From positions 1 through 64,000 of the forward strand of contig PHBW01000010.1 of the NCBI GenBank assembly GCA_002840715.1: a DNA stretch of 64,000 nucleotides, written 5' to 3'. The stretch's first letter is position 1; each line of letters starts with the position of its first letter. Positions 1 through 64,000 of the stretch are shown piece by piece. A model generated the notes under the pieces. The model was not told the origin of the DNA, did not search any database, and worked only from the letters and a program-made list of their open reading frames with translations. The stretch is from Chloroflexi bacterium HGW-Chloroflexi-4 (lineage in GTDB: Bacteria; Chloroflexota; Anaerolineae; Anaerolineales; Anaerolineaceae). The translations under genes and the position numbers were made by a program.

Positions 1-59
1 GCTTGTAGAAGTTCGAGGGTCTATTCGTTCGGACGCGGGTTCAATTCCCGCCATCTCCA
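1..59 (+). ncRNA. ssrA: tmRNA (ssrA), 3' end only
   Basis: The first 59 bases carry the tRNA-like 3' end of transfer-messenger RNA. The T-arm is GCGGG-TTCAATT-CCCGC, preceded by the typical GGAC, and is followed by the acceptor strand CATCTCC and the discriminator A. The CCA end is not fully encoded (CC then T). tmRNA rescues stalled ribosomes with SmpB. The 5' part and tag reading frame lie outside the window. An ordinary tRNA is less likely because the bases before the T-arm do not form a tRNA anticodon arm. Confidence 0.8.
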
Positions 60-70
60 CCTTTCCCCGT

Positions 71-96
71 GCCCCAGCCCTTGGCTGGGGTTTTTG
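71..96 (+). terminator. Rho-independent terminator of ssrA
   Basis: The hairpin CCCCAGCC-CTT-GGCTGGGG is followed directly by TTTTTG. It sits 12 bases after the tmRNA end and most likely ends that transcript. Confidence 0.85.
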
Positions 97-178
97 TTAT
101 TGTTTATTACAAAAAACAATTTCCAAGTTAATTTACCCCAAGTTCCCGGGAAGCTAAATCAGATTTCCGGTATTCTCT

Positions 179-3464
<3,286 letters not shown>

Positions 3465-3481
3465 TCAATGGCAAATGATTG

Positions 3482-3487
3482 TATAAT
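3482..3487 (+). promoter_or_regulatory. Possible -10 box for the 3533-8933 operon
   Basis: A perfect TATAAT lies 45 bases before the first gene of the plus-strand operon. No convincing -35 hexamer is visible at 16-18 bases. It is the only promoter-like site before this operon. Confidence 0.4.
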
Positions 3488-3532
3488 CCTGTTTAATCTA
3501 TTCGCGTGATTTAATTTTATAGTGGAGGACGC

Positions 3533-3889
3533 ATGAAAATCGTTGCATTTATCGGAGCTGGTTTGCTCATTCTATTTGGCGCCTTAATGGCTATTGGAGC
3601 AACCGATCCATACAATGGACAAATTGGATGGCTTCCCATTGGATTGGTATTAATTGGAGTTGGATTAGTGATCATCTTCTTTGCAGCTCGCCGCAAAGCC
3701 GTTTCGCCAACTACCAATGTGACCTTGAATGTAGATTTACCCGGCAACGTCTCAATGGATTCGATCAAATGCAAATCATGCGGCGGTGTCTTGGCTGCTG
3801 AAAACATAACCATGGTTCAAGGCGCCCCAATGGTGACCTGCCCATACTGCCACACCGTTTATCAAATGACTGAAGAACCTAAATGGTAA
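3533..3889 (+). CDS. Small membrane protein with C-terminal zinc ribbon
   Basis: This 118-aa protein has two hydrophobic helices (about residues 3-24 and 34-53) joined by a short loop, then a basic stretch AARRK. The soluble C-terminal part carries CKSCGG and, 20-odd residues later, CPYCH, a classic four-ligand zinc-ribbon arrangement. By the positive-inside rule the ribbon should be cytoplasmic. A strong GGAGG precedes the ATG. It is the first gene of the operon that encodes the Cys-Ala tailed protein and radical SAM enzymes (28-base gap to the next gene), so it may act with them. I do not recognise a named family. Confidence 0.75.
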   Translation: MKIVAFIGAGLLILFGALMAIGATDPYNGQIGWLPIGLVLIGVGLVIIFFAARRKAVSPTTNVTLNVDLPGNVSMDSIKCKSCGGVLAAENITMVQGAPMVTCPYCHTVYQMTEEPKW

Positions 3890-3917
3890 TTGCACTCGAT
3901 AATTTGGGAGGGTTGAT

Positions 3918-5639
3918 ATGAGAGTTTTGAGATACTTTTGTCTCTTTCTGATCTTAATATTGTTGGCTGGGAGTGTTTCTCCAGTTTATGCACAAGATTA
4001 TAGATTTCAGGTACCTGAACAAGCCGTTGTGGTATCAGTCAATAACGATGGATCTATAAACATTGATTACACCATGACCTTTTTGAACGACTCAGGTGCG
4101 CATGCCATCGATATCGTAGATATTGGCCTGCCAAATTACGATTATGAATTGCGCAACATCACGGCTGAAGTGGACGGTGTTCAAATAACCCGCATCACAA
4201 ACTCGGATGTTGTTTCACCAGGTATTTCCCTTTATCTTCAATCGAATGAAATCCCGGCTGGTGGCCGTGGAACGGTGCATGCCTACATCACCAAGGTTAA
4301 AACGGTGATCTATCCGGGCACCGAGCCTGAATCTGAAGATTATGCCAGCTTAAAGTTCTCCCCCAACTGGTATGACCGTCAATATTGTTACGGCGAAACT
4401 AATTATCAGTTTACTTTCCTTCTGCCGCCCGGAATTAAAGACGGCGAATCCAGATATTACATCCCTGAAAATTTCCCGAACACCGACGCACCTGAATCCA
4501 TGATCACAGCCGAAGACCGCATTTTCTATACCTGGGTTTCTGAAAATGCAAATACTTATACTCAGTATTATTTCGGAACCAGTTTTCCGGCCCGCTATCT
4601 GGCTGAAGGAGCAGTCGTCCAAGAGGCTTACGTTCCACCTTCATCCTCTGGCGGTAACAGCACCAGTTTCAACCTCGACAGTTTGTGTCCTTTCATTTTC
4701 TGCCTCGGGTTTATCGGTTTCTTTGCCTTGATCATCTACTCAGCCACCATAGGCGCCAAGAAGCGCAAGATGGCCTACCTACCTCCAAAGATATCAATGG
4801 AAGGTCACGGTGTGAAACGCGGTTTGACTTCGGTTGAAGCGGCAGTTTTGATGGAACAACCCATGGATAAAATCTTCACCATGGTGCTCTTTGGTCTGCT
4901 CAAAAAGAATGCAGCCGAAGTGGTCAACAAAGATCCGTTGGATATTAAAGCCTCAACCCCGGTTCCCCCTGAACTATACGGCTACGAAACTGATTTTCTG
5001 GCTGCTTTTACAGAAAAAGCATCTGCCCCACGCAAGAAATTGCTTCAAACCATGATGGTCAACCTGATCAAGAGTGTCGGCGAAAAAATGAAAGGTTTCA
5101 GCCGCAAAGAAACACTTGCGTTTTACGAAGACATCATGAGACGAGCCTGGACGCAAGTGGAGACTGCCGGAACACCCGAAGTTAAAGCCCAGGTTTACGA
5201 AGAAGTCATGGATTGGACCATGCTGGACAAGAAGTATGAAGACCGCACCAATAATGTCTTCAGTGGTCCAATGGTGATTCCGACACCCTCATGGTGGTGG
5301 CGTTATGACCCCACCTTCGTTCGGCCAGTTATGCATACAGGCTCTATTGGCGGGGCAACTCCCCCACCACTCTCCGGTTCCGGCGGACATTCCGTCTCGA
5401 TGCCTACAATGCCTGGTTCCGCTTTTGCAGCATCCGTGGTTGGCAGCGTCTCAAACTTCTCATCCAAGGTGATGGGCGGTCTGTCTGGCTTCACCAGCGG
5501 TGTGACCAATGTGACCAATCCTCCTCCTCCGCCTTCCACCTACCGCAGTTCTGGCGGTGGCGGCGGTGGTGGACGTTCATGCGCCTGCGCATGTGCCTGT
5601 GCGGGATGTGCCTGTGCTTGTGCCGGCGGCGGACGTTAG
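3918..5639 (+). CDS. Membrane protein with cytoplasmic Gly-rich/Cys-Ala tail
   Basis: This 573-aa protein begins with a signal peptide (residues 1-25, cut likely after VYA). An extracellular beta-rich domain follows (about 26-250), reminiscent of DUF2207-type ectodomains though I cannot assign it. A single membrane helix (about 256-279) ends in KKRK at 281-284, which places the rest in the cytoplasm. Residues 285-440 look helical, then come Pro/Gly/Ser-rich segments, seven glycines and a final tail. The tail has seven cysteines at 555, 557, 559, 561, 564, 566 and 568, alternating with alanine, and ends GGGR. Both Cys and Ala codons vary along the tail, so it is not a simple DNA microsatellite. 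The radical SAM gene starts 12 bases after its stop, and I infer that the tail is the substrate of those enzymes. Confidence 0.8.
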   Translation: MRVLRYFCLFLILILLAGSVSPVYAQDYRFQVPEQAVVVSVNNDGSINIDYTMTFLNDSGAHAIDIVDIGLPNYDYELRNITAEVDGVQITRITNSDVVSPGISLYLQSNEIPAGGRGTVHAYITKVKTVIYPGTEPESEDYASLKFSPNWYDRQYCYGETNYQFTFLLPPGIKDGESRYYIPENFPNTDAPESMITAEDRIFYTWVSENANTYTQYYFGTSFPARYLAEGAVVQEAYVPPSSSGGNSTSFNLDSLCPFIFCLGFIGFFALIIYSATIGAKKRKMAYLPPKISMEGHGVKRGLTSVEAAVLMEQPMDKIFTMVLFGLLKKNAAEVVNKDPLDIKASTPVPPELYGYETDFLAAFTEKASAPRKKLLQTMMVNLIKSVGEKMKGFSRKETLAFYEDIMRRAWTQVETAGTPEVKAQVYEEVMDWTMLDKKYEDRTNNVFSGPMVIPTPSWWWRYDPTFVRPVMHTGSIGGATPPPLSGSGGHSVSMPTMPGSAFAASVVGSVSNFSSKVMGGLSGFTSGVTNVTNPPPPPSTYRSSGGGGGGGRSCACACACAGCACACAGGGR

Positions 5640-5651
5640 TTTGCTGACCCG

Positions 5652-6986
5652 ATGAACCTGCTAAACTATTTCTCCTCTGCGAAATCCAAAACACCAGCAG
5701 TTGAACTGCCTGCTGCTGGTGTCTATCATTTTCTGCGCCAAAATGAAGTAGAAAAATCCAGGCTGCATCTGCGATTGGATAATGATGGGACGGGGTTGTT
5801 GATCATCAACGCCAACCGCGTTTATCAACTCAACCCCACTGCAGCGGCAATGATGTTTTTCGCTCTACATAAAATCCCGGGTGATAAAGCAGCGGCAAAA
5901 CTTCACAAGAAATTTAACGCCCCCAAGGATTTGCTCGTTTCTGATTATGGTGTCATTCAAGATCAACTTCAGGCTTTGATCTCAAATGAATCCTGCCCAA
6001 TCTGCGAACTTGATCTTGAAACTACTGCACCTTTTTCAACACGGCCATCCGCGCCATACCGCATGGATCTGGCTGTCACATACCGATGCAATAATGCCTG
6101 TGCGCATTGCTACAACGGACGCCCGCGCAATTACCCTGAACTAAGCACACAAGAATGGTTCAAGATATTGGATGACCTTTGGAAAATCGGTATTCCACAT
6201 ATTGTTTTTACTGGCGGCGAGCCAACTTTGCGTGATGACCTGCCAGATTTGATCCGCCATGCAGAAGCGAATGGCCAAATCACAGGCATTAACACCAACG
6301 GCCGGAAACTCAAAGACAAGGTTTATCTGCAAAAGCTGATCGACGCCGGTCTGGATCATGTGCAGATCACATTTGAATCGCACATCGCCGAAATTCACGA
6401 TCAGATGGTCTGTCACTCAGGCGCCTGGCAAGAGACTGTGGAAGGATTGAAAAACGCGGTGGAGTCAAATATGTACGTCATGACCAATACCACCATGCTG
6501 ACACACAACAAAGCTGCCATCCCCGACACATTGGTATTTCTTGGTCAATTGGGGTTGAAAACCATCGGGCTGAATGCTCTGATCTATTCAGGTCACGGCG
6601 CTACGGTAGGAACAGGGTTGTCTGAAAGCGAACTGCAGCCCATTCTCGAAACCGCGCAAATCATTACCAATAAATATGAACAGCGCTTGATTTGGTACAC
6701 CCCAACGCAATATTGCAATTTCGATCCGGTGCAAATGGGCTTGGGCGTCAAAGGCTGCACGGCTGCTTTATACAACATGTGCATTGAACCCAATGGCGAT
6801 GTCATTCCCTGCCAATCGTATTATCAATCGCTTGGCAACATCCTGACTCAACCTTGGGAAAAAATTTGGAATCATGATCTGGCTGTATCGCTGCGTGAAC
6901 GCCATAATCTGCCAGAAAAATGCAACGACTGTACGCTTTTAAGTGAATGCGGCGGCGGATGTCCGCTGGCTGCTAAGGTGAAATAA
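5652..6986 (+). CDS. PqqD-like/radical SAM/SPASM maturase
   Basis: This 444-aa protein has three parts. Residues about 20-115 resemble a PqqD/RRE-type domain (HLRLDNDGTGLLIINANRV), which in peptide-modification systems binds the substrate. Residues about 135-330 form a radical SAM core with the CX3CX2C cluster CNNACAHC (146, 150, 153) and the GGEPT SAM-binding motif. The C-terminal SPASM domain has GC, MCIEPNGDVIPC, CNDC and CGGGC, enough cysteines for auxiliary iron-sulfur clusters. Such enzymes install thioether, C-C or epimerised residues on peptides. The gene lies between a protein with a Cys-Ala tail and a cysteine-less paralogue. The specific reaction is inference. Confidence 0.88.
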   Translation: MNLLNYFSSAKSKTPAVELPAAGVYHFLRQNEVEKSRLHLRLDNDGTGLLIINANRVYQLNPTAAAMMFFALHKIPGDKAAAKLHKKFNAPKDLLVSDYGVIQDQLQALISNESCPICELDLETTAPFSTRPSAPYRMDLAVTYRCNNACAHCYNGRPRNYPELSTQEWFKILDDLWKIGIPHIVFTGGEPTLRDDLPDLIRHAEANGQITGINTNGRKLKDKVYLQKLIDAGLDHVQITFESHIAEIHDQMVCHSGAWQETVEGLKNAVESNMYVMTNTTMLTHNKAAIPDTLVFLGQLGLKTIGLNALIYSGHGATVGTGLSESELQPILETAQIITNKYEQRLIWYTPTQYCNFDPVQMGLGVKGCTAALYNMCIEPNGDVIPCQSYYQSLGNILTQPWEKIWNHDLAVSLRERHNLPEKCNDCTLLSECGGGCPLAAKVK

Positions 6987-7009
6987 AACAGTTATTCCCG
7001 GAGGGAAAA

Positions 7010-8185
7010 ATGAAAGCCAGAATTAATACCTTTATCAGCAACATCCTTTATTCACCAAAACCCATCCCGGCTGGAAATTATCAGTCCATGCTAAAATTGG
7101 ATACTGGTCCGACTTATCGTTTGCATTTACGCATTGATGAAAAAGGCACCGGTATTTTGATCATAAACGCCAGCACCATTTTGCATTTAAATGCCACCGC
7201 GGTCGAGTATGCCTATCATTTGATTAAGGAAACACCCGTAGAAACGATTGCATCTGAAATGCTGAAACGATACCGGGTTACAACAGAAGAAGCTATTTCA
7301 GATTTTCAAGAATTTAAGGAACGGTTGGAGACCCTGGTCTCAACACCAGATCTTGACCCTGAAACATTTCTGGATATGGAGCGTGTTGATGCCAACGATG
7401 ATAGTTTAACCGCCCCCATGCGCCTGGATTGTGCCCTCACCTATCAAGTTGTTGAAGGGTCAAACAGCGTTTATGCACCCAATGACCGCGTAAAACGCAC
7501 GCTGGATAAAGAAGAGTGGAAACAGGTGCTCAAAAACGCTTGGGACGCTGGCATCCCCCATGTAATTTTCACCGGCGGCGAGCCAACCCTGCGCCCGGAT
7601 GTTCCTGAATTAGTGCATTTTACTCAGGAGTTAGGCCAGGTAAGTGGATTGATCACTGATGGCAGCAGGTTAACTGAAAAGGATTACCTTCATCAACTGC
7701 TGCAGGCCGGGCTTGACCACCTGATGATCGTGCTTAATCCCTTTAACGATCAAGCTTGGGAAGCCATCAGAGATGCAATCGCTGAAGATATTTTCTTGAC
7801 AGTTCATTTGACCTTGAACAACCGCAACAAACCGGATTTCGAGAAAACACTTGAAAAACTTGCCAAAATGCAGGTAAAATCTCTTTCAATCAGTGCCGAT
7901 TCACAGGAATTATGGAAATCACTGCCTCAATACACTCAAAAAGCAATTGAAGCAGGATTTTCATTGGTTTGGGATCTTCCTGTGCCATATTCTTCATTCA
8001 ATCCGATTGCACTTGAATTGGAAATGGGTGAAGTTCGCTCGGAAGGTGCAGGTTCAAGTTGGTTGTATGTTGAACCCGACGGTGATGTTTTGGCCGGCCA
8101 GTGCAAGGAAGCTGTGCTTGGCAACTTCCTGACCGACCCATGGAATAGAATCTGGGCACAAGCAAAAATTTCACGCCATGGATAA
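7010..8185 (+). CDS. Degenerate radical SAM paralogue without cluster cysteines
   Basis: This 391-aa protein aligns along its length with the preceding radical SAM enzyme. It shares the PqqD-like N-terminus (HLRIDEKGTGILIINAS), the FTGGEPTLR motif and a shortened C-terminal YVEPDGDVLAGQC segment. The three cysteines that hold the 4Fe-4S cluster are gone. Where the active enzyme has CNNACAHC, this one has VVEGSNSV, with Val, Ser and Val at the ligand positions. The SPASM cysteines are mostly missing too and the protein ends about 50 residues earlier. The reading frame is intact with a GGAGG ribosome site, so it looks maintained rather than decaying. A catalytically dead partner or substrate-presenting subunit is the likely role. 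Confidence 0.82.
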   Translation: MKARINTFISNILYSPKPIPAGNYQSMLKLDTGPTYRLHLRIDEKGTGILIINASTILHLNATAVEYAYHLIKETPVETIASEMLKRYRVTTEEAISDFQEFKERLETLVSTPDLDPETFLDMERVDANDDSLTAPMRLDCALTYQVVEGSNSVYAPNDRVKRTLDKEEWKQVLKNAWDAGIPHVIFTGGEPTLRPDVPELVHFTQELGQVSGLITDGSRLTEKDYLHQLLQAGLDHLMIVLNPFNDQAWEAIRDAIAEDIFLTVHLTLNNRNKPDFEKTLEKLAKMQVKSLSISADSQELWKSLPQYTQKAIEAGFSLVWDLPVPYSSFNPIALELEMGEVRSEGAGSSWLYVEPDGDVLAGQCKEAVLGNFLTDPWNRIWAQAKISRHG

Positions 8186-8933
8186 AGTCGATTGGCATGA
8201 GCGGTTTTCGGTGCAGGCTGGCTGGACCAAACAACTGCGCCAATTTCTTTATCAGCAAGTTGGAATTAATGAAAAGTCCCGCATCCTCGAAGTTGGATGC
8301 GGGACCGGTGTTATCACCTCTGAACTTAATGATTTCACCAAAATCCGGGCGGCAGGAATCGACATGCAGTTTGAGCGATTATTGACAGCCGAGGCTCAAG
8401 ACAAAAAATCCGATTATGCCTGTGCAGATGTTTTTCACCTGCCTTATGCCGAAAACCAGTTTGATTTTGTTATTGCTCACTATTTATTCTTGTGGCTGCG
8501 TGAACCGATTCAGGCTTTATCTGAGATCCAACGCGTTTTAAAGCCAGGCGGCTGTATGGTTTCACTTGCCGAACCAGACTATCTTGCACGAATAGATAAT
8601 CCGCAATATTTATGGACTTTAGGCGAAATGCAGACAAAAGCCCTTATCCTCCAGGGTGCCAATCCGATGGCCGGACGGCAACTTGCTTCACATTTTCACC
8701 AGTCAGGATATAAAGAAGTCCAATATGGAATATCAGGATTTCAGACAGAAGCAGGTCAAACTCCAGCCTGGTTTGAATCAGAGTGGAAAATTATTGAAAG
8801 TGATCTTCTTCGATACGCCTCACCAAAAGAATTGGAAGTTTTTCAAAAAATGGATCTTGCTGCCTACCAAAGTGGATGCAGAGTCAGGTGGGTGCCAACT
8901 TTTTATGCCTATGGCAAAAAACATTACGAATAA
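8178..8933 (+). CDS. Class I SAM-dependent methyltransferase
   Basis: This 251-aa protein has the motif I sequence ILEVGCGTGVITSEL (about residue 34), an acidic motif II (AAGIDMQF) and a YAENQFDFVIAHYLFLWL segment, a typical UbiE/Methyltransf_11 domain. It overlaps the end of the radical SAM-like gene by 8 bases, so translation is coupled. In this operon it could methylate the modified tail or another component. A small-molecule target cannot be excluded from sequence alone. A terminator follows 60 bases downstream and closes the operon. Confidence 0.8.
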   Translation: MDKVDWHERFSVQAGWTKQLRQFLYQQVGINEKSRILEVGCGTGVITSELNDFTKIRAAGIDMQFERLLTAEAQDKKSDYACADVFHLPYAENQFDFVIAHYLFLWLREPIQALSEIQRVLKPGGCMVSLAEPDYLARIDNPQYLWTLGEMQTKALILQGANPMAGRQLASHFHQSGYKEVQYGISGFQTEAGQTPAWFESEWKIIESDLLRYASPKELEVFQKMDLAAYQSGCRVRWVPTFYAYGKKHYE

Positions 8934-8995
8934 GTTGTTTTTTAGGCCAAATGTCACTTATACCCATTTGCGTTTAGTAATAAACTTTATGCCGT

Positions 8996-9047
8996 AGGTC
9001 AGAGAACACATTATTGCTCACATTGCGAATGTTCTCTGACCTCTTTT
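8996..9047 (+). terminator. Terminator closing the radical SAM operon
   Basis: A 13-bp perfect stem (AGGTCAGAGAACA at 8996-9008 with TGTTCTCTGACCT at 9030-9042) encloses a 21-base loop and is followed by CTTTTTA. It separates the methyltransferase from the MFS gene. Confidence 0.8.
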
Positions 9048-9071
9048 TATACCTTAAATCGGGAGGGTTGC

Positions 9072-10412
9072 ATGAAAGGTGAACACAAGAAATCAGGCCG
9101 TACATTATTTGCTCTTGGACTTGGAAACCTTGTTGATTCAGGAGAAAGCCAATCCATGGGGGTTATGACCCCAATCATTGTTCAGATATTTGGTGTTAAC
9201 CTGGCATTGATCGGCTTGATGGAAACCCTGCGCAGCATCACCCAAACGGTCAGTGCGCCATTTTGGGGCTATGTATCAGATAAATGGTCCCGTAAGAAGG
9301 TACTATTCTTCGGCACCGGTATCTGGGGTATCTGGACCATCCTGGTTGGCTTAATGCCGTCTTTCACCGGCTTGATGATCATCCGCATTATTTCAGGCCT
9401 CGGTTTGGGATGTTTGATGCCCGCAACTTTTTCTCTTTTAGGCGATCATTTTTCGCAAGACAAACGTGGTCGCGCCTTGGGAATGATCAGTTTGATTGGT
9501 CTTTTGGGCACAGTGATAGGCGTAATCGCGCTCGGCTTTGTCGCTACCGTTGATTTATGGAAATGGGGCTTTATCGGCCTCGGCATTGCCAGCATCCTGA
9601 CCGGTTTCGTGATTTTATTGTTTGTTGAAGAACCCACACGCGGATCTTCAGAACCTGAATTGCAAGGCATCATCACCAAGGCCGATGAAAGCCGTTACAA
9701 GATCAATGTTAGAGACATGCTTGAAACGTTAAAAATCCCCACCATTTGGGCTGCCATCATTCAAGGTGTCACAGGGTCCATGCCGTGGGTGGTGATGGGT
9801 GTGTTTCTGATCAACTGGATGGTGAACGAATTAGGTTTTGCCAATACAATTTCGCTAACGGATCCAAAAGGCAGCGCTCCGATTGTGTTCGCGTTTGTGG
9901 TGATTGGCGCAGCAATCAGCAATTATGTTGGTGGTATCATCGGCGATTATGCTGAAAAGAAAAATGCCAAATACGGCCGTACCATCATCGGACAGTTCTC
10001 AGTTTTTGTGGGTGTGCCGCTGATGTTTGTGTTGATAAAATACGGTCCGCAAATGAGCTTTGGACTCTTTTTAACTTGGGCTTTTATGACGGCACTGTTG
10101 GTCGGCTGGCCAGGAACAGGAGCCAAACAACCCATGATGCAGGCCGTAGTTCCGCCTGAGAGACGCTCCAGTGCTTATTCAATGGTCAATCTCATCGAAG
10201 GCGGCTTGTCAGCCTTCTCAAGCATGATTGCAGGCGCCCTGGCCGTCAAGATCGGTCTTACCAATGCCCTGCTTTGGACCATTCCATTTCCGTGGATCAT
10301 CTGCGGGATCGGTTTCAGCCTGTTTTATTTCACATATCCAAAAGATGCAGCCAAGATCCGTGCCCAAATGGCCGAGCGGCGCGAAGAGTTAATCAAGGCA
10401 CACCAATCTTAG
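9072..10412 (+). CDS. MFS transporter
   Basis: This 446-aa protein has about 12 membrane helices of the major facilitator superfamily. The loop 2-3 motif GYVSDKWSRKKVL follows helix 2, and a second, partial copy with related charge pattern lies in the central region (GDYAEKKNAKYGR). The ribosome site GGGAGG precedes the ATG. The substrate cannot be read from the sequence. It lies after a strong terminator, so it is probably a separate unit, although readthrough from the radical SAM operon could link the two. A role in export for that system is possible but unsupported. Confidence 0.82.
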   Translation: MKGEHKKSGRTLFALGLGNLVDSGESQSMGVMTPIIVQIFGVNLALIGLMETLRSITQTVSAPFWGYVSDKWSRKKVLFFGTGIWGIWTILVGLMPSFTGLMIIRIISGLGLGCLMPATFSLLGDHFSQDKRGRALGMISLIGLLGTVIGVIALGFVATVDLWKWGFIGLGIASILTGFVILLFVEEPTRGSSEPELQGIITKADESRYKINVRDMLETLKIPTIWAAIIQGVTGSMPWVVMGVFLINWMVNELGFANTISLTDPKGSAPIVFAFVVIGAAISNYVGGIIGDYAEKKNAKYGRTIIGQFSVFVGVPLMFVLIKYGPQMSFGLFLTWAFMTALLVGWPGTGAKQPMMQAVVPPERRSSAYSMVNLIEGGLSAFSSMIAGALAVKIGLTNALLWTIPFPWIICGIGFSLFYFTYPKDAAKIRAQMAERREELIKAHQS

Positions 10413-10445
10413 CTTAAAATAATCAGCCGATCTTCGTTTCAGGTA

Positions 10446-10474
10446 TTGCCAAAAGGAGCGAAGACGGCTATAAT
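10446..10474 (+). promoter_or_regulatory. Sigma70-type promoter of the truncated tRNA-Pro
   Basis: TTGCCA (10446-10451), a 17-base spacer and a perfect TATAAT (10469-10474) lie 13 bases before the tRNA start. An imperfect inverted repeat (10425-10436 with 10459-10469) brackets the -35 box. Confidence 0.75.
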
Positions 10475-10487
10475 TCTGCTCGTTGTT

Positions 10488-10535
10488 CGGGGCGTGGCGC
10501 AGCCCGGCTAGCGCGCTTGCATGGGGTGCAAGAGG
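10488..10535 (+). pseudogene. tRNA-Pro(GGG), 5' part only
   Basis: The acceptor 5' strand CGGGGCG, a complete D-arm (GCGC...GCGC) and a complete anticodon arm (CTTGC-ATGGGGT-GCAAG, anticodon GGG) are present. After the AGG of the variable region the sequence changes abruptly to AT-rich DNA, with no T-arm and no CGCCCCG acceptor strand. The gene is therefore cut at about 10535. A poorly matching stretch at about 12636-12678, ending CTGCTCTG, might be the decayed 3' half. The cut most likely marks an insertion or a recombination junction. Confidence 0.78.
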
Positions 10536-10696
10536 ATTAGGACATTATTGTTTTTATGGATATATCAATATTTATATGATGGATGAAACCAGAATTTATT
10601 AACAAAAGAGTAATTCTTCTTATTAATAATACAATCTTAGAAAGTTCTGGAATATTTCAAAGAATGAATCTTGATTTCTACTAAGGATTTCTGAAC

Positions 10697-12235
10697 ATGA
10701 CTAATTTTCGTCCTCATAGACCTCAAAAACACTTCTTCAAGTCTTTTAAATTCTGTCATATTCACCCAATTATTTTTAGTTTATATCCTGCCTTGGGGTT
10801 ATTGGCATCCAATTTTGGCCATACTGCAATTTTTGATGTAATACGGCCATTGGCATTCTCATTTCTTATTAGTATTTTTATATTCTTCATTGTTAGGTTG
10901 ATTATTCCAAACTGGAACAAAGCTGCAATAATCACAACATTGTTACTTGTGATATTTTTCGGGTTTGGTCACTTATATGACACATTAAAAACAACAACTA
11001 TTCTTAACATTAGCATTGGTCGTATAAGGTATTTGCTTCCTACTATTTTTGTTTTTACAGCAATTTTAATAATAGTCATATTAAAAAGTCGACGGTTAAA
11101 TTATTCGAATTTGTTTATTACATTTTCCTCTATTGTGCTTGTGGTCTACAGCCTGAGTCACATCACAAAGCTAAAGCTTTCTGAAGACCATGTTAGAAAA
11201 TTGGCCGATCAATCCCAATTTGATACTGAAAATACTAATGAGGTATTCAATGGTGTAAAGAGAGATATTTATTACATCATTCTGGATGCGTACACAAGAG
11301 ATGATCATTTACTTAGTGAATTTCAGTTTGATAATTCTGAGTTTCTTTCTGAACTTGAGGACCTAGGGTTCTACATAGCCAGATGCAGTCAACCAAATTA
11401 TCCATCAACAGCACTTGCCATGGCTTCAACGCTTAATTTTGAATACTTGGATTCTCTTGCTCCTGACATTATCAATAATAATTATAGTTGGGTAAATTTT
11501 AAACCTTATATCGACAACAATCGGACAACACAATTTTTCCAAAATTTGGGTTACACATATATCACTGCCCAAACATCTTTTGATTGGATAAACAATCCTA
11601 ATTCTGATATCTATTTAAGACGTTACACAATTGGTGGAGCAATAATTGAGCTTACAGCATTTGAAACTATGTTTTTAAACAGCACTATTTTTCGTTCAGT
11701 GAAAGGAATTGATTTCCTGCCAAATATAAAAAATGTTGCTACGTATGAAGAATCACATTATGAAACTATCTTATCTACTTTGGATAAGATGGATAAAATC
11801 ATTGCCATTTCTGGTCCCAAGTTTTCATATATCCATATCGCTGTTCCCCATCGTCCTTATATATTCACACCAGAAGGTGATTTTTTTATAACTGAGGACC
11901 CTTCAGTAGGATATATCAATAATATTCAATTTATCAATAATCAGATTATTCCTGTGTTGAAGGATCTTATCTCTAAGAGTGAACCAGCACCGATCATAAT
12001 TGTGCAGGGAGATCATGGTCATGGCTCAAGTTCAAATTTTATTCTTAATGCATATTATTTGCCAAACGGAATGGATACTACCCTTTACTCAACCATATCA
12101 CCAGTAAACACCTTTCGACTGTTAATGGATAATTATTTTGGAACCAGTCTAGGATTATTGGATGATATATCTTACACTTGGAAATACGGGGATGTTTACA
12201 AATTTGGAATTGCAGCGGATGATTGCCATAGATAA
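10697..12235 (+). CDS. Membrane-anchored sulfatase/alkaline phosphatase-fold protein
   Basis: This 512-aa protein starts with about four to five membrane helices (residues 25-160), followed by an extracytoplasmic domain of the alkaline phosphatase superfamily. DIYYIILDAYTRDD supplies the first metal-site aspartate, a PNYPSTALAM segment may hold the nucleophile threonine or serine, and VQGDHGHG supplies the distal metal-binding Asp and His. The layout resembles lipoteichoic-acid-synthase and phosphoethanolamine-transferase relatives, so an envelope polymer or glycan modification role is likely. Its AT-rich codon use differs from the genes on both sides, and it lies alone in the segment that begins at the broken tRNA-Pro, suggesting acquisition by transfer. 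Confidence 0.75.
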   Translation: MTNFRPHRPQKHFFKSFKFCHIHPIIFSLYPALGLLASNFGHTAIFDVIRPLAFSFLISIFIFFIVRLIIPNWNKAAIITTLLLVIFFGFGHLYDTLKTTTILNISIGRIRYLLPTIFVFTAILIIVILKSRRLNYSNLFITFSSIVLVVYSLSHITKLKLSEDHVRKLADQSQFDTENTNEVFNGVKRDIYYIILDAYTRDDHLLSEFQFDNSEFLSELEDLGFYIARCSQPNYPSTALAMASTLNFEYLDSLAPDIINNNYSWVNFKPYIDNNRTTQFFQNLGYTYITAQTSFDWINNPNSDIYLRRYTIGGAIIELTAFETMFLNSTIFRSVKGIDFLPNIKNVATYEESHYETILSTLDKMDKIIAISGPKFSYIHIAVPHRPYIFTPEGDFFITEDPSVGYINNIQFINNQIIPVLKDLISKSEPAPIIIVQGDHGHGSSSNFILNAYYLPNGMDTTLYSTISPVNTFRLLMDNYFGTSLGLLDDISYTWKYGDVYKFGIAADDCHR

Positions 12236-12680
12236 AATTCACCTCCTTCGCCTTCAAAAATTTTTTGGTGTAAATCATTAATTCTTTTGATAGGTTTTGG
12301 ATGATCTCAAGTTATTTTTCCTATATAAAATGATTTCTCTTTTTTCTTCCTAATATCAACCTTGGAATCTCAATTCTTTTGCTAAATTTCTATAGAGTGG
12401 AAAATTTTCAATATTAATTAATTACTTAGGTCAAAATATTCTTGATAAAAAATTTTAAAAAAATTAGTTATTCTTATGAAACAACAGGCTGCTTATTAAC
12501 TTTTAATACCATTTCTTGCACTCTTAGAGCACAGCATTGTGGGTGGTTTAATGCCTTTCTCGCATCGTTCACTCAACAATCTAAAGCAAATTAATAATAC
12601 AAAAACAGGTATGAGCGTATGTCTTTGTATTTTAAGGTGGATTTCGCGTTTCTCTTAAATCCTCTGCTCTGCTGACACAC
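12236..12680. other. AT-rich gene-free stretch after the sulfatase gene
   Basis: I see no supportable reading frame here. The composition is strongly AT-rich like the preceding gene. At 12636-12678 the sequence shows a weak resemblance to a tRNA 3' half (AAATCC followed by CTGCTCTG), which could be a decayed end of the interrupted tRNA-Pro. This is speculative. Confidence 0.4.
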
Positions 12681-12715
12681 AAAAACCAAAGGACAAAATC
12701 CTTTGGTTTTTTATT
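12681..12715. terminator. Bidirectional terminator
   Basis: A 13-bp stem (AAAAACCAAAGGA with TCCTTTGGTTTTT, loop CAAAA) has T-runs in both directions. On the minus strand it lies 67 bases after the stop of the 12782 gene, and on the plus strand it ends anything leaving the sulfatase segment. Confidence 0.85.
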
Positions 12716-12781
12716 ATGAGTTACATTGTTCAAAGATTCACTTGAATCAGTTTTGCAATTTATCCTTAATCGCTTTTGCGA

Positions 12782-13327
12782 TTATCCGACTGTTGAAGTT
12801 CCAACAAGTCGTTCAAACAATGAGCGGTAGGAGATCATAGCCTGTCGCATTTCTTCTGTAGTTGCTTTTTGATCTGTATTTTTGATTGCAATTTCTCTGG
12901 CTGCACGGTATTCTTTGACCAACTCAGGATAACGGATCGAAACATCCGCTGCACGTTGATTAAAATCCGATACCGGATAATTACGAAGCTGCATGACTTC
13001 CATGATCAGATGGTCTGCAGCACCTATGGCTTTCCCCGGCTCATTTACAAAATCAGATTGAACGGCTGCCCATTCAGTATGGTATTGCTCCTGTTCTGCA
13101 TCAGTGAGCGAACGGATATCCATGGTTTGCATATGTTTTTCTCGACCACGCAGTTCGGCTTGAGCTTTCTTTTCACTGCCCATTTTTTTTACAGAAAGAT
13201 TGTATTCTTCACCGTACTGTGCTTGAAAATTTTTGTTGTTTCTACGACGGACAAAAGAACCAATCCCCAGTACGATCCCAAAAAGAACAAGGATAGCTAC
13301 AACTGTTATGATGGATGTAGTATTCAT
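12782..13327 (-). CDS. Single-pass membrane protein of unknown function
   Basis: The product is 181 aa from the ATG at 13327, which has GGAG at the right distance. A longer frame starting 45 bases upstream has no ribosome site. One N-terminal membrane helix (about residues 6-24) is followed by RRRNN, so the remainder should be cytoplasmic. It is charged and helical, with a run of Glu/Gln/Arg-rich segments and a C-terminal part (YPVSDFNQRAADVSIRYPEL) that looks conserved in similar uncharacterised proteins. It lies next to the glucan synthase gene and has a weak copy of the GGGAC-N19 promoter signature in front, so it may be stress-induced. Confidence 0.65.
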   Translation of the reverse strand: MNTTSIITVVAILVLFGIVLGIGSFVRRRNNKNFQAQYGEEYNLSVKKMGSEKKAQAELRGREKHMQTMDIRSLTDAEQEQYHTEWAAVQSDFVNEPGKAIGAADHLIMEVMQLRNYPVSDFNQRAADVSIRYPELVKEYRAAREIAIKNTDQKATTEEMRQAMISYRSLFERLVGTSTVG

Positions 13328-13393
13328 AATATCTCCATTTCCAATACATGTTTCAGACACGACCGAGGTCAATCAATAAGTTCACTCAACTTA

Positions 13394-13423
13394 ACCTTAC
13401 CTGAGATCCCCTTTTAATAGCCC
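13394..13423 (-). promoter_or_regulatory. Weak member of the GGGAC-N19 promoter class
   Basis: On the minus strand, GGGCT (13419-13423), exactly 19 bases and TAAGGT (13394-13399) lie about 67 bases before the 12782 gene start. The spacing matches the six better copies but both boxes deviate. Confidence 0.35.
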
Positions 13424-13443
13424 GAATAGAAACTGAATAATTT

Positions 13444-16400
13444 CTACACATTGAATGGTTTTGGTTTATCGACTCTTTTACCCATATAAACGGTCGCATG
13501 ATGTTCTTTTCCATCATCGGTCAAGGGAATCAAAAGTCCGGACAAAACATGTCCATCCAGTTCAATATTGTTAATTCCATTGGCTAAGTGCGCCGGATTA
13601 TTGATTTGAATGAGATAAAGTGATTCACCAAATTTATACTTAATTTCAAATCCGTCCCACTCAGGCGGGATGACCGGATCCATCATCAGGGTATTGCCGA
13701 CCTTGTGAAAACCAAGGATGGCTTCCAAGCCAAGGCGGTACATCCATCCGGATGAGCCGGTGTACCAAGTCCATCCTCCACGGCGAATAAAAGGTTCCTG
13801 ACTATAAATATCCGCACAGATCACATAAGGTTCCACTCGATATACTAAAGATTTTTCAAAGGTGTCAGCCTGGTTAATTGGATTGAGTAAGTTGAACAAT
13901 TCACCTGCACGCTTTCCATCTCCCATCTTTGCAAAAGCCCAGGCGGTCCATGTGGCGGCATGGGTATACTGTCCGCCGTTTTCTCGCGTGCCAGGAATGT
14001 AGCCTTTTATATAACCAGGATCAAGAAGGGTTTTATCGAAAGGTGGTGTGAAAAGCAATGACAATCGGTCTTGCGGTTTTACAAGGCGGTCATAGACCGC
14101 CTGCATGGCCTGCCGGCTGCGCTTGGCATTGCCGCCACCACTTAAAACCGACCAAGATTGAGCGATGGCATCAATTTGACATTCCGCATCCCTGTTTGAG
14201 CCCAAGGTTTCGCCGCTGTCGTAATATGCACGTTGATACCATTCTCCATCCCAGGCTGATAATTCAATTGCCTTAACATATCTTTTTGAACGCGCCTTGT
14301 ATCTATGTGCATCATCCAAATCACCAATTTGTTCCATAAGCGAACCAAAACTATTCAAAACGTCACTGATAAACCAGGCTAGCCAAACACTTTCTCCTAG
14401 GCCATTCTCGCCCACTCTGTTCATGCCATCGTTCCAGTCGCCAGTGCCCATCAATGGCAAACCATGAAGCCCATAGGTTGAGCCTTTTTCAATAGCGCGC
14501 TGACAATGATCCAAAAGCGAGTAAGACAGGTCCGTTTGTGAGAACTCACCGTATCGTTCATCTTCGCCATCTGAAAGCTCGGTTGCTCTCCTAAAAGGGA
14601 TTGTCTCCTCAAGAATATTAAAATCGCCAGTATTTTCAATATATAACGCGGTTACATAAGGCAACCACAATAAATCATCAGAAAAACGTGTGCGCACTCC
14701 CCTGCCTGAGGGCGGATGCCACCAATGCATAACGTCACCTGCTTCAAATTGTTGTTTTGCTGCATTTAGAATTTGACTGCGTGTGATTGCCGGATCGATC
14801 GATATCAATGCCAAAACATCCTGCAATTGATCACGAAAACCAAATGCACCGCTGGATTGATAAAAACCGGTTCGACCCCAGATTCGACAAGACAAGGTCT
14901 GGTATATCATCCAGCGATTTAATAATAAATCAGCAGTTTTATCAGGTGTTTTTACTTGGATTTGATTTAATAATTTATCCCAGAATACATGCGTGCGTTC
15001 AAAAGCTGCACCAACATAAGCCGGATCATGGTATTTTTTTACTAAATCCAAAGCATGTTGTTTATCATTTCCTTGACCAAGAACAAAATAAATTTCATCC
15101 GCTGCATCAGGCATTAAATCCACGTGGATTTGAAGTACCGCACATGGATCTTCTCCAGGAGTAATACGGGTTTCCAATCCCAACCGGAGGAGTGCCACCG
15201 GTAAAGCAAAGGTGCCGCCGCGGCCAAGAAACTCAGTCCGGTCAGCGGTCAAGCCGTGGACGGGACGGCTGGCGATCAGAAACGCGACTCGTTTTCCAAA
15301 TTCTTCACTGTATGGATTTGAAGCCAATAAGCATTCAAGAGTAGAGTCATATTCAGGTATTATATAAGCCATGTTGGCGGCATGAGTCGTGCCAAGCACC
15401 CATTCGATATATTGAGTAACTGTGATTCTGCGCGTATGTGGTAAAGTGTTCCTCACCTTCAAATGTATGATTTTTACCGGGTCTTCGGGGCTTGAAAAGA
15501 GCGTCAAACATTGTTCCAAACCGTGAGAACTGTGTTCAAAACGTGTATAGCCTGCACCGTGAACGACTCGATATGGCTGATTTGATCCAGCCGGCATTGG
15601 TGTTGGCGTCCACACGTCACCGGTTTCTTCATCCCGCAAATATAATGCCTCACCGGTTGGGTCGCAAACAGGGTCATTCGCCCAAGGCGTCAAACGATTC
15701 TCACCACTGTTTTGCGCCCACGTGCACTGACTTCCCGATTCACTGACCATAAAACCGAAATTGGGATATCCGATAACATTGACCCACGGCGCGGGAGTTG
15801 TTTTTCGAACTTTACTCCCTTTTTCATTCATAAAGGCAGCATCCCAGTTGATGACGTACTCTTTGCCGTCAAGACTAAAGCCGCCAAAATCATTTGGATA
15901 AAGAAGTTCTTCTTTGTTTTTGGTCAAAGAATTACTTTCTGAAGTCGTTGTGATTGGGTCATTGTCTGATGGGAGTGTAGGAATAAAAGCAGGCAAATGA
16001 TGCACAGGTAAGGAATATCCCGGTAATTGTCGATCTAAAGAGCCCATAGCCCCATCTAGCACTAATCGGGCTGCGGTTTGGAGCAAGGTATATTCTTCTG
16101 TTGAAATATGGTCGCCGTAGAGGATAAAAACACCTCCTCGCTGATTGAGCTGATCTTCACCATTCATTTTTGCCACAAGATGATAAAGAGAACCTTTTAA
16201 TTCAGCCCCATAATCCGTTTTTTGGCAGTTTAGAATGACGAGATCCATTTTGATGCGACGGCTGCGTAAATATTTGTGTATTTGAAGGGTTTCTGCCACA
16301 AGATCAATTTGCTGGGGATCATCAAGCTGCACCATCATGATTGGAAAATCACCTGAGATGCCGAAACGCCACAATCCAAATTGCCCTAATAGATTTGAGG

Positions 16401-19400
16401 CAAGCATTTCTGAAGATGCCCGGATTGCTTTATACGGATAGAAAAGGGCTGATAGTACTTGCATGATATTTTTAAAGAATTGAGATGAGATTTCTTGCTT
16501 TCCAAGCCATGTTTGAGCAGCAATATTAGCTTGATGGTAAGACCTGTCAATAATTGCCCAATTATGATACTTCCGCGCAAGTTCCAACACATCCGCTCTA
16601 CTATCTCCAGTAAAAGTCAAGAAAGCCAGGTCAGCACTTTTATGGGGTTCAACGATAAAAGATTGTCCAAGAGAAAATATCGGGTCCAGCGTTGGCCCAG
16701 TTGTTCCCGTGAGATACTCATTGGATGTCAAAGCAATCGGATTTCGCATTGTGCGATCACGTCCGATGAATTTATTTCGGTCTGCCTCGTGTCGGGTCGC
16801 AATTTGTGGATCTTTATTGACACACATATGAGCCATAAAAATGCTTGCATCTTGAGAAGACCTCGGCCGACGAGTAAATATTTGCAGTCCCAATTCAGGA
16901 ATATATTCACTGTCGATAAATAATTTATTAAAGGCCGGGTGTCTTGAATCAGCGGCTTGAGAACCTAATATCACTTCACCATAAGAAGTCAATCTTAAGG
17001 ATCGATATTGTTCTGAATGATTATGCAAATGGATTCGACGAATTTCCAACGGATCATCTGGAACAACAGTTAACTCTGTGTTTGAAGAGATTTCATCTTG
17101 CATCCGTCTGAAAACCGCCATATGTGCAAAATATGTCACCTGCATATCGTCTGCTTCGGCTGGTAGCGGTTGATGACAAGCCGACCAGATTTCATTGACT
17201 TCATCCTGATCACGTTGTATATCCTGGATATAGATCCAGGTTCCCCACGGATCAAGTACACCATCAGGCTGCCAACGAGTGAGGTCTATTCCCTTCCATG
17301 AACTGTATCCACCTCCCATATTTGATACCAAAAGGTTATAACTGCCATTTGACAAGAGGTGCATTTGCGGAATGGGGGTTTGAACTGGCACACTCCAGGG
17401 TGTAATTTCAACAGGTGCCACAGAAACCCTTTGGGTGCCGCTTACGTTTTCACCATAAGGGTCTTGCGTTTCGACCCGGTGTGGAATTTGCTCTTGAAGA
17501 ATCAATTCCACGCTTTGGATGCGTGGATCGGAATGCATGCGATCAACCATGATATCGTCATGAAAAAAGTTCACCATGGCCATCATGATCATGCCTTGAT
17601 GATGGGCCATATATTCACTGACAATGACCGATGTTTCATCCAGGTGCAACCTCTCTGGCGTAAAGTCAATCGATTCATAAACACCGTAAAGTCCAAGCAT
17701 TTTGTGATTGATCAATTGGTCAATATTATGAATCACTTCATGCGGGGCATAACTTACGGCCATCAATGACGCATAAGGCGATATGACGAGGTCATCAGCC
17801 AATCCTCGTTTAAATCCCAACCCCGGTACACCAAAGGCTCGATACTGATAATTTTGATTGTTGTCAAACCGATAAAACCCAGATTCAGATATACCCCAAG
17901 GGATAGCTTTTGATTTTCCATAGGCGATCTGATGCTGAACTGAGCCGATCGTGCTATCTGACAACAGTGTACCAGGATAAGACCGCAAGAAAAGAGGAGG
18001 CATAAGATATTCAAACATGGTTCCACTCCATGAGAGCAGCACGTACATTCCCCCAATTTGTGTAACGGGTCTCCCTAGATGCATCCAATGCTTTTGAGGG
18101 ATATCCCCTTTTGCGATGGCCACCACAGATGCAATTCTCGATTCAGAAGCTAGTAAATCATAAAAATTTTGATCCATCGAACCAGCATCAAGGTTATACC
18201 CAATATGAAAAACAGCCCTTTGGGAATGATAAAGGAACCGAAAGTCCATTTCATTGGTATATTGTTCACAACGTTCTGTAATAAATAGAAATCGATTACT
18301 TAATATCTCGGCGTTTGAATCCACTTTAGCAAGCGAATTCATCAGGTCAACCAGCCAATTGCTGGCATTATTCATTGAATCTTTATGCAGCAATCGATCA
18401 GGTGAATCTTCAACTTTTTTAAGTAGAGCGTTAATCAACGGAAGAGCCGTTTTTACATGAACCCTGATTTGATTCAATGGTAAATTAACCGGTAGTTTCT
18501 TTGTGATTTCTACTATTTGGTTTACGAATTCTGAATTCTGAAAATATTCAGGTAAATTATCAAAAAATGGAACCCATGGCACTAATTCAGTTATTGTTCT
18601 GCGCACAGCGATGTGATGACGTTCAACTTGTGCAGCAACTTCTTGAAGTTTTTCCAATGTGCTTAATGAAAATGCAGTTCGCCCCACTTTAACAAGGTCC
18701 ATCAGTTTATACGAAATATCATTCCAAAACGGACCACTGGCAAATTCGAATAATCGATACCACTGATCAGAATGCGTCCGCACTGACATGATTTCATTAT
18801 GCAGTTTGGTAATACTTAAATTGATTTCTTCAACTTGTTGATCAAATTCAACTTTTCTCATCTCTTTTAGCATTGCGGTGAGGTTCGCCAGTGTATCCAG
18901 ATAACCTTGCCAAAGATCCCATCTGAAAATAGGCTTCCAGAGCATATTTTTACAAGCCTGTGAAGTTACGATAAAACTGGCTGCCAAATTTCCACTATCG
19001 ACTGTTGAAACATATTTTGGGTGGAGCGGTTGGAGGGTTTGAGTATCATACCAATTTAAGAAATGACCACGAAACCTTTCCAACTGATCAAGGGATTCAA
19101 TAGTTGTTGAAAGTCGGGTTGCCAATGCGAGTTGATCAAGGTAACCTAGATCATAGGCAGCCAGGGTTGAAGTTAAGAGTAAACCGATGTTTGTTGGAGA
19201 AGTGCGGTGAGCGATAATTCCTACTGGAGACTCTTGATAATGGTCGGGAGGCAACCAATGATCTCCAGGTCCAACGAAACGCTCAAAGAACCCCCAGGTT
19301 CGTCTTGTGATTTGACGTAAATGGTTGACTTGTTCCTCATTCAACGTGATCTTTTTTTCAGTAATTGGATGGTTTATTCCCCATACGATACCAGGTGAGG

Positions 19401-22287
19401 TAAACCACAGCAGCAATAAAGGCAACACATATAGAGTCGTTATTAATTCATTTTTTGAAATAAACAACATCCAGATGGTCAGAAAAACAACCAGCAGGCT
19501 TGAAGCAGACATTTTTTGCCATGCAAAATTTCGACGAGCCTGGGAACCAAAAATTTTGGCGCTTTGTGCTGCAGTGGTCCATTGTAGTAGATTTTTTTTA
19601 CTGATCATCATTCGATATAAAGTTGTAAAAATGGCATCGCTTGAAATATAAGCCTCATAGGGCAAGAAAGCGATCGCCAAGAACCACCGCAAAATATTCC
19701 ATCCCATAGGCCTAAAGGCAATCCGAATATCTTCGCCCTTCAGGACAGACCCCGTGCTGTGCACAACTCCTGTGAGAATAGGAAGCCCGAGAGTCAATAA
19801 ACCAATTGAAATCCAAAGGAAGTTAAATTCCGGCAGAACCATCAATCCCAAGATAAAAAGAATTAGTAACGATGGGGCTAGCAACGATCGACGCAAATTA
19901 TCAAACATCTTCCAACGGTCAACAATTGAAAATGTAAGGTTCGGCCTGTTCTTTTCGAGTAGCCAGGGCAACAATTGCCAATCACCACGAATCCAACGTC
20001 TTTGGCGCATTATCTGGGTAAAGTAATTTTGCGGATAATCTTCGATCATGGTGATATCTGTCACCAATCCAGCCCGCCCCATAATGCCTTCCAATAAATC
20101 ATGACTCAAGACTGCATTTTCTGGGATATGTGCATCAATGCTGCGCATAAAGGCGTCTACATCATAAATTCCCTTTCCCACAAAACTGCCTTCACCAAAA
20201 TAATCTTGATATGCATCAGAAACCGCAAGAGAATACAAATCCAACCCAGCATCTCCGCTGAAGAGGCGAGTGAACCACGAATGATTCGCGCTTCTCGGAT
20301 GAATTTCCATTCGTGGTTGAAGAACTGTATAGCCTGAAATAACCTGCCCTGTTTTCTCGTCAAAAACAGCCTGGTTAAGAGGATGAGCTAGTGTACCAGC
20401 CAGGCGGCAGGCAGCTCCCCTTGGCATAATGGTGTCTGAATCCAGTGTGATTACAAAAAGAGTACGCGCCAAAGCTGACAAATCATCAGGAGCTGTTATA
20501 AATGTGAGATTTTTCTTTGAACGCAACAGTTGATTTAGCTCGAAAAGCTTTCCCCTTTTACGTTCCCATCCCATCCATTTTCCTTCTGAAGCATTCCACA
20601 ACCGTTTGCGATGGAGAAAATAGAAGAGCGGATCATTTTGCCGTGGGACATAATGGATTTGATCAATCAACGTGCCATTTGATGACAGACGGTCAGGAGC
20701 ATGGTCTTCATATTTGCGGTTAAGGAATTCAGTCGAGGCTTTTGCATACTGTATAAGCATTGTATCTTCAGGCAAAGTCTCAGTATCGGCATCGCGAAAG
20801 TCAGTTAATAGCGCAAAACTCAGCCCACGCTCTGGATTGCGCAGGTAATGCAATTCTATTTGTTGGATAAGTGAATCTACATCGCCACGATTGGTTATCA
20901 TAGCTGGGATGACAATCAGGGTTTTAAAGGGATCAGGAATTTCTTCTTTAAAATCAAGTTTTGGCAAATATTTTGGTGGAATACGAAGCGTAATCAGCCA
21001 ATTAACCAAACTTGTTGCAATGGTCAAAACTGGATTTGTAATTAATAAACAAATTATAGTTATTACAATCCACTTAAAAGGAGTCGAAAGGATTAAGCTA
21101 ATCGGAATATCTGAAACTAAAATGATGCTAAAACCGATTATGGCAAATAAAGTCAATGTAAGAAGAGAAATTATTCCAATACTGGAAAAATACATGCCTG
21201 AATTGTGTTTATTAATCCATTTTCTCAGCCTTTGCAAACGATTTGGTTTTACACCGAGTTTGTTTTCAAACTCGTACCGACCTTCTCCAAATAAATAGAA
21301 TCCAATGTGGTTTTGTTCATGACTCTTTTTCAACGAAACATCAGCACCGGATGGACCGGTTGAAAGAGCCATTTCAATTAAAACCTGGGCAATTTCATTT
21401 TCATCACGATTTAGACTATACGAAAGTGACTCAATTTCTTTTCGGTATTGATCACGAGTTTTGAAATCCATTTGAGTATATTTTTTTGCAGGATCATGGC
21501 TAAGTGTTTTCTCAAGGCAACTCACTGTTTCAAAAAAATCATTCCATCTTAATTCATCAATAGCACGAAGGCTTAGAATAATGTTTGCTATTTTATTGTT
21601 GACTTCCTCATCAGACCCGCCATCCAATGTTGGAGCATCTTGATCAACGATAAGGAAATCTGCAAAATAAAATGGCAACTTGGGTTGAACCGGAGGATTT
21701 ATAGTTGTGTTTAATTCATGAGATAAAAATTCAATTAGACAATATCTTAAGAAGATGGGCAAAGCCCACAGCTCACCCATCGATAATGAAATACTGAGTT
21801 GAAACTCTTTCAAAATATTGATGGTATCGATTGAATCAAAAAGCATATATTGAGATGAAAGAATTGCACGCGCCAGAGCATAAATACGAGGAAACCCACT
21901 CATAGGTCCACTCGCCAGTTTGGGGAGCTGCAAATAGAAACTGAATGGAAGATCTTCTTTTATTTGTTGAAGAGATTGGCGAATAATATAATAATTATCC
22001 AGCATCCATTCAGAGGTATAAGACAGCGCCATCTGCTTTTGCGAGATCTCTCGAAAATACTGATGAGCATCTGCAAGCCAGGCGACATGCAGTGCCAGAT
22101 CATGCCCTGGAATATCCCGCCTGGTCAAAGATTTTCTTGAAGTTCCTTTGAAGGAGCTTGAAACCACATCTTGAAAATTTTTTATTAAGACTTTTACAAG
22201 ATTGTGAGTTTTTTGATTTTTTGAGGAAGTCGAATTTTCTTCATTGTATCCTTCTTGATTCGTTTGATTAACACAATCATCTATCAT
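13444..22287 (-). CDS. ndvB: Cyclic beta-1,2-glucan synthase-like protein (NdvB/ChvB type)
   Basis: At 2947 aa this is the largest gene in the window and matches the usual 2800-2900 aa of the family. An N-terminal soluble part is followed by membrane helices (about residues 370-460). A GT84 glycosyltransferase domain carries DSDT near residue 616 and QRRWIRGDWQ near residue 762. More helices follow (about 810-1000), then a glycoamylase-like domain (about 1050-1600), and a C-terminal GH94 phosphorylase module with the catalytic GTGDWNDGM near residue 2615 and PGTRENGGQYTHA downstream. Family members make and cyclise beta-1,2-glucan, with the GH94 part setting chain length. A GGAGG site precedes the ATG. 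The start lies 2 bases after the universal stress gene, so the pair forms one unit. Its role in a monoderm envelope is unclear. Confidence 0.9.
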   Translation of the reverse strand: MIDDCVNQTNQEGYNEENSTSSKNQKTHNLVKVLIKNFQDVVSSSFKGTSRKSLTRRDIPGHDLALHVAWLADAHQYFREISQKQMALSYTSEWMLDNYYIIRQSLQQIKEDLPFSFYLQLPKLASGPMSGFPRIYALARAILSSQYMLFDSIDTINILKEFQLSISLSMGELWALPIFLRYCLIEFLSHELNTTINPPVQPKLPFYFADFLIVDQDAPTLDGGSDEEVNNKIANIILSLRAIDELRWNDFFETVSCLEKTLSHDPAKKYTQMDFKTRDQYRKEIESLSYSLNRDENEIAQVLIEMALSTGPSGADVSLKKSHEQNHIGFYLFGEGRYEFENKLGVKPNRLQRLRKWINKHNSGMYFSSIGIISLLTLTLFAIIGFSIILVSDIPISLILSTPFKWIVITIICLLITNPVLTIATSLVNWLITLRIPPKYLPKLDFKEEIPDPFKTLIVIPAMITNRGDVDSLIQQIELHYLRNPERGLSFALLTDFRDADTETLPEDTMLIQYAKASTEFLNRKYEDHAPDRLSSNGTLIDQIHYVPRQNDPLFYFLHRKRLWNASEGKWMGWERKRGKLFELNQLLRSKKNLTFITAPDDLSALARTLFVITLDSDTIMPRGAACRLAGTLAHPLNQAVFDEKTGQVISGYTVLQPRMEIHPRSANHSWFTRLFSGDAGLDLYSLAVSDAYQDYFGEGSFVGKGIYDVDAFMRSIDAHIPENAVLSHDLLEGIMGRAGLVTDITMIEDYPQNYFTQIMRQRRWIRGDWQLLPWLLEKNRPNLTFSIVDRWKMFDNLRRSLLAPSLLILFILGLMVLPEFNFLWISIGLLTLGLPILTGVVHSTGSVLKGEDIRIAFRPMGWNILRWFLAIAFLPYEAYISSDAIFTTLYRMMISKKNLLQWTTAAQSAKIFGSQARRNFAWQKMSASSLLVVFLTIWMLFISKNELITTLYVLPLLLLWFTSPGIVWGINHPITEKKITLNEEQVNHLRQITRRTWGFFERFVGPGDHWLPPDHYQESPVGIIAHRTSPTNIGLLLTSTLAAYDLGYLDQLALATRLSTTIESLDQLERFRGHFLNWYDTQTLQPLHPKYVSTVDSGNLAASFIVTSQACKNMLWKPIFRWDLWQGYLDTLANLTAMLKEMRKVEFDQQVEEINLSITKLHNEIMSVRTHSDQWYRLFEFASGPFWNDISYKLMDLVKVGRTAFSLSTLEKLQEVAAQVERHHIAVRRTITELVPWVPFFDNLPEYFQNSEFVNQIVEITKKLPVNLPLNQIRVHVKTALPLINALLKKVEDSPDRLLHKDSMNNASNWLVDLMNSLAKVDSNAEILSNRFLFITERCEQYTNEMDFRFLYHSQRAVFHIGYNLDAGSMDQNFYDLLASESRIASVVAIAKGDIPQKHWMHLGRPVTQIGGMYVLLSWSGTMFEYLMPPLFLRSYPGTLLSDSTIGSVQHQIAYGKSKAIPWGISESGFYRFDNNQNYQYRAFGVPGLGFKRGLADDLVISPYASLMAVSYAPHEVIHNIDQLINHKMLGLYGVYESIDFTPERLHLDETSVIVSEYMAHHQGMIMMAMVNFFHDDIMVDRMHSDPRIQSVELILQEQIPHRVETQDPYGENVSGTQRVSVAPVEITPWSVPVQTPIPQMHLLSNGSYNLLVSNMGGGYSSWKGIDLTRWQPDGVLDPWGTWIYIQDIQRDQDEVNEIWSACHQPLPAEADDMQVTYFAHMAVFRRMQDEISSNTELTVVPDDPLEIRRIHLHNHSEQYRSLRLTSYGEVILGSQAADSRHPAFNKLFIDSEYIPELGLQIFTRRPRSSQDASIFMAHMCVNKDPQIATRHEADRNKFIGRDRTMRNPIALTSNEYLTGTTGPTLDPIFSLGQSFIVEPHKSADLAFLTFTGDSRADVLELARKYHNWAIIDRSYHQANIAAQTWLGKQEISSQFFKNIMQVLSALFYPYKAIRASSEMLASNLLGQFGLWRFGISGDFPIMMVQLDDPQQIDLVAETLQIHKYLRSRRIKMDLVILNCQKTDYGAELKGSLYHLVAKMNGEDQLNQRGGVFILYGDHISTEEYTLLQTAARLVLDGAMGSLDRQLPGYSLPVHHLPAFIPTLPSDNDPITTTSESNSLTKNKEELLYPNDFGGFSLDGKEYVINWDAAFMNEKGSKVRKTTPAPWVNVIGYPNFGFMVSESGSQCTWAQNSGENRLTPWANDPVCDPTGEALYLRDEETGDVWTPTPMPAGSNQPYRVVHGAGYTRFEHSSHGLEQCLTLFSSPEDPVKIIHLKVRNTLPHTRRITVTQYIEWVLGTTHAANMAYIIPEYDSTLECLLASNPYSEEFGKRVAFLIASRPVHGLTADRTEFLGRGGTFALPVALLRLGLETRITPGEDPCAVLQIHVDLMPDAADEIYFVLGQGNDKQHALDLVKKYHDPAYVGAAFERTHVFWDKLLNQIQVKTPDKTADLLLNRWMIYQTLSCRIWGRTGFYQSSGAFGFRDQLQDVLALISIDPAITRSQILNAAKQQFEAGDVMHWWHPPSGRGVRTRFSDDLLWLPYVTALYIENTGDFNILEETIPFRRATELSDGEDERYGEFSQTDLSYSLLDHCQRAIEKGSTYGLHGLPLMGTGDWNDGMNRVGENGLGESVWLAWFISDVLNSFGSLMEQIGDLDDAHRYKARSKRYVKAIELSAWDGEWYQRAYYDSGETLGSNRDAECQIDAIAQSWSVLSGGGNAKRSRQAMQAVYDRLVKPQDRLSLLFTPPFDKTLLDPGYIKGYIPGTRENGGQYTHAATWTAWAFAKMGDGKRAGELFNLLNPINQADTFEKSLVYRVEPYVICADIYSQEPFIRRGGWTWYTGSSGWMYRLGLEAILGFHKVGNTLMMDPVIPPEWDGFEIKYKFGESLYLIQINNPAHLANGINNIELDGHVLSGLLIPLTDDGKEHHATVYMGKRVDKPKPFNV

Positions 22288-22289
22288 GC

Positions 22290-23342
22290 TTATAGCCCTC
22301 CTGATTTTTCACAGGCGAGTTCAGCAGCTGAAGGCATCACCTTTGATCTCGGCAAATCTTGAATGACTAAAACAGTTTTTGTGCCATGTTCCAAATAATT
22401 ACGAGTAACGGTTCCATAAGGCCAGGTAGCCCTTCCGGTATAGCCGTGGGCGCATAACACAACCAGGTCGATCCCCTCATCTTTATCGGCAAGTTCCTGT
22501 ATGGCAGATGACACGCTTGTATTCTCAATCACCAAGCTTTCACAATCAACTTGCATTCGTTCTTTCATTTCTTTTAAATAATTATTTACAGAAAGTCGAC
22601 TGACTTGCATCAATTGCTCAGACAGTTTTTCAATTTTTGCCGGGTAAGGCTCTGGTATCGGTACTTCGGGTGGTTTTATAACGGCAGCTAAAATTAGCTT
22701 TGTATTAGTTGAATTCTCCCGCATAATTGATCTTATTCTTGTTTCTCCACGAGCTAATGCAAGTCCTGCTGATAGCGAACATTCTGCTCTACGAGAACTA
22801 TCAATTGGCAGCAAGATGCGCTGATAACGGACGGACCTTTTTTCATCTGCATTTTGGTTGTAGGACCGAACCAATAGTATCGGCAAATAGACTAAATTAA
22901 TCACCTTCTGAGTAACGCTGCTGATGTTCCAACGGCTTAAGCCACTTGAACCATGTGTACTAATGACAACCAGATCAATATTTTCTGAATGTGCATAATT
23001 GATAATGTTTTCAGCAGTCTTGCCTTCAAGAATGCAATATTCAACTCGAGGTTTACATTCGTCAATATCAGCATTTTTTAGATTATTTGTAACTTGTTCA
23101 TCAGACACCAAATCTTTGCATAACCGATCCTTAATTCCTTTCATGTATATGTCAGCTTCTGCTTTTCTAATCTGCCACTTTAGTGGGTCAACCGCATCAG
23201 GGTTTTCATGAAAGGAAATTGGATTGAGAACTCTCAACAGAATAATATTGGATCCAAATATTTTGGCAAATTGCATGGCATGTGGAATTGCACGTTCAGC
23301 AAGTAATGAACCATCCAATGGAATCAAGATACGGGTAAACAT
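22290..23342 (-). CDS. Tandem-domain universal stress protein
   Basis: This 350-aa protein contains two Usp domains. The first (about residues 1-155) begins ILIPLDGSLLAERAI and ends with an ATP-binding-type segment VVISTHGSSGLSRW. The second (about 170-325) begins ILLPIDSSRRAECSL and has VVLCAHGYTGRATW. Both glycine loops fit ATP-binding UspA relatives. It is the first gene of the unit with the giant glucan synthase, which implies that glucan production is tied to a stress signal. A GGGAC-N19-TAAGAT promoter candidate lies about 195 bases upstream. Confidence 0.9.
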   Translation of the reverse strand: MFTRILIPLDGSLLAERAIPHAMQFAKIFGSNIILLRVLNPISFHENPDAVDPLKWQIRKAEADIYMKGIKDRLCKDLVSDEQVTNNLKNADIDECKPRVEYCILEGKTAENIINYAHSENIDLVVISTHGSSGLSRWNISSVTQKVINLVYLPILLVRSYNQNADEKRSVRYQRILLPIDSSRRAECSLSAGLALARGETRIRSIMRENSTNTKLILAAVIKPPEVPIPEPYPAKIEKLSEQLMQVSRLSVNNYLKEMKERMQVDCESLVIENTSVSSAIQELADKDEGIDLVVLCAHGYTGRATWPYGTVTRNYLEHGTKTVLVIQDLPRSKVMPSAAELACEKSGGL

Positions 23343-23537
23343 TTTTATGCTCCATATTAATGAAAATGAACATATGATTTTCTATGTTGGCTTTAGTTTT
23401 TATTAGAATTGCAAGGATTTCATTTAGACTACAAAATGGGGTATTGGTTATCACGCCAATATTCCTCAGATTAACCCAAACCTCAACCCAATCAAAATCA
23501 CTTGTGCGATTATTGATTAATGAAGATTGGCAAATTT

Positions 23538-23567
23538 ATCTTATAAAATTTGGACTGAATATGTCCC
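23538..23567 (-). promoter_or_regulatory. GGGAC-N19-TAAGAT promoter candidate for usp-ndvB
   Basis: The minus strand reads GGGAC (23563-23567), 19 bases, TAAGAT (23538-23543). Bases after GGGAC (ATATTCAGTCC) resemble those of the copies at 34337 and 39203. The leader to usp would be about 190 bases. Confidence 0.55.
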
Positions 23568-23638
23568 TGATGAAACCTCAAAAAAATCTGTCAAAAACCT
23601 GACACGATATAAAAAGTCACTATTTACATGTATATATT

Positions 23639-23667
23639 TTGATAATGCGTGATATAAACAATATAGG
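23639..23667 (+). promoter_or_regulatory. Sigma70-like promoter for the two-component genes
   Basis: TTGATA (23639-23644), a 17-base spacer and TATAGG (23662-23667) precede the kinase gene by about 170 bases. Confidence 0.35.
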
Positions 23668-23837
23668 GGCGTTTTACTTCGTAAATATATTGCTGCTTTC
23701 TTTATGGGTTCTTGTCTTGTTTTGTAATTACTGCCTTCAAAGGCGTGAATTATTAGGAATTTTTTCCAGACTCACCCTCTCATTGTAAAAATAAACATCA
23801 TAGTCCTGGTTGTGCCTGGTTTTGAAGAAAGGATTCT

Positions 23838-25754
23838 ATGAATCATGGAAATACATTTTTCGAGCACCAGTTCGTGGATTTAAAAACCCTTTATGGCAAA
23901 GCTGGGATAAAAGAAAAAAAACTGCTGGCGCTTCAACTTTCCAAGTGGGCTGACGAGCAATTGGAAGAATTAGGCGTTCAATCTTCCGAAATTAAATCGA
24001 ATGAAAACTTTCGTAATAATTCCAAACCTAATAAAACATCAATTCATCCTCAATTGAGCAACCACCAATTATTTGACCTATTAGATATTCGGACTTTAGT
24101 TAACAATAACGATTTTCTACGGCAGGTTACTCAAAATATTGAGCAAGTCATTTGGCTGCAAGATATTAATACCCACCAAATCTTATACTTAAGTCCTAAT
24201 TTTGAAGCTGTTTGGGGGCGTTCTGGTCAAGGGATGATAGACAACCCGTCCTCTTTATTAGAAAGTGTTCACCCAGAAGATCGTGTTCAGGTGCTAGTTT
24301 CAAAACCGCGCATCAACCATAAGCCTATCAACCAGATATATAGGATAATACGGCCTGATGCCAGGATTCGTTGGATTTTTTGCAGATCTTTTTTGATTGA
24401 CGATTCCAATGGACGACCTTACTGCCACTTCCATATTGCAGAAGATGTGACTGATCAAAAAAAAATCGAAATTGCACTGAGAAAAACATTGGACCGTTCA
24501 CGTGAGCAATTTGATTTAAGCCACAGGATGAGCCTGGTTAGGAAACCGGAAGCTGTTTTGAAAACACTTATGTCTGCTCATGAATTTCAAAGTGCTTTCC
24601 GAGCCGCCCTGCTTTTTTTTGATGACGTTTCAAAAGATAAGAATCATGGAGTGGAATTATCCGCAACATGGCAATCCAGTCAAAGTCTATCTCCTTGGAC
24701 AAACGAAGTAGTTTTATATGAGGAACACTTATTTTTACAACTTCTGCAGCCTAATCAAATTATCGTCATTTCTAATATCAATGAAGATCCACGATTGTCG
24801 CCGGTCATTCGTAAAATTTTACAAGAGGCTCAAATCAATATGTTTATTGCTTTTCCTATGATTGCATTAGGAACATGGCTTGGGTGTTTGATTGTTTATT
24901 TTCCAGAAGCCAGACAATTTGATCATATTGAATTGCGTCATATAAAGATATTAATTGATCAGACCACTATTACCCTTTTTAATCTCCAGCTACTTGAAGT
25001 GGAAGAAGAATCTCGGCACGAGGCTGAAAAAGCTAATAACATAAAAACCGAGTTTCTGGCAATGATCTCTCATGAGCTGCGAACGCCATTAACATCCATA
25101 AAAGGTTTTGCCACAACCTTATTGGCAGATGATGTTACCTGGAACTCTGAAGAGCAACATGAATTTATTCAGACAATTCTTCAAGAAACCTTGAGGCTTC
25201 AGGAACTGATTGACCATTTATTGGACCTCTCCCGACTTGAAGCGGGGATGTTGCCAATAACAGTAGAATCTCATTCAATATGGGAGATTATTAAAGATGC
25301 AGAACCCCAGATTAAATCGATGACAACTGGTCATATATTAAAATTGGATATACCCGAAAATTTACCCATGCTATCAGTGGATGCAAAACGTATCTCCCAA
25401 GTCATCGTAAATCTGGTAAAAAACTCTTCTATTTATGCTCCCAAAGGGACTATGATCAGTATCTCCGCGGTTGTACATGGTGATTTCTTGCAGATAAATG
25501 TTAGTGACCAAGGACCAGGAATTTCTCCAGGAGATTTTAAAAAGGTATTTAAAGCATTTAAACGAGGAACAGATGCAGAAAAAAAATATTTACAGGGAGC
25601 GGGATTGGGATTAGCCATTTGTAAAGGCTTAGTGGAAACCCACGGCGGCCGAATATGGATTAAGAAGAAAACTGTCATTGGTACTTCAATATCGTTTACA
25701 GTCCCAATCATTTCAACAAAAAGTTCAGTCATAAACTTAGAATCGGGGTATTAA
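23838..25754 (+). CDS. PAS-GAF sensor histidine kinase
   Basis: This 638-aa cytoplasmic-looking kinase has no membrane helices. A PAS domain (about residues 100-220, with SPNFEAVWGRS) is followed by a GAF-like domain (about 235-395), a HisKA dimerisation domain with the phospho-acceptor His in MISHELRTPL (about residue 414), and a HATPase_c domain with NLVKNS, DQGPGIS and GAGLGLAI boxes. It likely phosphorylates the response regulator that starts 2 bases after its stop. The pair lies inside the stress island, between the usp-ndvB unit and the adhesin genes, and is a candidate controller of the island. The signal is unknown. Confidence 0.9.
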   Translation: MNHGNTFFEHQFVDLKTLYGKAGIKEKKLLALQLSKWADEQLEELGVQSSEIKSNENFRNNSKPNKTSIHPQLSNHQLFDLLDIRTLVNNNDFLRQVTQNIEQVIWLQDINTHQILYLSPNFEAVWGRSGQGMIDNPSSLLESVHPEDRVQVLVSKPRINHKPINQIYRIIRPDARIRWIFCRSFLIDDSNGRPYCHFHIAEDVTDQKKIEIALRKTLDRSREQFDLSHRMSLVRKPEAVLKTLMSAHEFQSAFRAALLFFDDVSKDKNHGVELSATWQSSQSLSPWTNEVVLYEEHLFLQLLQPNQIIVISNINEDPRLSPVIRKILQEAQINMFIAFPMIALGTWLGCLIVYFPEARQFDHIELRHIKILIDQTTITLFNLQLLEVEEESRHEAEKANNIKTEFLAMISHELRTPLTSIKGFATTLLADDVTWNSEEQHEFIQTILQETLRLQELIDHLLDLSRLEAGMLPITVESHSIWEIIKDAEPQIKSMTTGHILKLDIPENLPMLSVDAKRISQVIVNLVKNSSIYAPKGTMISISAVVHGDFLQINVSDQGPGISPGDFKKVFKAFKRGTDAEKKYLQGAGLGLAICKGLVETHGGRIWIKKKTVIGTSISFTVPIISTKSSVINLESGY

Positions 25755-25756
25755 CC

Positions 25757-26440
25757 ATGGGAAATATACTAATTGTCGAAGATGATCCAAACATTCGCAA
25801 ACTCGTCAGAGTCAATCTGGTCAAACGCGGTTATACTGTCAGCGAAGCAGAAGACAGCCATAAAGCAATCGCGTTATTTCAAGAAATTCCTGTTGATCTT
25901 GTACTGCTTGACCTGGTCATACCGGGATTATCTGGTGTTGATGTGTGTACATGGATAAGAGCAAGGTCAGATGTACCAATTATTATTTTAAGCGCCCGGC
26001 TTGAAGAAGACCTCAAAGTTGCTGCCCTTGACGCTGGTGCAGATGATTATGTGACCAAACCCTTTGGACAGGAAGAATTGCTGGCCAGGGTAAGAGCTTT
26101 TCTAAGACGCACTTATATTGCAGCAAAAACCAGTGAAAACCGAATTCAAATTGGTGATCTGATTATCAATCTTGAAGCCCGAAGAGTTTTTATTGGTGAA
26201 GAAGACCTTCACCTCACTAAAACTGAATACATGATCCTGTCAGAATTAGCCAATCGATTGGATGGCATAGTGACTCATGACGAGCTATTGGTCCGTGTAT
26301 GGGGGCCAGAGTATCGCGGCTCTAACCATTATCTTCACACATACCTGGGACGATTGCGCAAAAAATTGGGGGACTACAACGAATTACTCGAAACTGTATC
26401 CGGCATGGGGTATAACCTGCATTCAAAAAAGATTTTTTAA
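25757..26440 (+). CDS. OmpR/KdpE-family response regulator
   Basis: This 227-aa regulator has a receiver domain (residues 1-120) with acidic pocket EDD, phospho-acceptor Asp in LVLLDLVIPG (about residue 54) and the conserved Lys in DDYVTKPFG. A winged-helix DNA-binding domain follows (about 130-225, with TKTEYMILSELA and SNHYLHTYLGRLRKKL). The architecture and SGMGYNL ending match KdpE/OmpR proteins. The 2-base gap to the kinase shows they form one unit. No target site is known, and the GGGAC elements nearby are one possibility to test. Confidence 0.92.
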   Translation: MGNILIVEDDPNIRKLVRVNLVKRGYTVSEAEDSHKAIALFQEIPVDLVLLDLVIPGLSGVDVCTWIRARSDVPIIILSARLEEDLKVAALDAGADDYVTKPFGQEELLARVRAFLRRTYIAAKTSENRIQIGDLIINLEARRVFIGEEDLHLTKTEYMILSELANRLDGIVTHDELLVRVWGPEYRGSNHYLHTYLGRLRKKLGDYNELLETVSGMGYNLHSKKIF

Positions 26441-26552
26441 ATTAACCGTAATGTTTATTTTCTAAAAATTAAAGCAAAAGTTTTGAGAAAAAAATAGTTT
26501 TTTACTGATTATTTAGCCAAAAGCATAAACACAAAACGAACTATTAATAATA

Positions 26553-26591
26553 AAAAAGCTACCCTCATCAACCTCTCGAGGATAGCTTTTT
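26553..26591. terminator. Bidirectional terminator between convergent genes
   Basis: The stem AAAAAGCTA-CCTC with GAGG-TAGCTTTTT (one mismatch) lies between the response regulator and the convergent secreted-protein gene, with T-runs on both strands. Confidence 0.8.
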
Positions 26592-26618
26592 GTTTATAAC
26601 GTTTTGATTATTGGGAAG

Positions 26619-27371
26619 TTATTTTGATACATACCCAAAGAGTGTATAGATTCCAGCTTCAGGTGCGATAGCACAAGCTGAGTAAACTCCATCAACTTCA
26701 GGAATAACTCTGAAAGTTGTTGGAAGTCTTACCCAAAGGCCATCTTTCAATTGGCGAATTTCAGAAACCATCTTTGCTTCACCTGCAGGGAACGGATGGC
26801 AGATTTCGCCATAAGTGGTGACTTGAATGCCATTTGAATAACTATCAAGCCATGAAGGTCTGGGATACGTGACGAAATCCAATGAAACCTCGTTCCCCCT
26901 GCTCCACAAGCCAGGTTTTTCGACCATTGCCACATCCACTGCTATATCTTCTTCTGTGGGGACATGATAATACGCAAAAAGCGCGTAGGTTCCTGCATAA
27001 TATGTTTGTGCACAAGCGTGATAGATTCCCTCACTGGGTGCTGGTGCCAATGCGGTTGAAGTTTTTACTTTTACCCAAGTTTTATCAACCAATTGTCTGA
27101 TCTCGCCAATCCAGTTATAACCTGCACCTTTAAATTGATGGCAGATTAATGCAGGCGCCGTTGTCTTGATTCCATTGGTGATCAATTGCAAATAGGAGGG
27201 AGCCCCAACTGCAGTGACGTCAACTGCAGTACCAATTACGGGTGCTGGGACAATCCATTCGCCTGGTGCAAGTGATGAACCAGGTGCAGCTTCAACATTT
27301 CGGGGTACGTTTACCATTACCATACCCAAAACAAAAACAGTTACAAATAAAACGGTAAATACTTTTTTCAT
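26619..27371 (-). CDS. Secreted protein with two homologous repeats
   Basis: The product is 250 aa from the ATG at 27371, with AAGGA before it. A TTG five codons upstream is a poorer start. A signal peptide (about residues 1-29, ending EAA) is followed by two similar halves. Each has a YSNGIQ/LITNGIK-like start, an ICHPF or ICHQF cysteine, an SEIRQLKDGLWVRL or GEIRQLVDKTWVKV strand, and a YSACA or YHACA cysteine near a Gly-Tyr-rich end. The paired cysteines suggest one disulfide per repeat, outside the cell. I do not recognise the domain. It is preceded by an AGGAC-N19-TAATAT promoter candidate and so probably belongs to the stress set. Confidence 0.75.
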   Translation of the reverse strand: MKKVFTVLFVTVFVLGMVMVNVPRNVEAAPGSSLAPGEWIVPAPVIGTAVDVTAVGAPSYLQLITNGIKTTAPALICHQFKGAGYNWIGEIRQLVDKTWVKVKTSTALAPAPSEGIYHACAQTYYAGTYALFAYYHVPTEEDIAVDVAMVEKPGLWSRGNEVSLDFVTYPRPSWLDSYSNGIQVTTYGEICHPFPAGEAKMVSEIRQLKDGLWVRLPTTFRVIPEVDGVYSACAIAPEAGIYTLFGYVSK

Positions 27372-27407
27372 TTTTCCTTTTTTCAATCTAGATAGGTTGA
27401 TTTCAAT

Positions 27408-27437
27408 ATATTACTCATGCCCTCCGATATATGTCCT
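27408..27437 (-). promoter_or_regulatory. AGGAC-N19-TAATAT promoter candidate
   Basis: The minus strand reads AGGAC (27433-27437), 19 bases, TAATAT (27408-27413). This would give a leader of about 30 bases for the secreted two-repeat protein. Confidence 0.55.
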
Positions 27438-27568
27438 CAAAGAAAACAATAATTATCCTAAAATTTTTTATGGGGTTGAAACAAAAATTTTTCAATTTCA
27501 CATGATTTTTAGTTATTATTTATACCTAAAAAATATCAATAATTTCAGTAATTATTGAGTTTGTGTAT

Positions 27569-27598
27569 GGGACATTAACAGCCAAGATTGATTAAGAT
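27569..27598 (+). promoter_or_regulatory. GGGAC-N19-TAAGAT promoter candidate for the adhesin-sortase unit
   Basis: GGGAC (27569-27573), 19 bases, TAAGAT (27593-27598). The bases after GGGAC (ATTAACAGCC) match the copies at 34337 and 39203 (TAAATAGCC). It is the only good promoter before the 27746-29850 genes. Confidence 0.6.
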
Positions 27599-27745
27599 GG
27601 TAATGAACCTATTCCCACCGATGAAAGGAGAGAATTTTTGATCTTGATTTTGAAATAACCCTTCCCAAGATAACTTACACTGCAATGAAAGGATAGGATT
27701 GACTATTGTTGTTCAAATAATCTAGATCACAAATCGGTTTGCACA

Positions 27746-28093
27746 ATGACTTTACTTAAATCAGAATCAAAGCGAAACAACCGAAAAAACAATGCCTGGT
27801 GGATTAACGATTGGACTTCGAACTTAATGAATAAGAACAGTATGAAGCAAAGTTTTTTGTCTCATGAAAAATCATCGAATATTATATTAAATTCCAATTC
27901 TGATTCGATAGCCATGATTAAAACAAAAAACTTTCTAAGTGAATCACTAAATCCATCTAAGGATTTAGAAGGAACAATAATATTTGGAACAACATCTTCA
28001 GAAATTGACCCAAACTTGCAAGAAATTTTACTTAATATCCACACACTCGGTTGGGTATACATAAAAGAAGGATGGAAAGATGAAAACAAATAA
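27746..28093 (+). CDS. Possible 115-aa leader protein of the adhesin-sortase unit
   Basis: This open frame is polar and Asn/Ser/Lys-rich, with no signal peptide or membrane helix. Its last part (NLQEILLNIHTLGWVYIKEG) looks protein-like. The end overlaps the start of the DUF3494 gene by 14 bases. No ribosome site precedes its ATG, which weakens the case. It could instead be a long untranslated leader between the promoter at 27569 and the gene at 28080. No family is recognised. Confidence 0.35.
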   Translation: MTLLKSESKRNNRKNNAWWINDWTSNLMNKNSMKQSFLSHEKSSNIILNSNSDSIAMIKTKNFLSESLNPSKDLEGTIIFGTTSSEIDPNLQEILLNIHTLGWVYIKEGWKDENK

Positions 28094-29021
28094 GGTTTTA
28101 ACCATATCAATCATACTGATTTTGCTGGTAGCGGCTGCTGGTATTTCTTACACCGGTGTAATTGCCCGACCATACAGCGGCGCCACTGCTCCCGGCTTAG
28201 GCGCTGCAGATGGCTTTTCGGCTTTGGCTGCATTATCTGCTACTAGTGCAAACACTACAACTTTGGCGGGGAATTTAGGCCTTTCACCTGGTGTCGAATC
28301 CAGCCGAACTGGTCCGTGGAATGTTGGCGGAACTGAATATTTTGGCCCGTCTACTCTTGCTGGTAATGCGCAAACAGATGCATTGGGAGCCTATACCAAC
28401 CTCGCCAACCAGGGATCTGATGGTGCTTGGAGTGGTACGACCAACCCCAACCCAGGTGTTTGGTCATCTGGGTCTAGTGAGACATTTACTGGAACACTGA
28501 CCCTCACCGGCGGTTATGATGATGTTTGGGTTTTTCAAATTCCTGCCTCATTAACTTTTTCTGGATCTGTCGTGATGGAGGGAGACGCTCAAGCATGTCA
28601 CGTGTTCTGGCAAGTGGGAGAAGACACTACCATAGCCTCAGGCTCAACATTTGTTGGAACCCTGATCTCAGAAAATAATATTGTCCTCGTATCTGGTGCT
28701 AATGTTAGCGGTCGAGTAATCTCACTCGTTGGAGCATTAACCACGGATAACAACACCATCAGCATGCCGCCATGTAATTCCGCGCAAGCTGGACCTCCTG
28801 ACAATCCACAACCCGAAAGCGGATCAACCGAAGCATTTGTTGGCACACAAACAGCCCTCACAGCAACTGCACAGTCAAGCAGAGCTGGTGTGCCAAGTAC
28901 AGGTGGCGCTCCCCTTCAAGGTGATGGAACTATATGGTTTGTTCTTGGATTTAGTATCTTAATAGTGGCGATTCTCTTTTACCTCACCAGAAAAAACCTA
29001 CGCAACAATGGTTCAAAATGA
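28080..29021 (+). CDS. DUF3494 (ice-binding-like) surface protein with sortase signal
   Basis: This 313-aa protein has an N-terminal signal/anchor helix (about residues 6-25), then a DUF3494 domain (about 38-235). Recognisable parts are LGAADGFSALA, NLGLSPG, DVWVFQIPASLTF and HVFWQVG, the last typical of the family. A Gln/Ser/Thr-rich linker leads to VPSTGG, a hydrophobic helix and the basic tail RKNLRNNGSK, which together form a cell-wall sorting signal. Family members bind ice or act as adhesins and are stabilised by a long helix on a beta-solenoid. The sortase gene overlaps its end by 14 bases, so it is the probable dedicated substrate. Confidence 0.85.
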   Translation: MKTNKVLTISIILILLVAAAGISYTGVIARPYSGATAPGLGAADGFSALAALSATSANTTTLAGNLGLSPGVESSRTGPWNVGGTEYFGPSTLAGNAQTDALGAYTNLANQGSDGAWSGTTNPNPGVWSSGSSETFTGTLTLTGGYDDVWVFQIPASLTFSGSVVMEGDAQACHVFWQVGEDTTIASGSTFVGTLISENNIVLVSGANVSGRVISLVGALTTDNNTISMPPCNSAQAGPPDNPQPESGSTEAFVGTQTALTATAQSSRAGVPSTGGAPLQGDGTIWFVLGFSILIVAILFYLTRKNLRNNGSK

Positions 29022-29850
29022 TAGAAGTATCTCGAGGTTGAAAAGTAGACTCTACTATTTTAGAAGACAATTTTTACTTGCGATTTTGCTGCTTTCAATA
29101 ACGATGGTCGTAAGCTGCGCTCAAAATGAGACGTGGAAGGAGGAAATATTACTTTCTGCGTCTCATGTGAATCAAAAATCCGTTGTTGAAAACTCCAACA
29201 TTCCAATCAGTCATCCGGTGCGAGAGTTAAGAACATCAAAAAGTAATAGTCCTAGTGAAATAGAATCTCTGAGGACAACCAAAACACCAATACCCTCGAT
29301 CCTTGGAACGGCGTATGATGCCTCGCTGGATCTTCATGCAGGTCCAATACCATTACCAATAAAAATCATAATTCCCATACTTGATGTAGACGCCCCAATT
29401 CTTGGAGTTGGCCTCACTGAAGACAATAATATGGATGCTCCAAAAGGTCTTTATGGAGATCCGAATTGGTCATCCACTTTTTGGTACCGAGGAAGCGCAG
29501 TCCCTGGAGACATTGGCACTGTAACCATGGCTGGACATGTCAATGGTCCCGGGGGCGAACCCGAAACATTTGCACGCATCAGAAAACTTAAACCAGGCGA
29601 CTTAATAATTATTAAAGTAGAGAATACGGAAACCGCTTTTTATTATGTAGTAGATGAAGTAAAAAAATACTCATTACTTGAATTAATAGAACCAGAAATT
29701 TCGACACGAATCTTTGGGGGCAGTATTGGAACCGAAGGAAACAGATTAACAGATGGGTTATCTCACCTTACGCTAATCACTTGTACAGGAAATTATGCAG
29801 ATGGTGAATTTGATCACCGTATTGTAGTCTTCTCCACTTTACGTGACTAA
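29008..29850 (+). CDS. Sortase (LPXTG-type transpeptidase), possible lipoprotein
   Basis: This 280-aa protein has an N-terminal hydrophobic helix (about residues 23-37) ending in VVSC, which fits a lipobox. A linker leads to a sortase domain (about 105-280). The catalytic His is in TMAGHVNG, the catalytic Cys in LTLITCTG, and the Arg in DHRIVVFS, in the correct order. It should attach the preceding VPSTG-bearing protein to the cell surface. The start overlaps the substrate gene by 14 bases, consistent with translational coupling. Lipid anchoring is inferred from the lipobox alone. A plain signal anchor is the alternative. Confidence 0.87.
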   Translation: MVQNDRSISRLKSRLYYFRRQFLLAILLLSITMVVSCAQNETWKEEILLSASHVNQKSVVENSNIPISHPVRELRTSKSNSPSEIESLRTTKTPIPSILGTAYDASLDLHAGPIPLPIKIIIPILDVDAPILGVGLTEDNNMDAPKGLYGDPNWSSTFWYRGSAVPGDIGTVTMAGHVNGPGGEPETFARIRKLKPGDLIIIKVENTETAFYYVVDEVKKYSLLELIEPEISTRIFGGSIGTEGNRLTDGLSHLTLITCTGNYADGEFDHRIVVFSTLRD

Positions 29851-29953
29851 ACCTGCTAATCATCAACATCCTGGATAACAAAAGCGTTTTGTATTCGATA
29901 AAAGATCAATAAAAATCGAAATGGTTTTTATAGAGATTTAATAGATTGTATTA

Positions 29954-29983
29954 GGGACCAAGGTATGTTCTACCCTGTAGGAT
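29954..29983 (+). promoter_or_regulatory. GGGAC-N19-TAGGAT promoter candidate for dps
   Basis: GGGAC (29954-29958), 19 bases, TAGGAT (29978-29983), about 40 bases before the Dps start. The predicted leader is roughly 33 bases with a strong AGGAGG site. Confidence 0.6.
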
Positions 29984-30022
29984 TGTATTGTAGCAATAAA
30001 CTTTTAACATTCAGGAGGCTAC

Positions 30023-30550
30023 ATGGGACTAATCCAAAACAATGGCCACGATCCAAAGTTACCAATTGTCATCCAGCCCAATATCGGCTTGGAAAATGAT
30101 GTAAGGCTGCCGATCATCAAGATACTCAATAGCATCCTTTCAAACGAGGCTGTTCTGTCATTGAAGACTCGAAATGCCCACTGGAACGTAAAAGGAACAA
30201 ATTTCTTTGAACTGCATTTTCTTTTCGATACTCAATATAAACAATTGAATGATATCTCTGATGAAATTGCAGAAAGAGTGCGAATGGTGGGTGGCAGTGC
30301 AATGGGAAGTTTTGCTGAGTTTTTAACTCACTCCCGCCTTGAAGAACACCCACCTGAAATTCCCAATACGCTTCAGTTATTGGCAGACCACGAAACCATT
30401 ATCCGTTATCTCCATGAAGACATCCGCAAATGCAACGATGAATATGAAGATGAAGGCTCCTCAGACCTGATGGTAAGTGTTATGCGTATGCATGAAAAAA
30501 TGGCCTGGATGCTTCGGTCGTATATTGAAACGGAACCAGTTGTTGGCTAA
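30023..30550 (+). CDS. dps: Dps-family ferritin-like DNA-protection protein
   Basis: This 175-aa protein has the Dps four-helix-bundle pattern. Ferroxidase ligands are visible in KTRNAHWNVKG (His) and HFLFDTQYKQLNDISDEIAER (His, Asp, Glu), which form the inter-subunit iron site. Members assemble into 12-mers that store iron and protect DNA from peroxide in starvation. The AGGAGG site precedes the ATG by 6 bases. It has its own stress-class promoter candidate and is followed closely by the ElaB-like gene (22-base gap), so they are probably co-expressed. Confidence 0.92.
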   Translation: MGLIQNNGHDPKLPIVIQPNIGLENDVRLPIIKILNSILSNEAVLSLKTRNAHWNVKGTNFFELHFLFDTQYKQLNDISDEIAERVRMVGGSAMGSFAEFLTHSRLEEHPPEIPNTLQLLADHETIIRYLHEDIRKCNDEYEDEGSSDLMVSVMRMHEKMAWMLRSYIETEPVVG

Positions 30551-30572
30551 TGCCAGAAAAGGAAAAAATAAG

Positions 30573-30914
30573 ATGAACGAACATCAATTTGAAACAAAAA
30601 TGGAAAAAGAAGGCGTCAAAGTCAAAAACAGTGTTGACACAATGGTTGGCGATGGCCTCTCTCAACTCAAAGCTGAGTATGATGAGTTTAGAGGTGTTGT
30701 CAAAGACAATGTAAGTGAAGCAGCCTCGACCGTCAGAAAAGAAGTAAATCATGGAATGAAACAATACAACAGCAAGGCTCAAGAATTTGCCGATAATCTC
30801 CCATTCGATCTCAACCATAGTGTTAGAAAATATCCCTGGGTTGTTGTTACTTTTGGTCTTGTATTTGGCTTGATCCTTGGGTTTTTACTTAAACCATCCC
30901 ATCAATCTCGTTAA
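30573..30914 (+). CDS. ElaB/YqjD/DUF883-like membrane protein
   Basis: The product is 113 aa from the ATG at 30573, with AAGGA before it. A longer frame starting inside dps has no support. The N-terminal two-thirds is charged and helical, with a coiled-coil pattern. A C-terminal helix (about residues 86-106, VVVTFGLVFGLILGFLL) anchors it in the membrane. This is the layout of ElaB/YqjD proteins, which tether inactive ribosomes to the membrane in stationary phase in E. coli. That function here is inference from architecture. Confidence 0.75.
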   Translation: MNEHQFETKMEKEGVKVKNSVDTMVGDGLSQLKAEYDEFRGVVKDNVSEAASTVRKEVNHGMKQYNSKAQEFADNLPFDLNHSVRKYPWVVVTFGLVFGLILGFLLKPSHQSR

Positions 30915-30984
30915 TCGTAGTAACCATTCTTATAAGGCAATAAATTTAGAAAAATAACATCGTAAAACTGAAAAGAGGATTTAC

Positions 30985-31488
30985 ATGACTGATTTTAGAG
31001 AAACAAGAACTTCACAACACGAAGAAGGGCGTACCCAAAGAATTGCCACATTTAAAGCAACTCAATTGATCTGGCTCTTTTTGGGAATTATTGAAGCAAT
31101 CATCGCATTACGCTTCATATTTAGGTTGGTTGGAGTGTACGCCGATAATAATTTTGCCAGCTTTATATATGGTCTTTCCAATTTCTTCGTTGCCCCATTT
31201 TTATCTTTAACTGGAGCGCCAGCTTCAGGCAATATGGTGTTTGAATTTTCATCCTTGCTGGCAATGGCCATCTATTTATTGATCGCCTGGGGCATAGAAC
31301 GTATCGTCTATGTGATATTCTATCGTCCAAAAGGACCCGTCAGCGTTAGACAAACGATCGTTGATAATCATTCTAACCAACCTGCCGCACCCAGTTTACA
31401 GCAAACGACCAGAACCCAAACACCAAACGGTACACAACAGACTTCTGTAACTGAAAATACGCACATATCGCCTCCCGGTTCAGTTTAA
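30985..31488 (+). CDS. YggT-like membrane protein
   Basis: This 167-aa protein has two main hydrophobic segments (about residues 28-50 and 80-108) separated by a loop with PFLSLTG, as in YggT proteins. A Gln/Thr/Pro-rich tail of about 45 residues, probably disordered, follows. YggT relatives are linked to osmotic stress and cell-envelope organisation. It follows the ElaB-like gene by 70 bases and precedes a terminator, so it likely ends the dps unit. Confidence 0.7.
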   Translation: MTDFRETRTSQHEEGRTQRIATFKATQLIWLFLGIIEAIIALRFIFRLVGVYADNNFASFIYGLSNFFVAPFLSLTGAPASGNMVFEFSSLLAMAIYLLIAWGIERIVYVIFYRPKGPVSVRQTIVDNHSNQPAAPSLQQTTRTQTPNGTQQTSVTENTHISPPGSV

Positions 31489-31501
31489 TGGTAGTGTGGC
31501 T

Positions 31502-31545
31502 AAACCACCGGCTGTATCGGTAGCGAAATAAAAACCGGTGGTTTT
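31502..31545 (+). terminator. Terminator after the YggT-like gene
   Basis: AAACCACCGG (31502-31511) pairs with CCGGTGGTTT (31535-31544), followed by TG and further T-rich sequence. Confidence 0.75.
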
Positions 31546-31607
31546 GTCTCTTATTTCAAAATTAAATTAGTAATTTTTTCTTACATAAGGGGCTCAAAGG
31601 AGTAACA

Positions 31608-31736
31608 ATGAAGCTACTAAATTTCTTGGTTTGGCTAACCACAGGCGCGTTTATCGGTTGGTTTGCCAGCAAAATGGTAAGCGCTGAAAATTTGAGAAAA
31701 CAGAAAGCAGCGCTCAAAGTGGACGACTCTGATTAA
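31608..31736 (+). CDS. 42-aa small membrane protein
   Basis: This short gene has a strong AAAGGAG site 7 bases before the ATG. The peptide has one hydrophobic helix with small residues (TTGAFIGWFASKM), much like the first helix of GlsB/YeaQ proteins, then a charged tail KVDDSD. It belongs to the run of small stress-type membrane proteins in this island. Function unknown. Confidence 0.65.
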   Translation: MKLLNFLVWLTTGAFIGWFASKMVSAENLRKQKAALKVDDSD

Positions 31737-31791
31737 CTGGCTTGTTCATTCAAGCCATAATGATTTAAAAAAATGTTGAATGGAGTTTTAA

Positions 31792-31980
31792 ATGGGACAA
31801 AAAGGTAACAGTAAAAGAAAACCAAGTCAAAATAAAACAAAGATAAAGGGTCACAATGAACCTTCCGGGGCTGTTTCAACAGTAATGCGTGATGCAAAAA
31901 ATCAACCGACCCTGATCCGTGATACAGACAAAGTACCAACGACCAATAATTCAGAACCCAAAAAAGGGTCCAGAAAATAA
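31792..31980 (+). CDS. 62-aa basic hydrophilic protein
   Basis: The peptide is rich in Lys, Ser, Asn and Gln, has no hydrophobic segment, and begins MGQKGNSKRKPSQNK. GGAG lies 6 bases before the ATG and a terminator follows. Its composition fits a disordered stress or nucleic-acid-associated protein, but no family is recognised. Confidence 0.5.
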   Translation: MGQKGNSKRKPSQNKTKIKGHNEPSGAVSTVMRDAKNQPTLIRDTDKVPTTNNSEPKKGSRK

Positions 31981-31992
31981 AGGTTGATAAAT

Positions 31993-32019
31993 CCCAGACA
32001 GTAAAATGCCTGGGGTTTT
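31993..32019 (+). terminator. Small terminator
   Basis: CCCAGACA pairs with TGCCTGGG (one mismatch) around a GTAAAA loop, followed by GTTTTA. Confidence 0.6.
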
Positions 32020-32046
32020 AAATTCAGAAGAGTAAAGGAGATTACC

Positions 32047-32322
32047 ATGGGATTACTATCCTGGATCGTTGTTGGGTTGATCGCTGGTTGGTTGGCTGGA
32101 CTGCTCATGCGTGGTAGCGGCTTTGGTTTACTTGGCAACATCATTGTTGGAGTGGTCGGGGGCTTGCTCGGTGGTTGGATCGCCTCTTCATTGTTCAATA
32201 TTGGACCAGGTATGAATGGGATAAATTTTGGATCAATATTGATCGCCTTCCTGGGCGCAATCGTCCTCATACTCATCTTTAGATTGTTGGGATTTGGGCG
32301 AAGACGAGGACAAATTCATTAA
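32047..32322 (+). CDS. GlsB/YeaQ/YmgE-family membrane protein
   Basis: This 91-aa protein has three hydrophobic helices rich in glycine (GLIAGWLAGLLMRGSGFGLLGN is the family hallmark), the so-called transglycosylase-associated family. Members are induced in general stress responses. The name is historical and no enzyme activity is established. AAAGGAG precedes the ATG. A second, more divergent member lies at 39574. Confidence 0.88.
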   Translation: MGLLSWIVVGLIAGWLAGLLMRGSGFGLLGNIIVGVVGGLLGGWIASSLFNIGPGMNGINFGSILIAFLGAIVLILIFRLLGFGRRRGQIH

Positions 32323-32387
32323 TTGCTATTACCCGCTTAGGATAGATGTTGAAATGAATTCAACCAACATTGTTCTTAGCGTAAGAA

Positions 32388-32435
32388 GGAAATCCACGGA
32401 AACATATAAAAAAATTCCGAGGATTTCCGTTTAAA
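32388..32435 (+). terminator. Terminator after glsB-like gene
   Basis: GGAAATCC-CGGAA (32388-32400) pairs with TTCCG-GGATTTCC (32415-32428) with small bulges, then GTTTAAAT. Confidence 0.65.
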
Positions 32436-32527
32436 TCAGTCTTGAAAATCAAACAGAAAAACAATTCGTCTAATCGACAAGTGGAATAAATATTAAGAAA
32501 ACACAAAAGTTAGTTAGAACTTAATTT

Positions 32528-33496
32528 ATGAAGGAATGGAGGAAAATTTTGGATAGACCACTTAAAAACAAACGTTATATACATGCAAAGCTATTATTCA
32601 ATCCAAGTGCGGGAGCCGCAAGAACTCACCCAATCGAAATTGTGGATATTATCCATGAGCTTCAAGCGCAACGAATCATTCCTGAACCCTTTCTCGTGGA
32701 AAAGGGCTGTGACCTTGAAGGGACAGTAAAGCAAGCCTTCGAAAAAGGGTTTCGACTGTTTATTGTCTGCGGAGGCGACGGTACCATTTCAGCTGTGGCG
32801 AGAATCCTTGCTGGCACCAATGCCACTTTGGGGGTTATTCCAATTGGCACACAAAATAATGTGCCATTAAGTTTTGGCATACCAGATGATATCCCTTCAG
32901 CCATTGCCCTCTTACGGACGGGTAAGCGCGTTAAGATTGATCTTGGACAAGCAACATGTGAGAATACTGTATTAACATTCTTAGAGGGCATCTCGATCGG
33001 CTTAGTAGCAGATTTATTTCCAACAGTGGATGATATCCAACATGGTGACTTATCCAAGATCGGTGAAGCATTTAAAACATTAACATCCTCACCACCTGCG
33101 GAGATAAGTCTATTATTGGATCAAAAGAAAAGAATGCAAGATTTGGGGCATGTTGTGCTGATCACAAATATGCCATTTATTGGGTTTCACTATCAAGTTT
33201 GCCCCGCGAAATCTTTTCGGGATGGATTTTTGAATGTAATCCATATGGCTGACTTGACCAAGATGGAACTTCTAAAATATATTTTTCTTGGAATTGGAAT
33301 GGATAGACCGGAAGATCCGCGTATTCAACATATTAGAGTACGCAAGGTCATAATTGATACCCATCCAACCATGACAGTAATGGCAGACGGAATTGTTCTT
33401 GGTACCGGCAAGGTAACCATAGAAGTTCTACACCATGCACTGTCAGTGATTGTAAATCCCACCGTGTTGCTTCCTGTTAAACCAATGAATCAATAA
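32528..33496 (+). CDS. Diacylglycerol/lipid kinase family protein
   Basis: This 322-aa protein is a DagK/YegS-type lipid kinase. An N-terminal nucleotide-binding domain has FNPSAG near residue 24 and the diagnostic CGGDGTISAVA near residue 81. It has GTQNN where most members have GTxND. A C-terminal beta-rich lipid-binding domain follows, with a DG motif at ADGIVLG near residue 295. It would phosphorylate diacylglycerol or a similar lipid. The PAP2 phosphatase gene starts 10 bases after its stop, so kinase and opposing phosphatase are probably co-expressed. Confidence 0.87.
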   Translation: MKEWRKILDRPLKNKRYIHAKLLFNPSAGAARTHPIEIVDIIHELQAQRIIPEPFLVEKGCDLEGTVKQAFEKGFRLFIVCGGDGTISAVARILAGTNATLGVIPIGTQNNVPLSFGIPDDIPSAIALLRTGKRVKIDLGQATCENTVLTFLEGISIGLVADLFPTVDDIQHGDLSKIGEAFKTLTSSPPAEISLLLDQKKRMQDLGHVVLITNMPFIGFHYQVCPAKSFRDGFLNVIHMADLTKMELLKYIFLGIGMDRPEDPRIQHIRVRKVIIDTHPTMTVMADGIVLGTGKVTIEVLHHALSVIVNPTVLLPVKPMNQ

Positions 33497-33506
33497 ACCT
33501 ATTGCT

Positions 33507-34274
33507 ATGCGCAACATTAATAATCAAAGTTATATCAAGATTAAAAGCAAATTAGGCGTTTGGATAAAAAACCATAAGGCTATTATTCGCCTCGGGTTGA
33601 TAACGCTAAGCCTGATGCTCATTCTACTTTTGATACCAGATCGCATTCGAGTATATTTTTGGCAAGGCTTGATAAAGCAGAAAATTCTGGCCATCATGCT
33701 CATATGTTTTTCTGCTTTATCAATCTCATTAATCGTATCAGCCGGCCAACGCCTGGATTCTTGGTTCTTTCTCCTACTGAATATTCGCGGACATAGACCC
33801 CCATGGTTGGATAAATTGATGGTGGGTTTTACCAATTTGGGGCATGCATTTGCCACTCTTGGTTTTGCACTCCTTTTGTTGTTAACAGGAAAACAGATTT
33901 TTGCTTACAAACTTATATTGGGGAGCTTAACCTTATGGCTTTTAGTTGAATTGCTGAAATTGATCGTATATCGCTCACGTCCGTTTGTTCGTCTTACTCA
34001 AACACGGATAGTCGGTGGCAAAGCAATCGGCAGATCTTTCCCCAGTGGACATACAAGCCAGGTGTTTTTTACGGCTGTAATATTTATACAAGGTTTCCAC
34101 ATGCCGTTATTTGCCGCACTTGGACTATATGCGATTGCTTTTCTCGTCGGAATAACACGCATTTATGTTGGAGCTCACTATCCACGAGATATCATGGCTG
34201 GTGCAATTCTTGGTAGTGCATGGGGGATATTTTGGGGACTGGTAGACCATTTCTTTTCCATCAGCCTTATATGA
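33507..34274 (+). CDS. PAP2-family membrane phosphatase
   Basis: This 255-aa protein has about six membrane helices and all three PAP2 motifs: KLIVYRSRP (about residue 151), SFPSGHTS (about 178) and RIYVGAHYPRD (about 217), where the histidines and arginines form the active site. Members dephosphorylate phosphatidate, undecaprenyl pyrophosphate or related lipids. Its placement directly behind the lipid kinase suggests a phosphatidate/diacylglycerol cycle, but undecaprenyl pyrophosphate is an equally possible substrate. Confidence 0.88.
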   Translation: MRNINNQSYIKIKSKLGVWIKNHKAIIRLGLITLSLMLILLLIPDRIRVYFWQGLIKQKILAIMLICFSALSISLIVSAGQRLDSWFFLLLNIRGHRPPWLDKLMVGFTNLGHAFATLGFALLLLLTGKQIFAYKLILGSLTLWLLVELLKLIVYRSRPFVRLTQTRIVGGKAIGRSFPSGHTSQVFFTAVIFIQGFHMPLFAALGLYAIAFLVGITRIYVGAHYPRDIMAGAILGSAWGIFWGLVDHFFSISLI

Positions 34275-34336
34275 GCGATTAATTTTGTAAAGAATTTTCA
34301 TCCGAAACCTGTTTAGTATTTATTCAGATTGTTTTT

Positions 34337-34366
34337 GGGACATAAATAGCCTTCTTCTCTTATGAT
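34337..34366 (+). promoter_or_regulatory. GGGAC-N19-TATGAT promoter candidate for the c-di-GMP operon
   Basis: GGGAC (34337-34341), 19 bases, TATGAT (34361-34366), about 45 bases before the hybrid kinase. The 50 bases from 34320 match those from 39186 at 38 positions with no gap. Confidence 0.65.
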
Positions 34367-34411
34367 TTTAATGGTTCATAAGAGTTTTATCTGTTTTTCA
34401 AGAGGTGTTAA

Positions 34412-36952
34412 TTGGTAAAAAAAACTGAATTGAAATTGCTCGTGTCCATGATGGATAAACCAATATCTATCAGTACTATTGAGCATCAGGATAAATTAAA
34501 AATCGCTGTGGCATTGCAAAATGCAATTTTTAATAGTGCCAACTTCTCAAGTATCGCAACTGATGCAAAAGGAATTATCCAAATCTTCAACGTTGGTGCG
34601 GAACGCATGCTTGGATATGATGCCCTTGACGTAGTAAACAGGAAAACACCCGCAGATATTTCAGATCCACAAGAATTGATAACGCGGGCTAAAACCTTAA
34701 GCTTTGAATTATCTACAACCATTAAACCAGGTTTTGAAGCTTTGGTTTTTAAAGCCTCGCGTGGGATAGAAGATATTTATGAATTAACATATATTCGAAA
34801 AGACGGTAGCCGGTTCCCAGCTTTAGTATCAGTAACAGCATTACGAGATGGTTCGGGATCAATTATTGGTTACCTATTAATCGGTACAGATAACACAGCT
34901 CGAAAACATGCAGAAGAAGCCTTACTAAAAGCCGGTGCTTTACAAGATGCGATTTTTAAAAGTGCCAATTTTTCAAGTATTGCCACGGATGAAAAAGGGG
35001 TTATCCAAATTTTCAACGTAGGCGCGGAACGAATGTTGGGATATTCTGCTGCCGATGTGATGAACAAGATCACTCCAGCAGACATTTCTGACCCTCAAGA
35101 AGTAATTGCCCGCGCCAAGTCATTAAGTTTTGAACTTTCAACTCCAATTACTCCTGGCTTTGAAGCATTGGTTTTTAAAGCATCCCGGGGAATCGAAGAT
35201 ATTTACGAGTTAACCTATATTCGAAAAGATGGCAGCCGGTTTCCAGCTATTGTTTCAGTAACAGCACTACGCGATTCTCAAGGGGAGATAATTGGATACT
35301 TATTAATTGGCACTGATAACACCGCCCGAAAACAAATTGAAGAAGAACAAAAGATTCTCAGTCAACGATTACGGGATCAACAGTTTTATACAAGATCATT
35401 ATTTGAATCCAACAGTGATGCACTCATGACAACAGATCCATTTGGCATCATCACCGATGTCAATAAACAAATGGAATCTCTCACTGGAAGCACAAGGGAT
35501 GAATTAATAGGCGCTCCATTTAAAAATTATTTTACTGATCCAGATCGAGCGGAAATGAGCGTCAAACAAGTTTTGAGTGAAAAGAAAATCACAAATTATG
35601 AACTGACGGCAAAAGCCCGAGATGGAAAAGAAACTATCGTTTCATATAACGCAACTACTTTTTATGATCGTGACCGAAAATTACAGGGTATGTTTGCTGC
35701 TGCCCGAGAGGTTACAGAACGCCACCGCCTGGATCAAGTTCTGCAAGAAAAGAACACTGAACTTGAATCAGCTCGATCATTCGCCGAAAAAGCCAGCCTA
35801 GCTAAATCTGATTTTCTATCCAGCATGAGTCACGAATTACGCAGCCCATTAAATGCCATTCTGGGGTTTGCCCAATTATTGGAAACCGATAGTACACGGC
35901 TTTTGCCTATCCAAAAACAAAATATTGCGCAAATTCTTCAAGCGGGATGGCATCTATTGAACCTGATCGATGAAATTCTTGACCTTTCCAAAGTCGAATC
36001 CGGCCAAGTGCCCCTTTCTCCAGAACCAGTATCACTAGTCGAAGTTTTTCTCGAATGTCAAAGTATGGTTGAGGCACAAGCTCTCCAATACGGCGTAAAT
36101 ATGATTTTTCCACAACTTGAAAGTCCTATTTATATACGGGCTGATCGGGTTCGTGTTATCCAAATTATTACTAATCTGCTTTCGAATGGAATTAAATATA
36201 ACAAAAGAAAGGGGACAGTAGAAGTCAGTTGCACAAAACAAAAAACTGGCCGAATTCGCATTAATGTTCGTGATACTGGGCCTGGTATGAAACCTGAACA
36301 AACCACACAACTATTTCAAGCCTTCAATCGGTTGGGGCAAGAAGGCGGTGGTGTGGAAGGAACAGGAATTGGACTGGTAGTCGCAAAACGACTGGTTGAG
36401 CTAATGGGTGGTGAAATAGGTGTCGAAAGCGTCGAGGGAGTGGGAAGTGTATTTTGGTTTGAATTGAATGTAATTAATGAACCTCATATAACAGTTGAAA
36501 AACTTGAAATTGAAAAAAGAATTCAGACCAGTCAAGAAAGAAAAACGAAGATGCACACACTATTGTATGTTGAAGACAATCCAGCAAATTTAAACCTGGT
36601 TGAACAAATTATTGCAAGATATCCAGATCTGAAGCTTCTAACAGCCATCACAGGTACAACAGGCGTCGAATTGGCGAAAGAATCACTTCCTGACACCATC
36701 CTTATGGATATTAATTTGCCCGACTTTAATGGATTTGAAGCTTTGAAAAGGCTTCAACTTGATCCGACTACTTCACATATTCCGGTTATGGCTCTCAGTG
36801 CCAGTGCTATGCCAAGAGATATCAAAAATGGTAATGAAGCCGGTTTCTTCAGGTATATCACTAAACCAATTAAAGTAAGCGAATTTATTGCATCTCTTGA
36901 CCTTGCGTTGGAATTTGCTGATCGCAGTAGTACTAATAAAAAGAATAATTGA
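34412..36952 (+). CDS. Hybrid sensor histidine kinase with duplicated PAS domains
   Basis: This 846-aa soluble protein starts most likely at the TTG at 34412, which has AGAGGTG in front. In-frame ATGs 12-13 codons later lack a ribosome site. Two nearly identical PAS units (about residues 28-163 and 173-308, each with FSSIATD, GAERMLGY and YLLIGTDNTARK) are followed by a third, divergent PAS (about 325-445). A HisKA domain with SHELRSP (about residue 473), a HATPase domain (DTGPGMK, GTGIGLVVAK) and a C-terminal receiver (ILMDINLPDFNG) complete it. It is the first gene of a unit with HD-GYP and GGDEF proteins, so it probably feeds a c-di-GMP switch. Confidence 0.92.
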   Translation: MVKKTELKLLVSMMDKPISISTIEHQDKLKIAVALQNAIFNSANFSSIATDAKGIIQIFNVGAERMLGYDALDVVNRKTPADISDPQELITRAKTLSFELSTTIKPGFEALVFKASRGIEDIYELTYIRKDGSRFPALVSVTALRDGSGSIIGYLLIGTDNTARKHAEEALLKAGALQDAIFKSANFSSIATDEKGVIQIFNVGAERMLGYSAADVMNKITPADISDPQEVIARAKSLSFELSTPITPGFEALVFKASRGIEDIYELTYIRKDGSRFPAIVSVTALRDSQGEIIGYLLIGTDNTARKQIEEEQKILSQRLRDQQFYTRSLFESNSDALMTTDPFGIITDVNKQMESLTGSTRDELIGAPFKNYFTDPDRAEMSVKQVLSEKKITNYELTAKARDGKETIVSYNATTFYDRDRKLQGMFAAAREVTERHRLDQVLQEKNTELESARSFAEKASLAKSDFLSSMSHELRSPLNAILGFAQLLETDSTRLLPIQKQNIAQILQAGWHLLNLIDEILDLSKVESGQVPLSPEPVSLVEVFLECQSMVEAQALQYGVNMIFPQLESPIYIRADRVRVIQIITNLLSNGIKYNKRKGTVEVSCTKQKTGRIRINVRDTGPGMKPEQTTQLFQAFNRLGQEGGGVEGTGIGLVVAKRLVELMGGEIGVESVEGVGSVFWFELNVINEPHITVEKLEIEKRIQTSQERKTKMHTLLYVEDNPANLNLVEQIIARYPDLKLLTAITGTTGVELAKESLPDTILMDINLPDFNGFEALKRLQLDPTTSHIPVMALSASAMPRDIKNGNEAGFFRYITKPIKVSEFIASLDLALEFADRSSTNKKNN

Positions 36953-36962
36953 AAGAAATCAA

Positions 36963-38033
36963 ATGATAAATTCTGCGGATATTTTGGCTGGAAAAATATT
37001 AATTGTTGATGATCAACCTATCAATATACTGCTGCTTGAGCAAATGTTAAATAATGCAGGATATAGCTCTATTAGTTCCACAACGGATCCAAGAGAAGTC
37101 GGCATTTTACACAGCCTTAACCGCTATGATTTGATCCTGCTTGATTTACAAATGCCAGGTATGGATGGCTTTGAAGTCATGAAAAAACTAAATGATATTG
37201 AATCAGATGGATATCAACCAGTTTTAGTGATCACAGCCCAGCCTAACCACAAACTTCATGCGCTGCAAGTTGGGGCTAAAGATTTTATTAGCAAACCGTT
37301 TGAATTGAGTGAAGTTTTGGCACGAGTTCATAATTTGATGGAAGTTCGCTTATTACATAAGAAATTAAAAGAATACAACTCTACTTTAGAAATCAAGGTT
37401 CAAGAACGGACTGCTGAGTTACAGGAAAGTAATCTGGAATCTCTTTTCACTTTAACAAGGGCAGTTGAGTATAAAGACAAAGACATCGGCACACACATTC
37501 AACGAATTAGTAAATGCACAAGTGAATTTGGAAAACTACTTAATCAGAGTGATGATTTTAACGAGATGATCTACGTTGCAAGCCCCCTGCATGATGTTGG
37601 AAAAATCGGAATTCCTGATCACATCCTATTGAAATCAGGACCTCTTTCTCCTGATGAATGGAAAATCATGAAGGAACATACCACAATTGGAGCAAGTATT
37701 CTTGGAAACAGCAATTCACCAATGTTAAAAATGGGTGCAGAAATCGCATTAAATCATCACGAATGTTGGGATGGGAGTGGCTATCCAAATGGTTTACAAA
37801 GTAACAATATTCCACTATCCGCACGAATTATGAACATATGCGATATTTATGATGCTCTGCGAAGTAAACGCCCTTATAAGCCCGCATGTAGTCATCTACA
37901 TGTCTTCGATATTATAACCAATGGGGATGGACGAACGCTGCCGGAGCATTTTGATCCAGCAATTTTGCAAATATTCAAACAACACCACAAAGCCTTCAGA
38001 GAAATCTATGATGACTATGGTGTTTTAGCATGA
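36963..38033 (+). CDS. Response regulator with HD-GYP phosphodiesterase domain
   Basis: This 356-aa protein (ATG at 36963, 10 bases after the hybrid kinase stop) has a receiver domain (about residues 10-130, DDQP, LLDLQMPGMDG and SKPF) and a short coiled coil. The HD-GYP domain (about 165-350) has HDVGKIGIPD, HHECWDGSGYPNGL and the further Asp motif CDIYDALRS. HD-GYP proteins hydrolyse c-di-GMP or cGAMP. Phosphorylation by the preceding hybrid kinase is likely. The next gene, a GGDEF protein, overlaps by 4 bases. Confidence 0.92.
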   Translation: MINSADILAGKILIVDDQPINILLLEQMLNNAGYSSISSTTDPREVGILHSLNRYDLILLDLQMPGMDGFEVMKKLNDIESDGYQPVLVITAQPNHKLHALQVGAKDFISKPFELSEVLARVHNLMEVRLLHKKLKEYNSTLEIKVQERTAELQESNLESLFTLTRAVEYKDKDIGTHIQRISKCTSEFGKLLNQSDDFNEMIYVASPLHDVGKIGIPDHILLKSGPLSPDEWKIMKEHTTIGASILGNSNSPMLKMGAEIALNHHECWDGSGYPNGLQSNNIPLSARIMNICDIYDALRSKRPYKPACSHLHVFDIITNGDGRTLPEHFDPAILQIFKQHHKAFREIYDDYGVLA

Positions 38034-39055
38034 AGCCAAAATCGATGAAAACACAGACGACGATGCTTTATATGCTTGGAAAAATATTTTTAACATCTAA
38101 AGAAAGATGGGGCAAGAAGATGAAAAATATAAATGAAAAATCTGTAGAAGATTCAGAATTACGTTATCGCCGATTATTCGAAGCCGCACAGGATGGTATT
38201 TTAATTTTGGATGCAAAAACTGGTGCCATTACAGATGTAAACCCTTTCTTAGAAAAATTATTAGGTTATACACAAGACGAATTTATTTCAAAAAAACTTT
38301 GGGAGGTAGGTGCATTTAAGGATATAAAGGCCAGCAAAAATGCATTTCTTGCTCTACAGAAGAATGAATATATTCGTTATAAAGATTTACCCTTGCGAGC
38401 CAAGAACGGTCAGCTTATTCAAGTAGAATTTGTCAGTAATGTTTACAAAGAAGGGGATGAAAAAGTTATCCAATGCAATATCCGTGACATCACTGATCGG
38501 AAACATGTACAAGAGGCATTAGTAAAAAGTGAAGCAGTTTTCCGCGAACAGTCAGTGAGAGATTCTTTGACCGGTTTATTCAATCGTCGATATTTAGAAG
38601 AAACATTACGACGAGAAATTAAACGCGCCGTGCGAAAAAAATATCCATTGAGTGTGATGATGCTCGACTTGGATAATTTTAAGTCTATTAATGACACCTT
38701 TGGACACCTTGCCGGCGATTTGGTTTTACGAGAGTTTTCAAAAATGATCAACCGTAATATCAGAGAAGATGATATAGCCTGCCGTTACGGTGGGGACGAG
38801 TTTGTCATTGTTTTACCCGACACTTCGCTTGAGATCACATATGAAAGGTCTGAACATCTCATCACTTCTACGAAAAATCTTCAACTCCAATTTGATGGAC
38901 AATCCATGGGGGTAATTAGTATTTCCATTGGAGTTTCTTCCTGTCCGGAGAATGGATCAACTAAAGCTGATATTATGCAAACTGCCGATATGGCATTATT
39001 TTCAGCAAAAAATGGGGGCCGTGGGTGCGTGGTAATTTCTAACCATCAACCGTAA
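38030..39055 (+). CDS. PAS-GGDEF diguanylate cyclase
   Basis: This 341-aa protein starts with ATGA overlapping the stop of the HD-GYP gene. An alternative start is the ATG near 38120. A PAS domain (about residues 42-165) is followed by a GGDEF domain (about 170-338) with the intact signature RYGGDEFVIVLPD. REDD, five residues before the GGDEF, is an intact inhibitory I-site, so product feedback is expected. It makes c-di-GMP and is co-transcribed with an HD-GYP phosphodiesterase, giving opposing activities under one stress-type promoter. Confidence 0.92.
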   Translation: MKPKSMKTQTTMLYMLGKIFLTSKERWGKKMKNINEKSVEDSELRYRRLFEAAQDGILILDAKTGAITDVNPFLEKLLGYTQDEFISKKLWEVGAFKDIKASKNAFLALQKNEYIRYKDLPLRAKNGQLIQVEFVSNVYKEGDEKVIQCNIRDITDRKHVQEALVKSEAVFREQSVRDSLTGLFNRRYLEETLRREIKRAVRKKYPLSVMMLDLDNFKSINDTFGHLAGDLVLREFSKMINRNIREDDIACRYGGDEFVIVLPDTSLEITYERSEHLITSTKNLQLQFDGQSMGVISISIGVSSCPENGSTKADIMQTADMALFSAKNGGRGCVVISNHQP

Positions 39056-39202
39056 TGATTACCTTACCCGCTAATTTGAATAATATTAATCAATAATTGA
39101 ACAAATTATTACGAAGCAGGTCGAGTTTGAATGGTGACCTACTTTGATTTTTCAGGTTTAAAGCTCTAGAAGCTTTTGATAGGAATTATTCAGGTCGCGT
39201 TA

Positions 39203-39232
39203 GGGACTTAAATAGCCATTTTATTCTATGCT
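39203..39232 (+). promoter_or_regulatory. GGGAC-N19-TATGCT promoter candidate for the csbD unit
   Basis: GGGAC (39203-39207), 19 bases, TATGCT (39227-39232), about 60 bases before csbD. It lies in the 50-base block that matches the one before the hybrid kinase. Confidence 0.6.
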
Positions 39233-39292
39233 TTTCGAAGATGTAAATTACAAGTCATTACGAATAAACTGTAATACAAAAGGAGTCTCTCA

Positions 39293-39535
39293 ATGAATAA
39301 AGATATTTTTGAAGGTAAGTGGAAACAAATCAGCGGTGAAGCAAAATCGTGGTGGGGAAAACTCACCGATGATGATGTCAAACTCGCTGCAGGCAAGTTC
39401 GAAGTTTTTGCTGGAATATTGCAGGAAAAATACGGCTATACACATGAACGTGCAGTTGAAGAAATTGATAAAAAGGTTTCCGAGTTTGAAAATAACCTGA
39501 AAGAGAAAACTGTTCCTGCCTCTTCAAAACTTTAA
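39293..39535 (+). CDS. CsbD-family stress protein
   Basis: This 80-aa protein shows the CsbD pattern: an N-terminal IFEGKWKQISGEAKSWWGKL, then a charged helix with KYGYTHERAVEEI. CsbD proteins are small, abundant and induced by general stress, but their biochemical role is unknown. AAAAGGAG precedes the ATG. It leads a row of small membrane proteins that follow on the same strand. Confidence 0.9.
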   Translation: MNKDIFEGKWKQISGEAKSWWGKLTDDDVKLAAGKFEVFAGILQEKYGYTHERAVEEIDKKVSEFENNLKEKTVPASSKL

Positions 39536-39573
39536 CATTTAGATTCCAAACTTATCAAAAAAAGGAGTAATAC

Positions 39574-39828
39574 ATGAATATTTTAATTTATTTGCTTGCT
39601 GCAGCTGTCATAGGTTGGGTCGCTACCGAAATCATGCGTGACCGTCAAAGTTTACTGATCAATATTGTTTTAGCCGTACTTGGTGCATTTTTGGCCGGGT
39701 ATTTCATTAGTCCCCTTCTCAATATCGGAACAATTAATGATGCCATTACCCTCCCAACAATGTTAGTCACTTTGCTTGGAGCAGTACTCGTAATAATCAT
39801 TGTGAGAGCAATCCGACGAAGACGATAA
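39574..39828 (+). CDS. Second GlsB/YeaQ-like membrane protein
   Basis: This 84-aa protein has three hydrophobic helices with the GWVATEIM and GAFLAGYFI pattern of the GlsB/transglycosylase-associated family and ends in RRRR. It is more divergent than the copy at 32047. AAAGGAG lies before the ATG and csbD ends 38 bases upstream, so they are likely one unit. A very strong hairpin follows. Confidence 0.82.
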   Translation: MNILIYLLAAAVIGWVATEIMRDRQSLLINIVLAVLGAFLAGYFISPLLNIGTINDAITLPTMLVTLLGAVLVIIIVRAIRRRR

Positions 39829-39840
39829 TCAAAAACAAGT

Positions 39841-39884
39841 CTTAGAGTTTTCTGGAATTCATTACCCCTCCAGAAAATTCTAAG
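39841..39884 (+). terminator. Long hairpin after the second glsB-like gene
   Basis: A 16-bp stem with one G-U pair (39841-39856 with 39869-39884) encloses a 12-base loop. The T-run is weak (GAGTTTATT), so it may attenuate or stabilise the message rather than end it. Confidence 0.6.
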
Positions 39885-39923
39885 AGTCTGAGTTTATTCT
39901 CTAAAACGGGGAAGCAGGAAAAT

Positions 39924-40112
39924 ATGGAAGTAACCTTGGAAAAGGAAAAACAATCGTCTTTGAGGAAAAATCGTTTCGTAGTTATCTCTCAAGCCATTTT
40001 CTCGGCAATAAATAAGTTAACTTCTTGTATCACGATGACTAAAGTTGATCGGTTTAAAGCTGGCATTAATACAAGTGGAGAAGGTCGAGAAGACCAGTCA
40101 ATTTTTGATTAA
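39924..40112 (+). CDS. 62-aa hypothetical protein
   Basis: AGGA lies 6 bases before the ATG. The peptide is basic at first (EKEKQSSLRKNR), has a weakly hydrophobic middle, and ends acidic. No family is recognised. It sits between other small stress-type genes on the same strand, which is its main support. Confidence 0.4.
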   Translation: MEVTLEKEKQSSLRKNRFVVISQAIFSAINKLTSCITMTKVDRFKAGINTSGEGREDQSIFD

Positions 40113-40154
40113 TCAAAAACATAATTACTTTGCAATTTCAAAAGGAGAAATAAT

Positions 40155-40310
40155 ATGTGGACAATTATTGTTGTATTAGTGGTTCTTTGGCTTTTAGGTG
40201 CTTTTGGTGGCAGAGTAATTCCAAACTTCCCGAAAACTGGCGGATGGGTTCACACATTGATCGTGATAGCACTCATCCTCATCGTATTGAAACTTTTGGG
40301 GATTCTTTAA
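40155..40310 (+). CDS. lmo0937-family small membrane protein
   Basis: This 51-aa gene has AAAGGAG before the ATG. The peptide begins MWTIIVVLVVLWLLGAF and has a second helix IVIALILIVLKLLGIL, the typical two-helix layout of lmo0937-family proteins (DUF5670), which are often stress-induced. The middle loop RVIPNFPKTGG is uncharged apart from one Arg and one Lys. Confidence 0.82.
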   Translation: MWTIIVVLVVLWLLGAFGGRVIPNFPKTGGWVHTLIVIALILIVLKLLGIL

Positions 40311-40347
40311 TACCATTTCCATTAAACAGGAAATCGGAGTAATCACT

Positions 40348-40488
40348 ATGGTCGACTCAAAAAAATCTAAAATAAGTCCTTTTAACAAGTTGAAGTTGAA
40401 TAAATAATCTCGAAGCGAGAGCAAACATATTCGCCGCCTTAAAGAAATTGCTCGAAAAGATTCAACTCCCGAGCCGTTGAAAAAGTAA
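40348..40488 (+). pseudogene. Small basic-protein gene split by an in-frame stop
   Basis: An ATG with GGAG upstream opens a frame of 19 codons ending at TAA (40405-40407). The same frame then continues for 24 more sense codons with similar Lys/Arg/Ser-rich composition (SRSESKHIRRLKEIARK) to a second TAA at 40486. The pattern suggests a 44-codon gene broken by one ochre codon. A sequencing error or a genuine 19-aa peptide are alternatives. Confidence 0.45.
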
Positions 40489-40513
40489 AAACTCGGCAAA
40501 CAAGAGGACTAAA

Positions 40514-40924
40514 ATGAAAAAAGAAGTAGGTCTTTGGGTCGACCATAGGAAAGCTGTTATAGTCACAATTGAAAATGATAATGAGATTGTAAATATCATC
40601 TTGTCGACACTGGAAAAACATACCCGCTTTTCCAGCGGCTCACATTCAGATTCTCCAAATGATGTAAATGGATCAACGGCTGAAGATATTCGCGATCGTC
40701 AATTCAATCTTCACCTCAAAAAATATTATTCTGAAATTGCTTTTAACATTCGCGAAGCAGACTCCATTTTCATTTTTGGACCTGGTGAGGCGAAAGTCGA
40801 ATTTGCATCGTTTCTAAAAAATGAAAAGTTAGGCAACAAAATCACAACAATTGAGTCAGTGGATAAAATGACCGACGGGCAAATCTCTGCAAAGGTTCAC
40901 GATTATTATTTTCGCAAAAAATAA
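40514..40924 (+). CDS. eRF1-like (baeRF-type) small protein
   Basis: This 136-aa protein begins KKEVGLWVDHRKAVIV, and its second half has SIFIFGPGEAKVEFASFL. Both segments resemble short bacterial proteins related to the C-terminal domain of eRF1/Pelota (the baeRF group), which often occur in stress-gene neighbourhoods. A link to ribosome rescue or hibernation is inference. GAGGAC lies before the ATG. Confidence 0.6.
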   Translation: MKKEVGLWVDHRKAVIVTIENDNEIVNIILSTLEKHTRFSSGSHSDSPNDVNGSTAEDIRDRQFNLHLKKYYSEIAFNIREADSIFIFGPGEAKVEFASFLKNEKLGNKITTIESVDKMTDGQISAKVHDYYFRKK

Positions 40925-41095
40925 GCAAAAGGTTGACGGGATGATATCTATTCTATTTATTTCCGATTTTTGATGAAGGTAAAAAAAACCTCCCAATGAT
41001 ACTTTCATCAATTTATTATTTACTTTATCAATATCAATTGTTAACGCTCATCATCACTTCTTAATTATTTATCTTTATTTTAAAGGCACAGAAGT

Positions 41096-42370
41096 ATGAC
41101 AGACCTTTCACTTTCTTCAGATGAGAATTGGACTTTTAGGCGAATCGTGTGGGCAACACTGGTCACGATTTTTGTTATTTTTTGTTTTTGGCTTTTTTAT
41201 CGATTCTACAAAATTGGCTTCACAATATTTATCTCTATTGTTATTGGCACCGTCATCAGACCCATTGTTTTATGGATGAATCGTTATAGGCTTCCACAAA
41301 TTAGTGGTGTCTTGCTTATTTTCGTAATCTTTATTGGATTCCTTGTCGGATTTTTCTTTCTCCTCTTTCCCCTTATCGTTGATCAAAGTTCAACAATAAT
41401 ATTATCAGTACAAGGATATTATCAGGGTTTACGCGAGTGGATGCTTCAAAATTCCAATAGCTTAATCCAATTGTCGGGTAGCTTTCTTCCTGAAAAAATC
41501 CCCTCTCTCTCTCCCCTTCAAGCCACGGGGCAACAAATATTGGCTTCTGCAGAACAAGTAGTTGCCTACCTCTCAAGTACTTTTAAGATAATTTTTACAG
41601 GACTATCTTTTTCATTATTTGTCGTATATTGGACGATTTTAGGTCCTAAAACAATCCAATCAATTATTTCTCTTATGCCAAAGCAAAATAGAGAGAGTAT
41701 TCTTGAAATTATTACGGCGATTGAAACCAAATTGGGGTACTTTATTGCTGGACAAGGTGTTTTATGTCTGGTGATCGGTGTTATGGCAATGATAGCTTAT
41801 TTGATTATTGGGCTGCCAAACGCCCTCGTTTTAGCACTTTTCGCCGGAGTTATGGAAGCCGTTCCCATGATTGGGCCATTATTGGGTGCCATCCCTGCCG
41901 CTGTTATTGCATTATCGATTGCACCATCCAAAATTATTTGGGTTGTAGTAGCAACATTAATTATTCAACAATTGGAAAATCAATTACTGGTACCAAGAAT
42001 CATGAAAAAAGCAGTGGGGGTTAATCCATTCGTATCGTTGTTATCAATTTTTGCATTCAGTTCACTATTTGGCATTACAGGCGCCCTCATGGCCATCCCC
42101 AATGCCGCAATGGCTCAATTAATTCTTGATCGTTTCGTTTTCAACCAAGATCCGCTCAAGCCTGAATTTGCAACTGGTCGTGATGTCGTCAGCCGACTAC
42201 GTTTTGACGCACAAAATCTGGCGAAAGGATTAAGAAAGCAAGCCAGAATAAAAAAAGAAGGCGGTCCAAAAGAAGTAAAACAAATTGATAGAGTCATGGA
42301 TGAAATTGAGGATATTACACTTGATCTTGATTACCTTTTAGCCCAAATACATCCTGCGAGTGACTTATGA
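41096..42370 (+). CDS. AI-2E-family (PerM-like) permease 1
   Basis: This 424-aa protein has about seven to eight membrane helices. Two start the protein (about residues 17-90), a long extracytoplasmic section follows, then a C-terminal bundle with GLPNALVLALFAGVMEAVPMIGPLLGAIPA, the family hallmark, and QQLENQLLVPRIM. Members include TqsA, the proposed AI-2 exporter, and sodium/proton antiporters, so the substrate cannot be assigned. It overlaps the next AI-2E gene by 4 bases. Confidence 0.88.
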   Translation: MTDLSLSSDENWTFRRIVWATLVTIFVIFCFWLFYRFYKIGFTIFISIVIGTVIRPIVLWMNRYRLPQISGVLLIFVIFIGFLVGFFFLLFPLIVDQSSTIILSVQGYYQGLREWMLQNSNSLIQLSGSFLPEKIPSLSPLQATGQQILASAEQVVAYLSSTFKIIFTGLSFSLFVVYWTILGPKTIQSIISLMPKQNRESILEIITAIETKLGYFIAGQGVLCLVIGVMAMIAYLIIGLPNALVLALFAGVMEAVPMIGPLLGAIPAAVIALSIAPSKIIWVVVATLIIQQLENQLLVPRIMKKAVGVNPFVSLLSIFAFSSLFGITGALMAIPNAAMAQLILDRFVFNQDPLKPEFATGRDVVSRLRFDAQNLAKGLRKQARIKKEGGPKEVKQIDRVMDEIEDITLDLDYLLAQIHPASDL

Positions 42371-43575
42371 GTCGAAAAATCGTTCGCTTTGTTCTGGCAA
42401 TCATGACTACATTACTCGCTCTGGTCATTTTTTGGCAATTTAGAATTGCAATAATTTATGTTTTCATTTCATTGACTCTTGCAGCAGTCGTTCGCCCACT
42501 TTCAACCAGGTTGATTGGTAAAGGCCTGTTTACACGCATATTATGGACGATGGTTTATATCATCGTAATCCTTGGTTTTGTGTCACTTCTCATCTTTTCA
42601 TTGCGCCTTGCTTTTTTTGAGCTGCAGAATCTCACAGCCGAGCTTTCAGTGAGAGATGCTTGGGTTTTTCCAGATTGGCTAAAGGGCACTTCCATTCAAA
42701 ACACCATGGAAAATTGGCTGCCGCCGCCGAGCGATCTTTTTCATGCTTTTACGGGTGACAAAGGCCAGTTTATCCTCCCAACATTGTTAGGTATTGTAAA
42801 GAATGTCGGGGGCATGGTTGCAGGAGCCATCGTCATCCTTATCTTGAGTATTTATTGGAGTATTAACCAGATCCATTTTGAAAGATTATGGCTTTCGCTT
42901 TTCGCTGCTGAACAGCGGAAAAAAGCCCGCAGCATCTGGCGTAACGTGGAACCAGAAGTTGGGGCGTACGTTCGTAATCAGGTGTTGCTCAGCATGGTGG
43001 CCGGGCTGCTGCTGGGAGTCGGTTACTGGCTGCTTGGGTCGTCTTACCCAGTGTTCATGGCCCTGGCAGGTGCACTGGCTTGTTTGATCCCGGTTGTTGG
43101 GCTGCCCCTGGCACTACTGCCGCCGCTGCTGGTGGGATTGATAACCAGCACCCAGCTCAGCTTGTTTACAACTCTATACGCATTGACCGTGATGGTCTTG
43201 TTGGTGGTCTTTGTAAAACCGCGTATTTTTAAACTCCGGTGGAACAATCCACTACCAACTTTAGTTTTATTACTAGTTCTGGCTGATGCATTTGGTGTAA
43301 TCGGCATCATAATCGCCCCGCCCATTTCTGCGGTATGCCAGATCTTGTGGAGTCGCCTTGTTAGTCATCGCCTTCCTTCAGGTGCATCAGCTAATATCTC
43401 TGATCTAAAACAGCGGAAAGAAAATATACTTCTAAGAATTGATGAGATGGGAGAAAGTTCCCGTCCTTTAATTGAAAGCAGTATGGAAAAGCTGTCTGAG
43501 CTCATTATAAAAGCTGAACCATTACTAAAACAGCAAAATACCCAAGAAACCGCAAATAAATTATCACAAATTTAA
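42367..43575 (+). CDS. AI-2E-family (PerM-like) permease 2
   Basis: This 402-aa protein is a second member of the same family, with a similar helix layout and the C-terminal GSSYPVFMALAGALACLIPVVG motif. It starts in the stop of the first gene (ATGA), so the two are translationally coupled. Paired half-matched permeases may form a heteromeric complex. The middle of the gene (about 42950-43140) is richer in GC than its surroundings. Confidence 0.87.
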   Translation: MSRKIVRFVLAIMTTLLALVIFWQFRIAIIYVFISLTLAAVVRPLSTRLIGKGLFTRILWTMVYIIVILGFVSLLIFSLRLAFFELQNLTAELSVRDAWVFPDWLKGTSIQNTMENWLPPPSDLFHAFTGDKGQFILPTLLGIVKNVGGMVAGAIVILILSIYWSINQIHFERLWLSLFAAEQRKKARSIWRNVEPEVGAYVRNQVLLSMVAGLLLGVGYWLLGSSYPVFMALAGALACLIPVVGLPLALLPPLLVGLITSTQLSLFTTLYALTVMVLLVVFVKPRIFKLRWNNPLPTLVLLLVLADAFGVIGIIIAPPISAVCQILWSRLVSHRLPSGASANISDLKQRKENILLRIDEMGESSRPLIESSMEKLSELIIKAEPLLKQQNTQETANKLSQI

Positions 43576-43996
43576 AATTAGCATCCATCATTATTTCTTA
43601 ATCGTTTAGAGGAATAAGTTATATAGATACTTAAAATATGTTGGATGGATAATAGCCGCTCAATCAGTGTAATTAAGGAAAAACCATTACATTTTTCCAA
43701 CCTACAACTTGTAAGGCGCAAGGGGAAATAAAGTACCTCCTCATAGGTTGCAAAAAGTTAATAAGTTCAAAGCCAATCGCTCAGACCACAATTAAAGAAA
43801 TCACTTGAATTGCTTTATGTTCAAGGGGAAACATGCCTTTCCCCAAAAATACTTACTCCCCAAATGTATAGAAATCAAATTACGTGATTTCTTCGAGACA
43901 TGGAATTAATTTCATTAAACGGCACCAAATCAGTATAATCAAATTACGTGATGCCTTCATTGCCGAAAATATTACAATTTGTAATGGAGGTGTTGA
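43576..43996. other. Intergenic region with repeats before the GYD gene
   Basis: No gene is visible in these 421 bases. They hold a hairpin GGGGAAA/TTTCCCC (43825-43844) without a T-run, and a 16-bp exact direct repeat just before the GYD gene, listed separately. Confidence 0.5.
43873..43952 (+). repeat. 16-bp direct repeat pair before the GYD gene
   Basis: AATCAAATTACGTGAT occurs at 43873-43888 and again at 43937-43952, 64 bases apart, each followed by a short TTC-containing stretch. A related AATCAGTGTAATTAA lies at 43662. The positions upstream of the GYD gene suggest regulator binding sites. Confidence 0.5.
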
Positions 43997-44317
43997 ATGC
44001 ATAAGTATCTATTATTTGGTACCTATACGGCAGAGGGGTTCAAAGGTCTTTTGGCAGAGGGTGGTCCAAGGCGCGTTGAAGCGGTCAGAATTGCTGTCGA
44101 AAGTGTCGGAGGCTCGCTTGAATCCTTCTATTTTTCTCTGGGTGAAAATGATTTTTATGTAATCGTTAATTTGCCGGATAATGTATCCGCAACGGCTTTT
44201 TCATTGGCTGGCAATGCAAGCGCGTATTTTAATATAAAAACAATCTCACTGCTTACCCCCGAAGAATTGGACAACGCTTTAAGAATTAAAGTAAATTATC
44301 GTTATCCCGGTAGATAG
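43997..44317 (+). CDS. GYD-domain protein
   Basis: This 106-aa protein has the GYD pattern: KYLLFGTYTAEGFKGLL at the start, VGGSLESFYFSLGENDFYVIVNLPD in the middle and LLTPEEL near the end. GYD proteins are small ferredoxin-like-fold proteins of unknown role. A GGAGGTG site precedes the ATG. Two direct repeats just upstream may control it. Confidence 0.85.
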   Translation: MHKYLLFGTYTAEGFKGLLAEGGPRRVEAVRIAVESVGGSLESFYFSLGENDFYVIVNLPDNVSATAFSLAGNASAYFNIKTISLLTPEELDNALRIKVNYRYPGR

Positions 44318-44347
44318 CTTTCCATCAAAGGAACACATTCGAACAAA

Positions 44348-45208
44348 TTAAGAAGCTATATCCCTCATTTTGTTGCGCAGGATAAACATTACCAATATTG
44401 CCCATATGATGAGTAAAACATGGAGGGCATCATTCTCATTAAACCAAACTCCAGTAGACTTGTATATTTTTTGTCCGATATGCCCAAGTAAAAAAACAAA
44501 ATATCCAAGATTTACAACTAAAAAACTAATCCAAACCGTTATCAAGCCCCTATTTAATGAATCTCTAAACAATCTATAATGTCGAATATTTAGGACAAAC
44601 ATAATAATAAAATTTACTCCAATAAAGGTCATGAAACCTTCATACGAAACAAGAAATCTTATTGGGATTAATGCTCCGAGAAATAAGTAGATGGAATACA
44701 AAATGCTGTCCACCACAGCAAATCGAATCAATCTTTTCCTACCCATCTGACCCAGACTGGTGTATCCAGTAGCAGCAACTAGAAAATTGATTGAATAGGC
44801 TGTAAGCAACATATATACCAATTCAAAATTATTTGTAAAAAGACAAAATTCCCGTTCTGCGCACTTCAATTCATATCCAAAAGCTTGATAACTAGTTCCT
44901 GCCGCAATCGCGCTAATTCCCCAAAGAATTAATCCCACACCCCAATACTGGCGCGATTTATAAACTCTTTTGCTCACATAAAAATATATACCAATCATTA
45001 TCATTAATACACCCAGTCCATATACCAGAATGGACGAACTTGGCTGAATAAAAACCAATTGTTGTTCAAATAATTTTAATAAAATGTGGGGCATATCTGA
45101 CAGAAATTTTTCTGGAGTAGTCAAAGGAAAAAGGAGAAGTTGACTTGTATTACTAAACAAACATACCGCAAAAATCACCAAGATAATGCCAATAAAAACA
45201 ATAAGCAT
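44348..45208 (-). CDS. Polytopic membrane protein of unknown function
   Basis: This 286-aa protein has about eight hydrophobic helices with short loops. Two cysteines in an extracytoplasmic loop (LKCAEREFCLF) could form a disulfide. The layout recalls 7TM sensor or DUF998-like proteins, but I cannot assign a family. GGAAGG lies before the ATG. It stands alone, converging on the GYD gene. Confidence 0.65.
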   Translation of the reverse strand: MLIVFIGIILVIFAVCLFSNTSQLLLFPLTTPEKFLSDMPHILLKLFEQQLVFIQPSSSILVYGLGVLMIMIGIYFYVSKRVYKSRQYWGVGLILWGISAIAAGTSYQAFGYELKCAEREFCLFTNNFELVYMLLTAYSINFLVAATGYTSLGQMGRKRLIRFAVVDSILYSIYLFLGALIPIRFLVSYEGFMTFIGVNFIIMFVLNIRHYRLFRDSLNRGLITVWISFLVVNLGYFVFLLGHIGQKIYKSTGVWFNENDALHVLLIIWAILVMFILRNKMRDIAS

Positions 45209-45443
45209 AATTTACCTTCCCACGCGTAAAAATACTAAGAAACTTCCAATCAAATTGTCTGAATACTATTTCTCTTATTCACATACAATGGAAAACTTTT
45301 TTTATTATTGCTTACAGGTTAACGTTGAAAATAACTTTTCAAAATAATTAAGTATGGTCTGATTTTTTTGGAAACCTCGACTTCATAACATATCTATGAA
45401 AATGTGTCATCACAGTTGTAAATCTTGTTGGATAATTACTAAT

Positions 45444-46775
45444 TTATCCTGGGGAAATTACTTCCAAGGATTTGCCCGTTGTATCCATTTTTAGTGTAGA
45501 TATTACGATAATTGCCAGAAATGGTGCAATAGCCAACAAGGTAAAAACAAGAGAAAGACTTCCACCATCTTGCATGATCAAACCAACAACGATCGGCGCT
45601 GGCACTCCACCCAATCGCCCAACACCAGCAGCCCAGCCTGTGGCTGCTCCACGCATTCGTGTTGGATATAATTCCGACGAAACAGAATATGCCATTCCCC
45701 AGGTCATTCCGTTAAAAATCATTAACAAGAATCCTATGGCAAGTATCCATATATCATTTTGAGAGATACCCATAAGTAATGTCGCAAAAGTCAACAATAC
45801 CAGCGAGATTATTAACAATTTAGCTCGTCGCGTTCGATCAACCAGAAAAGCAACAATAAGTGTTCCGGGAATCTGCCCAAGACTAATTAGCAAAGTTAAG
45901 AGAAAAGAACGGCCTTCAGTAATTTGAGTGGATGCCAACAAAGTAGGCATCCAAACGAGTACTCCCTGGTAAAGAAAGTTCAAAGCAATCCACATGAACC
46001 ACAAAGACGCTGTTATTCGTGCAAAATTTGCTGACCACATGCCACCAGAAGAAATCTTGTGTTCAACAGTTGCTACTTCTGGTCTCTTTATACTCTCCAG
46101 GTTATCTGAATAAGTAAGATTTATTCTAGTTAATTGCTTTTCCGCTTCATCAAGCTTTCCTTTGGATATCAGATATCGCATGGATTCAGGAAGAAGAATC
46201 CGTACCATCACGCTTAGCAAAAAAGCCACGCAACCAAATAACATTGACAAACGCCAGCCATAAATTAGTACAATCTTATATCCCACAAAAGCAGCAATGG
46301 TTCCACCCAATCCCCAACAGCCATTTATTAAAACTGAAAGAGTGCCACGCACTTTTGATGGAGAAAATTCTGTTATCATGGTTGAAATTATTGGAATTAC
46401 AGCTCCCAGTCCCATGCCCGTAAACAGTCTGAGGGCTAATAATGAATAGAAATTCCACGCCATGGATGAAATTAAAAAGAAAATACCGGAAATGAACAAT
46501 GCCCAGACAAGCGTTTTTCGTCTGCCAATCTTGTCTGCCAGGGTTCCACCAATGATTGATCCAATGAACATACCCAATAACCCAGCACCAGCCATCACGC
46601 CAAGCAAACTGGAAGAAACCTGCCATTCCTGCCGTAAAGAGGGTAAAAGGAAACCAATAATTGTGACGCCATAGGCTACCAGCGCCCAACAAGCTCCAGA
46701 TAACAATATAAGTGCCAAGTGGAATTTTCCCAACTTGGCATGGTCGAACCGATACAATATTTCATTTTCATTCAT
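45444..46775 (-). CDS. MFS transporter, sugar-porter/aromatic-acid type
   Basis: The product is 443 aa from the ATG at 46775. A TTG three codons earlier is less likely. It has twelve predicted helices, the loop 2-3 motif GGTLADKIGRRKTL and, before the central loop, PESMRYLISKGKLDEAEKQL, a signature shared by sugar porters, SV2-like and PcaK-type aromatic-acid transporters. The C-terminal half repeats the loop motif as VDRTRRAKL. The substrate is unknown. It is monocistronic. Confidence 0.85.
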   Translation of the reverse strand: MNENEILYRFDHAKLGKFHLALILLSGACWALVAYGVTIIGFLLPSLRQEWQVSSSLLGVMAGAGLLGMFIGSIIGGTLADKIGRRKTLVWALFISGIFFLISSMAWNFYSLLALRLFTGMGLGAVIPIISTMITEFSPSKVRGTLSVLINGCWGLGGTIAAFVGYKIVLIYGWRLSMLFGCVAFLLSVMVRILLPESMRYLISKGKLDEAEKQLTRINLTYSDNLESIKRPEVATVEHKISSGGMWSANFARITASLWFMWIALNFLYQGVLVWMPTLLASTQITEGRSFLLTLLISLGQIPGTLIVAFLVDRTRRAKLLIISLVLLTFATLLMGISQNDIWILAIGFLLMIFNGMTWGMAYSVSSELYPTRMRGAATGWAAGVGRLGGVPAPIVVGLIMQDGGSLSLVFTLLAIAPFLAIIVISTLKMDTTGKSLEVISPG

Positions 46776-46933
46776 AGTCGACAATTATAACTGACGAACT
46801 AATGATAATAACAATCCGTCTATAAAGACCTTCAGTCAATATTAAGCATAAAAATTTCCAAGTATTTTAGGATCAGGCTATCTCGACTTCTACTAATTAC
46901 CTACCCATTTTTATCAATAGATTTTTTGATACA

Positions 46934-47353
46934 CTAATTTTCTTTTCGGTATAAAACAATCACTGGTATAACACGTGACGTTTTTTGTTGGTAATCAGCA
47001 AATCCTGGCATGACTTCTACCATTTTGCCATATAAACGTGTGCGTTCAGGCTCAGTTGCTATCTCAGCAATAACCTGGAATATTTCAGTTTTATATTCAA
47101 CTGTGATATTTGGATTTGCTATGATGTTGTGATACCAATCAGGGTGGGTCGGAGAGCCGGCCTTTGAAGCAACAATGACAAGACGTTCACCATCCTCCAC
47201 GCATGCCACGGGATTAATCCGTTCCTGTCCGGTTTTTGCCCCAATAGTATGTAAAAGCAAAAGAGATTTCCCTTCAAACGGACCGCCCACTTTACCGGCG
47301 TTAGCCCGAAATTCATTTATGACATTCTGATTCCAATCGTTTGTACTGCTCAT
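46934..47353 (-). CDS. Deazaflavin (F420)-dependent nitroreductase-family protein
   Basis: The product is 139 aa from the ATG at 47353. The in-frame extension upstream has no ribosome site and crosses the operator region. The segments LLLLHTIGAKTGQERINPVACVEDGERLVIVASKAGSPTHPDWYHNI-like (about residues 30-80) are typical of the DUF385/Ddn split-barrel family, which uses F420H2 or binds flavins to reduce varied substrates. Two adjacent palindromes upstream suggest control by a dimeric repressor. Confidence 0.85.
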   Translation of the reverse strand: MSSTNDWNQNVINEFRANAGKVGGPFEGKSLLLLHTIGAKTGQERINPVACVEDGERLVIVASKAGSPTHPDWYHNIIANPNITVEYKTEIFQVIAEIATEPERTRLYGKMVEVMPGFADYQQKTSRVIPVIVLYRKEN

Positions 47354-47409
47354 TCTATTTCTTTCTGGAACATTCAACTGATTTGTAAATGGAATTACTT
47401 TTTCAATGA

Positions 47410-47438
47410 ATACTATAAACAGTATATCCAATTTGGAT
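47410..47438. promoter_or_regulatory. Two adjacent palindromes, operator candidates
   Basis: ATACT-N6-AGTAT (47410-47425) and the 13-bp ATCCAA-T-TTGGAT (47426-47438) lie side by side, 57-85 bases before the nitroreductase-family gene. They look like binding sites of a dimeric regulator. Confidence 0.45.
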
Positions 47439-47527
47439 TATGTTTTCCTTATTTGTCATAATTATTAATATATTTCTATTATTTCCATTACTAATTCTCA
47501 AATGAGTAAAAATTGTACATAGAAAAA

Positions 47528-47557
47528 TATCCCGAGTTCAAAAATGAACACGGGATA
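47528..47557 (-). terminator. Terminator of the PEPCK-fold gene
   Basis: TATCCCG-GTTC pairs with GAAC-CGGGATA, and the minus strand continues with a T-rich run, 28 bases after the stop at 47585. Confidence 0.8.
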
Positions 47558-47584
47558 CAAATTGACTTCGACATATTACCTTGA

Positions 47585-49339
47585 TTAGCCTTTGATTAGT
47601 TTCAGCAAGTCTTTGGCAGCATTGAGCGGCCCTTCACGTTCGCATCCATCCACGCCTAATTGGGTCAACATTTCACCAACGAAAATATCATTTTTGTATA
47701 ATTTTTCAAAATACTGTTTGGCCAAGATTTCGTGTAATTCCTGGTATTGGTGTGGACCAAAAACGTTGGCAAAATAAGTCTGCACGATGCCGGTGGTGGT
47801 TGTCGTACCCTTACTCATGACGCGTCCTGAACGGAAAATATCTAGTGCATTGACAATATCCTTTACCCGACGGATGGCAATTTCACCCTCTGGGATGGGA
47901 TCATAGTTGTTGGCGTACAAGACATAATCCACTTTATGGCCCAGCATGATAGTTTCATATGTTGTAACAGGGATAACCACTCTGGCGTTGATCTGATTGG
48001 CATTCATCAGCACTGCTCGATCCATCTGACCGAAGGCATAACCAGGTTGAAGGTCATCAAGACGCACAAAAGCGCCAATTTCAGATCCAAAGGCGATAAC
48101 ATCGCCATTATTGTTGATTGAGAGTGATCCCATGTCATCAGCGATAATTGTTATATCTTCAATTTCTTTTGATGCTATAGATCTGAAAGCTTCGAGGGTT
48201 TCCGATTTGCCTGCGCCAGTATCACCCATCACCAGAACAGTTTTGGGAGGTGTATTGGCAAGTTTAAGCTGGAAACAAGCGCCATGATAAGGCAACCGGC
48301 CAATCTTCATCATTCGGATATTGTGTAAGGTTAGAACAAGCTTCTTGACATATCCAAAATATCCAAATTTGTCATCATCTGGAACGATGCCAATCAATAA
48401 ATCATTATTCTTGTCATCATAAAAATATGATTTCAACCTGAGTTCTTCTGGAATCTCGCTTGAATTCACCCCAAAGAACATCATTGCATCAGGTTTGCGT
48501 TTTAAGTCAGGTCCAGTAGCCATTTCAAAGAGGTTGCACATGGCAAAGTTTAGTTCAAATTCGTCGGTGGAGAAATAAACGAGAATCAATAAAGACCCTA
48601 CCATTGCAGGATAACACAACCATTTTTCAGGATCAAGGTTGATTCTATTCAGTGGGTTATCATTTACTTCTTCGTAAAAACCAGTACGCTTATTGGTTTT
48701 TGAATTAAAAATCATTGGTGGATATAATAGCACCTGCCTAATGATTCCAATATCTTGAAGTTTTTGTTTGTAAAATTCAGGCATAACCAGGTTTTTTATC
48801 TTGGTAATAGCGGCAATTTCCGCACCAGCGCTCACCTGCCTGTAAATACGGGGATATTTGCCTGTAATGTTAACTTGAATGTCGCGATAAGTATTACGAA
48901 TAAGTGTTGTGAGGTGTTCAATAGTTCGGTTAAAAGTGGTGTTTGGTTTCAAATCGACATTATCAGAATCAGTTTGACTGACAATAAGGCGTTGAAAATG
49001 CCGCCAGTAATTATAAATATGCTCAACCAATGCATTAAAAAGGCTTCTATCTTTGAAAAAGACTTCAGATCCCTCAACCAATCTAACAACATGTTCGGCT
49101 GGTAAATTAGTTAAGAATTTTAAAGTGATAATCAACTTTTCTTCATCTTTATCTGTGATGGCAGATTTGCCAAAAACACCCATCAGCTTTGAGTTTTTTG
49201 CCTGGATTTCACTCAAACAGCGATGCAAAAATTTTCGAAATTGGTCGCTTGAGAGCAGTTGGTCTGCATCTTCACAAACCCTGTCCCGCAACCACAACAC
49301 AATTTTGCCTTCTAGCATTAGAAATGATGTCTTTTTCAT
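47585..49339 (-). CDS. PEPCK/HPr-kinase-fold P-loop protein
   Basis: This 584-aa protein has a helical N-terminal half (residues about 1-330) without recognised domains. The C-terminal half has a phosphoenolpyruvate-carboxykinase-like nucleotide fold: P-loop GDTGAGKSETLEAFR (about residue 393), IIADDMGSL as the kinase-2 metal site (about 425), and RLDDLQPGYAFGQMDRAVLMN downstream. This differs from ordinary ATP-PEPCK, so catalysis of oxaloacetate decarboxylation is uncertain and a protein- or metabolite-kinase role is possible. AAGGTGAG precedes the ATG. It lies behind gltX, separated by a terminator. Confidence 0.7.
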   Translation of the reverse strand: MKKTSFLMLEGKIVLWLRDRVCEDADQLLSSDQFRKFLHRCLSEIQAKNSKLMGVFGKSAITDKDEEKLIITLKFLTNLPAEHVVRLVEGSEVFFKDRSLFNALVEHIYNYWRHFQRLIVSQTDSDNVDLKPNTTFNRTIEHLTTLIRNTYRDIQVNITGKYPRIYRQVSAGAEIAAITKIKNLVMPEFYKQKLQDIGIIRQVLLYPPMIFNSKTNKRTGFYEEVNDNPLNRINLDPEKWLCYPAMVGSLLILVYFSTDEFELNFAMCNLFEMATGPDLKRKPDAMMFFGVNSSEIPEELRLKSYFYDDKNNDLLIGIVPDDDKFGYFGYVKKLVLTLHNIRMMKIGRLPYHGACFQLKLANTPPKTVLVMGDTGAGKSETLEAFRSIASKEIEDITIIADDMGSLSINNNGDVIAFGSEIGAFVRLDDLQPGYAFGQMDRAVLMNANQINARVVIPVTTYETIMLGHKVDYVLYANNYDPIPEGEIAIRRVKDIVNALDIFRSGRVMSKGTTTTTGIVQTYFANVFGPHQYQELHEILAKQYFEKLYKNDIFVGEMLTQLGVDGCEREGPLNAAKDLLKLIKG

Positions 49340-49401
49340 GTCTCACCTTTTAAATTCTGCTAATTATATACATAAATTGCAAATAATATCTCAATAAAAA
49401 A

Positions 49402-49435
49402 TAAAAAAAGCTCCGGTAAAGCCGGAGCAATTTTT
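49402..49435 (-). terminator. Terminator of the mre-min-gltX operon
   Basis: GCTCCGG-TAAAG-CCGGAGC is flanked by A/T runs that give T-tails on both strands. It lies 15 bases after the gltX stop. Confidence 0.85.
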
Positions 49436-49449
49436 CGTCTAAACAAAAA

Positions 49450-50934
49450 TTAATCCAGCAGCTTTATGGCTTGTTGAATTCGATTAAGGACAATATCCTT
49501 ACCAATTACTTCCATACTCTCAAAGAGCGGAGGGCTAACTTTTTGACCTGTTACAGCTACACGCATAATACCAAAAACCTGGCCAGCACTAAATCCGCTT
49601 TTTTCAACCAGTTCACGCATTGGTTCTTCCGCTATGTCTTTCTTGATATCGCCTATTCCGTTCAAGATTTCGAGTATTTGGGTCAATATCTGACGGCACT
49701 GAGTTTTTTCAAGTCCTTTGGCGATCAAATCTTCAGCAGGATAAGAAATGTCATTTTTGAAGAAGAAACCCGCCATATCAACCACATCATCAAGTGTTGG
49801 CAGTCTTTCTTTCAGAATGGGAGCTAATATAATCAGTTTATCAATTGAAGTCTTGTATCCAGCAGCCTCAAGGAATGGTTTAACCCTGTTTGCCAAATCT
49901 TCATCAGAAAAATTCCGAATATGGAGCGCGTTGAAATAATCCAGCTTGGTGAAGTTAATGGCAGCCGGCGACGGATTCAAATGATCAATGCTGAATTTTT
50001 CAACCAGGTCTTGAAGCGAGAAGAATTCAGTGTGATCGTCATAACTCCACCCCATCAGTGCAGTCCAATTTACCACGCCCTCTGGGACGTACCCCAACTC
50101 TTCCAAGTCTTTGACAAAGATGGAATGTCCGTCTTTCATGGCATCAGCGGTCTCACGTTTGCTCATTTTGCCCTTGCCGCTGGGTTTAAGAAAGACTGAA
50201 AGATGAATAAAGGTAGGTTCAGGCCAACCGAAAGCACGAATAATATGCATGTGCAATGGAAGACTTGGCAGCCATTCCGAGCCTCGAATGACATGTGTGA
50301 TCTTCATCAAGTAATCATCCACCATGGCCGCCAGGTGATACAGAGCCCAGCCATCAGACTTGACAAGTACGCTATCATCGAGCACTTTATTCTCCACGGT
50401 GATGTCACCGCGTAAATGGTCATGTACGGTAATCGAGCCGGTCTTGGGCATCTTAAAGCGGATGACATATCTTTCACCTGCAGCAATGCGTTTGCGCGCA
50501 TCTTCTACAGGAATCTCACGGCAGGTGCCGTCATAATGTAACGATTCTTTGTTGGCTTGTTGTACCTCGCGAACTTTGGCCAAGTGCTCAGGACTGCAAA
50601 AACAATAATAAGCATGCCCTGATTCAACAAGTTGTTCTGCAAATTTCGTATAAATATCTTTACGTTCAGACTGGCGGTACGGTCCATATTGGCCGCCTTT
50701 GCCAGGACCTTCGTCGTAATCCAATCCAAGCCACTTTATTCCCTTGATCAGTTCATCTTCTGCTTCAGGAATATAACGTTTAGTATCAGTATCTTCAATA
50801 CGCAAGATAAATGTGCCACCGGTTTGTCTGGCGATCAGGTAATTGTATAATGCCGTTCGGGCACTGCCGAGGTGCATGTGTCCGGTTGGAGATGGTGCAA
50901 ATCTAACTCTTGCAGGCTGCTTCAATTCAGTCAT
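49450..50934 (-). CDS. gltX: Glutamyl-tRNA synthetase
   Basis: This 494-aa class I aminoacyl-tRNA synthetase charges tRNA-Glu. The HIGH-type motif appears as PSPTGHMHLGSA (about residues 14-25) and the KMSKS loop as GKGKMSKRETAD (about residue 256). The C-terminal anticodon-binding helices follow. The length fits the family. It starts 14 bases after the rodA stop and so is probably co-transcribed with the cell-shape genes. A non-discriminating form that also charges tRNA-Gln cannot be judged from this window. Confidence 0.95.
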   Translation of the reverse strand: MTELKQPARVRFAPSPTGHMHLGSARTALYNYLIARQTGGTFILRIEDTDTKRYIPEAEDELIKGIKWLGLDYDEGPGKGGQYGPYRQSERKDIYTKFAEQLVESGHAYYCFCSPEHLAKVREVQQANKESLHYDGTCREIPVEDARKRIAAGERYVIRFKMPKTGSITVHDHLRGDITVENKVLDDSVLVKSDGWALYHLAAMVDDYLMKITHVIRGSEWLPSLPLHMHIIRAFGWPEPTFIHLSVFLKPSGKGKMSKRETADAMKDGHSIFVKDLEELGYVPEGVVNWTALMGWSYDDHTEFFSLQDLVEKFSIDHLNPSPAAINFTKLDYFNALHIRNFSDEDLANRVKPFLEAAGYKTSIDKLIILAPILKERLPTLDDVVDMAGFFFKNDISYPAEDLIAKGLEKTQCRQILTQILEILNGIGDIKKDIAEEPMRELVEKSGFSAGQVFGIMRVAVTGQKVSPPLFESMEVIGKDIVLNRIQQAIKLLD

Positions 50935-50948
50935 GGTTCTCTCTCAAC

Positions 50949-52040
50949 TCATTTTTTTTGATGGATTAAAACACTTTCAATCAAACCGATGCCCAGCATT
51001 AGCGAAAGCAGCGAACTGCCGCCATAACTGATGAAAGGCAGGGTCTGACCTGTCACCGGAATCAACTTCAAGTTTACCCCAATATTTACGATGGTTTGGA
51101 AGAAAATTAGAGTTGAAAATCCATAGGCGATCATGGCGCCATAATAATCAGTGGAATTTCTCGCTGCTCTAATGCAACGGATGATCACAAACGCAAGCAC
51201 GCCAATTAAGACTACCGTACCGATAAACCCAAATTCTTCAGCAATGGCAGAAAAAATGTAGTCAGTTGTACGGACTTTTAAGAAACGTAGTTGGACTTGC
51301 GTGCCATGGCCGTAACCCTGCCCCCACAATCCACCGCTTCCTATGGTGATTAGGGCTTGTTCAATGTTATAGGTATTGCCATAGCGTGCGTTAGGATCAG
51401 GAAACAGAAAGGTGGTGATCCTTTCTTGTTGATAAGGTTCAAGAAAAGGAAAAGCCGCCGCCCCCAAAACAACACCCGCCGCCCCCATGTAAAGTATATA
51501 TTTGGGTGGAAGACCGCTGATCCATAACATTGAAAACCAGATGACCGCCAACAAAATAGTGGTGCTAAGGTTTGGTTGCAAGACAATGGGCACAACAATG
51601 CCCACCAGAAGAATTAAACCGCCGGCAATCCATTTAATGTTTTTCTCTTTGTTAAAGTTCTTGGCAAAATAATCTGACAAGACAAGAATCAAAACAATTT
51701 TTGCCAATTCGGCTGGCTGAATATTTACCAAACCCACTTCCAACCATCGTTGCGCGCCAAAACTGGTTGTGCCTGCCACCAAAATAACCAACAGGAACAA
51801 AAACACGATGGTGTAAAATATTTTTGAAAAGCTGCGCCAGTAGCGGTAATCAATCAAGGTGGCAAAAACCATGACGCCCAGACCAATACCCGCAAAAGTT
51901 GCCTGGCGATTTACATATCCGGCTAATTCAATATTTCCTGCAATGGTTGAGCGGATCATGATCAGACCAAAGATGATCAGAAAAATCACTGCGCCAAAAA
52001 GCCAGAAATCAAAATTACGCCAGATTTCGCGTTTAAACAT
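50949..52040 (-). CDS. rodA: Rod-shape SEDS glycosyltransferase RodA
   Basis: This 363-aa protein has about ten membrane helices and SEDS family motifs: FGAQRWLEVGLVNIQPAELAKI (about residue 92), the GSGGLWGQGYGHG loop (about 234) and SYGGSSLL near the end. RodA polymerises lipid II into glycan strands together with PBP2, whose gene mrdA lies upstream in the same operon. Only 3 bases separate it from minE. RodA rather than FtsW is chosen because of the mre/mrdA context. Confidence 0.92.
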   Translation of the reverse strand: MFKREIWRNFDFWLFGAVIFLIIFGLIMIRSTIAGNIELAGYVNRQATFAGIGLGVMVFATLIDYRYWRSFSKIFYTIVFLFLLVILVAGTTSFGAQRWLEVGLVNIQPAELAKIVLILVLSDYFAKNFNKEKNIKWIAGGLILLVGIVVPIVLQPNLSTTILLAVIWFSMLWISGLPPKYILYMGAAGVVLGAAAFPFLEPYQQERITTFLFPDPNARYGNTYNIEQALITIGSGGLWGQGYGHGTQVQLRFLKVRTTDYIFSAIAEEFGFIGTVVLIGVLAFVIIRCIRAARNSTDYYGAMIAYGFSTLIFFQTIVNIGVNLKLIPVTGQTLPFISYGGSSLLSLMLGIGLIESVLIHQKK

Positions 52041-52043
52041 AAC

Positions 52044-52301
52044 TTATCCGATTTTCCGCCGATGTGAAGTTTTTAAAGGAATATCTGCGGTCAATTTTTG
52101 CTCACGACCGTCATGGCTCATGCTGATTTTAACCAATTCAGGATCAATTTCAACATGGCGTGAAATCACAGCCAGCAATTCATTCTTCATGGTCGACAAT
52201 TCATCCTGTGACAAATCAGTTCGATCATGGATCAATACCAACTTCAGACGTTCCTTGGCTTCATCAGCACTTTGACGATTTGATTTACCCCATGCTGCCA
52301 T
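52044..52301 (-). CDS. minE: Cell division topological factor MinE
   Basis: The product is 85 aa from the ATG at 52301, which has GGGAGG in front and starts 1 base after the minD stop. A longer in-frame reading inside minD is spurious. The N-terminal MinD-contact helix contains AKERLKLVLIHDR and the C-terminal half has EIDPELVKISM, as in MinE. It drives MinD off the membrane and so positions the division septum. Confidence 0.92.
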   Translation of the reverse strand: MAAWGKSNRQSADEAKERLKLVLIHDRTDLSQDELSTMKNELLAVISRHVEIDPELVKISMSHDGREQKLTADIPLKTSHRRKIG

Positions 52302-52302
52302 A

Positions 52303-53106
52303 TCAGTCGCCTCCCTGTTTGAATAATCCTGCCATTCTTGAGAGAAAATCTCCCTTGTCATCCAACTGTAAGAAGGGTACAGTTTGACCCTGGATGCGTT
52401 TGGCAATATTTTTGAATGCCTGACCGGTCTTGCTTTTTGGGTCTAGCGCAACGGGCTGTCCGCGGTTGGTACTGATAACCACATTCTCATCGTCGGGGAT
52501 AACGCCAATCAATTCGATGGCCAACAATTCAACCACATCTTCAGGGGTGAGCATGTCTCCGCGTTTGGTAAGACCTGGGTTAACACGGTTGATGATCAGT
52601 TTGGCAGGGCCTTTTTCTTCGGCTTCAACCAAGCCAATGATGCGGTCGGCATCGCGCACAGCTGAAACCTCTGGGTTGGTCACCACTAGGATCACATCCG
52701 CGGGGGCAATCGTGTTTCTGAAACCGCGTTCGATGCCAGCCGGCGAATCAATGATGATGTAATCAACTTCGTTGCGTAATTCGTCACAAACACGGATCAT
52801 ATCACTTGGCGATACCGCTGATTTATCACGGGTTTGGGCGGCAGGAATGAGATAAAGTTCTTCAAGCCGCTTGTCACGGATCATAGCCTGCCTGATGCGA
52901 CAGCGATTCTCAACAATATCAACCAGGTCGTAGACAATTCTATTTTCAAGTCCCAATACTACATCTAAATTACGTAAACCAATATCGCCGTCAATACATA
53001 CAACTTTAAAGCCGTCTTCAGCCAATGCAACTGCCAAATTGGCCGTGGTGGTGGTTTTTCCAACCCCACCCTTACCCGAGGTGATCGTCACAACAGTAGC
53101 TGCCAT
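52303..53106 (-). CDS. minD: Septum-site determining ATPase MinD
   Basis: This 267-aa deviant-Walker ATPase has SGKGGVGKTTTTANL (residues 9-23), DGDIGLRNLDVVLG, the Walker B IIIDSPAG and a C-terminal amphipathic membrane-targeting helix (FLSRMAGLFKQ). It recruits MinC to the membrane to block Z-ring formation away from midcell. It lies 2 bases after minC. Confidence 0.96.
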   Translation of the reverse strand: MAATVVTITSGKGGVGKTTTTANLAVALAEDGFKVVCIDGDIGLRNLDVVLGLENRIVYDLVDIVENRCRIRQAMIRDKRLEELYLIPAAQTRDKSAVSPSDMIRVCDELRNEVDYIIIDSPAGIERGFRNTIAPADVILVVTNPEVSAVRDADRIIGLVEAEEKGPAKLIINRVNPGLTKRGDMLTPEDVVELLAIELIGVIPDDENVVISTNRGQPVALDPKSKTGQAFKNIAKRIQGQTVPFLQLDDKGDFLSRMAGLFKQGGD

Positions 53107-53108
53107 TT

Positions 53109-53810
53109 TTATCTTCCCTTTTCTTTGTTCCAGAGTTCGATTTTACAGTCGTCATTTTCGATGTAAGCCACTTCAGGAAAGGTCTTGCCTTTTTTTTGTT
53201 GTGGCGGAAAAACCCTATCACCAATTCTAAGCTGTGTTGGTCTCAATTCCATGGCGCAAATCACGGCTTTCTTGTTGCCCTCAGCGCCCGCAATGGCTGA
53301 GCCTTTTAATTTTCCCCATACAATGATATTGCCAGCCGAAACAATTTCAGCCCCAGGATTCACATCACCGAAGATAATCACATGATCCAATGATTCTACT
53401 TTATACCCGGCGCGCAAGGTCTTATTGACCAAAACTGCTTTTTCAGCCGCATTTTCTACACGATCATTACTATCTTTATTTTCTTTACCCTCTTTAGAAT
53501 CTTTTTTGACCGGAAGACTTGTCTCAAGCCCCAAAGCGCGTGCATTATTGAGGGTTGTTTCTGCAGTGCTAAGGATGGCCCATAAAGTGACATCTAAATC
53601 TAAGAGTTGATCTCTTAGCTGCGTAATCTGTTTGACGCGGAGTGGAGTCTCATATACATCTAGGCAGACTCTTGCGCCTTTAAAGAAAGACTCTTTCTCT
53701 TTCACCATAATCAAAAGTTCCGCTTTGCGATCATCCCATGTGCCATTTTCTGCACTGATCAGCAAGCCCTCGCGAATTCCTTTGATTTGAACTAGAGATG
53801 AATTTTCCAT
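53109..53810 (-). CDS. minC: Septum-site determining protein MinC
   Basis: The product is 233 aa from the ATG at 53810. The 22-codon upstream extension runs into mrdA and is not supported. The N-terminal FtsZ-interacting domain (about residues 1-105) and a Lys/Glu-rich linker precede the MinC C-terminal beta-helix, with ESLDHVIIFGDVNPGAEIVSAGNIIVWGKLKG-type repeats that bind MinD. It inhibits FtsZ assembly. It starts 10 bases after the mrdA stop. Confidence 0.92.
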   Translation of the reverse strand: MENSSLVQIKGIREGLLISAENGTWDDRKAELLIMVKEKESFFKGARVCLDVYETPLRVKQITQLRDQLLDLDVTLWAILSTAETTLNNARALGLETSLPVKKDSKEGKENKDSNDRVENAAEKAVLVNKTLRAGYKVESLDHVIIFGDVNPGAEIVSAGNIIVWGKLKGSAIAGAEGNKKAVICAMELRPTQLRIGDRVFPPQQKKGKTFPEVAYIENDDCKIELWNKEKGR

Positions 53811-53820
53811 TATATCAATC

Positions 53821-55911
53821 TCACGGGGTATCAATGGTTTCAATATCAGCGGTTGAACCAATGCTCTTAAGGTCAAAATATGCGTTTAAGGTTTTGATAA
53901 CCATTGGACCGGCAACACTTGCGCCTTCACCGCCATTGTAAACAAATGCAAGCACCACAATTTCAGGGTCATCATATGGGGCATAACCTACATACCATGA
54001 ATGGGTTGGCCAACTTTCTTGCTGGCAAAGATTTTTTGCCTGGGCAACATTATCACAATATTCTGCCGTCCCAGTCTTACCTGCGGAGGGAATATTTTCG
54101 CCAATATAAACAACTTCTTTAGTAATGGTTCCATTGACGACCACCTGTCGCATGGCTTCTTTAACTTTTGCAACCACCCAGGGCTCTACCACAATTTTTT
54201 CGCCAGTTGGCTTGTTATTTCCATCCAACACATTGATCAATGGATCTTTAGTAATATCCCAGACAAGCTGAGGTTCGAATGGCTTAATGATATTCCCTTG
54301 GTTGTCAGTGATATCTTTTATAATGGTTGGTTGCATAAACTTGCCGTCATTGGCCAAAATCGCAAAAGAAGTTAATACCTGCAAGGGTGTTGCGAGAACA
54401 TAACCTTGCCCGATGGCAGTACTATAAGTGTCTCCGGTTGCCCAGTTTTCTGCACGGTAAATACGCTTCCAGGTAGGGTCAGGAACCAATCCATCCACTT
54501 CGCCAGGAAGCTCTATACCTGTATAACGACCATACCCCAACGCTTTGGCGTATTCAGCCAAATAATAAGCGCCCAATCCGTTGCCTGGAACTTCTTCATT
54601 AAAACCACCACCGATTTTGTAAAAATAGACGTTGTCAGAAAGCCTAAAGCCTTTGATGAAGTCACAAATGCCGTGACCAGCCCGGTCGTAACCATAAAAC
54701 AATCGGATCGTTCCAGGGTCGTTAGGTGAATACTTTTGAACCACTGAAATCGTGCCGGGACACTCTAATTGTTTTTCAGGTGTAACCACACCTTCATTCA
54801 ACGCACCTATAGAGGCGACAATTTTATACACTGATCCCGGGGGCTGTTCAGCCGCAATGGCATAATTCAACATCGGCTTAAGCGGATCAGTCGCCAATTG
54901 GTTGTAATAATATGCAGGAATAATTCTCTCAAGCCGATTGTTCTCATAATTTGGATATGAAACCATCGATAAAATTTCACCTGTCTTTGGATTCATGGCA
55001 ATGATGACGCCATTCAATGACAAGATTCGGTTGAGATAGGTATTCCAGAAATCCAGTTCAGCAATCAAAATTGATCTCGCAGCGGATTGCAGCCTTGAAT
55101 CGATTGTCAGGGTAACATTTTGTCCCGGCACTGCTTCAACAGGAGGCTGGACATCACGAATTTCTTTGCCCGCATTATCCACTTCAATGAGTCGAGACCC
55201 GTTCTTGCCCATCAGGATATCGTTTAGTTCTCGCTCAACACCGGCAAATCCGATTTTATCGACATTGGAAACAAACCCTCGGTCAACGTAATAAGCCTCA
55301 TCTTCGGCGGTGATAGGACCGAGAAAACCGATAACTTCTGAAGTCATGTTGCCTGTGGGATACTGGCGAACTTGTTGAACTGCTACACCCACCCCTTGCC
55401 ATTCATTCTCTTTTTGACGGATGGTCATGGCAATTTCTTGTGTAACATTACACTTAATTTTTACCGGTGAGAAGGGTTCATTGGTGTCGCCAATCAATAC
55501 AATTTCTTTAATTCCAAAGTCAGTCTGACAGGGTGTGAAAAATTTTACGGTGGTATCGTTAATCACGCCATTGGTAACGGGAATATCAATTAACGCAGAT
55601 AATTCTCTATAAATATTTTCAGTCGTACCTGGATCAGTAGGAAGATAAGCAGGTGTGATCACTACATCATAAGAAGCAACATTCTGGGCAAGCACAATAC
55701 CATTACGATCGTAAATGTTGCCGCGCTGGGTCGAAACACTGATACTTGATAATCGATTTTCTTCAGCTTGTGCAAGGTAATCATCACCGTTGATGATTTG
55801 CAGACCAAACAATCGGATCACATAGATCACCAAAATCACACCCAACAATATGTAAATGGCTTTAAACCGCCAGGGCTCTAGACCCTGATTAATTTTCTGT
55901 TCATTTTTCAT
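53821..55911 (-). CDS. mrdA: Penicillin-binding protein 2 (elongasome transpeptidase)
   Basis: This 696-aa protein has an N-terminal membrane anchor (about residues 14-34), a PBP dimerisation domain (STQRGNIYDRNGIVLA) and a transpeptidase domain. The active-site Ser is in PGSVYKI (SxxK), the SxN motif is SDN, and the KTG motif is GKTGTAEY near residue 614. It cross-links peptidoglycan during elongation, with RodA. The start overlaps the mreD stop as ATGA. Confidence 0.95.
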   Translation of the reverse strand: MKNEQKINQGLEPWRFKAIYILLGVILVIYVIRLFGLQIINGDDYLAQAEENRLSSISVSTQRGNIYDRNGIVLAQNVASYDVVITPAYLPTDPGTTENIYRELSALIDIPVTNGVINDTTVKFFTPCQTDFGIKEIVLIGDTNEPFSPVKIKCNVTQEIAMTIRQKENEWQGVGVAVQQVRQYPTGNMTSEVIGFLGPITAEDEAYYVDRGFVSNVDKIGFAGVERELNDILMGKNGSRLIEVDNAGKEIRDVQPPVEAVPGQNVTLTIDSRLQSAARSILIAELDFWNTYLNRILSLNGVIIAMNPKTGEILSMVSYPNYENNRLERIIPAYYYNQLATDPLKPMLNYAIAAEQPPGSVYKIVASIGALNEGVVTPEKQLECPGTISVVQKYSPNDPGTIRLFYGYDRAGHGICDFIKGFRLSDNVYFYKIGGGFNEEVPGNGLGAYYLAEYAKALGYGRYTGIELPGEVDGLVPDPTWKRIYRAENWATGDTYSTAIGQGYVLATPLQVLTSFAILANDGKFMQPTIIKDITDNQGNIIKPFEPQLVWDITKDPLINVLDGNNKPTGEKIVVEPWVVAKVKEAMRQVVVNGTITKEVVYIGENIPSAGKTGTAEYCDNVAQAKNLCQQESWPTHSWYVGYAPYDDPEIVVLAFVYNGGEGASVAGPMVIKTLNAYFDLKSIGSTADIETIDTP

Positions 55912-56408
55912 TCAACCACCTCCAATGGATAGACCCATTGGGCTGTATCTCTCACAATAGCAAATACTGGCAAAGCCAGGAGTAAATTGATTAAAACTGA
56001 TGGAATCATAACTTGTACCAAACCTGTATTTATAGGAATGGATACCCCCGAGATTGCCAGAGCAATATATGATAATCCATTGCTGACAATGCTAATGACC
56101 AAGGTCACCAAAAACATCATTAATAATGGAGATTGCCAAACGCGCTTATTTACCCATTTTGCGAATAATGTGGCAAGCGGGTAACAGACAACCGGGACAA
56201 ACCAGGGCATGGCGGAAATATAGGCAACGGCGATCGCAGCCAGAAAAGCCCAAAACCAGGTGGACCGGACTTGTTTCTGCAAACTCCACGCTGCTATCCA
56301 CAGGAGAACAAGATCGACGCTGCCGTGTAAAAGCGTCACCTGGCTGAACAAGGTTGTTTGCAGCAGTATTAATATGAAAATAATTGGAAACGCAAGCAGT
56401 GTGCCCAT
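55908..56408 (-). CDS. mreD: Rod shape-determining protein MreD
   Basis: This 166-aa protein has five to six membrane helices and charged short loops, consistent with MreD by size, topology and position between mreC and mrdA. It links the cytoplasmic MreB filament to the peptidoglycan machinery. Sequence similarity in this family is weak, so the call relies heavily on context. Confidence 0.85.
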   Translation of the reverse strand: MGTLLAFPIIFILILLQTTLFSQVTLLHGSVDLVLLWIAAWSLQKQVRSTWFWAFLAAIAVAYISAMPWFVPVVCYPLATLFAKWVNKRVWQSPLLMMFLVTLVISIVSNGLSYIALAISGVSIPINTGLVQVMIPSVLINLLLALPVFAIVRDTAQWVYPLEVVE

Positions 56409-56425
56409 GTGTCTTTTTTACTCGA

Positions 56426-57259
56426 TTAAGGTACCAAGGGTGAATAATCTACCGGCCTGAAATTGGTGATAATCAAGACTGCCCTGAGATTGACAAAATC
56501 TACAACTGGCTGAACTGAAGCTTTTTGAAAAAGTGCATTTTCTGGGTTCTCAGGAGATAATACCTGCCCGATTAAAATATCCGAGGGATAAACACCACCC
56601 AAACCGGAGGTCAATATCAGATCGCCCTGAATGAGCTCAACACTCGGGTTGACCATGTCAAGTGAAATATCACCGGTGACCGATCCCAAAACCTGCCCAT
56701 CAGTACTGGCTTCTTCAAGTCGAACATTAATTACAGAACCGGGATCGGTGATCAACTGCACTCTGGCGGCTGTAGCGGTCACTGCAACCACTTTTCCGAC
56801 CAACCCCTGCTGTGTAACCACGGGCATACCTTTAAAAATGCCGTCATCAGAGCCATGATTAATGATGATGTATTTTACAAACGGGCTTGGGTCACGGCCA
56901 ATAACAGAAGCAGCCACGTACTTATTTTCAGGCTTGGCGCGTGCATAATCCAGCAGTGCGTAGAGGATATCCGTTTCAGTCAATTGCTGCCGGGCAGCCA
57001 GCAACTCGGATTGAAGTTGTGAGACCTGGTTTTGCAAAGATAGATTTTCTTGTCGCAGAGTGGCAACGTCCCGCGGGACGGTGAAAAATTCAACCATGGC
57101 CTGCGTGCGGCTGGCAAACCATCCCTGGACGGCAACAAGAGGATCAATCACCTTACCGACGATCTGACCAAGTAGACCACTGAGCGCTAAAGCCAGCACG
57201 CCCAATATGATCAACCCTATTGTGATCGATTGAAGAGTACGTTGTGAAAGTCTTTTCAT
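56426..57259 (-). CDS. mreC: Rod shape-determining protein MreC
   Basis: This 277-aa protein has one N-terminal membrane helix (about residues 10-31), a coiled coil (about 68-100, LRQENLSLQNQVSQLQSEL) and an extracytoplasmic beta-barrel domain with VIGRDPSPF and GSDDGIFKGMPVVTQQGLVGKV, the core MreC signature. It scaffolds elongasome proteins outside the membrane. Confidence 0.93.
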   Translation of the reverse strand: MKRLSQRTLQSITIGLIILGVLALALSGLLGQIVGKVIDPLVAVQGWFASRTQAMVEFFTVPRDVATLRQENLSLQNQVSQLQSELLAARQQLTETDILYALLDYARAKPENKYVAASVIGRDPSPFVKYIIINHGSDDGIFKGMPVVTQQGLVGKVVAVTATAARVQLITDPGSVINVRLEEASTDGQVLGSVTGDISLDMVNPSVELIQGDLILTSGLGGVYPSDILIGQVLSPENPENALFQKASVQPVVDFVNLRAVLIITNFRPVDYSPLVP

Positions 57260-57280
57260 TCCATCTGGCGTGGATTGTTA

Positions 57281-58345
57281 CTATCCACGACCCTTGTTGC
57301 GATCCAAATTTACCAGGTAGCGATCATATTCACCGAGGTTTTCAAGCACCAGACCGGCGCCGCGCGCAACACATGTCATGGGGTCATCCGCGATAAACAC
57401 GCGTAAATTTAATTCGTCTTTGAGACGCGGAACGATGCCTAGAAGCTGTGAACCACCGCCGGCCAGGCAGATGCCGGTGTCGAGTAGATCAGAAACCAAC
57501 TCGGGAGGCACTTCATCCAGCGCGTCGCGCAGCGTATCGATGATGACTTGAACCGAACCTGACAGCGCTTCGCGGATTTCAACGGAAGACACTTCCATTG
57601 AGGCGGGTAGACCGGTGACCAGGTTGCGTCCGCGGACGACATGAGTCAATTCAGTCTGAAGCGGATACGCCGAACCGATGGAAATCTTAACCTGCTCAGC
57701 CATACGCTCGCCGATCAAAAGATTGTATTTTTTGCGAATGTACTGCAGAATATCGTCATCCAGTTCGTCGCCTGCTACGCGAAGAGAACGTGAAACCACC
57801 AACTCACCCGAGGAGAATACAGCCACCTCGGTGGTGCCGCCACCTATATCCACGACCATGGTGCCTGGAACATCCCCAATAGGAAGTCCGGCACCCAGTG
57901 CAGCTGCAACAGGTTCTTCAATGAGATGGGCTTCACGTGCACCAGCTGCCATGGCAGCGTCATACACGGCATGTTTTTCAACCTGAGTCGCACCAGAGGG
58001 GATGCCTATACAAACCCGTGGACGCGGCATGGGCACAATCGTCTGCTGATGTGCTTTGTATATAAAATATTCGAGCATTTTTTTTGTGATTTCGAATTCA
58101 GAAATAACACCATCGCGCAACGGGCGAATGGCAGAAAAATTCGGCGGTGTGCGACCCGTCATTTCTTTTGCAGATGCCCCCACAGCGATCGTCTCATGAG
58201 TACGTTTGTTAACCACCACCCACGAAGGTTCATTAATAACGATGCCCTTGCCACGCACGTTTACCAGTGTGTTTGCGGTCCCCAGGTCTATTCCAATATC
58301 AAGTGAGAAAAAACCCATCAACCAACTCAAGGGATTGGCTGCCAA
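57281..58345 (-). CDS. mreB: Actin-like rod shape protein MreB
   Basis: This 354-aa actin homologue has the phosphate-1 motif DIGIDLGTANTLV (about residue 16), phosphate-2 VVDIGGGTTEVAV and adenosine motif TGICLAGGGSQLLG. I chose the TTG at 58345 because AGGAG sits 8 bases before it. An ATG nine codons in has no such site. It forms membrane-bound filaments that direct elongation. It is the first gene of the operon running to gltX. Confidence 0.95.
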   Translation of the reverse strand: MAANPLSWLMGFFSLDIGIDLGTANTLVNVRGKGIVINEPSWVVVNKRTHETIAVGASAKEMTGRTPPNFSAIRPLRDGVISEFEITKKMLEYFIYKAHQQTIVPMPRPRVCIGIPSGATQVEKHAVYDAAMAAGAREAHLIEEPVAAALGAGLPIGDVPGTMVVDIGGGTTEVAVFSSGELVVSRSLRVAGDELDDDILQYIRKKYNLLIGERMAEQVKISIGSAYPLQTELTHVVRGRNLVTGLPASMEVSSVEIREALSGSVQVIIDTLRDALDEVPPELVSDLLDTGICLAGGGSQLLGIVPRLKDELNLRVFIADDPMTCVARGAGLVLENLGEYDRYLVNLDRNKGRG

Positions 58346-58383
58346 TATTTACTCCTATAAACGTTATACGAAAATCAAAAAAA

Positions 58384-58409
58384 ATTATACCATAGCGCTG
58401 TTTAGTCAA
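58384..58409 (-). promoter_or_regulatory. Extended -10 promoter of the mreB operon
   Basis: The minus strand has TGG-TATAAT (-10 at 58384-58389) and, 14 bases upstream, TTGACT (58404-58409). The short spacing is compensated by the TGn extension. The mreB start is 39 bases downstream. Confidence 0.6.
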
Positions 58410-58529
58410 GACCCGCTAGGGGCTGGCGTAGGGGAATCAGTGGTTTTATGGATTAGGGATAGTTGAGCCGTGAATCGTAAACATTGGTTTATTGTCTAGC
58501 AGGCAAGATTTTAATAATATTAACAATTT

Positions 58530-58538
58530 TGGTATAAT
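58530..58538 (+). promoter_or_regulatory. Extended -10 promoter of the truncated tRNA-Gly
   Basis: TGG-TATAAT (-10 at 58533-58538) lies 27 bases before the tRNA start. There is no clear -35 box. It has the same TGG-TATAAT form as the mreB promoter. Confidence 0.6.
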
Positions 58539-58565
58539 ACTTTTTTGTACAAATCTACTGTTAAT

Positions 58566-58616
58566 GCGGGTGTCGCCAAGTGGTAAGGCACCACCTTCCC
58601 AAGGTGGTATTCGTGG
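58566..58616 (+). pseudogene. tRNA-Gly(CCC), 5' part only; integration junction
   Basis: The acceptor 5' strand GCGGGTG, D-arm (GCC...GGC), anticodon arm CCACC-TTCCCAA-GGTGG (anticodon CCC), variable loop and the first T-stem bases GTGG are present. The T-loop and the CACCCGC acceptor strand are absent. Instead foreign sequence leads into an integrase gene 150 bases on. ATCCACCTCTCCA at 58637-58649 loosely resembles a tRNA-Gly 3' end. I infer attL of an integrated element that breaks or has altered the tRNA. Confidence 0.78.
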
Positions 58617-58711
58617 CGTTTTATCCAAATAAATCCACCTCTCCAATACTACCATGCTCAAAATGACTAGGGTGCTACTGCTGAGTATCCAAGTTAAGAG
58701 CAAAACCTTAA

Positions 58712-58743
58712 GCACCACCTTCTCCAAAACAGGTGGGTGGTGC
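58712..58743 (+). repeat. Hairpin mimicking the tRNA-Gly anticodon arm
   Basis: GCACCACCTTC at 58712-58722 is an exact copy of tRNA-Gly bases 58588-58598. Here it is part of a dyad GCACCACC...GGTGGTGC (58712-58719 with 58736-58743), ending just before the integrase ribosome site. It may be a recombinase site or control integrase expression. Confidence 0.5.
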
Positions 58744-58765
58744 GCTATCGTTAGGAGGAGGAAAG

Positions 58766-59713
58766 GTGAAGTTCTCGAAGGCACTGGAAGGGTATCTATT
58801 ATTTGCTCCAACGAAATATGCAGCAGCAACATTGTCTCATTACAGTGACACACTCCGCATGGTAGAAAAACATTTTGGTTCCCGTGAGCTGAACAGCATT
58901 ACCAGCGAAGATATGCAAAAGTATTTCAACTATCTCAAGAACGAATACAAACCCAATCGAATTACAAGGCTCGGCGTTGAACCCACCCTGATGACCGCTG
59001 CAGGTGTAGAGGGTTATTGGAAGGCAATCCGCTCGTTCTATAATTGGGCTGAGACCGCCGTGAAGTGCAAAAGACCTGACAAAAATATCGCACGACCAAA
59101 ATACATGCTTGCTCCTGTCAAGGCGTTTACGCGAGAAGAATTGAAATGCATTATGTACGCCGCTGAATGGAGTACGGTAGCAAAAACAGAAGTCAAGCAA
59201 GCTTACAGAGCGCACCGATCATCGTACAAGAAAGACCTGGCGTTACTGAGATTTATGCTGGATACAGGTTTAAGAGTTGGAGAGATTTGCAGGGTAAGGA
59301 TCGAGGACGTCGATTTGGAAAATGGAACTGTAGTCGTTAGACCCTTTGGATCAGGTCAGAAAACCAAACCAAGGATTGTCTACCTCGGTAAGTCTTCAAG
59401 ACATTCTTTGTGGGTTTACTTGGCGGATAAAGAATATGACAAAAGCGATAGCTTGTTTGGAGTAAGAGAGAAGGGAATTCTAACCCTCATTAAATCGATT
59501 GGAGCAAAGGCGGGCGTCGAAGACTGTCATCCTTACCGGTTTCGCCATACATTCGCAATTGAGTATCTGAGGAGTAATCGCGATCCTTTCAGTCTCAAGA
59601 GACTGCTCGGACATTCAACCCTCGATATGTCCAATCACTACCTGGATATTCTCGAAGCAGATCTGGCTCACTTTCACAGCGGAGCAAGCCCGGTAGACAT
59701 TATCTTTAAGTAG
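58766..59713 (+). CDS. Tyrosine recombinase/integrase
   Basis: The product is 315 aa from the GTG at 58766, which follows AGGAGGAGG. An in-frame GTG 11 codons earlier has no such site. An N-terminal SAM-like core-binding domain (about residues 1-100) precedes the catalytic domain with DTGLRVGEICRV (first Arg), HPYRFRHTFA (HxxR), LLGHSTLDMSNHYL (His and the nucleophile Tyr). All main catalytic residues are present. It most likely integrated the element into the tRNA-Gly located 150 bases upstream. Confidence 0.92.
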   Translation: MKFSKALEGYLLFAPTKYAAATLSHYSDTLRMVEKHFGSRELNSITSEDMQKYFNYLKNEYKPNRITRLGVEPTLMTAAGVEGYWKAIRSFYNWAETAVKCKRPDKNIARPKYMLAPVKAFTREELKCIMYAAEWSTVAKTEVKQAYRAHRSSYKKDLALLRFMLDTGLRVGEICRVRIEDVDLENGTVVVRPFGSGQKTKPRIVYLGKSSRHSLWVYLADKEYDKSDSLFGVREKGILTLIKSIGAKAGVEDCHPYRFRHTFAIEYLRSNRDPFSLKRLLGHSTLDMSNHYLDILEADLAHFHSGASPVDIIFK

Positions 59714-59934
59714 TTAGAAGGCTCATTTAAGGTGTCTATAAGGGCTTTTAAAGCCTCTTGCATCGAAATTCTTACCAATTGGACGCATATTCATTTTCTT
59801 TTAGGGAGTAGGGGGTATTGATTTTGCGTGAAATAGCGTCAGGCCTCATAGGCACTGTATTGGTGTTAAGTGTTTCAGGAGCCTGAAACCAATTCGCCGT
59901 TTCAACCATTGTAAGAGATATTGCAAATGATTAC

Positions 59935-59966
59935 GCCGTGAATATTGTTCTCACGGCATTTCTTTT
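59935..59966 (+). terminator. Dyad/terminator after the integrase
   Basis: GCCGTGA (59935-59941) pairs with TCACGGC (59951-59957), followed by ATTTCTTTTTG. The half-sites CCGTGA/TCACGG are identical to those in front of the XRE gene, so this may also be an operator. Confidence 0.6.
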
Positions 59967-59969
59967 TGA

Positions 59970-60335
59970 TTATGGCTTACGATAGTATGCTCTAAAAACC
60001 ATAAACGCTAGTACCTCTTCTAAATCTAAAAGTGATACCTCGTGGTGTTCCATTTTGGCGTAGTACTCATTGAACAACTCACGCAATCCAGGGTTTTTCT
60101 GTAAGATACAAGCGAACTTATCAACCAAGGATTTTTCGTCTTTGTCTGGTGAATTTAGAATTGTAGCGACATCAACGTTCAGCCAGGAACATACTTTCCG
60201 AAGTGTTTCAAGATCAACTGGCCTACCATCCAAAAGCCTAATGATAGTTGTATGTGCCACTCCTATTTCTAATGCCGCACCTCGAGCGCTAAGACCCTTC
60301 TTTTTTAGCTCTTCTTTTAAAAGCATGATGATCAT
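59970..60335 (-). CDS. XRE-family HTH regulator
   Basis: The product is 121 aa from the ATG at 60335, which has a strong GGAGG before it. A 16-codon upstream extension lacks support. The helix-turn-helix covers about residues 5-60 (KKKGLSARGAALEIGVAHTTIIRLLDGRPVD-like region, typical Cro/CI layout). The C-terminal half is helical without a recognised domain. It lies divergent from nothing and next to the integrase, and matching dyads flank it, so it is probably an autoregulated repressor of the element. Confidence 0.85.
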   Translation of the reverse strand: MIIMLLKEELKKKGLSARGAALEIGVAHTTIIRLLDGRPVDLETLRKVCSWLNVDVATILNSPDKDEKSLVDKFACILQKNPGLRELFNEYYAKMEHHEVSLLDLEEVLAFMVFRAYYRKP

Positions 60336-60344
60336 TTCGTACCT

Positions 60345-60370
60345 CCGTGAGTAATAAGATAATCTCACGG
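60345..60370. promoter_or_regulatory. Inverted-repeat operator over the XRE ribosome site
   Basis: CCGTGAG (60345-60351) and CTCACGG (60364-60370) are separated by 12 bases. The left arm overlaps the XRE ribosome binding site. The same CCGTGA/TCACGG half-sites occur after the gene at 59936-59956. Confidence 0.55.
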
Positions 60371-60703
60371 TGCCGAAAGGCAATTACTAATTAGGTTTTC
60401 GTGCAATCCTTGTTTCGACGAATACCAACGGAGACAACTGGATTTGAACTTTGATCTTGGTTTTGATCTTGGGGGTCGGGGGGCATAGCCCCTCCTCCTC
60501 AGCGAGCCTCAGCGAGCGCCCCACAACCCTTCTAGGGGGTGGGGGGTTCACTTTGCACTATGCACTATTACTCATAATAGGATCGTACAGACAATGGTGA
60601 AATCGCTTTAGAGATACTGTTGATCTCGATTTTGTTGGTGTACACTTCCCGCCTATTCAAGCAAAACCTAAGAAGTCTATCAATTTTTATGAAGAGTATT
60701 ACC
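60371..60703. other. Intergenic stretch with G-runs and short repeats
   Basis: I see no gene here. It contains TTTGATCTTGG twice (60450s-60470s), GGGGGTCGGGGGG and GGGGGTGGGGGG around 60473 and 60533, a GGGG-CATAG-CCCC hairpin, and CTCAGCGAGC twice in tandem (about 60500-60519). The GC-rich block stands out from the AT-rich element. Confidence 0.5.
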
Positions 60704-60991
60704 TTAATCCTTTGGTCGTTTGAAATAAACCATATGATGATTTGGACCTGTATTCCCCATTCCAACCATTTCCCAGCCTTGTTCTCCAAGCTCAAAAATT
60801 GTTTTTGCCACTAATTCCTCTTCAGAAATCAAAAGTCCACGGCGTTTCGTTTCTTTAGCTTTGTGTATACTCCTGATCTCTTCTATATGGCTTCCTTGTT
60901 TAATAAATTGAATTAGGCTTGGAAAATAAGTATTTAATTTGTTGTCATTTGCAGATATTTCAGTAACAGCACAGTATTCCCATTTTTGCAT
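60704..60991 (-). CDS. DUF4177-like small protein
   Basis: This 95-aa protein begins MQKWEYCAV and ends with an LGEQGWEMVGMG...MVYFKRP pattern, both typical of small DUF4177-type proteins found in phages and mobile elements. The middle third is charged. AAAGGAG lies 5 bases before the ATG. Function is unknown. Confidence 0.75.
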   Translation of the reverse strand: MQKWEYCAVTEISANDNKLNTYFPSLIQFIKQGSHIEEIRSIHKAKETKRRGLLISEEELVAKTIFELGEQGWEMVGMGNTGPNHHMVYFKRPKD

Positions 60992-61906
60992 ATTTCGCTC
61001 CTTTTTTCTCGTTCTATAAGACCCTTACATGACAATACACCAATCTTGATACTTCCTAAAGAAGTATTTTTTTCAGAAGACTACATACCTTAACTTTTAC
61101 CTAACAAAGCAATAGCAATAGTAAGGCTTCTTTAGGGGTATCTCACAACTAGTCAAAATCAACTTTCACTAAAATAATCCTTTTTTTAAGGCATGTAAAA
61201 ATACTTAATCTGTTTTTAAGCTCTTCCCACCTAAGTTAATAACCTACTTTCCACCTAAATCTCAATTATTTAGTGGTTTCTATTGTCACCGAAACCCCGA
61301 TTTAGCGGACAAAATTTACTAACTATGTACCATAATGAGAATACGCTTATATCAAATTGAGCCCACCTTGTGGTATGGGAATTTGTTTGCCTGTCATTTT
61401 AAATATACAAATAACAGAAAATGTAGTTGAAACATGAAGTAAACCCGTGATCTTCAGTAATAATTTTGTGATTGAAAATGTTTTCTCGAGTAGGTGAAAT
61501 TTCGAAATGACCCAGGGGGTATAAGATATTCATTTCCCTTCACTTCTTTTGAGTTTGTTTATACCTTATGCTATAGGAGGAACTACATACTCGCTTGTAT
61601 TGATACCAAGTGAACAAAGTGATGCTTTATTAATACCTTTAATTACTTCTTACTACATTTCGAACTACATTAAAGTGGCATTATCTTTAGTCAGTTGATT
61701 AATTGGCTGACTTTTAATTTGGTGCATTTAAGTCACTGTCGTCATTTTTTATCCACGCAAAAATATTAACATTTTGAAAGAAACCCTTTGTAACTACTGT
61801 GCTCCACTTGACACCTTTCTCAAACTCTATTATGATGTCGGGAGCCAATGAAAAGGAGGTTCGTAAAATAGTAACGCCTAATCTGCAACCAAGGAGAAAC
61901 CGAAGG
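60992..61906. other. Long AT-rich intergenic region
   Basis: About 900 bases without a convincing gene. It holds a plus-strand terminator-like hairpin at 61050. A GGAGG at 61576 has no start codon at a workable distance, though a 48-codon open stretch follows in one frame. A perfect AAGGAGGT at 61855 lies before the next gene. Its length suggests an origin, regulatory region or decayed genes of the element. Confidence 0.45.
61050..61074 (+). terminator. Terminator-like hairpin
   Basis: ATACTTC-CTAAA-GAAGTAT is followed by TTTTTT. No plus-strand gene ends just upstream, so an unrecognised small RNA or a decayed gene may precede it. Confidence 0.5.
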
Positions 61907-62344
61907 ATGGACAAAAAATGGCACGAATTAATAAAGCAAGTAAGAGCAAAGCAATCTCCCGCCGCAAGTTGGAAATCTGACCAGAAAAGCTTAGAAGCGA
62001 TATTTCGGTTCGCAGGAAAAAATGAAATTGACCCAGTTGAAGCTTCTGGGACCGACATATCAAAATTACGCACAATTATCAAGGAGGCCAAAGATGCAAT
62101 AAAGAATAATGACCTAACACGACTAGATGAACTCTTTCATTTAGCTGCCAACTCAACGATAGTTGAACTTAGACTAAGAATTGGCACCACTACCCCCGAA
62201 GTAATTATGGTTGAGAAAGTGTTGGATCATAACGCTACCAAATTCAATCTCTCACTATTTTCTGAGGAATTTGAACGTTTCCAACAATCAACGAGATTGT
62301 TCTTTCAATTCTCAGTAACTGAGACCATTGAAGCCCAAGCTTAA
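61907..62344 (+). CDS. 145-aa element protein of unknown function
   Basis: From the ATG at 61907 (AAGGAG about 10 bases before it) the product is a charged, mostly helical protein, MDKKWHELIKQVRAKQ at the start, with no recognised domain. The frame is open further upstream. A perfect AAGGAGGT at 61855 sits 6-7 bases before an in-frame ATA (61868), so a longer product from a rare ATA start is possible. It precedes the ATPase gene by 62 bases and is probably co-expressed with it. Confidence 0.6.
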   Translation: MDKKWHELIKQVRAKQSPAASWKSDQKSLEAIFRFAGKNEIDPVEASGTDISKLRTIIKEAKDAIKNNDLTRLDELFHLAANSTIVELRLRIGTTTPEVIMVEKVLDHNATKFNLSLFSEEFERFQQSTRLFFQFSVTETIEAQA

Positions 62345-62406
62345 AACGAAGGAGTTGTTGCTACTAACAACAACTCCGGGTAGTTCATTGCAGTCAGGAA
62401 TATTAT

Positions 62407-63669
62407 ATGCGCAAACAAGTTGATCAGCAAGGTAAAGGTACTATTGGCAGAATACTCAATGATGGTACTCTCATCGAGATGATCTATGATCCGATGTTCG
62501 AGAAAGGAAATTTCGCAATCAAAATTGAAGACCAACCCGTTCAAGTTATAAACAAAATTCAGGATCCGATGACTAAGGTTCTTTATACTCCTCTCATAGA
62601 CAATAGTGTTTCTACTGGACACTTTTTGTTTCCCTCAGAGGTACACATTTGGCCTGAGACAATATCAACAATTTTCAATCGTATATGTTCCTATATCCGC
62701 AAATATATAGATATTGACGAGGACTGTATATCGATAGCTGCTTCTTTTGCAATGATGACGCATGTTTATGACAGGTTTGAAAAAGTACCTTACTTGCGGT
62801 TCTTTGGACCACATGGCTCAGGTAAATCCAGGGCATTAGCAATTATGCGTTCGATATGCTACCACTCAATTAATTTAGGCGCTTCCCAAACTGCGCCAAA
62901 TGTGTTTCGTGCTTTGGATAGTCTTGGAACAGGCACATTATTTCTAGATGAGGCTAATTTTCTTGACACGTCTAGAACAAGTGACATGACCAAAATATTG
63001 AATGACGGTTATTCTAGGGACGGCGTTGTCTATCGCTGTGATCCAAGGACTAATGAAACCAAACCATATCGAGTTTTTTCACCCAAGGTACTTGCCAATC
63101 ATACTTCATATGATGACCCTGCCCTTGAAAGCCGCATGCTCACAATCCATATGAAACCCAGTCCTCGCAAAGATATTCCGCTATATTTACCTAATTTAGA
63201 GTATCTACCTGATGCTGTAGAAATACGGAATACGCTATTACACTACCGATTAGCTCACTTTTATTCAATAAATCTGGAACAAAAATTCGAGAAATTAACA
63301 GTGTTTGATGCCAGGGCTCAAGAGATTACTTTACCTTTACTTTGGGCTCAAGAGTTAGACGAGGTACCTGATTATCTAATGAGATACTTACGAAATCTTC
63401 AAAGCTCACGGAAAGAAAGGCAGATGCTAGACGAAGATGCCATTGTTGCCGATATCGTCTCAAGCCTCATGGCGAACTCTAGGTTTTCAGTCACCCTTAC
63501 AGATGTTCGTAGCCTTGTATTTAATAAAGGTCAAATTGACCTCCCGTTTAAGCGGTTGGGACATTACTTGCGCCAATTTGGTGCGACATCAATCAAGTCA
63601 AATCAAGGTTATAAGTTCAACCTTCATTCTATAAATACCGAGTTTCTCAAGAGCAGGTATGGATTGTAA
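62407..63669 (+). CDS. P-loop ATPase of a mobile element
   Basis: This 420-aa protein has Walker A FGPHGSGKSRAL (about residue 137) and Walker B TLFLDEANF (about 182), followed by a sensor-like SPKVLANHTSYDDPALESRML segment. A C-terminal winged-helix-like part (residues about 345-415) may bind DNA. The ATPase core resembles primase-helicase (DUF3631/D5-like) proteins of phages and integrative elements, so a replication role for the element is likely but not proven. No primase motif is visible. Confidence 0.72.
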   Translation: MRKQVDQQGKGTIGRILNDGTLIEMIYDPMFEKGNFAIKIEDQPVQVINKIQDPMTKVLYTPLIDNSVSTGHFLFPSEVHIWPETISTIFNRICSYIRKYIDIDEDCISIAASFAMMTHVYDRFEKVPYLRFFGPHGSGKSRALAIMRSICYHSINLGASQTAPNVFRALDSLGTGTLFLDEANFLDTSRTSDMTKILNDGYSRDGVVYRCDPRTNETKPYRVFSPKVLANHTSYDDPALESRMLTIHMKPSPRKDIPLYLPNLEYLPDAVEIRNTLLHYRLAHFYSINLEQKFEKLTVFDARAQEITLPLLWAQELDEVPDYLMRYLRNLQSSRKERQMLDEDAIVADIVSSLMANSRFSVTLTDVRSLVFNKGQIDLPFKRLGHYLRQFGATSIKSNQGYKFNLHSINTEFLKSRYGL

Positions 63670-63692
63670 ATTGCACTTGCTTTAGCGATTAC

Positions 63693-63719
63693 ACCGGGTG
63701 GCCTGAGAAACCACCCGGT
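63693..63719. other. Strong hairpin between convergent genes
   Basis: ACCGGGTGG pairs with CCACCCGGT around a CCTGAGAAA loop. Neither strand continues with a T-run, although AAAATTAG follows. It lies between the ATPase gene and the convergent gene at the window end. Confidence 0.45.
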
Positions 63720-63776
63720 AAAATTAGTAATCCAATTTCCTAGTAAGTTAAGTGGCAACGCTGTTCGAATGCTCAT

Positions 63777-64000
63777 TTATTCAAACAATTTAAAGTACGC
63801 TCCGGTGTTTCTAATCCCCACTTGTTCACTAACAGCAAGATATGGTGAAAAATAGAGAAATGGCTTGGTACCAGATTTATACTTAAAAATTACCCAATTT
63901 TCGCCTTCAATAGGTGGGTAACCTTCAGCAAAAATCTTCGTGAAGTCCGCCGACCAAATATCGACCCCATTATTTTCATAACGCAAAGTTGTACTCCAGT
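63777..64000 (-). CDS. C-terminal part of a hypothetical protein (cut by window edge)
   Basis: The reading frame is open to the window end, so only about 74 C-terminal residues are visible. The segment has aromatic-rich strands (WVIFKYKSGTKPFLYFSPY) and no recognised domain. The apparent TTG start at 63986 may simply be internal. Confidence 0.5.
   Translation of the reverse strand, partial: WSTTLRYENNGVDIWSADFTKIFAEGYPPIEGENWVIFKYKSGTKPFLYFSPYLAVSEQVGIRNTGAYFKLFE

Follow-up and report, generated by a model that had tools for sequence, protein, structure and literature searches.

In the Chloroflexi bacterium HGW-Chloroflexi-4 (contig PHBW01000010.1), a set of genes at 3533..8933, all on the + strand, encodes a membrane protein ending in an ordered Cys-Ala repeat and, directly next to it, a radical SAM/SPASM enzyme. 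We consider it likely that these two belong to a system dedicated to protein modification: the enzyme would act on the cytoplasmic tail of the membrane protein, most likely by installing thioethers between Cys and Ala, and the product would probably stay on the protein. The assignment of the tail as the substrate of the enzyme is well supported by genetics; we infer, in addition, the chemistry of the tail and the retention of its product in the membrane. The pairing points to an uncharacterised chemical modification of a membrane protein that recurs across many bacteria and archaea. If this holds true, radical SAM peptide maturases would serve beyond antibiotics, cofactors, and enzyme activation, placing a fixed structure on a widespread membrane protein in both domains.

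The gene set and the Cys-Ala tail

The window, i.e., the whole stretch of 64,000 nucleotides that was analysed, contains the gene of the 573-aa tail protein at 3918..5639 (+), followed after a gap of 12 bases by the enzyme gene (5652..6986, +). A further 23 bases separate the latter from the gene of a radical SAM paralogue (7010..8185, +), which overlaps by 8 bases with a methyltransferase gene (8178..8933, +). The coordinates, gaps, and features of the original prediction were all verified on the sequence. A fifth gene (3533..3889, +) lies within the same coordinates, was left undescribed there, and recurs with the set.

The tail protein consists of a signal-peptide-like start with a hydrophobic segment at residues 7-25, a beta-sandwich ectodomain, one transmembrane helix (residues 253-284; 4674..4769, +), a cytoplasmic helical domain, a Gly spacer, and the Cys-Ala tail. 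Hydropathy analysis shows one internal hydrophobic helix with KKRK at its end; extra segments at approximately residues 310-328 lie inside the cytoplasmic domain of the structural model and were not counted as membrane-spanning. The tail had been proposed to lie on the enzyme side of the membrane, and it is indeed predicted to be cytoplasmic in the lineage of the window, but the side is uncertain in Armatimonadota-type relatives, which have two membrane segments. No family above cut-off was found for the protein in the tables examined, no convincing solved relative was obtained by sequence (best E 0.28), and the defence library gave no match. M1-aminopeptidase and ribophorin, which appeared as fold matches of the ectodomain, were set aside at TM-scores of 0.20-0.25 on the query.

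The C-terminus of the protein reads ...GGGGGGGRSCACACACAGCACACAGGGR and carries the seven cysteines alternating with alanine that had been described. The tail proper, CACACACAGCACACAGGGR (residues 555-573; 5580..5636, +), has the pattern (CA)4-G-(CA)3-GGGR and is the presumed modified core. It is the best-conserved part of the protein, with a conservation of 0.994 versus 0.574 elsewhere, and the best 17-residue stretch outside the tail reaches 0.914. An identical main tail occurs in 56 of 81 loci, the window included, and is encoded by 56 different DNA sequences, so that it is not a product of chance. A DNA repeat artefact was ruled out on these grounds, and because both codons for Cys and all four for Ala are in use. 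The short inserts between CA blocks are G, S, A, or VS. The tail strings had no match in PMC open-access texts.

The enzyme and its linkage to the tail protein

The 444-aa enzyme, the presumed tail maturase, combines a radical SAM domain (E 2.3e-26) with a SPASM domain (E 1.4e-11). The CX3CX2C cluster motif is CNNACAHC (6087..6110, +). The SPASM region (6714..6962, +) contains seven cysteines (355, 369, 387, 424, 427, 433, and 437), the last six of which are invariant in set A6; of the 71 enzymes counted, 67 retain the full seven-Cys region. A PqqD-like domain had also been predicted. Pfam does not report it in the window enzyme, but recognises it in 24 of 42 enzymes that were aligned (best 2.1e-9), and it is through this domain that the structural model aligns with SkfB and SuiB. 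This RRE (PqqD-like) domain is N-terminal, at approximately residues 20-111 (5709..5984, +). The peptide maturases SkfB and SuiB are the top structural matches of the window enzyme, and SkfB, SuiB, and CteB, three cross-linking maturases, are among its best relatives of solved structure. Matches to viperin in the defence library were taken as reflecting the general radical SAM core.

Seen from the enzyme, the tail-protein gene adjoins it in 77 of 81 loci, a hand-chosen set drawn from 60 of 129 matching family genomes and from other families (20 loci), plus the window. All 75 gene pairs measured lie on the same strand, 72 of them no more than 150 bases apart. Seen from the tail, an enzyme with all three cluster cysteines is present in 71 of 80 named loci, and is directly adjacent in 59 by a column-based test; these loci overlap with the 81, at least nine having contigs of equal length (e.g., L143/L085, L150/L096, and L157/L066), and the two sets are thus not independent. 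Nine of the 80 have no active enzyme in view, and in L161, L193, and L201 neither contig ends nor a known second locus account for its absence. At more distant radical SAM loci, used as a control, the tail protein was found in 0 of 14 within the stretch fetched.

Lack of co-occurrence in other genomes had been set beforehand as the observation that would speak against the pairing; checked from both directions and in two domains of life, the pair held. Among 147 family genomes, 125 have both genes, 15 have neither, and 7 have one alone (Fisher p 2.5e-14). Outside the family, the tail protein occurs in 19 of 19 genomes with a strong enzyme match, which were hand-picked with the exclusion of two CHSA genomes and of weak matches below about 1e-35. 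It occurs in 0 of 20 genomes without an active enzyme, namely 19 of the 20 no-match genomes listed (354 of 400 being without a match) and G242, which has a pseudo-enzyme-like match only. The pair was found in Chloroflexota, Armatimonadota, Aminicenantes, Planctomycetota, Bathyarchaeota, Asgard archaea, Thermoplasmatota, and Thermoproteota; its carriers include Ornatilinea apprima P3M-1 (L150) and Leptolinea sp. HRD-7 (L148). The tail pattern itself matched at least 592 stretches, 84 of which were seen to code for a relative.

Distant homologues of the tail protein carry a different repeat tail, (CHSA)n, and stand beside a separate branch of the enzyme. On the enzyme tree, which has one row per chosen locus, hand-assigned class labels, a midpoint root, and some long outgroup branches, the tail class changes 6 times versus 26.4 times in shuffles, a clustering that shared descent would also produce. 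As two putative matched enzyme-tail codes, they could be used for studies of substrate recognition. Good support for the original proposal, with the tail of this large membrane protein as the likely substrate, comes from linkage, the conserved tail, the RRE, and the second type of tail. It is very improbable that the enzyme instead has an unrelated small peptide or cofactor as its substrate, the tail gene being merely linked: the two genes are apart in four genomes, all of one genus, and the haem-biosynthesis model NirJ2 is among the best NCBIfam scores listed (132 bits, cut-off 500; no equivalog cut-off was reached among the 25 of 75 matches listed), but the 19/19 versus 0/20 co-occurrence, the split into two tail types along two branches of the enzyme, and the linkage retained in bacteria and archaea all argue against it.

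Partner genes

The product of the fifth gene, 118 aa long, has two hydrophobic stretches, a zinc ribbon (CxxC...CxxC), and the C-terminus TEEPKW. Homologues are present in 72 of the 81 loci and in 35 of the 80 named loci, archaea among them, and the protein may act as an assembly or reading partner. The 251-aa class I SAM-dependent methyltransferase (Methyltransf_11, E 7.9e-21) has homologues in 70 of 81 and 40 of 80 loci, respectively, and would be a second modifier. The presence of each of these two partners in only about half of the named loci counts against the proposed system.

The 391-aa paralogue matches the Pfam radical SAM model (E 1.1e-13), and its PqqD match falls just below the cut-off (22.6 versus 23.4 bits). 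Its three cluster-Cys positions are occupied by V, S, and V, and the SPASM cysteines are absent. The description of this protein as a dead paralogue applies to the lineage of the window, but the protein lies outside the core set: it is present in 66 of 81 loci and was therefore rejected as a core component. One Anaerolineaceae genus lacks it, and the archaeal loci showed no copy. Where present, the pseudo-enzyme could serve as a partner that holds the substrate.

No protease or exporter is common to the lineages examined. Genes resembling HExxH metallopeptidases follow downstream at 8 of the 81 and 4 of the 80 loci, all of them loci of the same order; one matches Peptidase_Mx below the Pfam cut-off (E 1.1e-5), and two others are without a match. 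ABC-transporter-type genes (clusters c8 and c12) recur in 7 of 80 and 3 of 80 loci. Because such genes stand near some loci, the retention of the product on the membrane protein is not assured.

Proposed tail chemistry and related systems

In the proposed sequence of events, the membrane protein would insert so that the ectodomain faces outwards and the C-terminus lies in the cytoplasm. The enzyme may then dock through its RRE domain on the segment preceding the tail, for which the pre-tail helices (residues 495-537; 5400..5528, +) are the candidate leader-like recognition segment. The conservation of this segment is 0.675 in set A1 and only 0.339 in the wide set A5, no better than average, and thus lends no support to a common docking site. 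Held on its flexible Gly spacer, the tail would be modified by the enzyme, most likely through thioethers that join Cys sulphurs to Ala alpha-carbons; the result would be a compact, cross-linked knot, probably kept on the membrane protein. Because the Cys phase can be flipped by a short insert separating two CA blocks, a hairpin turning at a one-residue insert would bring each Cys opposite an Ala. A wider reading, put forward tentatively as possible rather than probable, is that bacteria and archaea, Asgard archaea included, share a system that cross-links a repeat tail by radical chemistry into a permanent cytoplasmic thioether knot. Such a knot would amount to a RiPP-like modification that is not secreted and that sits on a membrane protein of housekeeping type. 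There would be at least two tail codes, (CA)n and (CHSA)n, and a separate enzyme branch would read each of them.

The strongest competing explanation, though a rather doubtful one, sees in the tail a Cys array that binds metal or iron-sulphur, with the enzyme performing another change, e.g., turning the cysteines into better ligands, a conversion suggested for MNIO enzymes and bufferins. The dense Cys array with its tail-linked enzyme and the neighbouring zinc-ribbon protein would fit this explanation, as would the closest published analogue: TIGR04222 membrane proteins with Cys-rich C-termini adjoin MNIO enzymes and are proposed as their modification targets, and bufferins are linked to copper (PMC12452194). 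However, the strict alternation with alanine and the short inserts exceed the needs of a plain Cys array, and the solved relatives named above point to cross-linking.

SPASM enzymes catalyse varied chemistry. Epimerisation, oxidation, or decarboxylation of the tail, with the methyltransferase capping thiols, is unlikely. Fold matches also include the epimerase EpeE and the sulfatase-maturing enzyme, and the methyltransferase is frequent at the loci, but a Cys-specific repeat suggests sulphur chemistry. The seven-Cys SPASM region fits cross-linking maturases, albeit it is compatible with other chemistry too.

The TIGR04222/MNIO pairing is the nearest published idea. Both systems feature an integral membrane protein with an extracytoplasmic domain and a low-complexity Cys-rich C-terminus, which is the proposed target of an enzyme encoded next to it (PMC12452194). 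They differ in the enzyme, which is radical SAM/SPASM here and MNIO (DUF692) there, no MNIO gene being found among the nine window proteins scanned. Cys and Ala form an ordered repeat in the present tail, which is predicted to face the cytoplasm in the lineage of the window, whereas theirs is predicted to be periplasmic (PMC12452194), and the present pair also occurs in archaea. No description of a radical SAM version of such a pairing was found in the open-access literature searched.

By sequence, the tail-protein family weakly resembles DUF2207/TIGR04222, proteins for whose function the system may offer a testable handle. Similarity to TIGR04222 reaches E <= 0.01 in 5 of 50 members (best 5.8e-5), with the curated cut-off of 43 bits unreached in members examined singly (best 22.8 bits) and no match in the window protein. 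DUF2207 (PF09972) gives weak profile matches in 3-4 aligned members (3 of 50 in one scan, best E 1.8e-5), below the Pfam gathering score, and again none in the window protein. The DUF2207 protein SMU.243 has a large extracellular N-terminus and a large intracellular C-terminus with a Gly/Ser-rich stretch (PMC10457818), an arrangement that the tail protein shares with DUF2207 (PF09972/PF20990). In contrast, the passages on SMU.243 in that source mention neither a Cys-Ala tail nor a maturase.

Sactipeptide biosynthesis likewise employs a maturase with RRE, radical SAM, and SPASM domains, the RRE being recognised by Pfam in 24 of 42 relatives and not in the window enzyme. RumMC2 is described as making alpha-thioether bridges with Ala among the partners (PMC8188230). 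The presumed substrate, the end of a 573-aa membrane protein, distinguishes the present enzyme from the sactipeptide maturases SkfB (PMC6231123) and RumMC2. A short precursor with a cleavable leader, typical of sactipeptides, is absent here, the tail protein having its signal-peptide-like start and transmembrane helix instead. The ACGX-repeat system (TIGR04340) also joins a radical SAM/SPASM enzyme to a target with a Cys-containing repeat, but its target is presumably a short peptide. A search for ACGX together with radical SAM gave no match in PMC open-access texts. The best E of the enzymes against TIGR04340 is 1e-27; roughly 25 radical SAM models, this one included, give matches in nearly all members.

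Gene set and conservation of the Cys-Ala tail

The 3533-8933 region of the window carries five + strand genes in head-to-tail order. The first (3533-3889) encodes a zinc-ribbon protein of 118 aa that has two hydrophobic stretches, and the second (3918-5639) a 573-aa membrane protein with a Cys-Ala C-terminus, here called the tail protein. Next come genes for a radical SAM/SPASM enzyme of 444 aa whose N-terminal domain is RRE-like (5652-6986), for a pseudo-radical SAM paralogue of 391 aa, the pseudo-enzyme (7010-8185), and for a 251-aa methyltransferase (8178-8933). The intergenic distances of 12 and 23 bases and the 8-base overlap agree with the original prediction. Elsewhere in the window, a 2947-aa open reading frame occupies 13444-22287 on the - strand.

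The tail protein ends in CACACACAGCACACAGGGR. Across 52 aligned tail proteins, that of the window included, the mean share of the commonest residue is 0.994 at residues 557-573 and 0.574 at residues 26-552, where the best 17-residue stretch reaches 0.914. By region, the same set gives 0.939 for the tail, 0.647-0.745 for the cytoplasmic parts, 0.675 for the pre-tail helices, 0.538 for the ectodomain, and 0.533 for the Gly spacer. The tail is again highest in a wide set (n=50), at 0.812 versus 0.515 for the next best region, and the pre-tail helices do not stand out there (0.339). Among 81 author-chosen, enzyme-based loci, 74 have a Cys-Ala tail, and 56 share an identical main form. These 56 tails are encoded by 56 different DNA sequences, thus it is the peptide that is conserved and not the DNA. 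Of the other seven loci, three have a tail of a second type, (CHSA)n, and in four the enzyme has no tail protein nearby.

In the predicted model of the tail protein (pLDDT 79.1, pTM 0.47), a beta-sandwich ectodomain is followed by a helix at 253-284 that has KKRK close to its end; then come a helical cytoplasmic domain and two pre-tail helices, and the tail itself is modelled at low confidence. One internal hydrophobic segment is present in 46 of the 52 aligned proteins. In this set the mean number of flanking K+R is 0.56 before the segment versus 3.85 after it, so the tail is predicted to be cytoplasmic. In the wide set 23/50 have one segment, and many of the extra segments fall within the cytoplasmic domain. 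Armatimonadota-type relatives (most of the nine tail proteins from reordered loci) have two segments in the membrane region, which makes the side of their tail uncertain. Weak matches to DUF2207 (3/50 of the wide set, best 1.8e-5) and TIGR04222 (5/50, best 5.8e-5) fit a common layout. The intracellular C-terminus of DUF2207 proteins is described as rich in Gly and Ser, and a link to stress tolerance is given for one of these proteins (PMC10457818). The ectodomain model (P0002, residues 30-224) has low-TM-score similarity to M1 aminopeptidase domains and to ribophorin I.

Co-occurrence and linkage of tail protein and enzyme

Co-occurrence of the two proteins in other genomes had been set beforehand as a test of the original prediction, and it is borne out in the Anaerolineaceae. 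With cut-offs of E <= 1e-30 for the enzyme and E <= 1e-10 for the tail protein, the enzyme is found in 129 and the tail protein in 128 of 147 family genomes; 125 contain both, 15 neither, four the enzyme only, and three the tail protein only (Fisher p 2.5e-14). Among the seven discordant genomes, G125 has an ectodomain-only match within a 1001-aa protein (L272, G125:C69), indicating that this ectodomain is also found in other architectures. The match is cut by a contig end in G065 and ends 9 bases short of one in G031. G064 and G071 have weak enzyme matches only (1.6e-54 and 1.3e-32), values at which the pseudo-enzyme or fragments also match, and the enzyme matches of G089 and G101 are partial. 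In family genomes that are >=90% complete and <=5% contaminated, the enzyme occurs in 61/64 and the tail protein in 58/64. Outside the family, all 19 hand-picked genomes with a strong enzyme match contain the tail protein. It was found in none of 20 picked genomes of the same order or class that lack the active enzyme, including G242, which has a pseudo-enzyme-like match. In a phylum sample, 46/400 genomes have enzyme matches at E <= 1e-25; the weaker among these 46 are other radical SAM enzymes.

Seen from the enzyme, the tail protein adjoins in 77/81 loci. The two genes share a strand in each of the 75 pairs located by tblastn; they are at most 150 bases apart in 72 of these and 276, 362, and 567 bases apart in the others. 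The remaining two of the 77 are CHSA loci. In the exceptions (L137, L139-L141, one genus) the tail gene is on a separate contig of the same genomes, and the tail reads CACACACDSCACACAGGGR. Seen from the tail, 80 named loci were fetched from at least 84 confirmed tail-pattern matches, a set overlapping the 81 loci. An enzyme with all three cluster cysteines is present in 71/80, adjacent and on the same strand in 59. In nine more of these 71, the Armatimonadota-type loci L184, L186, L187, L189, L191, L198, L215, L220, and L221, the tail gene comes third, after the enzyme and then the pseudo-enzyme, and in L169, L207, and L222 the enzyme is on the opposite strand, 2.3-3.7 kb from the tail gene. 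In L169 and L207 the tail gene is followed by a pseudo-enzyme; the oppositely oriented active radical SAM gene of these two loci is longer (~550 aa) and adjoins a tail-like protein that lacks a Cys tail. No active enzyme is in view in nine loci. L152 is truncated inside the enzyme gene, L172, L178, L185, and L202 miss a flank on one or both sides, and L170 belongs to a genome taken as G048, whose enzyme gene is on a different contig. In L161 and L193 the visible stretch contains a pseudo-enzyme alone, and in L201 not even that; these three loci are unexplained. As a control, no tail protein was found at 14 loci that encode more distantly related radical SAM enzymes (flank <= ~4 kb, some shorter).

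Tail variants and taxonomic breadth

According to their record labels, mostly of metagenome-assembled genomes, bacteria represented in the 80 named loci include Chloroflexota, Armatimonadota, Acidobacteriota, Aminicenantes, Fermentibacterota, Planctomycetota, and Zixibacteria. The archaea include Bathyarchaeota, Heimdall- and Hodarchaeota, Methanomassiliicoccales, Thermoplasmatota, Thermoproteota, and a single locus with the label Thermococci. The tail is (CA)4G(CA)3GGGR in 33 and insert-free (CA)6GGGR in six; CA-G-CA tails of other lengths also occur. Tails with 7-10 Cys and inserts such as VS or A are mostly from Bathyarchaeota and Thermoproteota.

The (CHSA)n tails end distant homologues with 20-21% identity to the window tail protein over the alignment. 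A class-wide search with CHSA proteins gave matches in 56/298 genomes, the weak ones including known CA-type proteins. In the best 30 loci, two of them seen earlier, the CHSA tail is present in 29 and the enzyme adjoins in 26; the other four end <240 bases away on the enzyme side or inside the gene. G157 carries both a CA-type and a CHSA-type pair, one of which may be foreign because the genome is 8% contaminated. On a tree of 42 enzymes and four outgroups, the three CHSA enzymes form a single branch (100/99). Tail classes require 6 changes versus 26.4 in shuffles, and the main CA-G-CA class, with 4 changes, is not a single branch. Since shared descent alone would also cluster tail classes, the tree supports stable pairing and not specificity as such.

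Proposed modification and partner genes

The tail is very probably the substrate of the enzyme. Like RiPP precursors and their maturases, the pair combines a helical segment, a Gly spacer, a repeat core, and an RRE-bearing enzyme; by analogy, the system is a RiPP precursor layout grafted onto a membrane protein. The case for thioethers as the modification is evenly balanced. In ruminococcin C bridges, Ala is described as an alpha-carbon partner of Cys (PMC8188230). The one-residue insert shifts the Cys phase, and a hairpin around it would therefore set each Cys opposite an Ala; in insert-free tails a two-residue turn would give equal pairing. We infer this Cys-Ala pairing from the tail sequences. 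The nearest published idea is that neighbouring MNIO enzymes may modify Cys-rich C-termini of TIGR04222 membrane proteins (PMC12452194), whereas the enzyme here is a radical SAM protein. No description of a radical SAM version was found in the open-access full-text literature.

Among the neighbours of the 80 named loci, no protease or exporter common to all lineages was found, and we therefore think that the modified tail is kept on the membrane protein. Its release may nevertheless occur, given the metallopeptidase-like and ABC-transporter-type genes of some loci. The former, with HExxH motifs, lie downstream in 8/81 (L063, L066-L071, L078) and 4/80 loci (L154, L155, L157, L162), all same-order or labelled as such. 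Their products (~310-380 aa, mostly HEFGHLLT) are encoded 3' of the pseudo-enzyme gene; in a Pfam scan one matched Peptidase_Mx below cut-off and two others had no match. ABC-transporter-type genes of two groups recur in 7/80 and 3/80 named loci.

Of the 80 named loci, 40 have a homologue of the methyltransferase and 35 one of the zinc-ribbon protein, with archaea among them. Four Cys and a terminal P-x-W are kept in 17/17 aligned zinc-ribbon proteins. The C-terminus of the window protein (3533-3889) and its relatives in alignment A7, typically EEPKW, is kept from bacteria to archaea. The pseudo-enzyme is present in 66/81 loci. Armatimonadota-type loci have a different one between enzyme and tail gene, unlike that of Anaerolineales, and in L193 it keeps most SPASM Cys. 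The two unlike pseudo-enzymes suggest that a non-catalytic partner was recruited repeatedly. Between enzyme and pseudo-enzyme, L063, L074, L154, L157, L159, L160, and L164 encode a PAS-like protein of ~113-138 aa, which in L160 matches PAS_4 below cut-off (E 0.00035).
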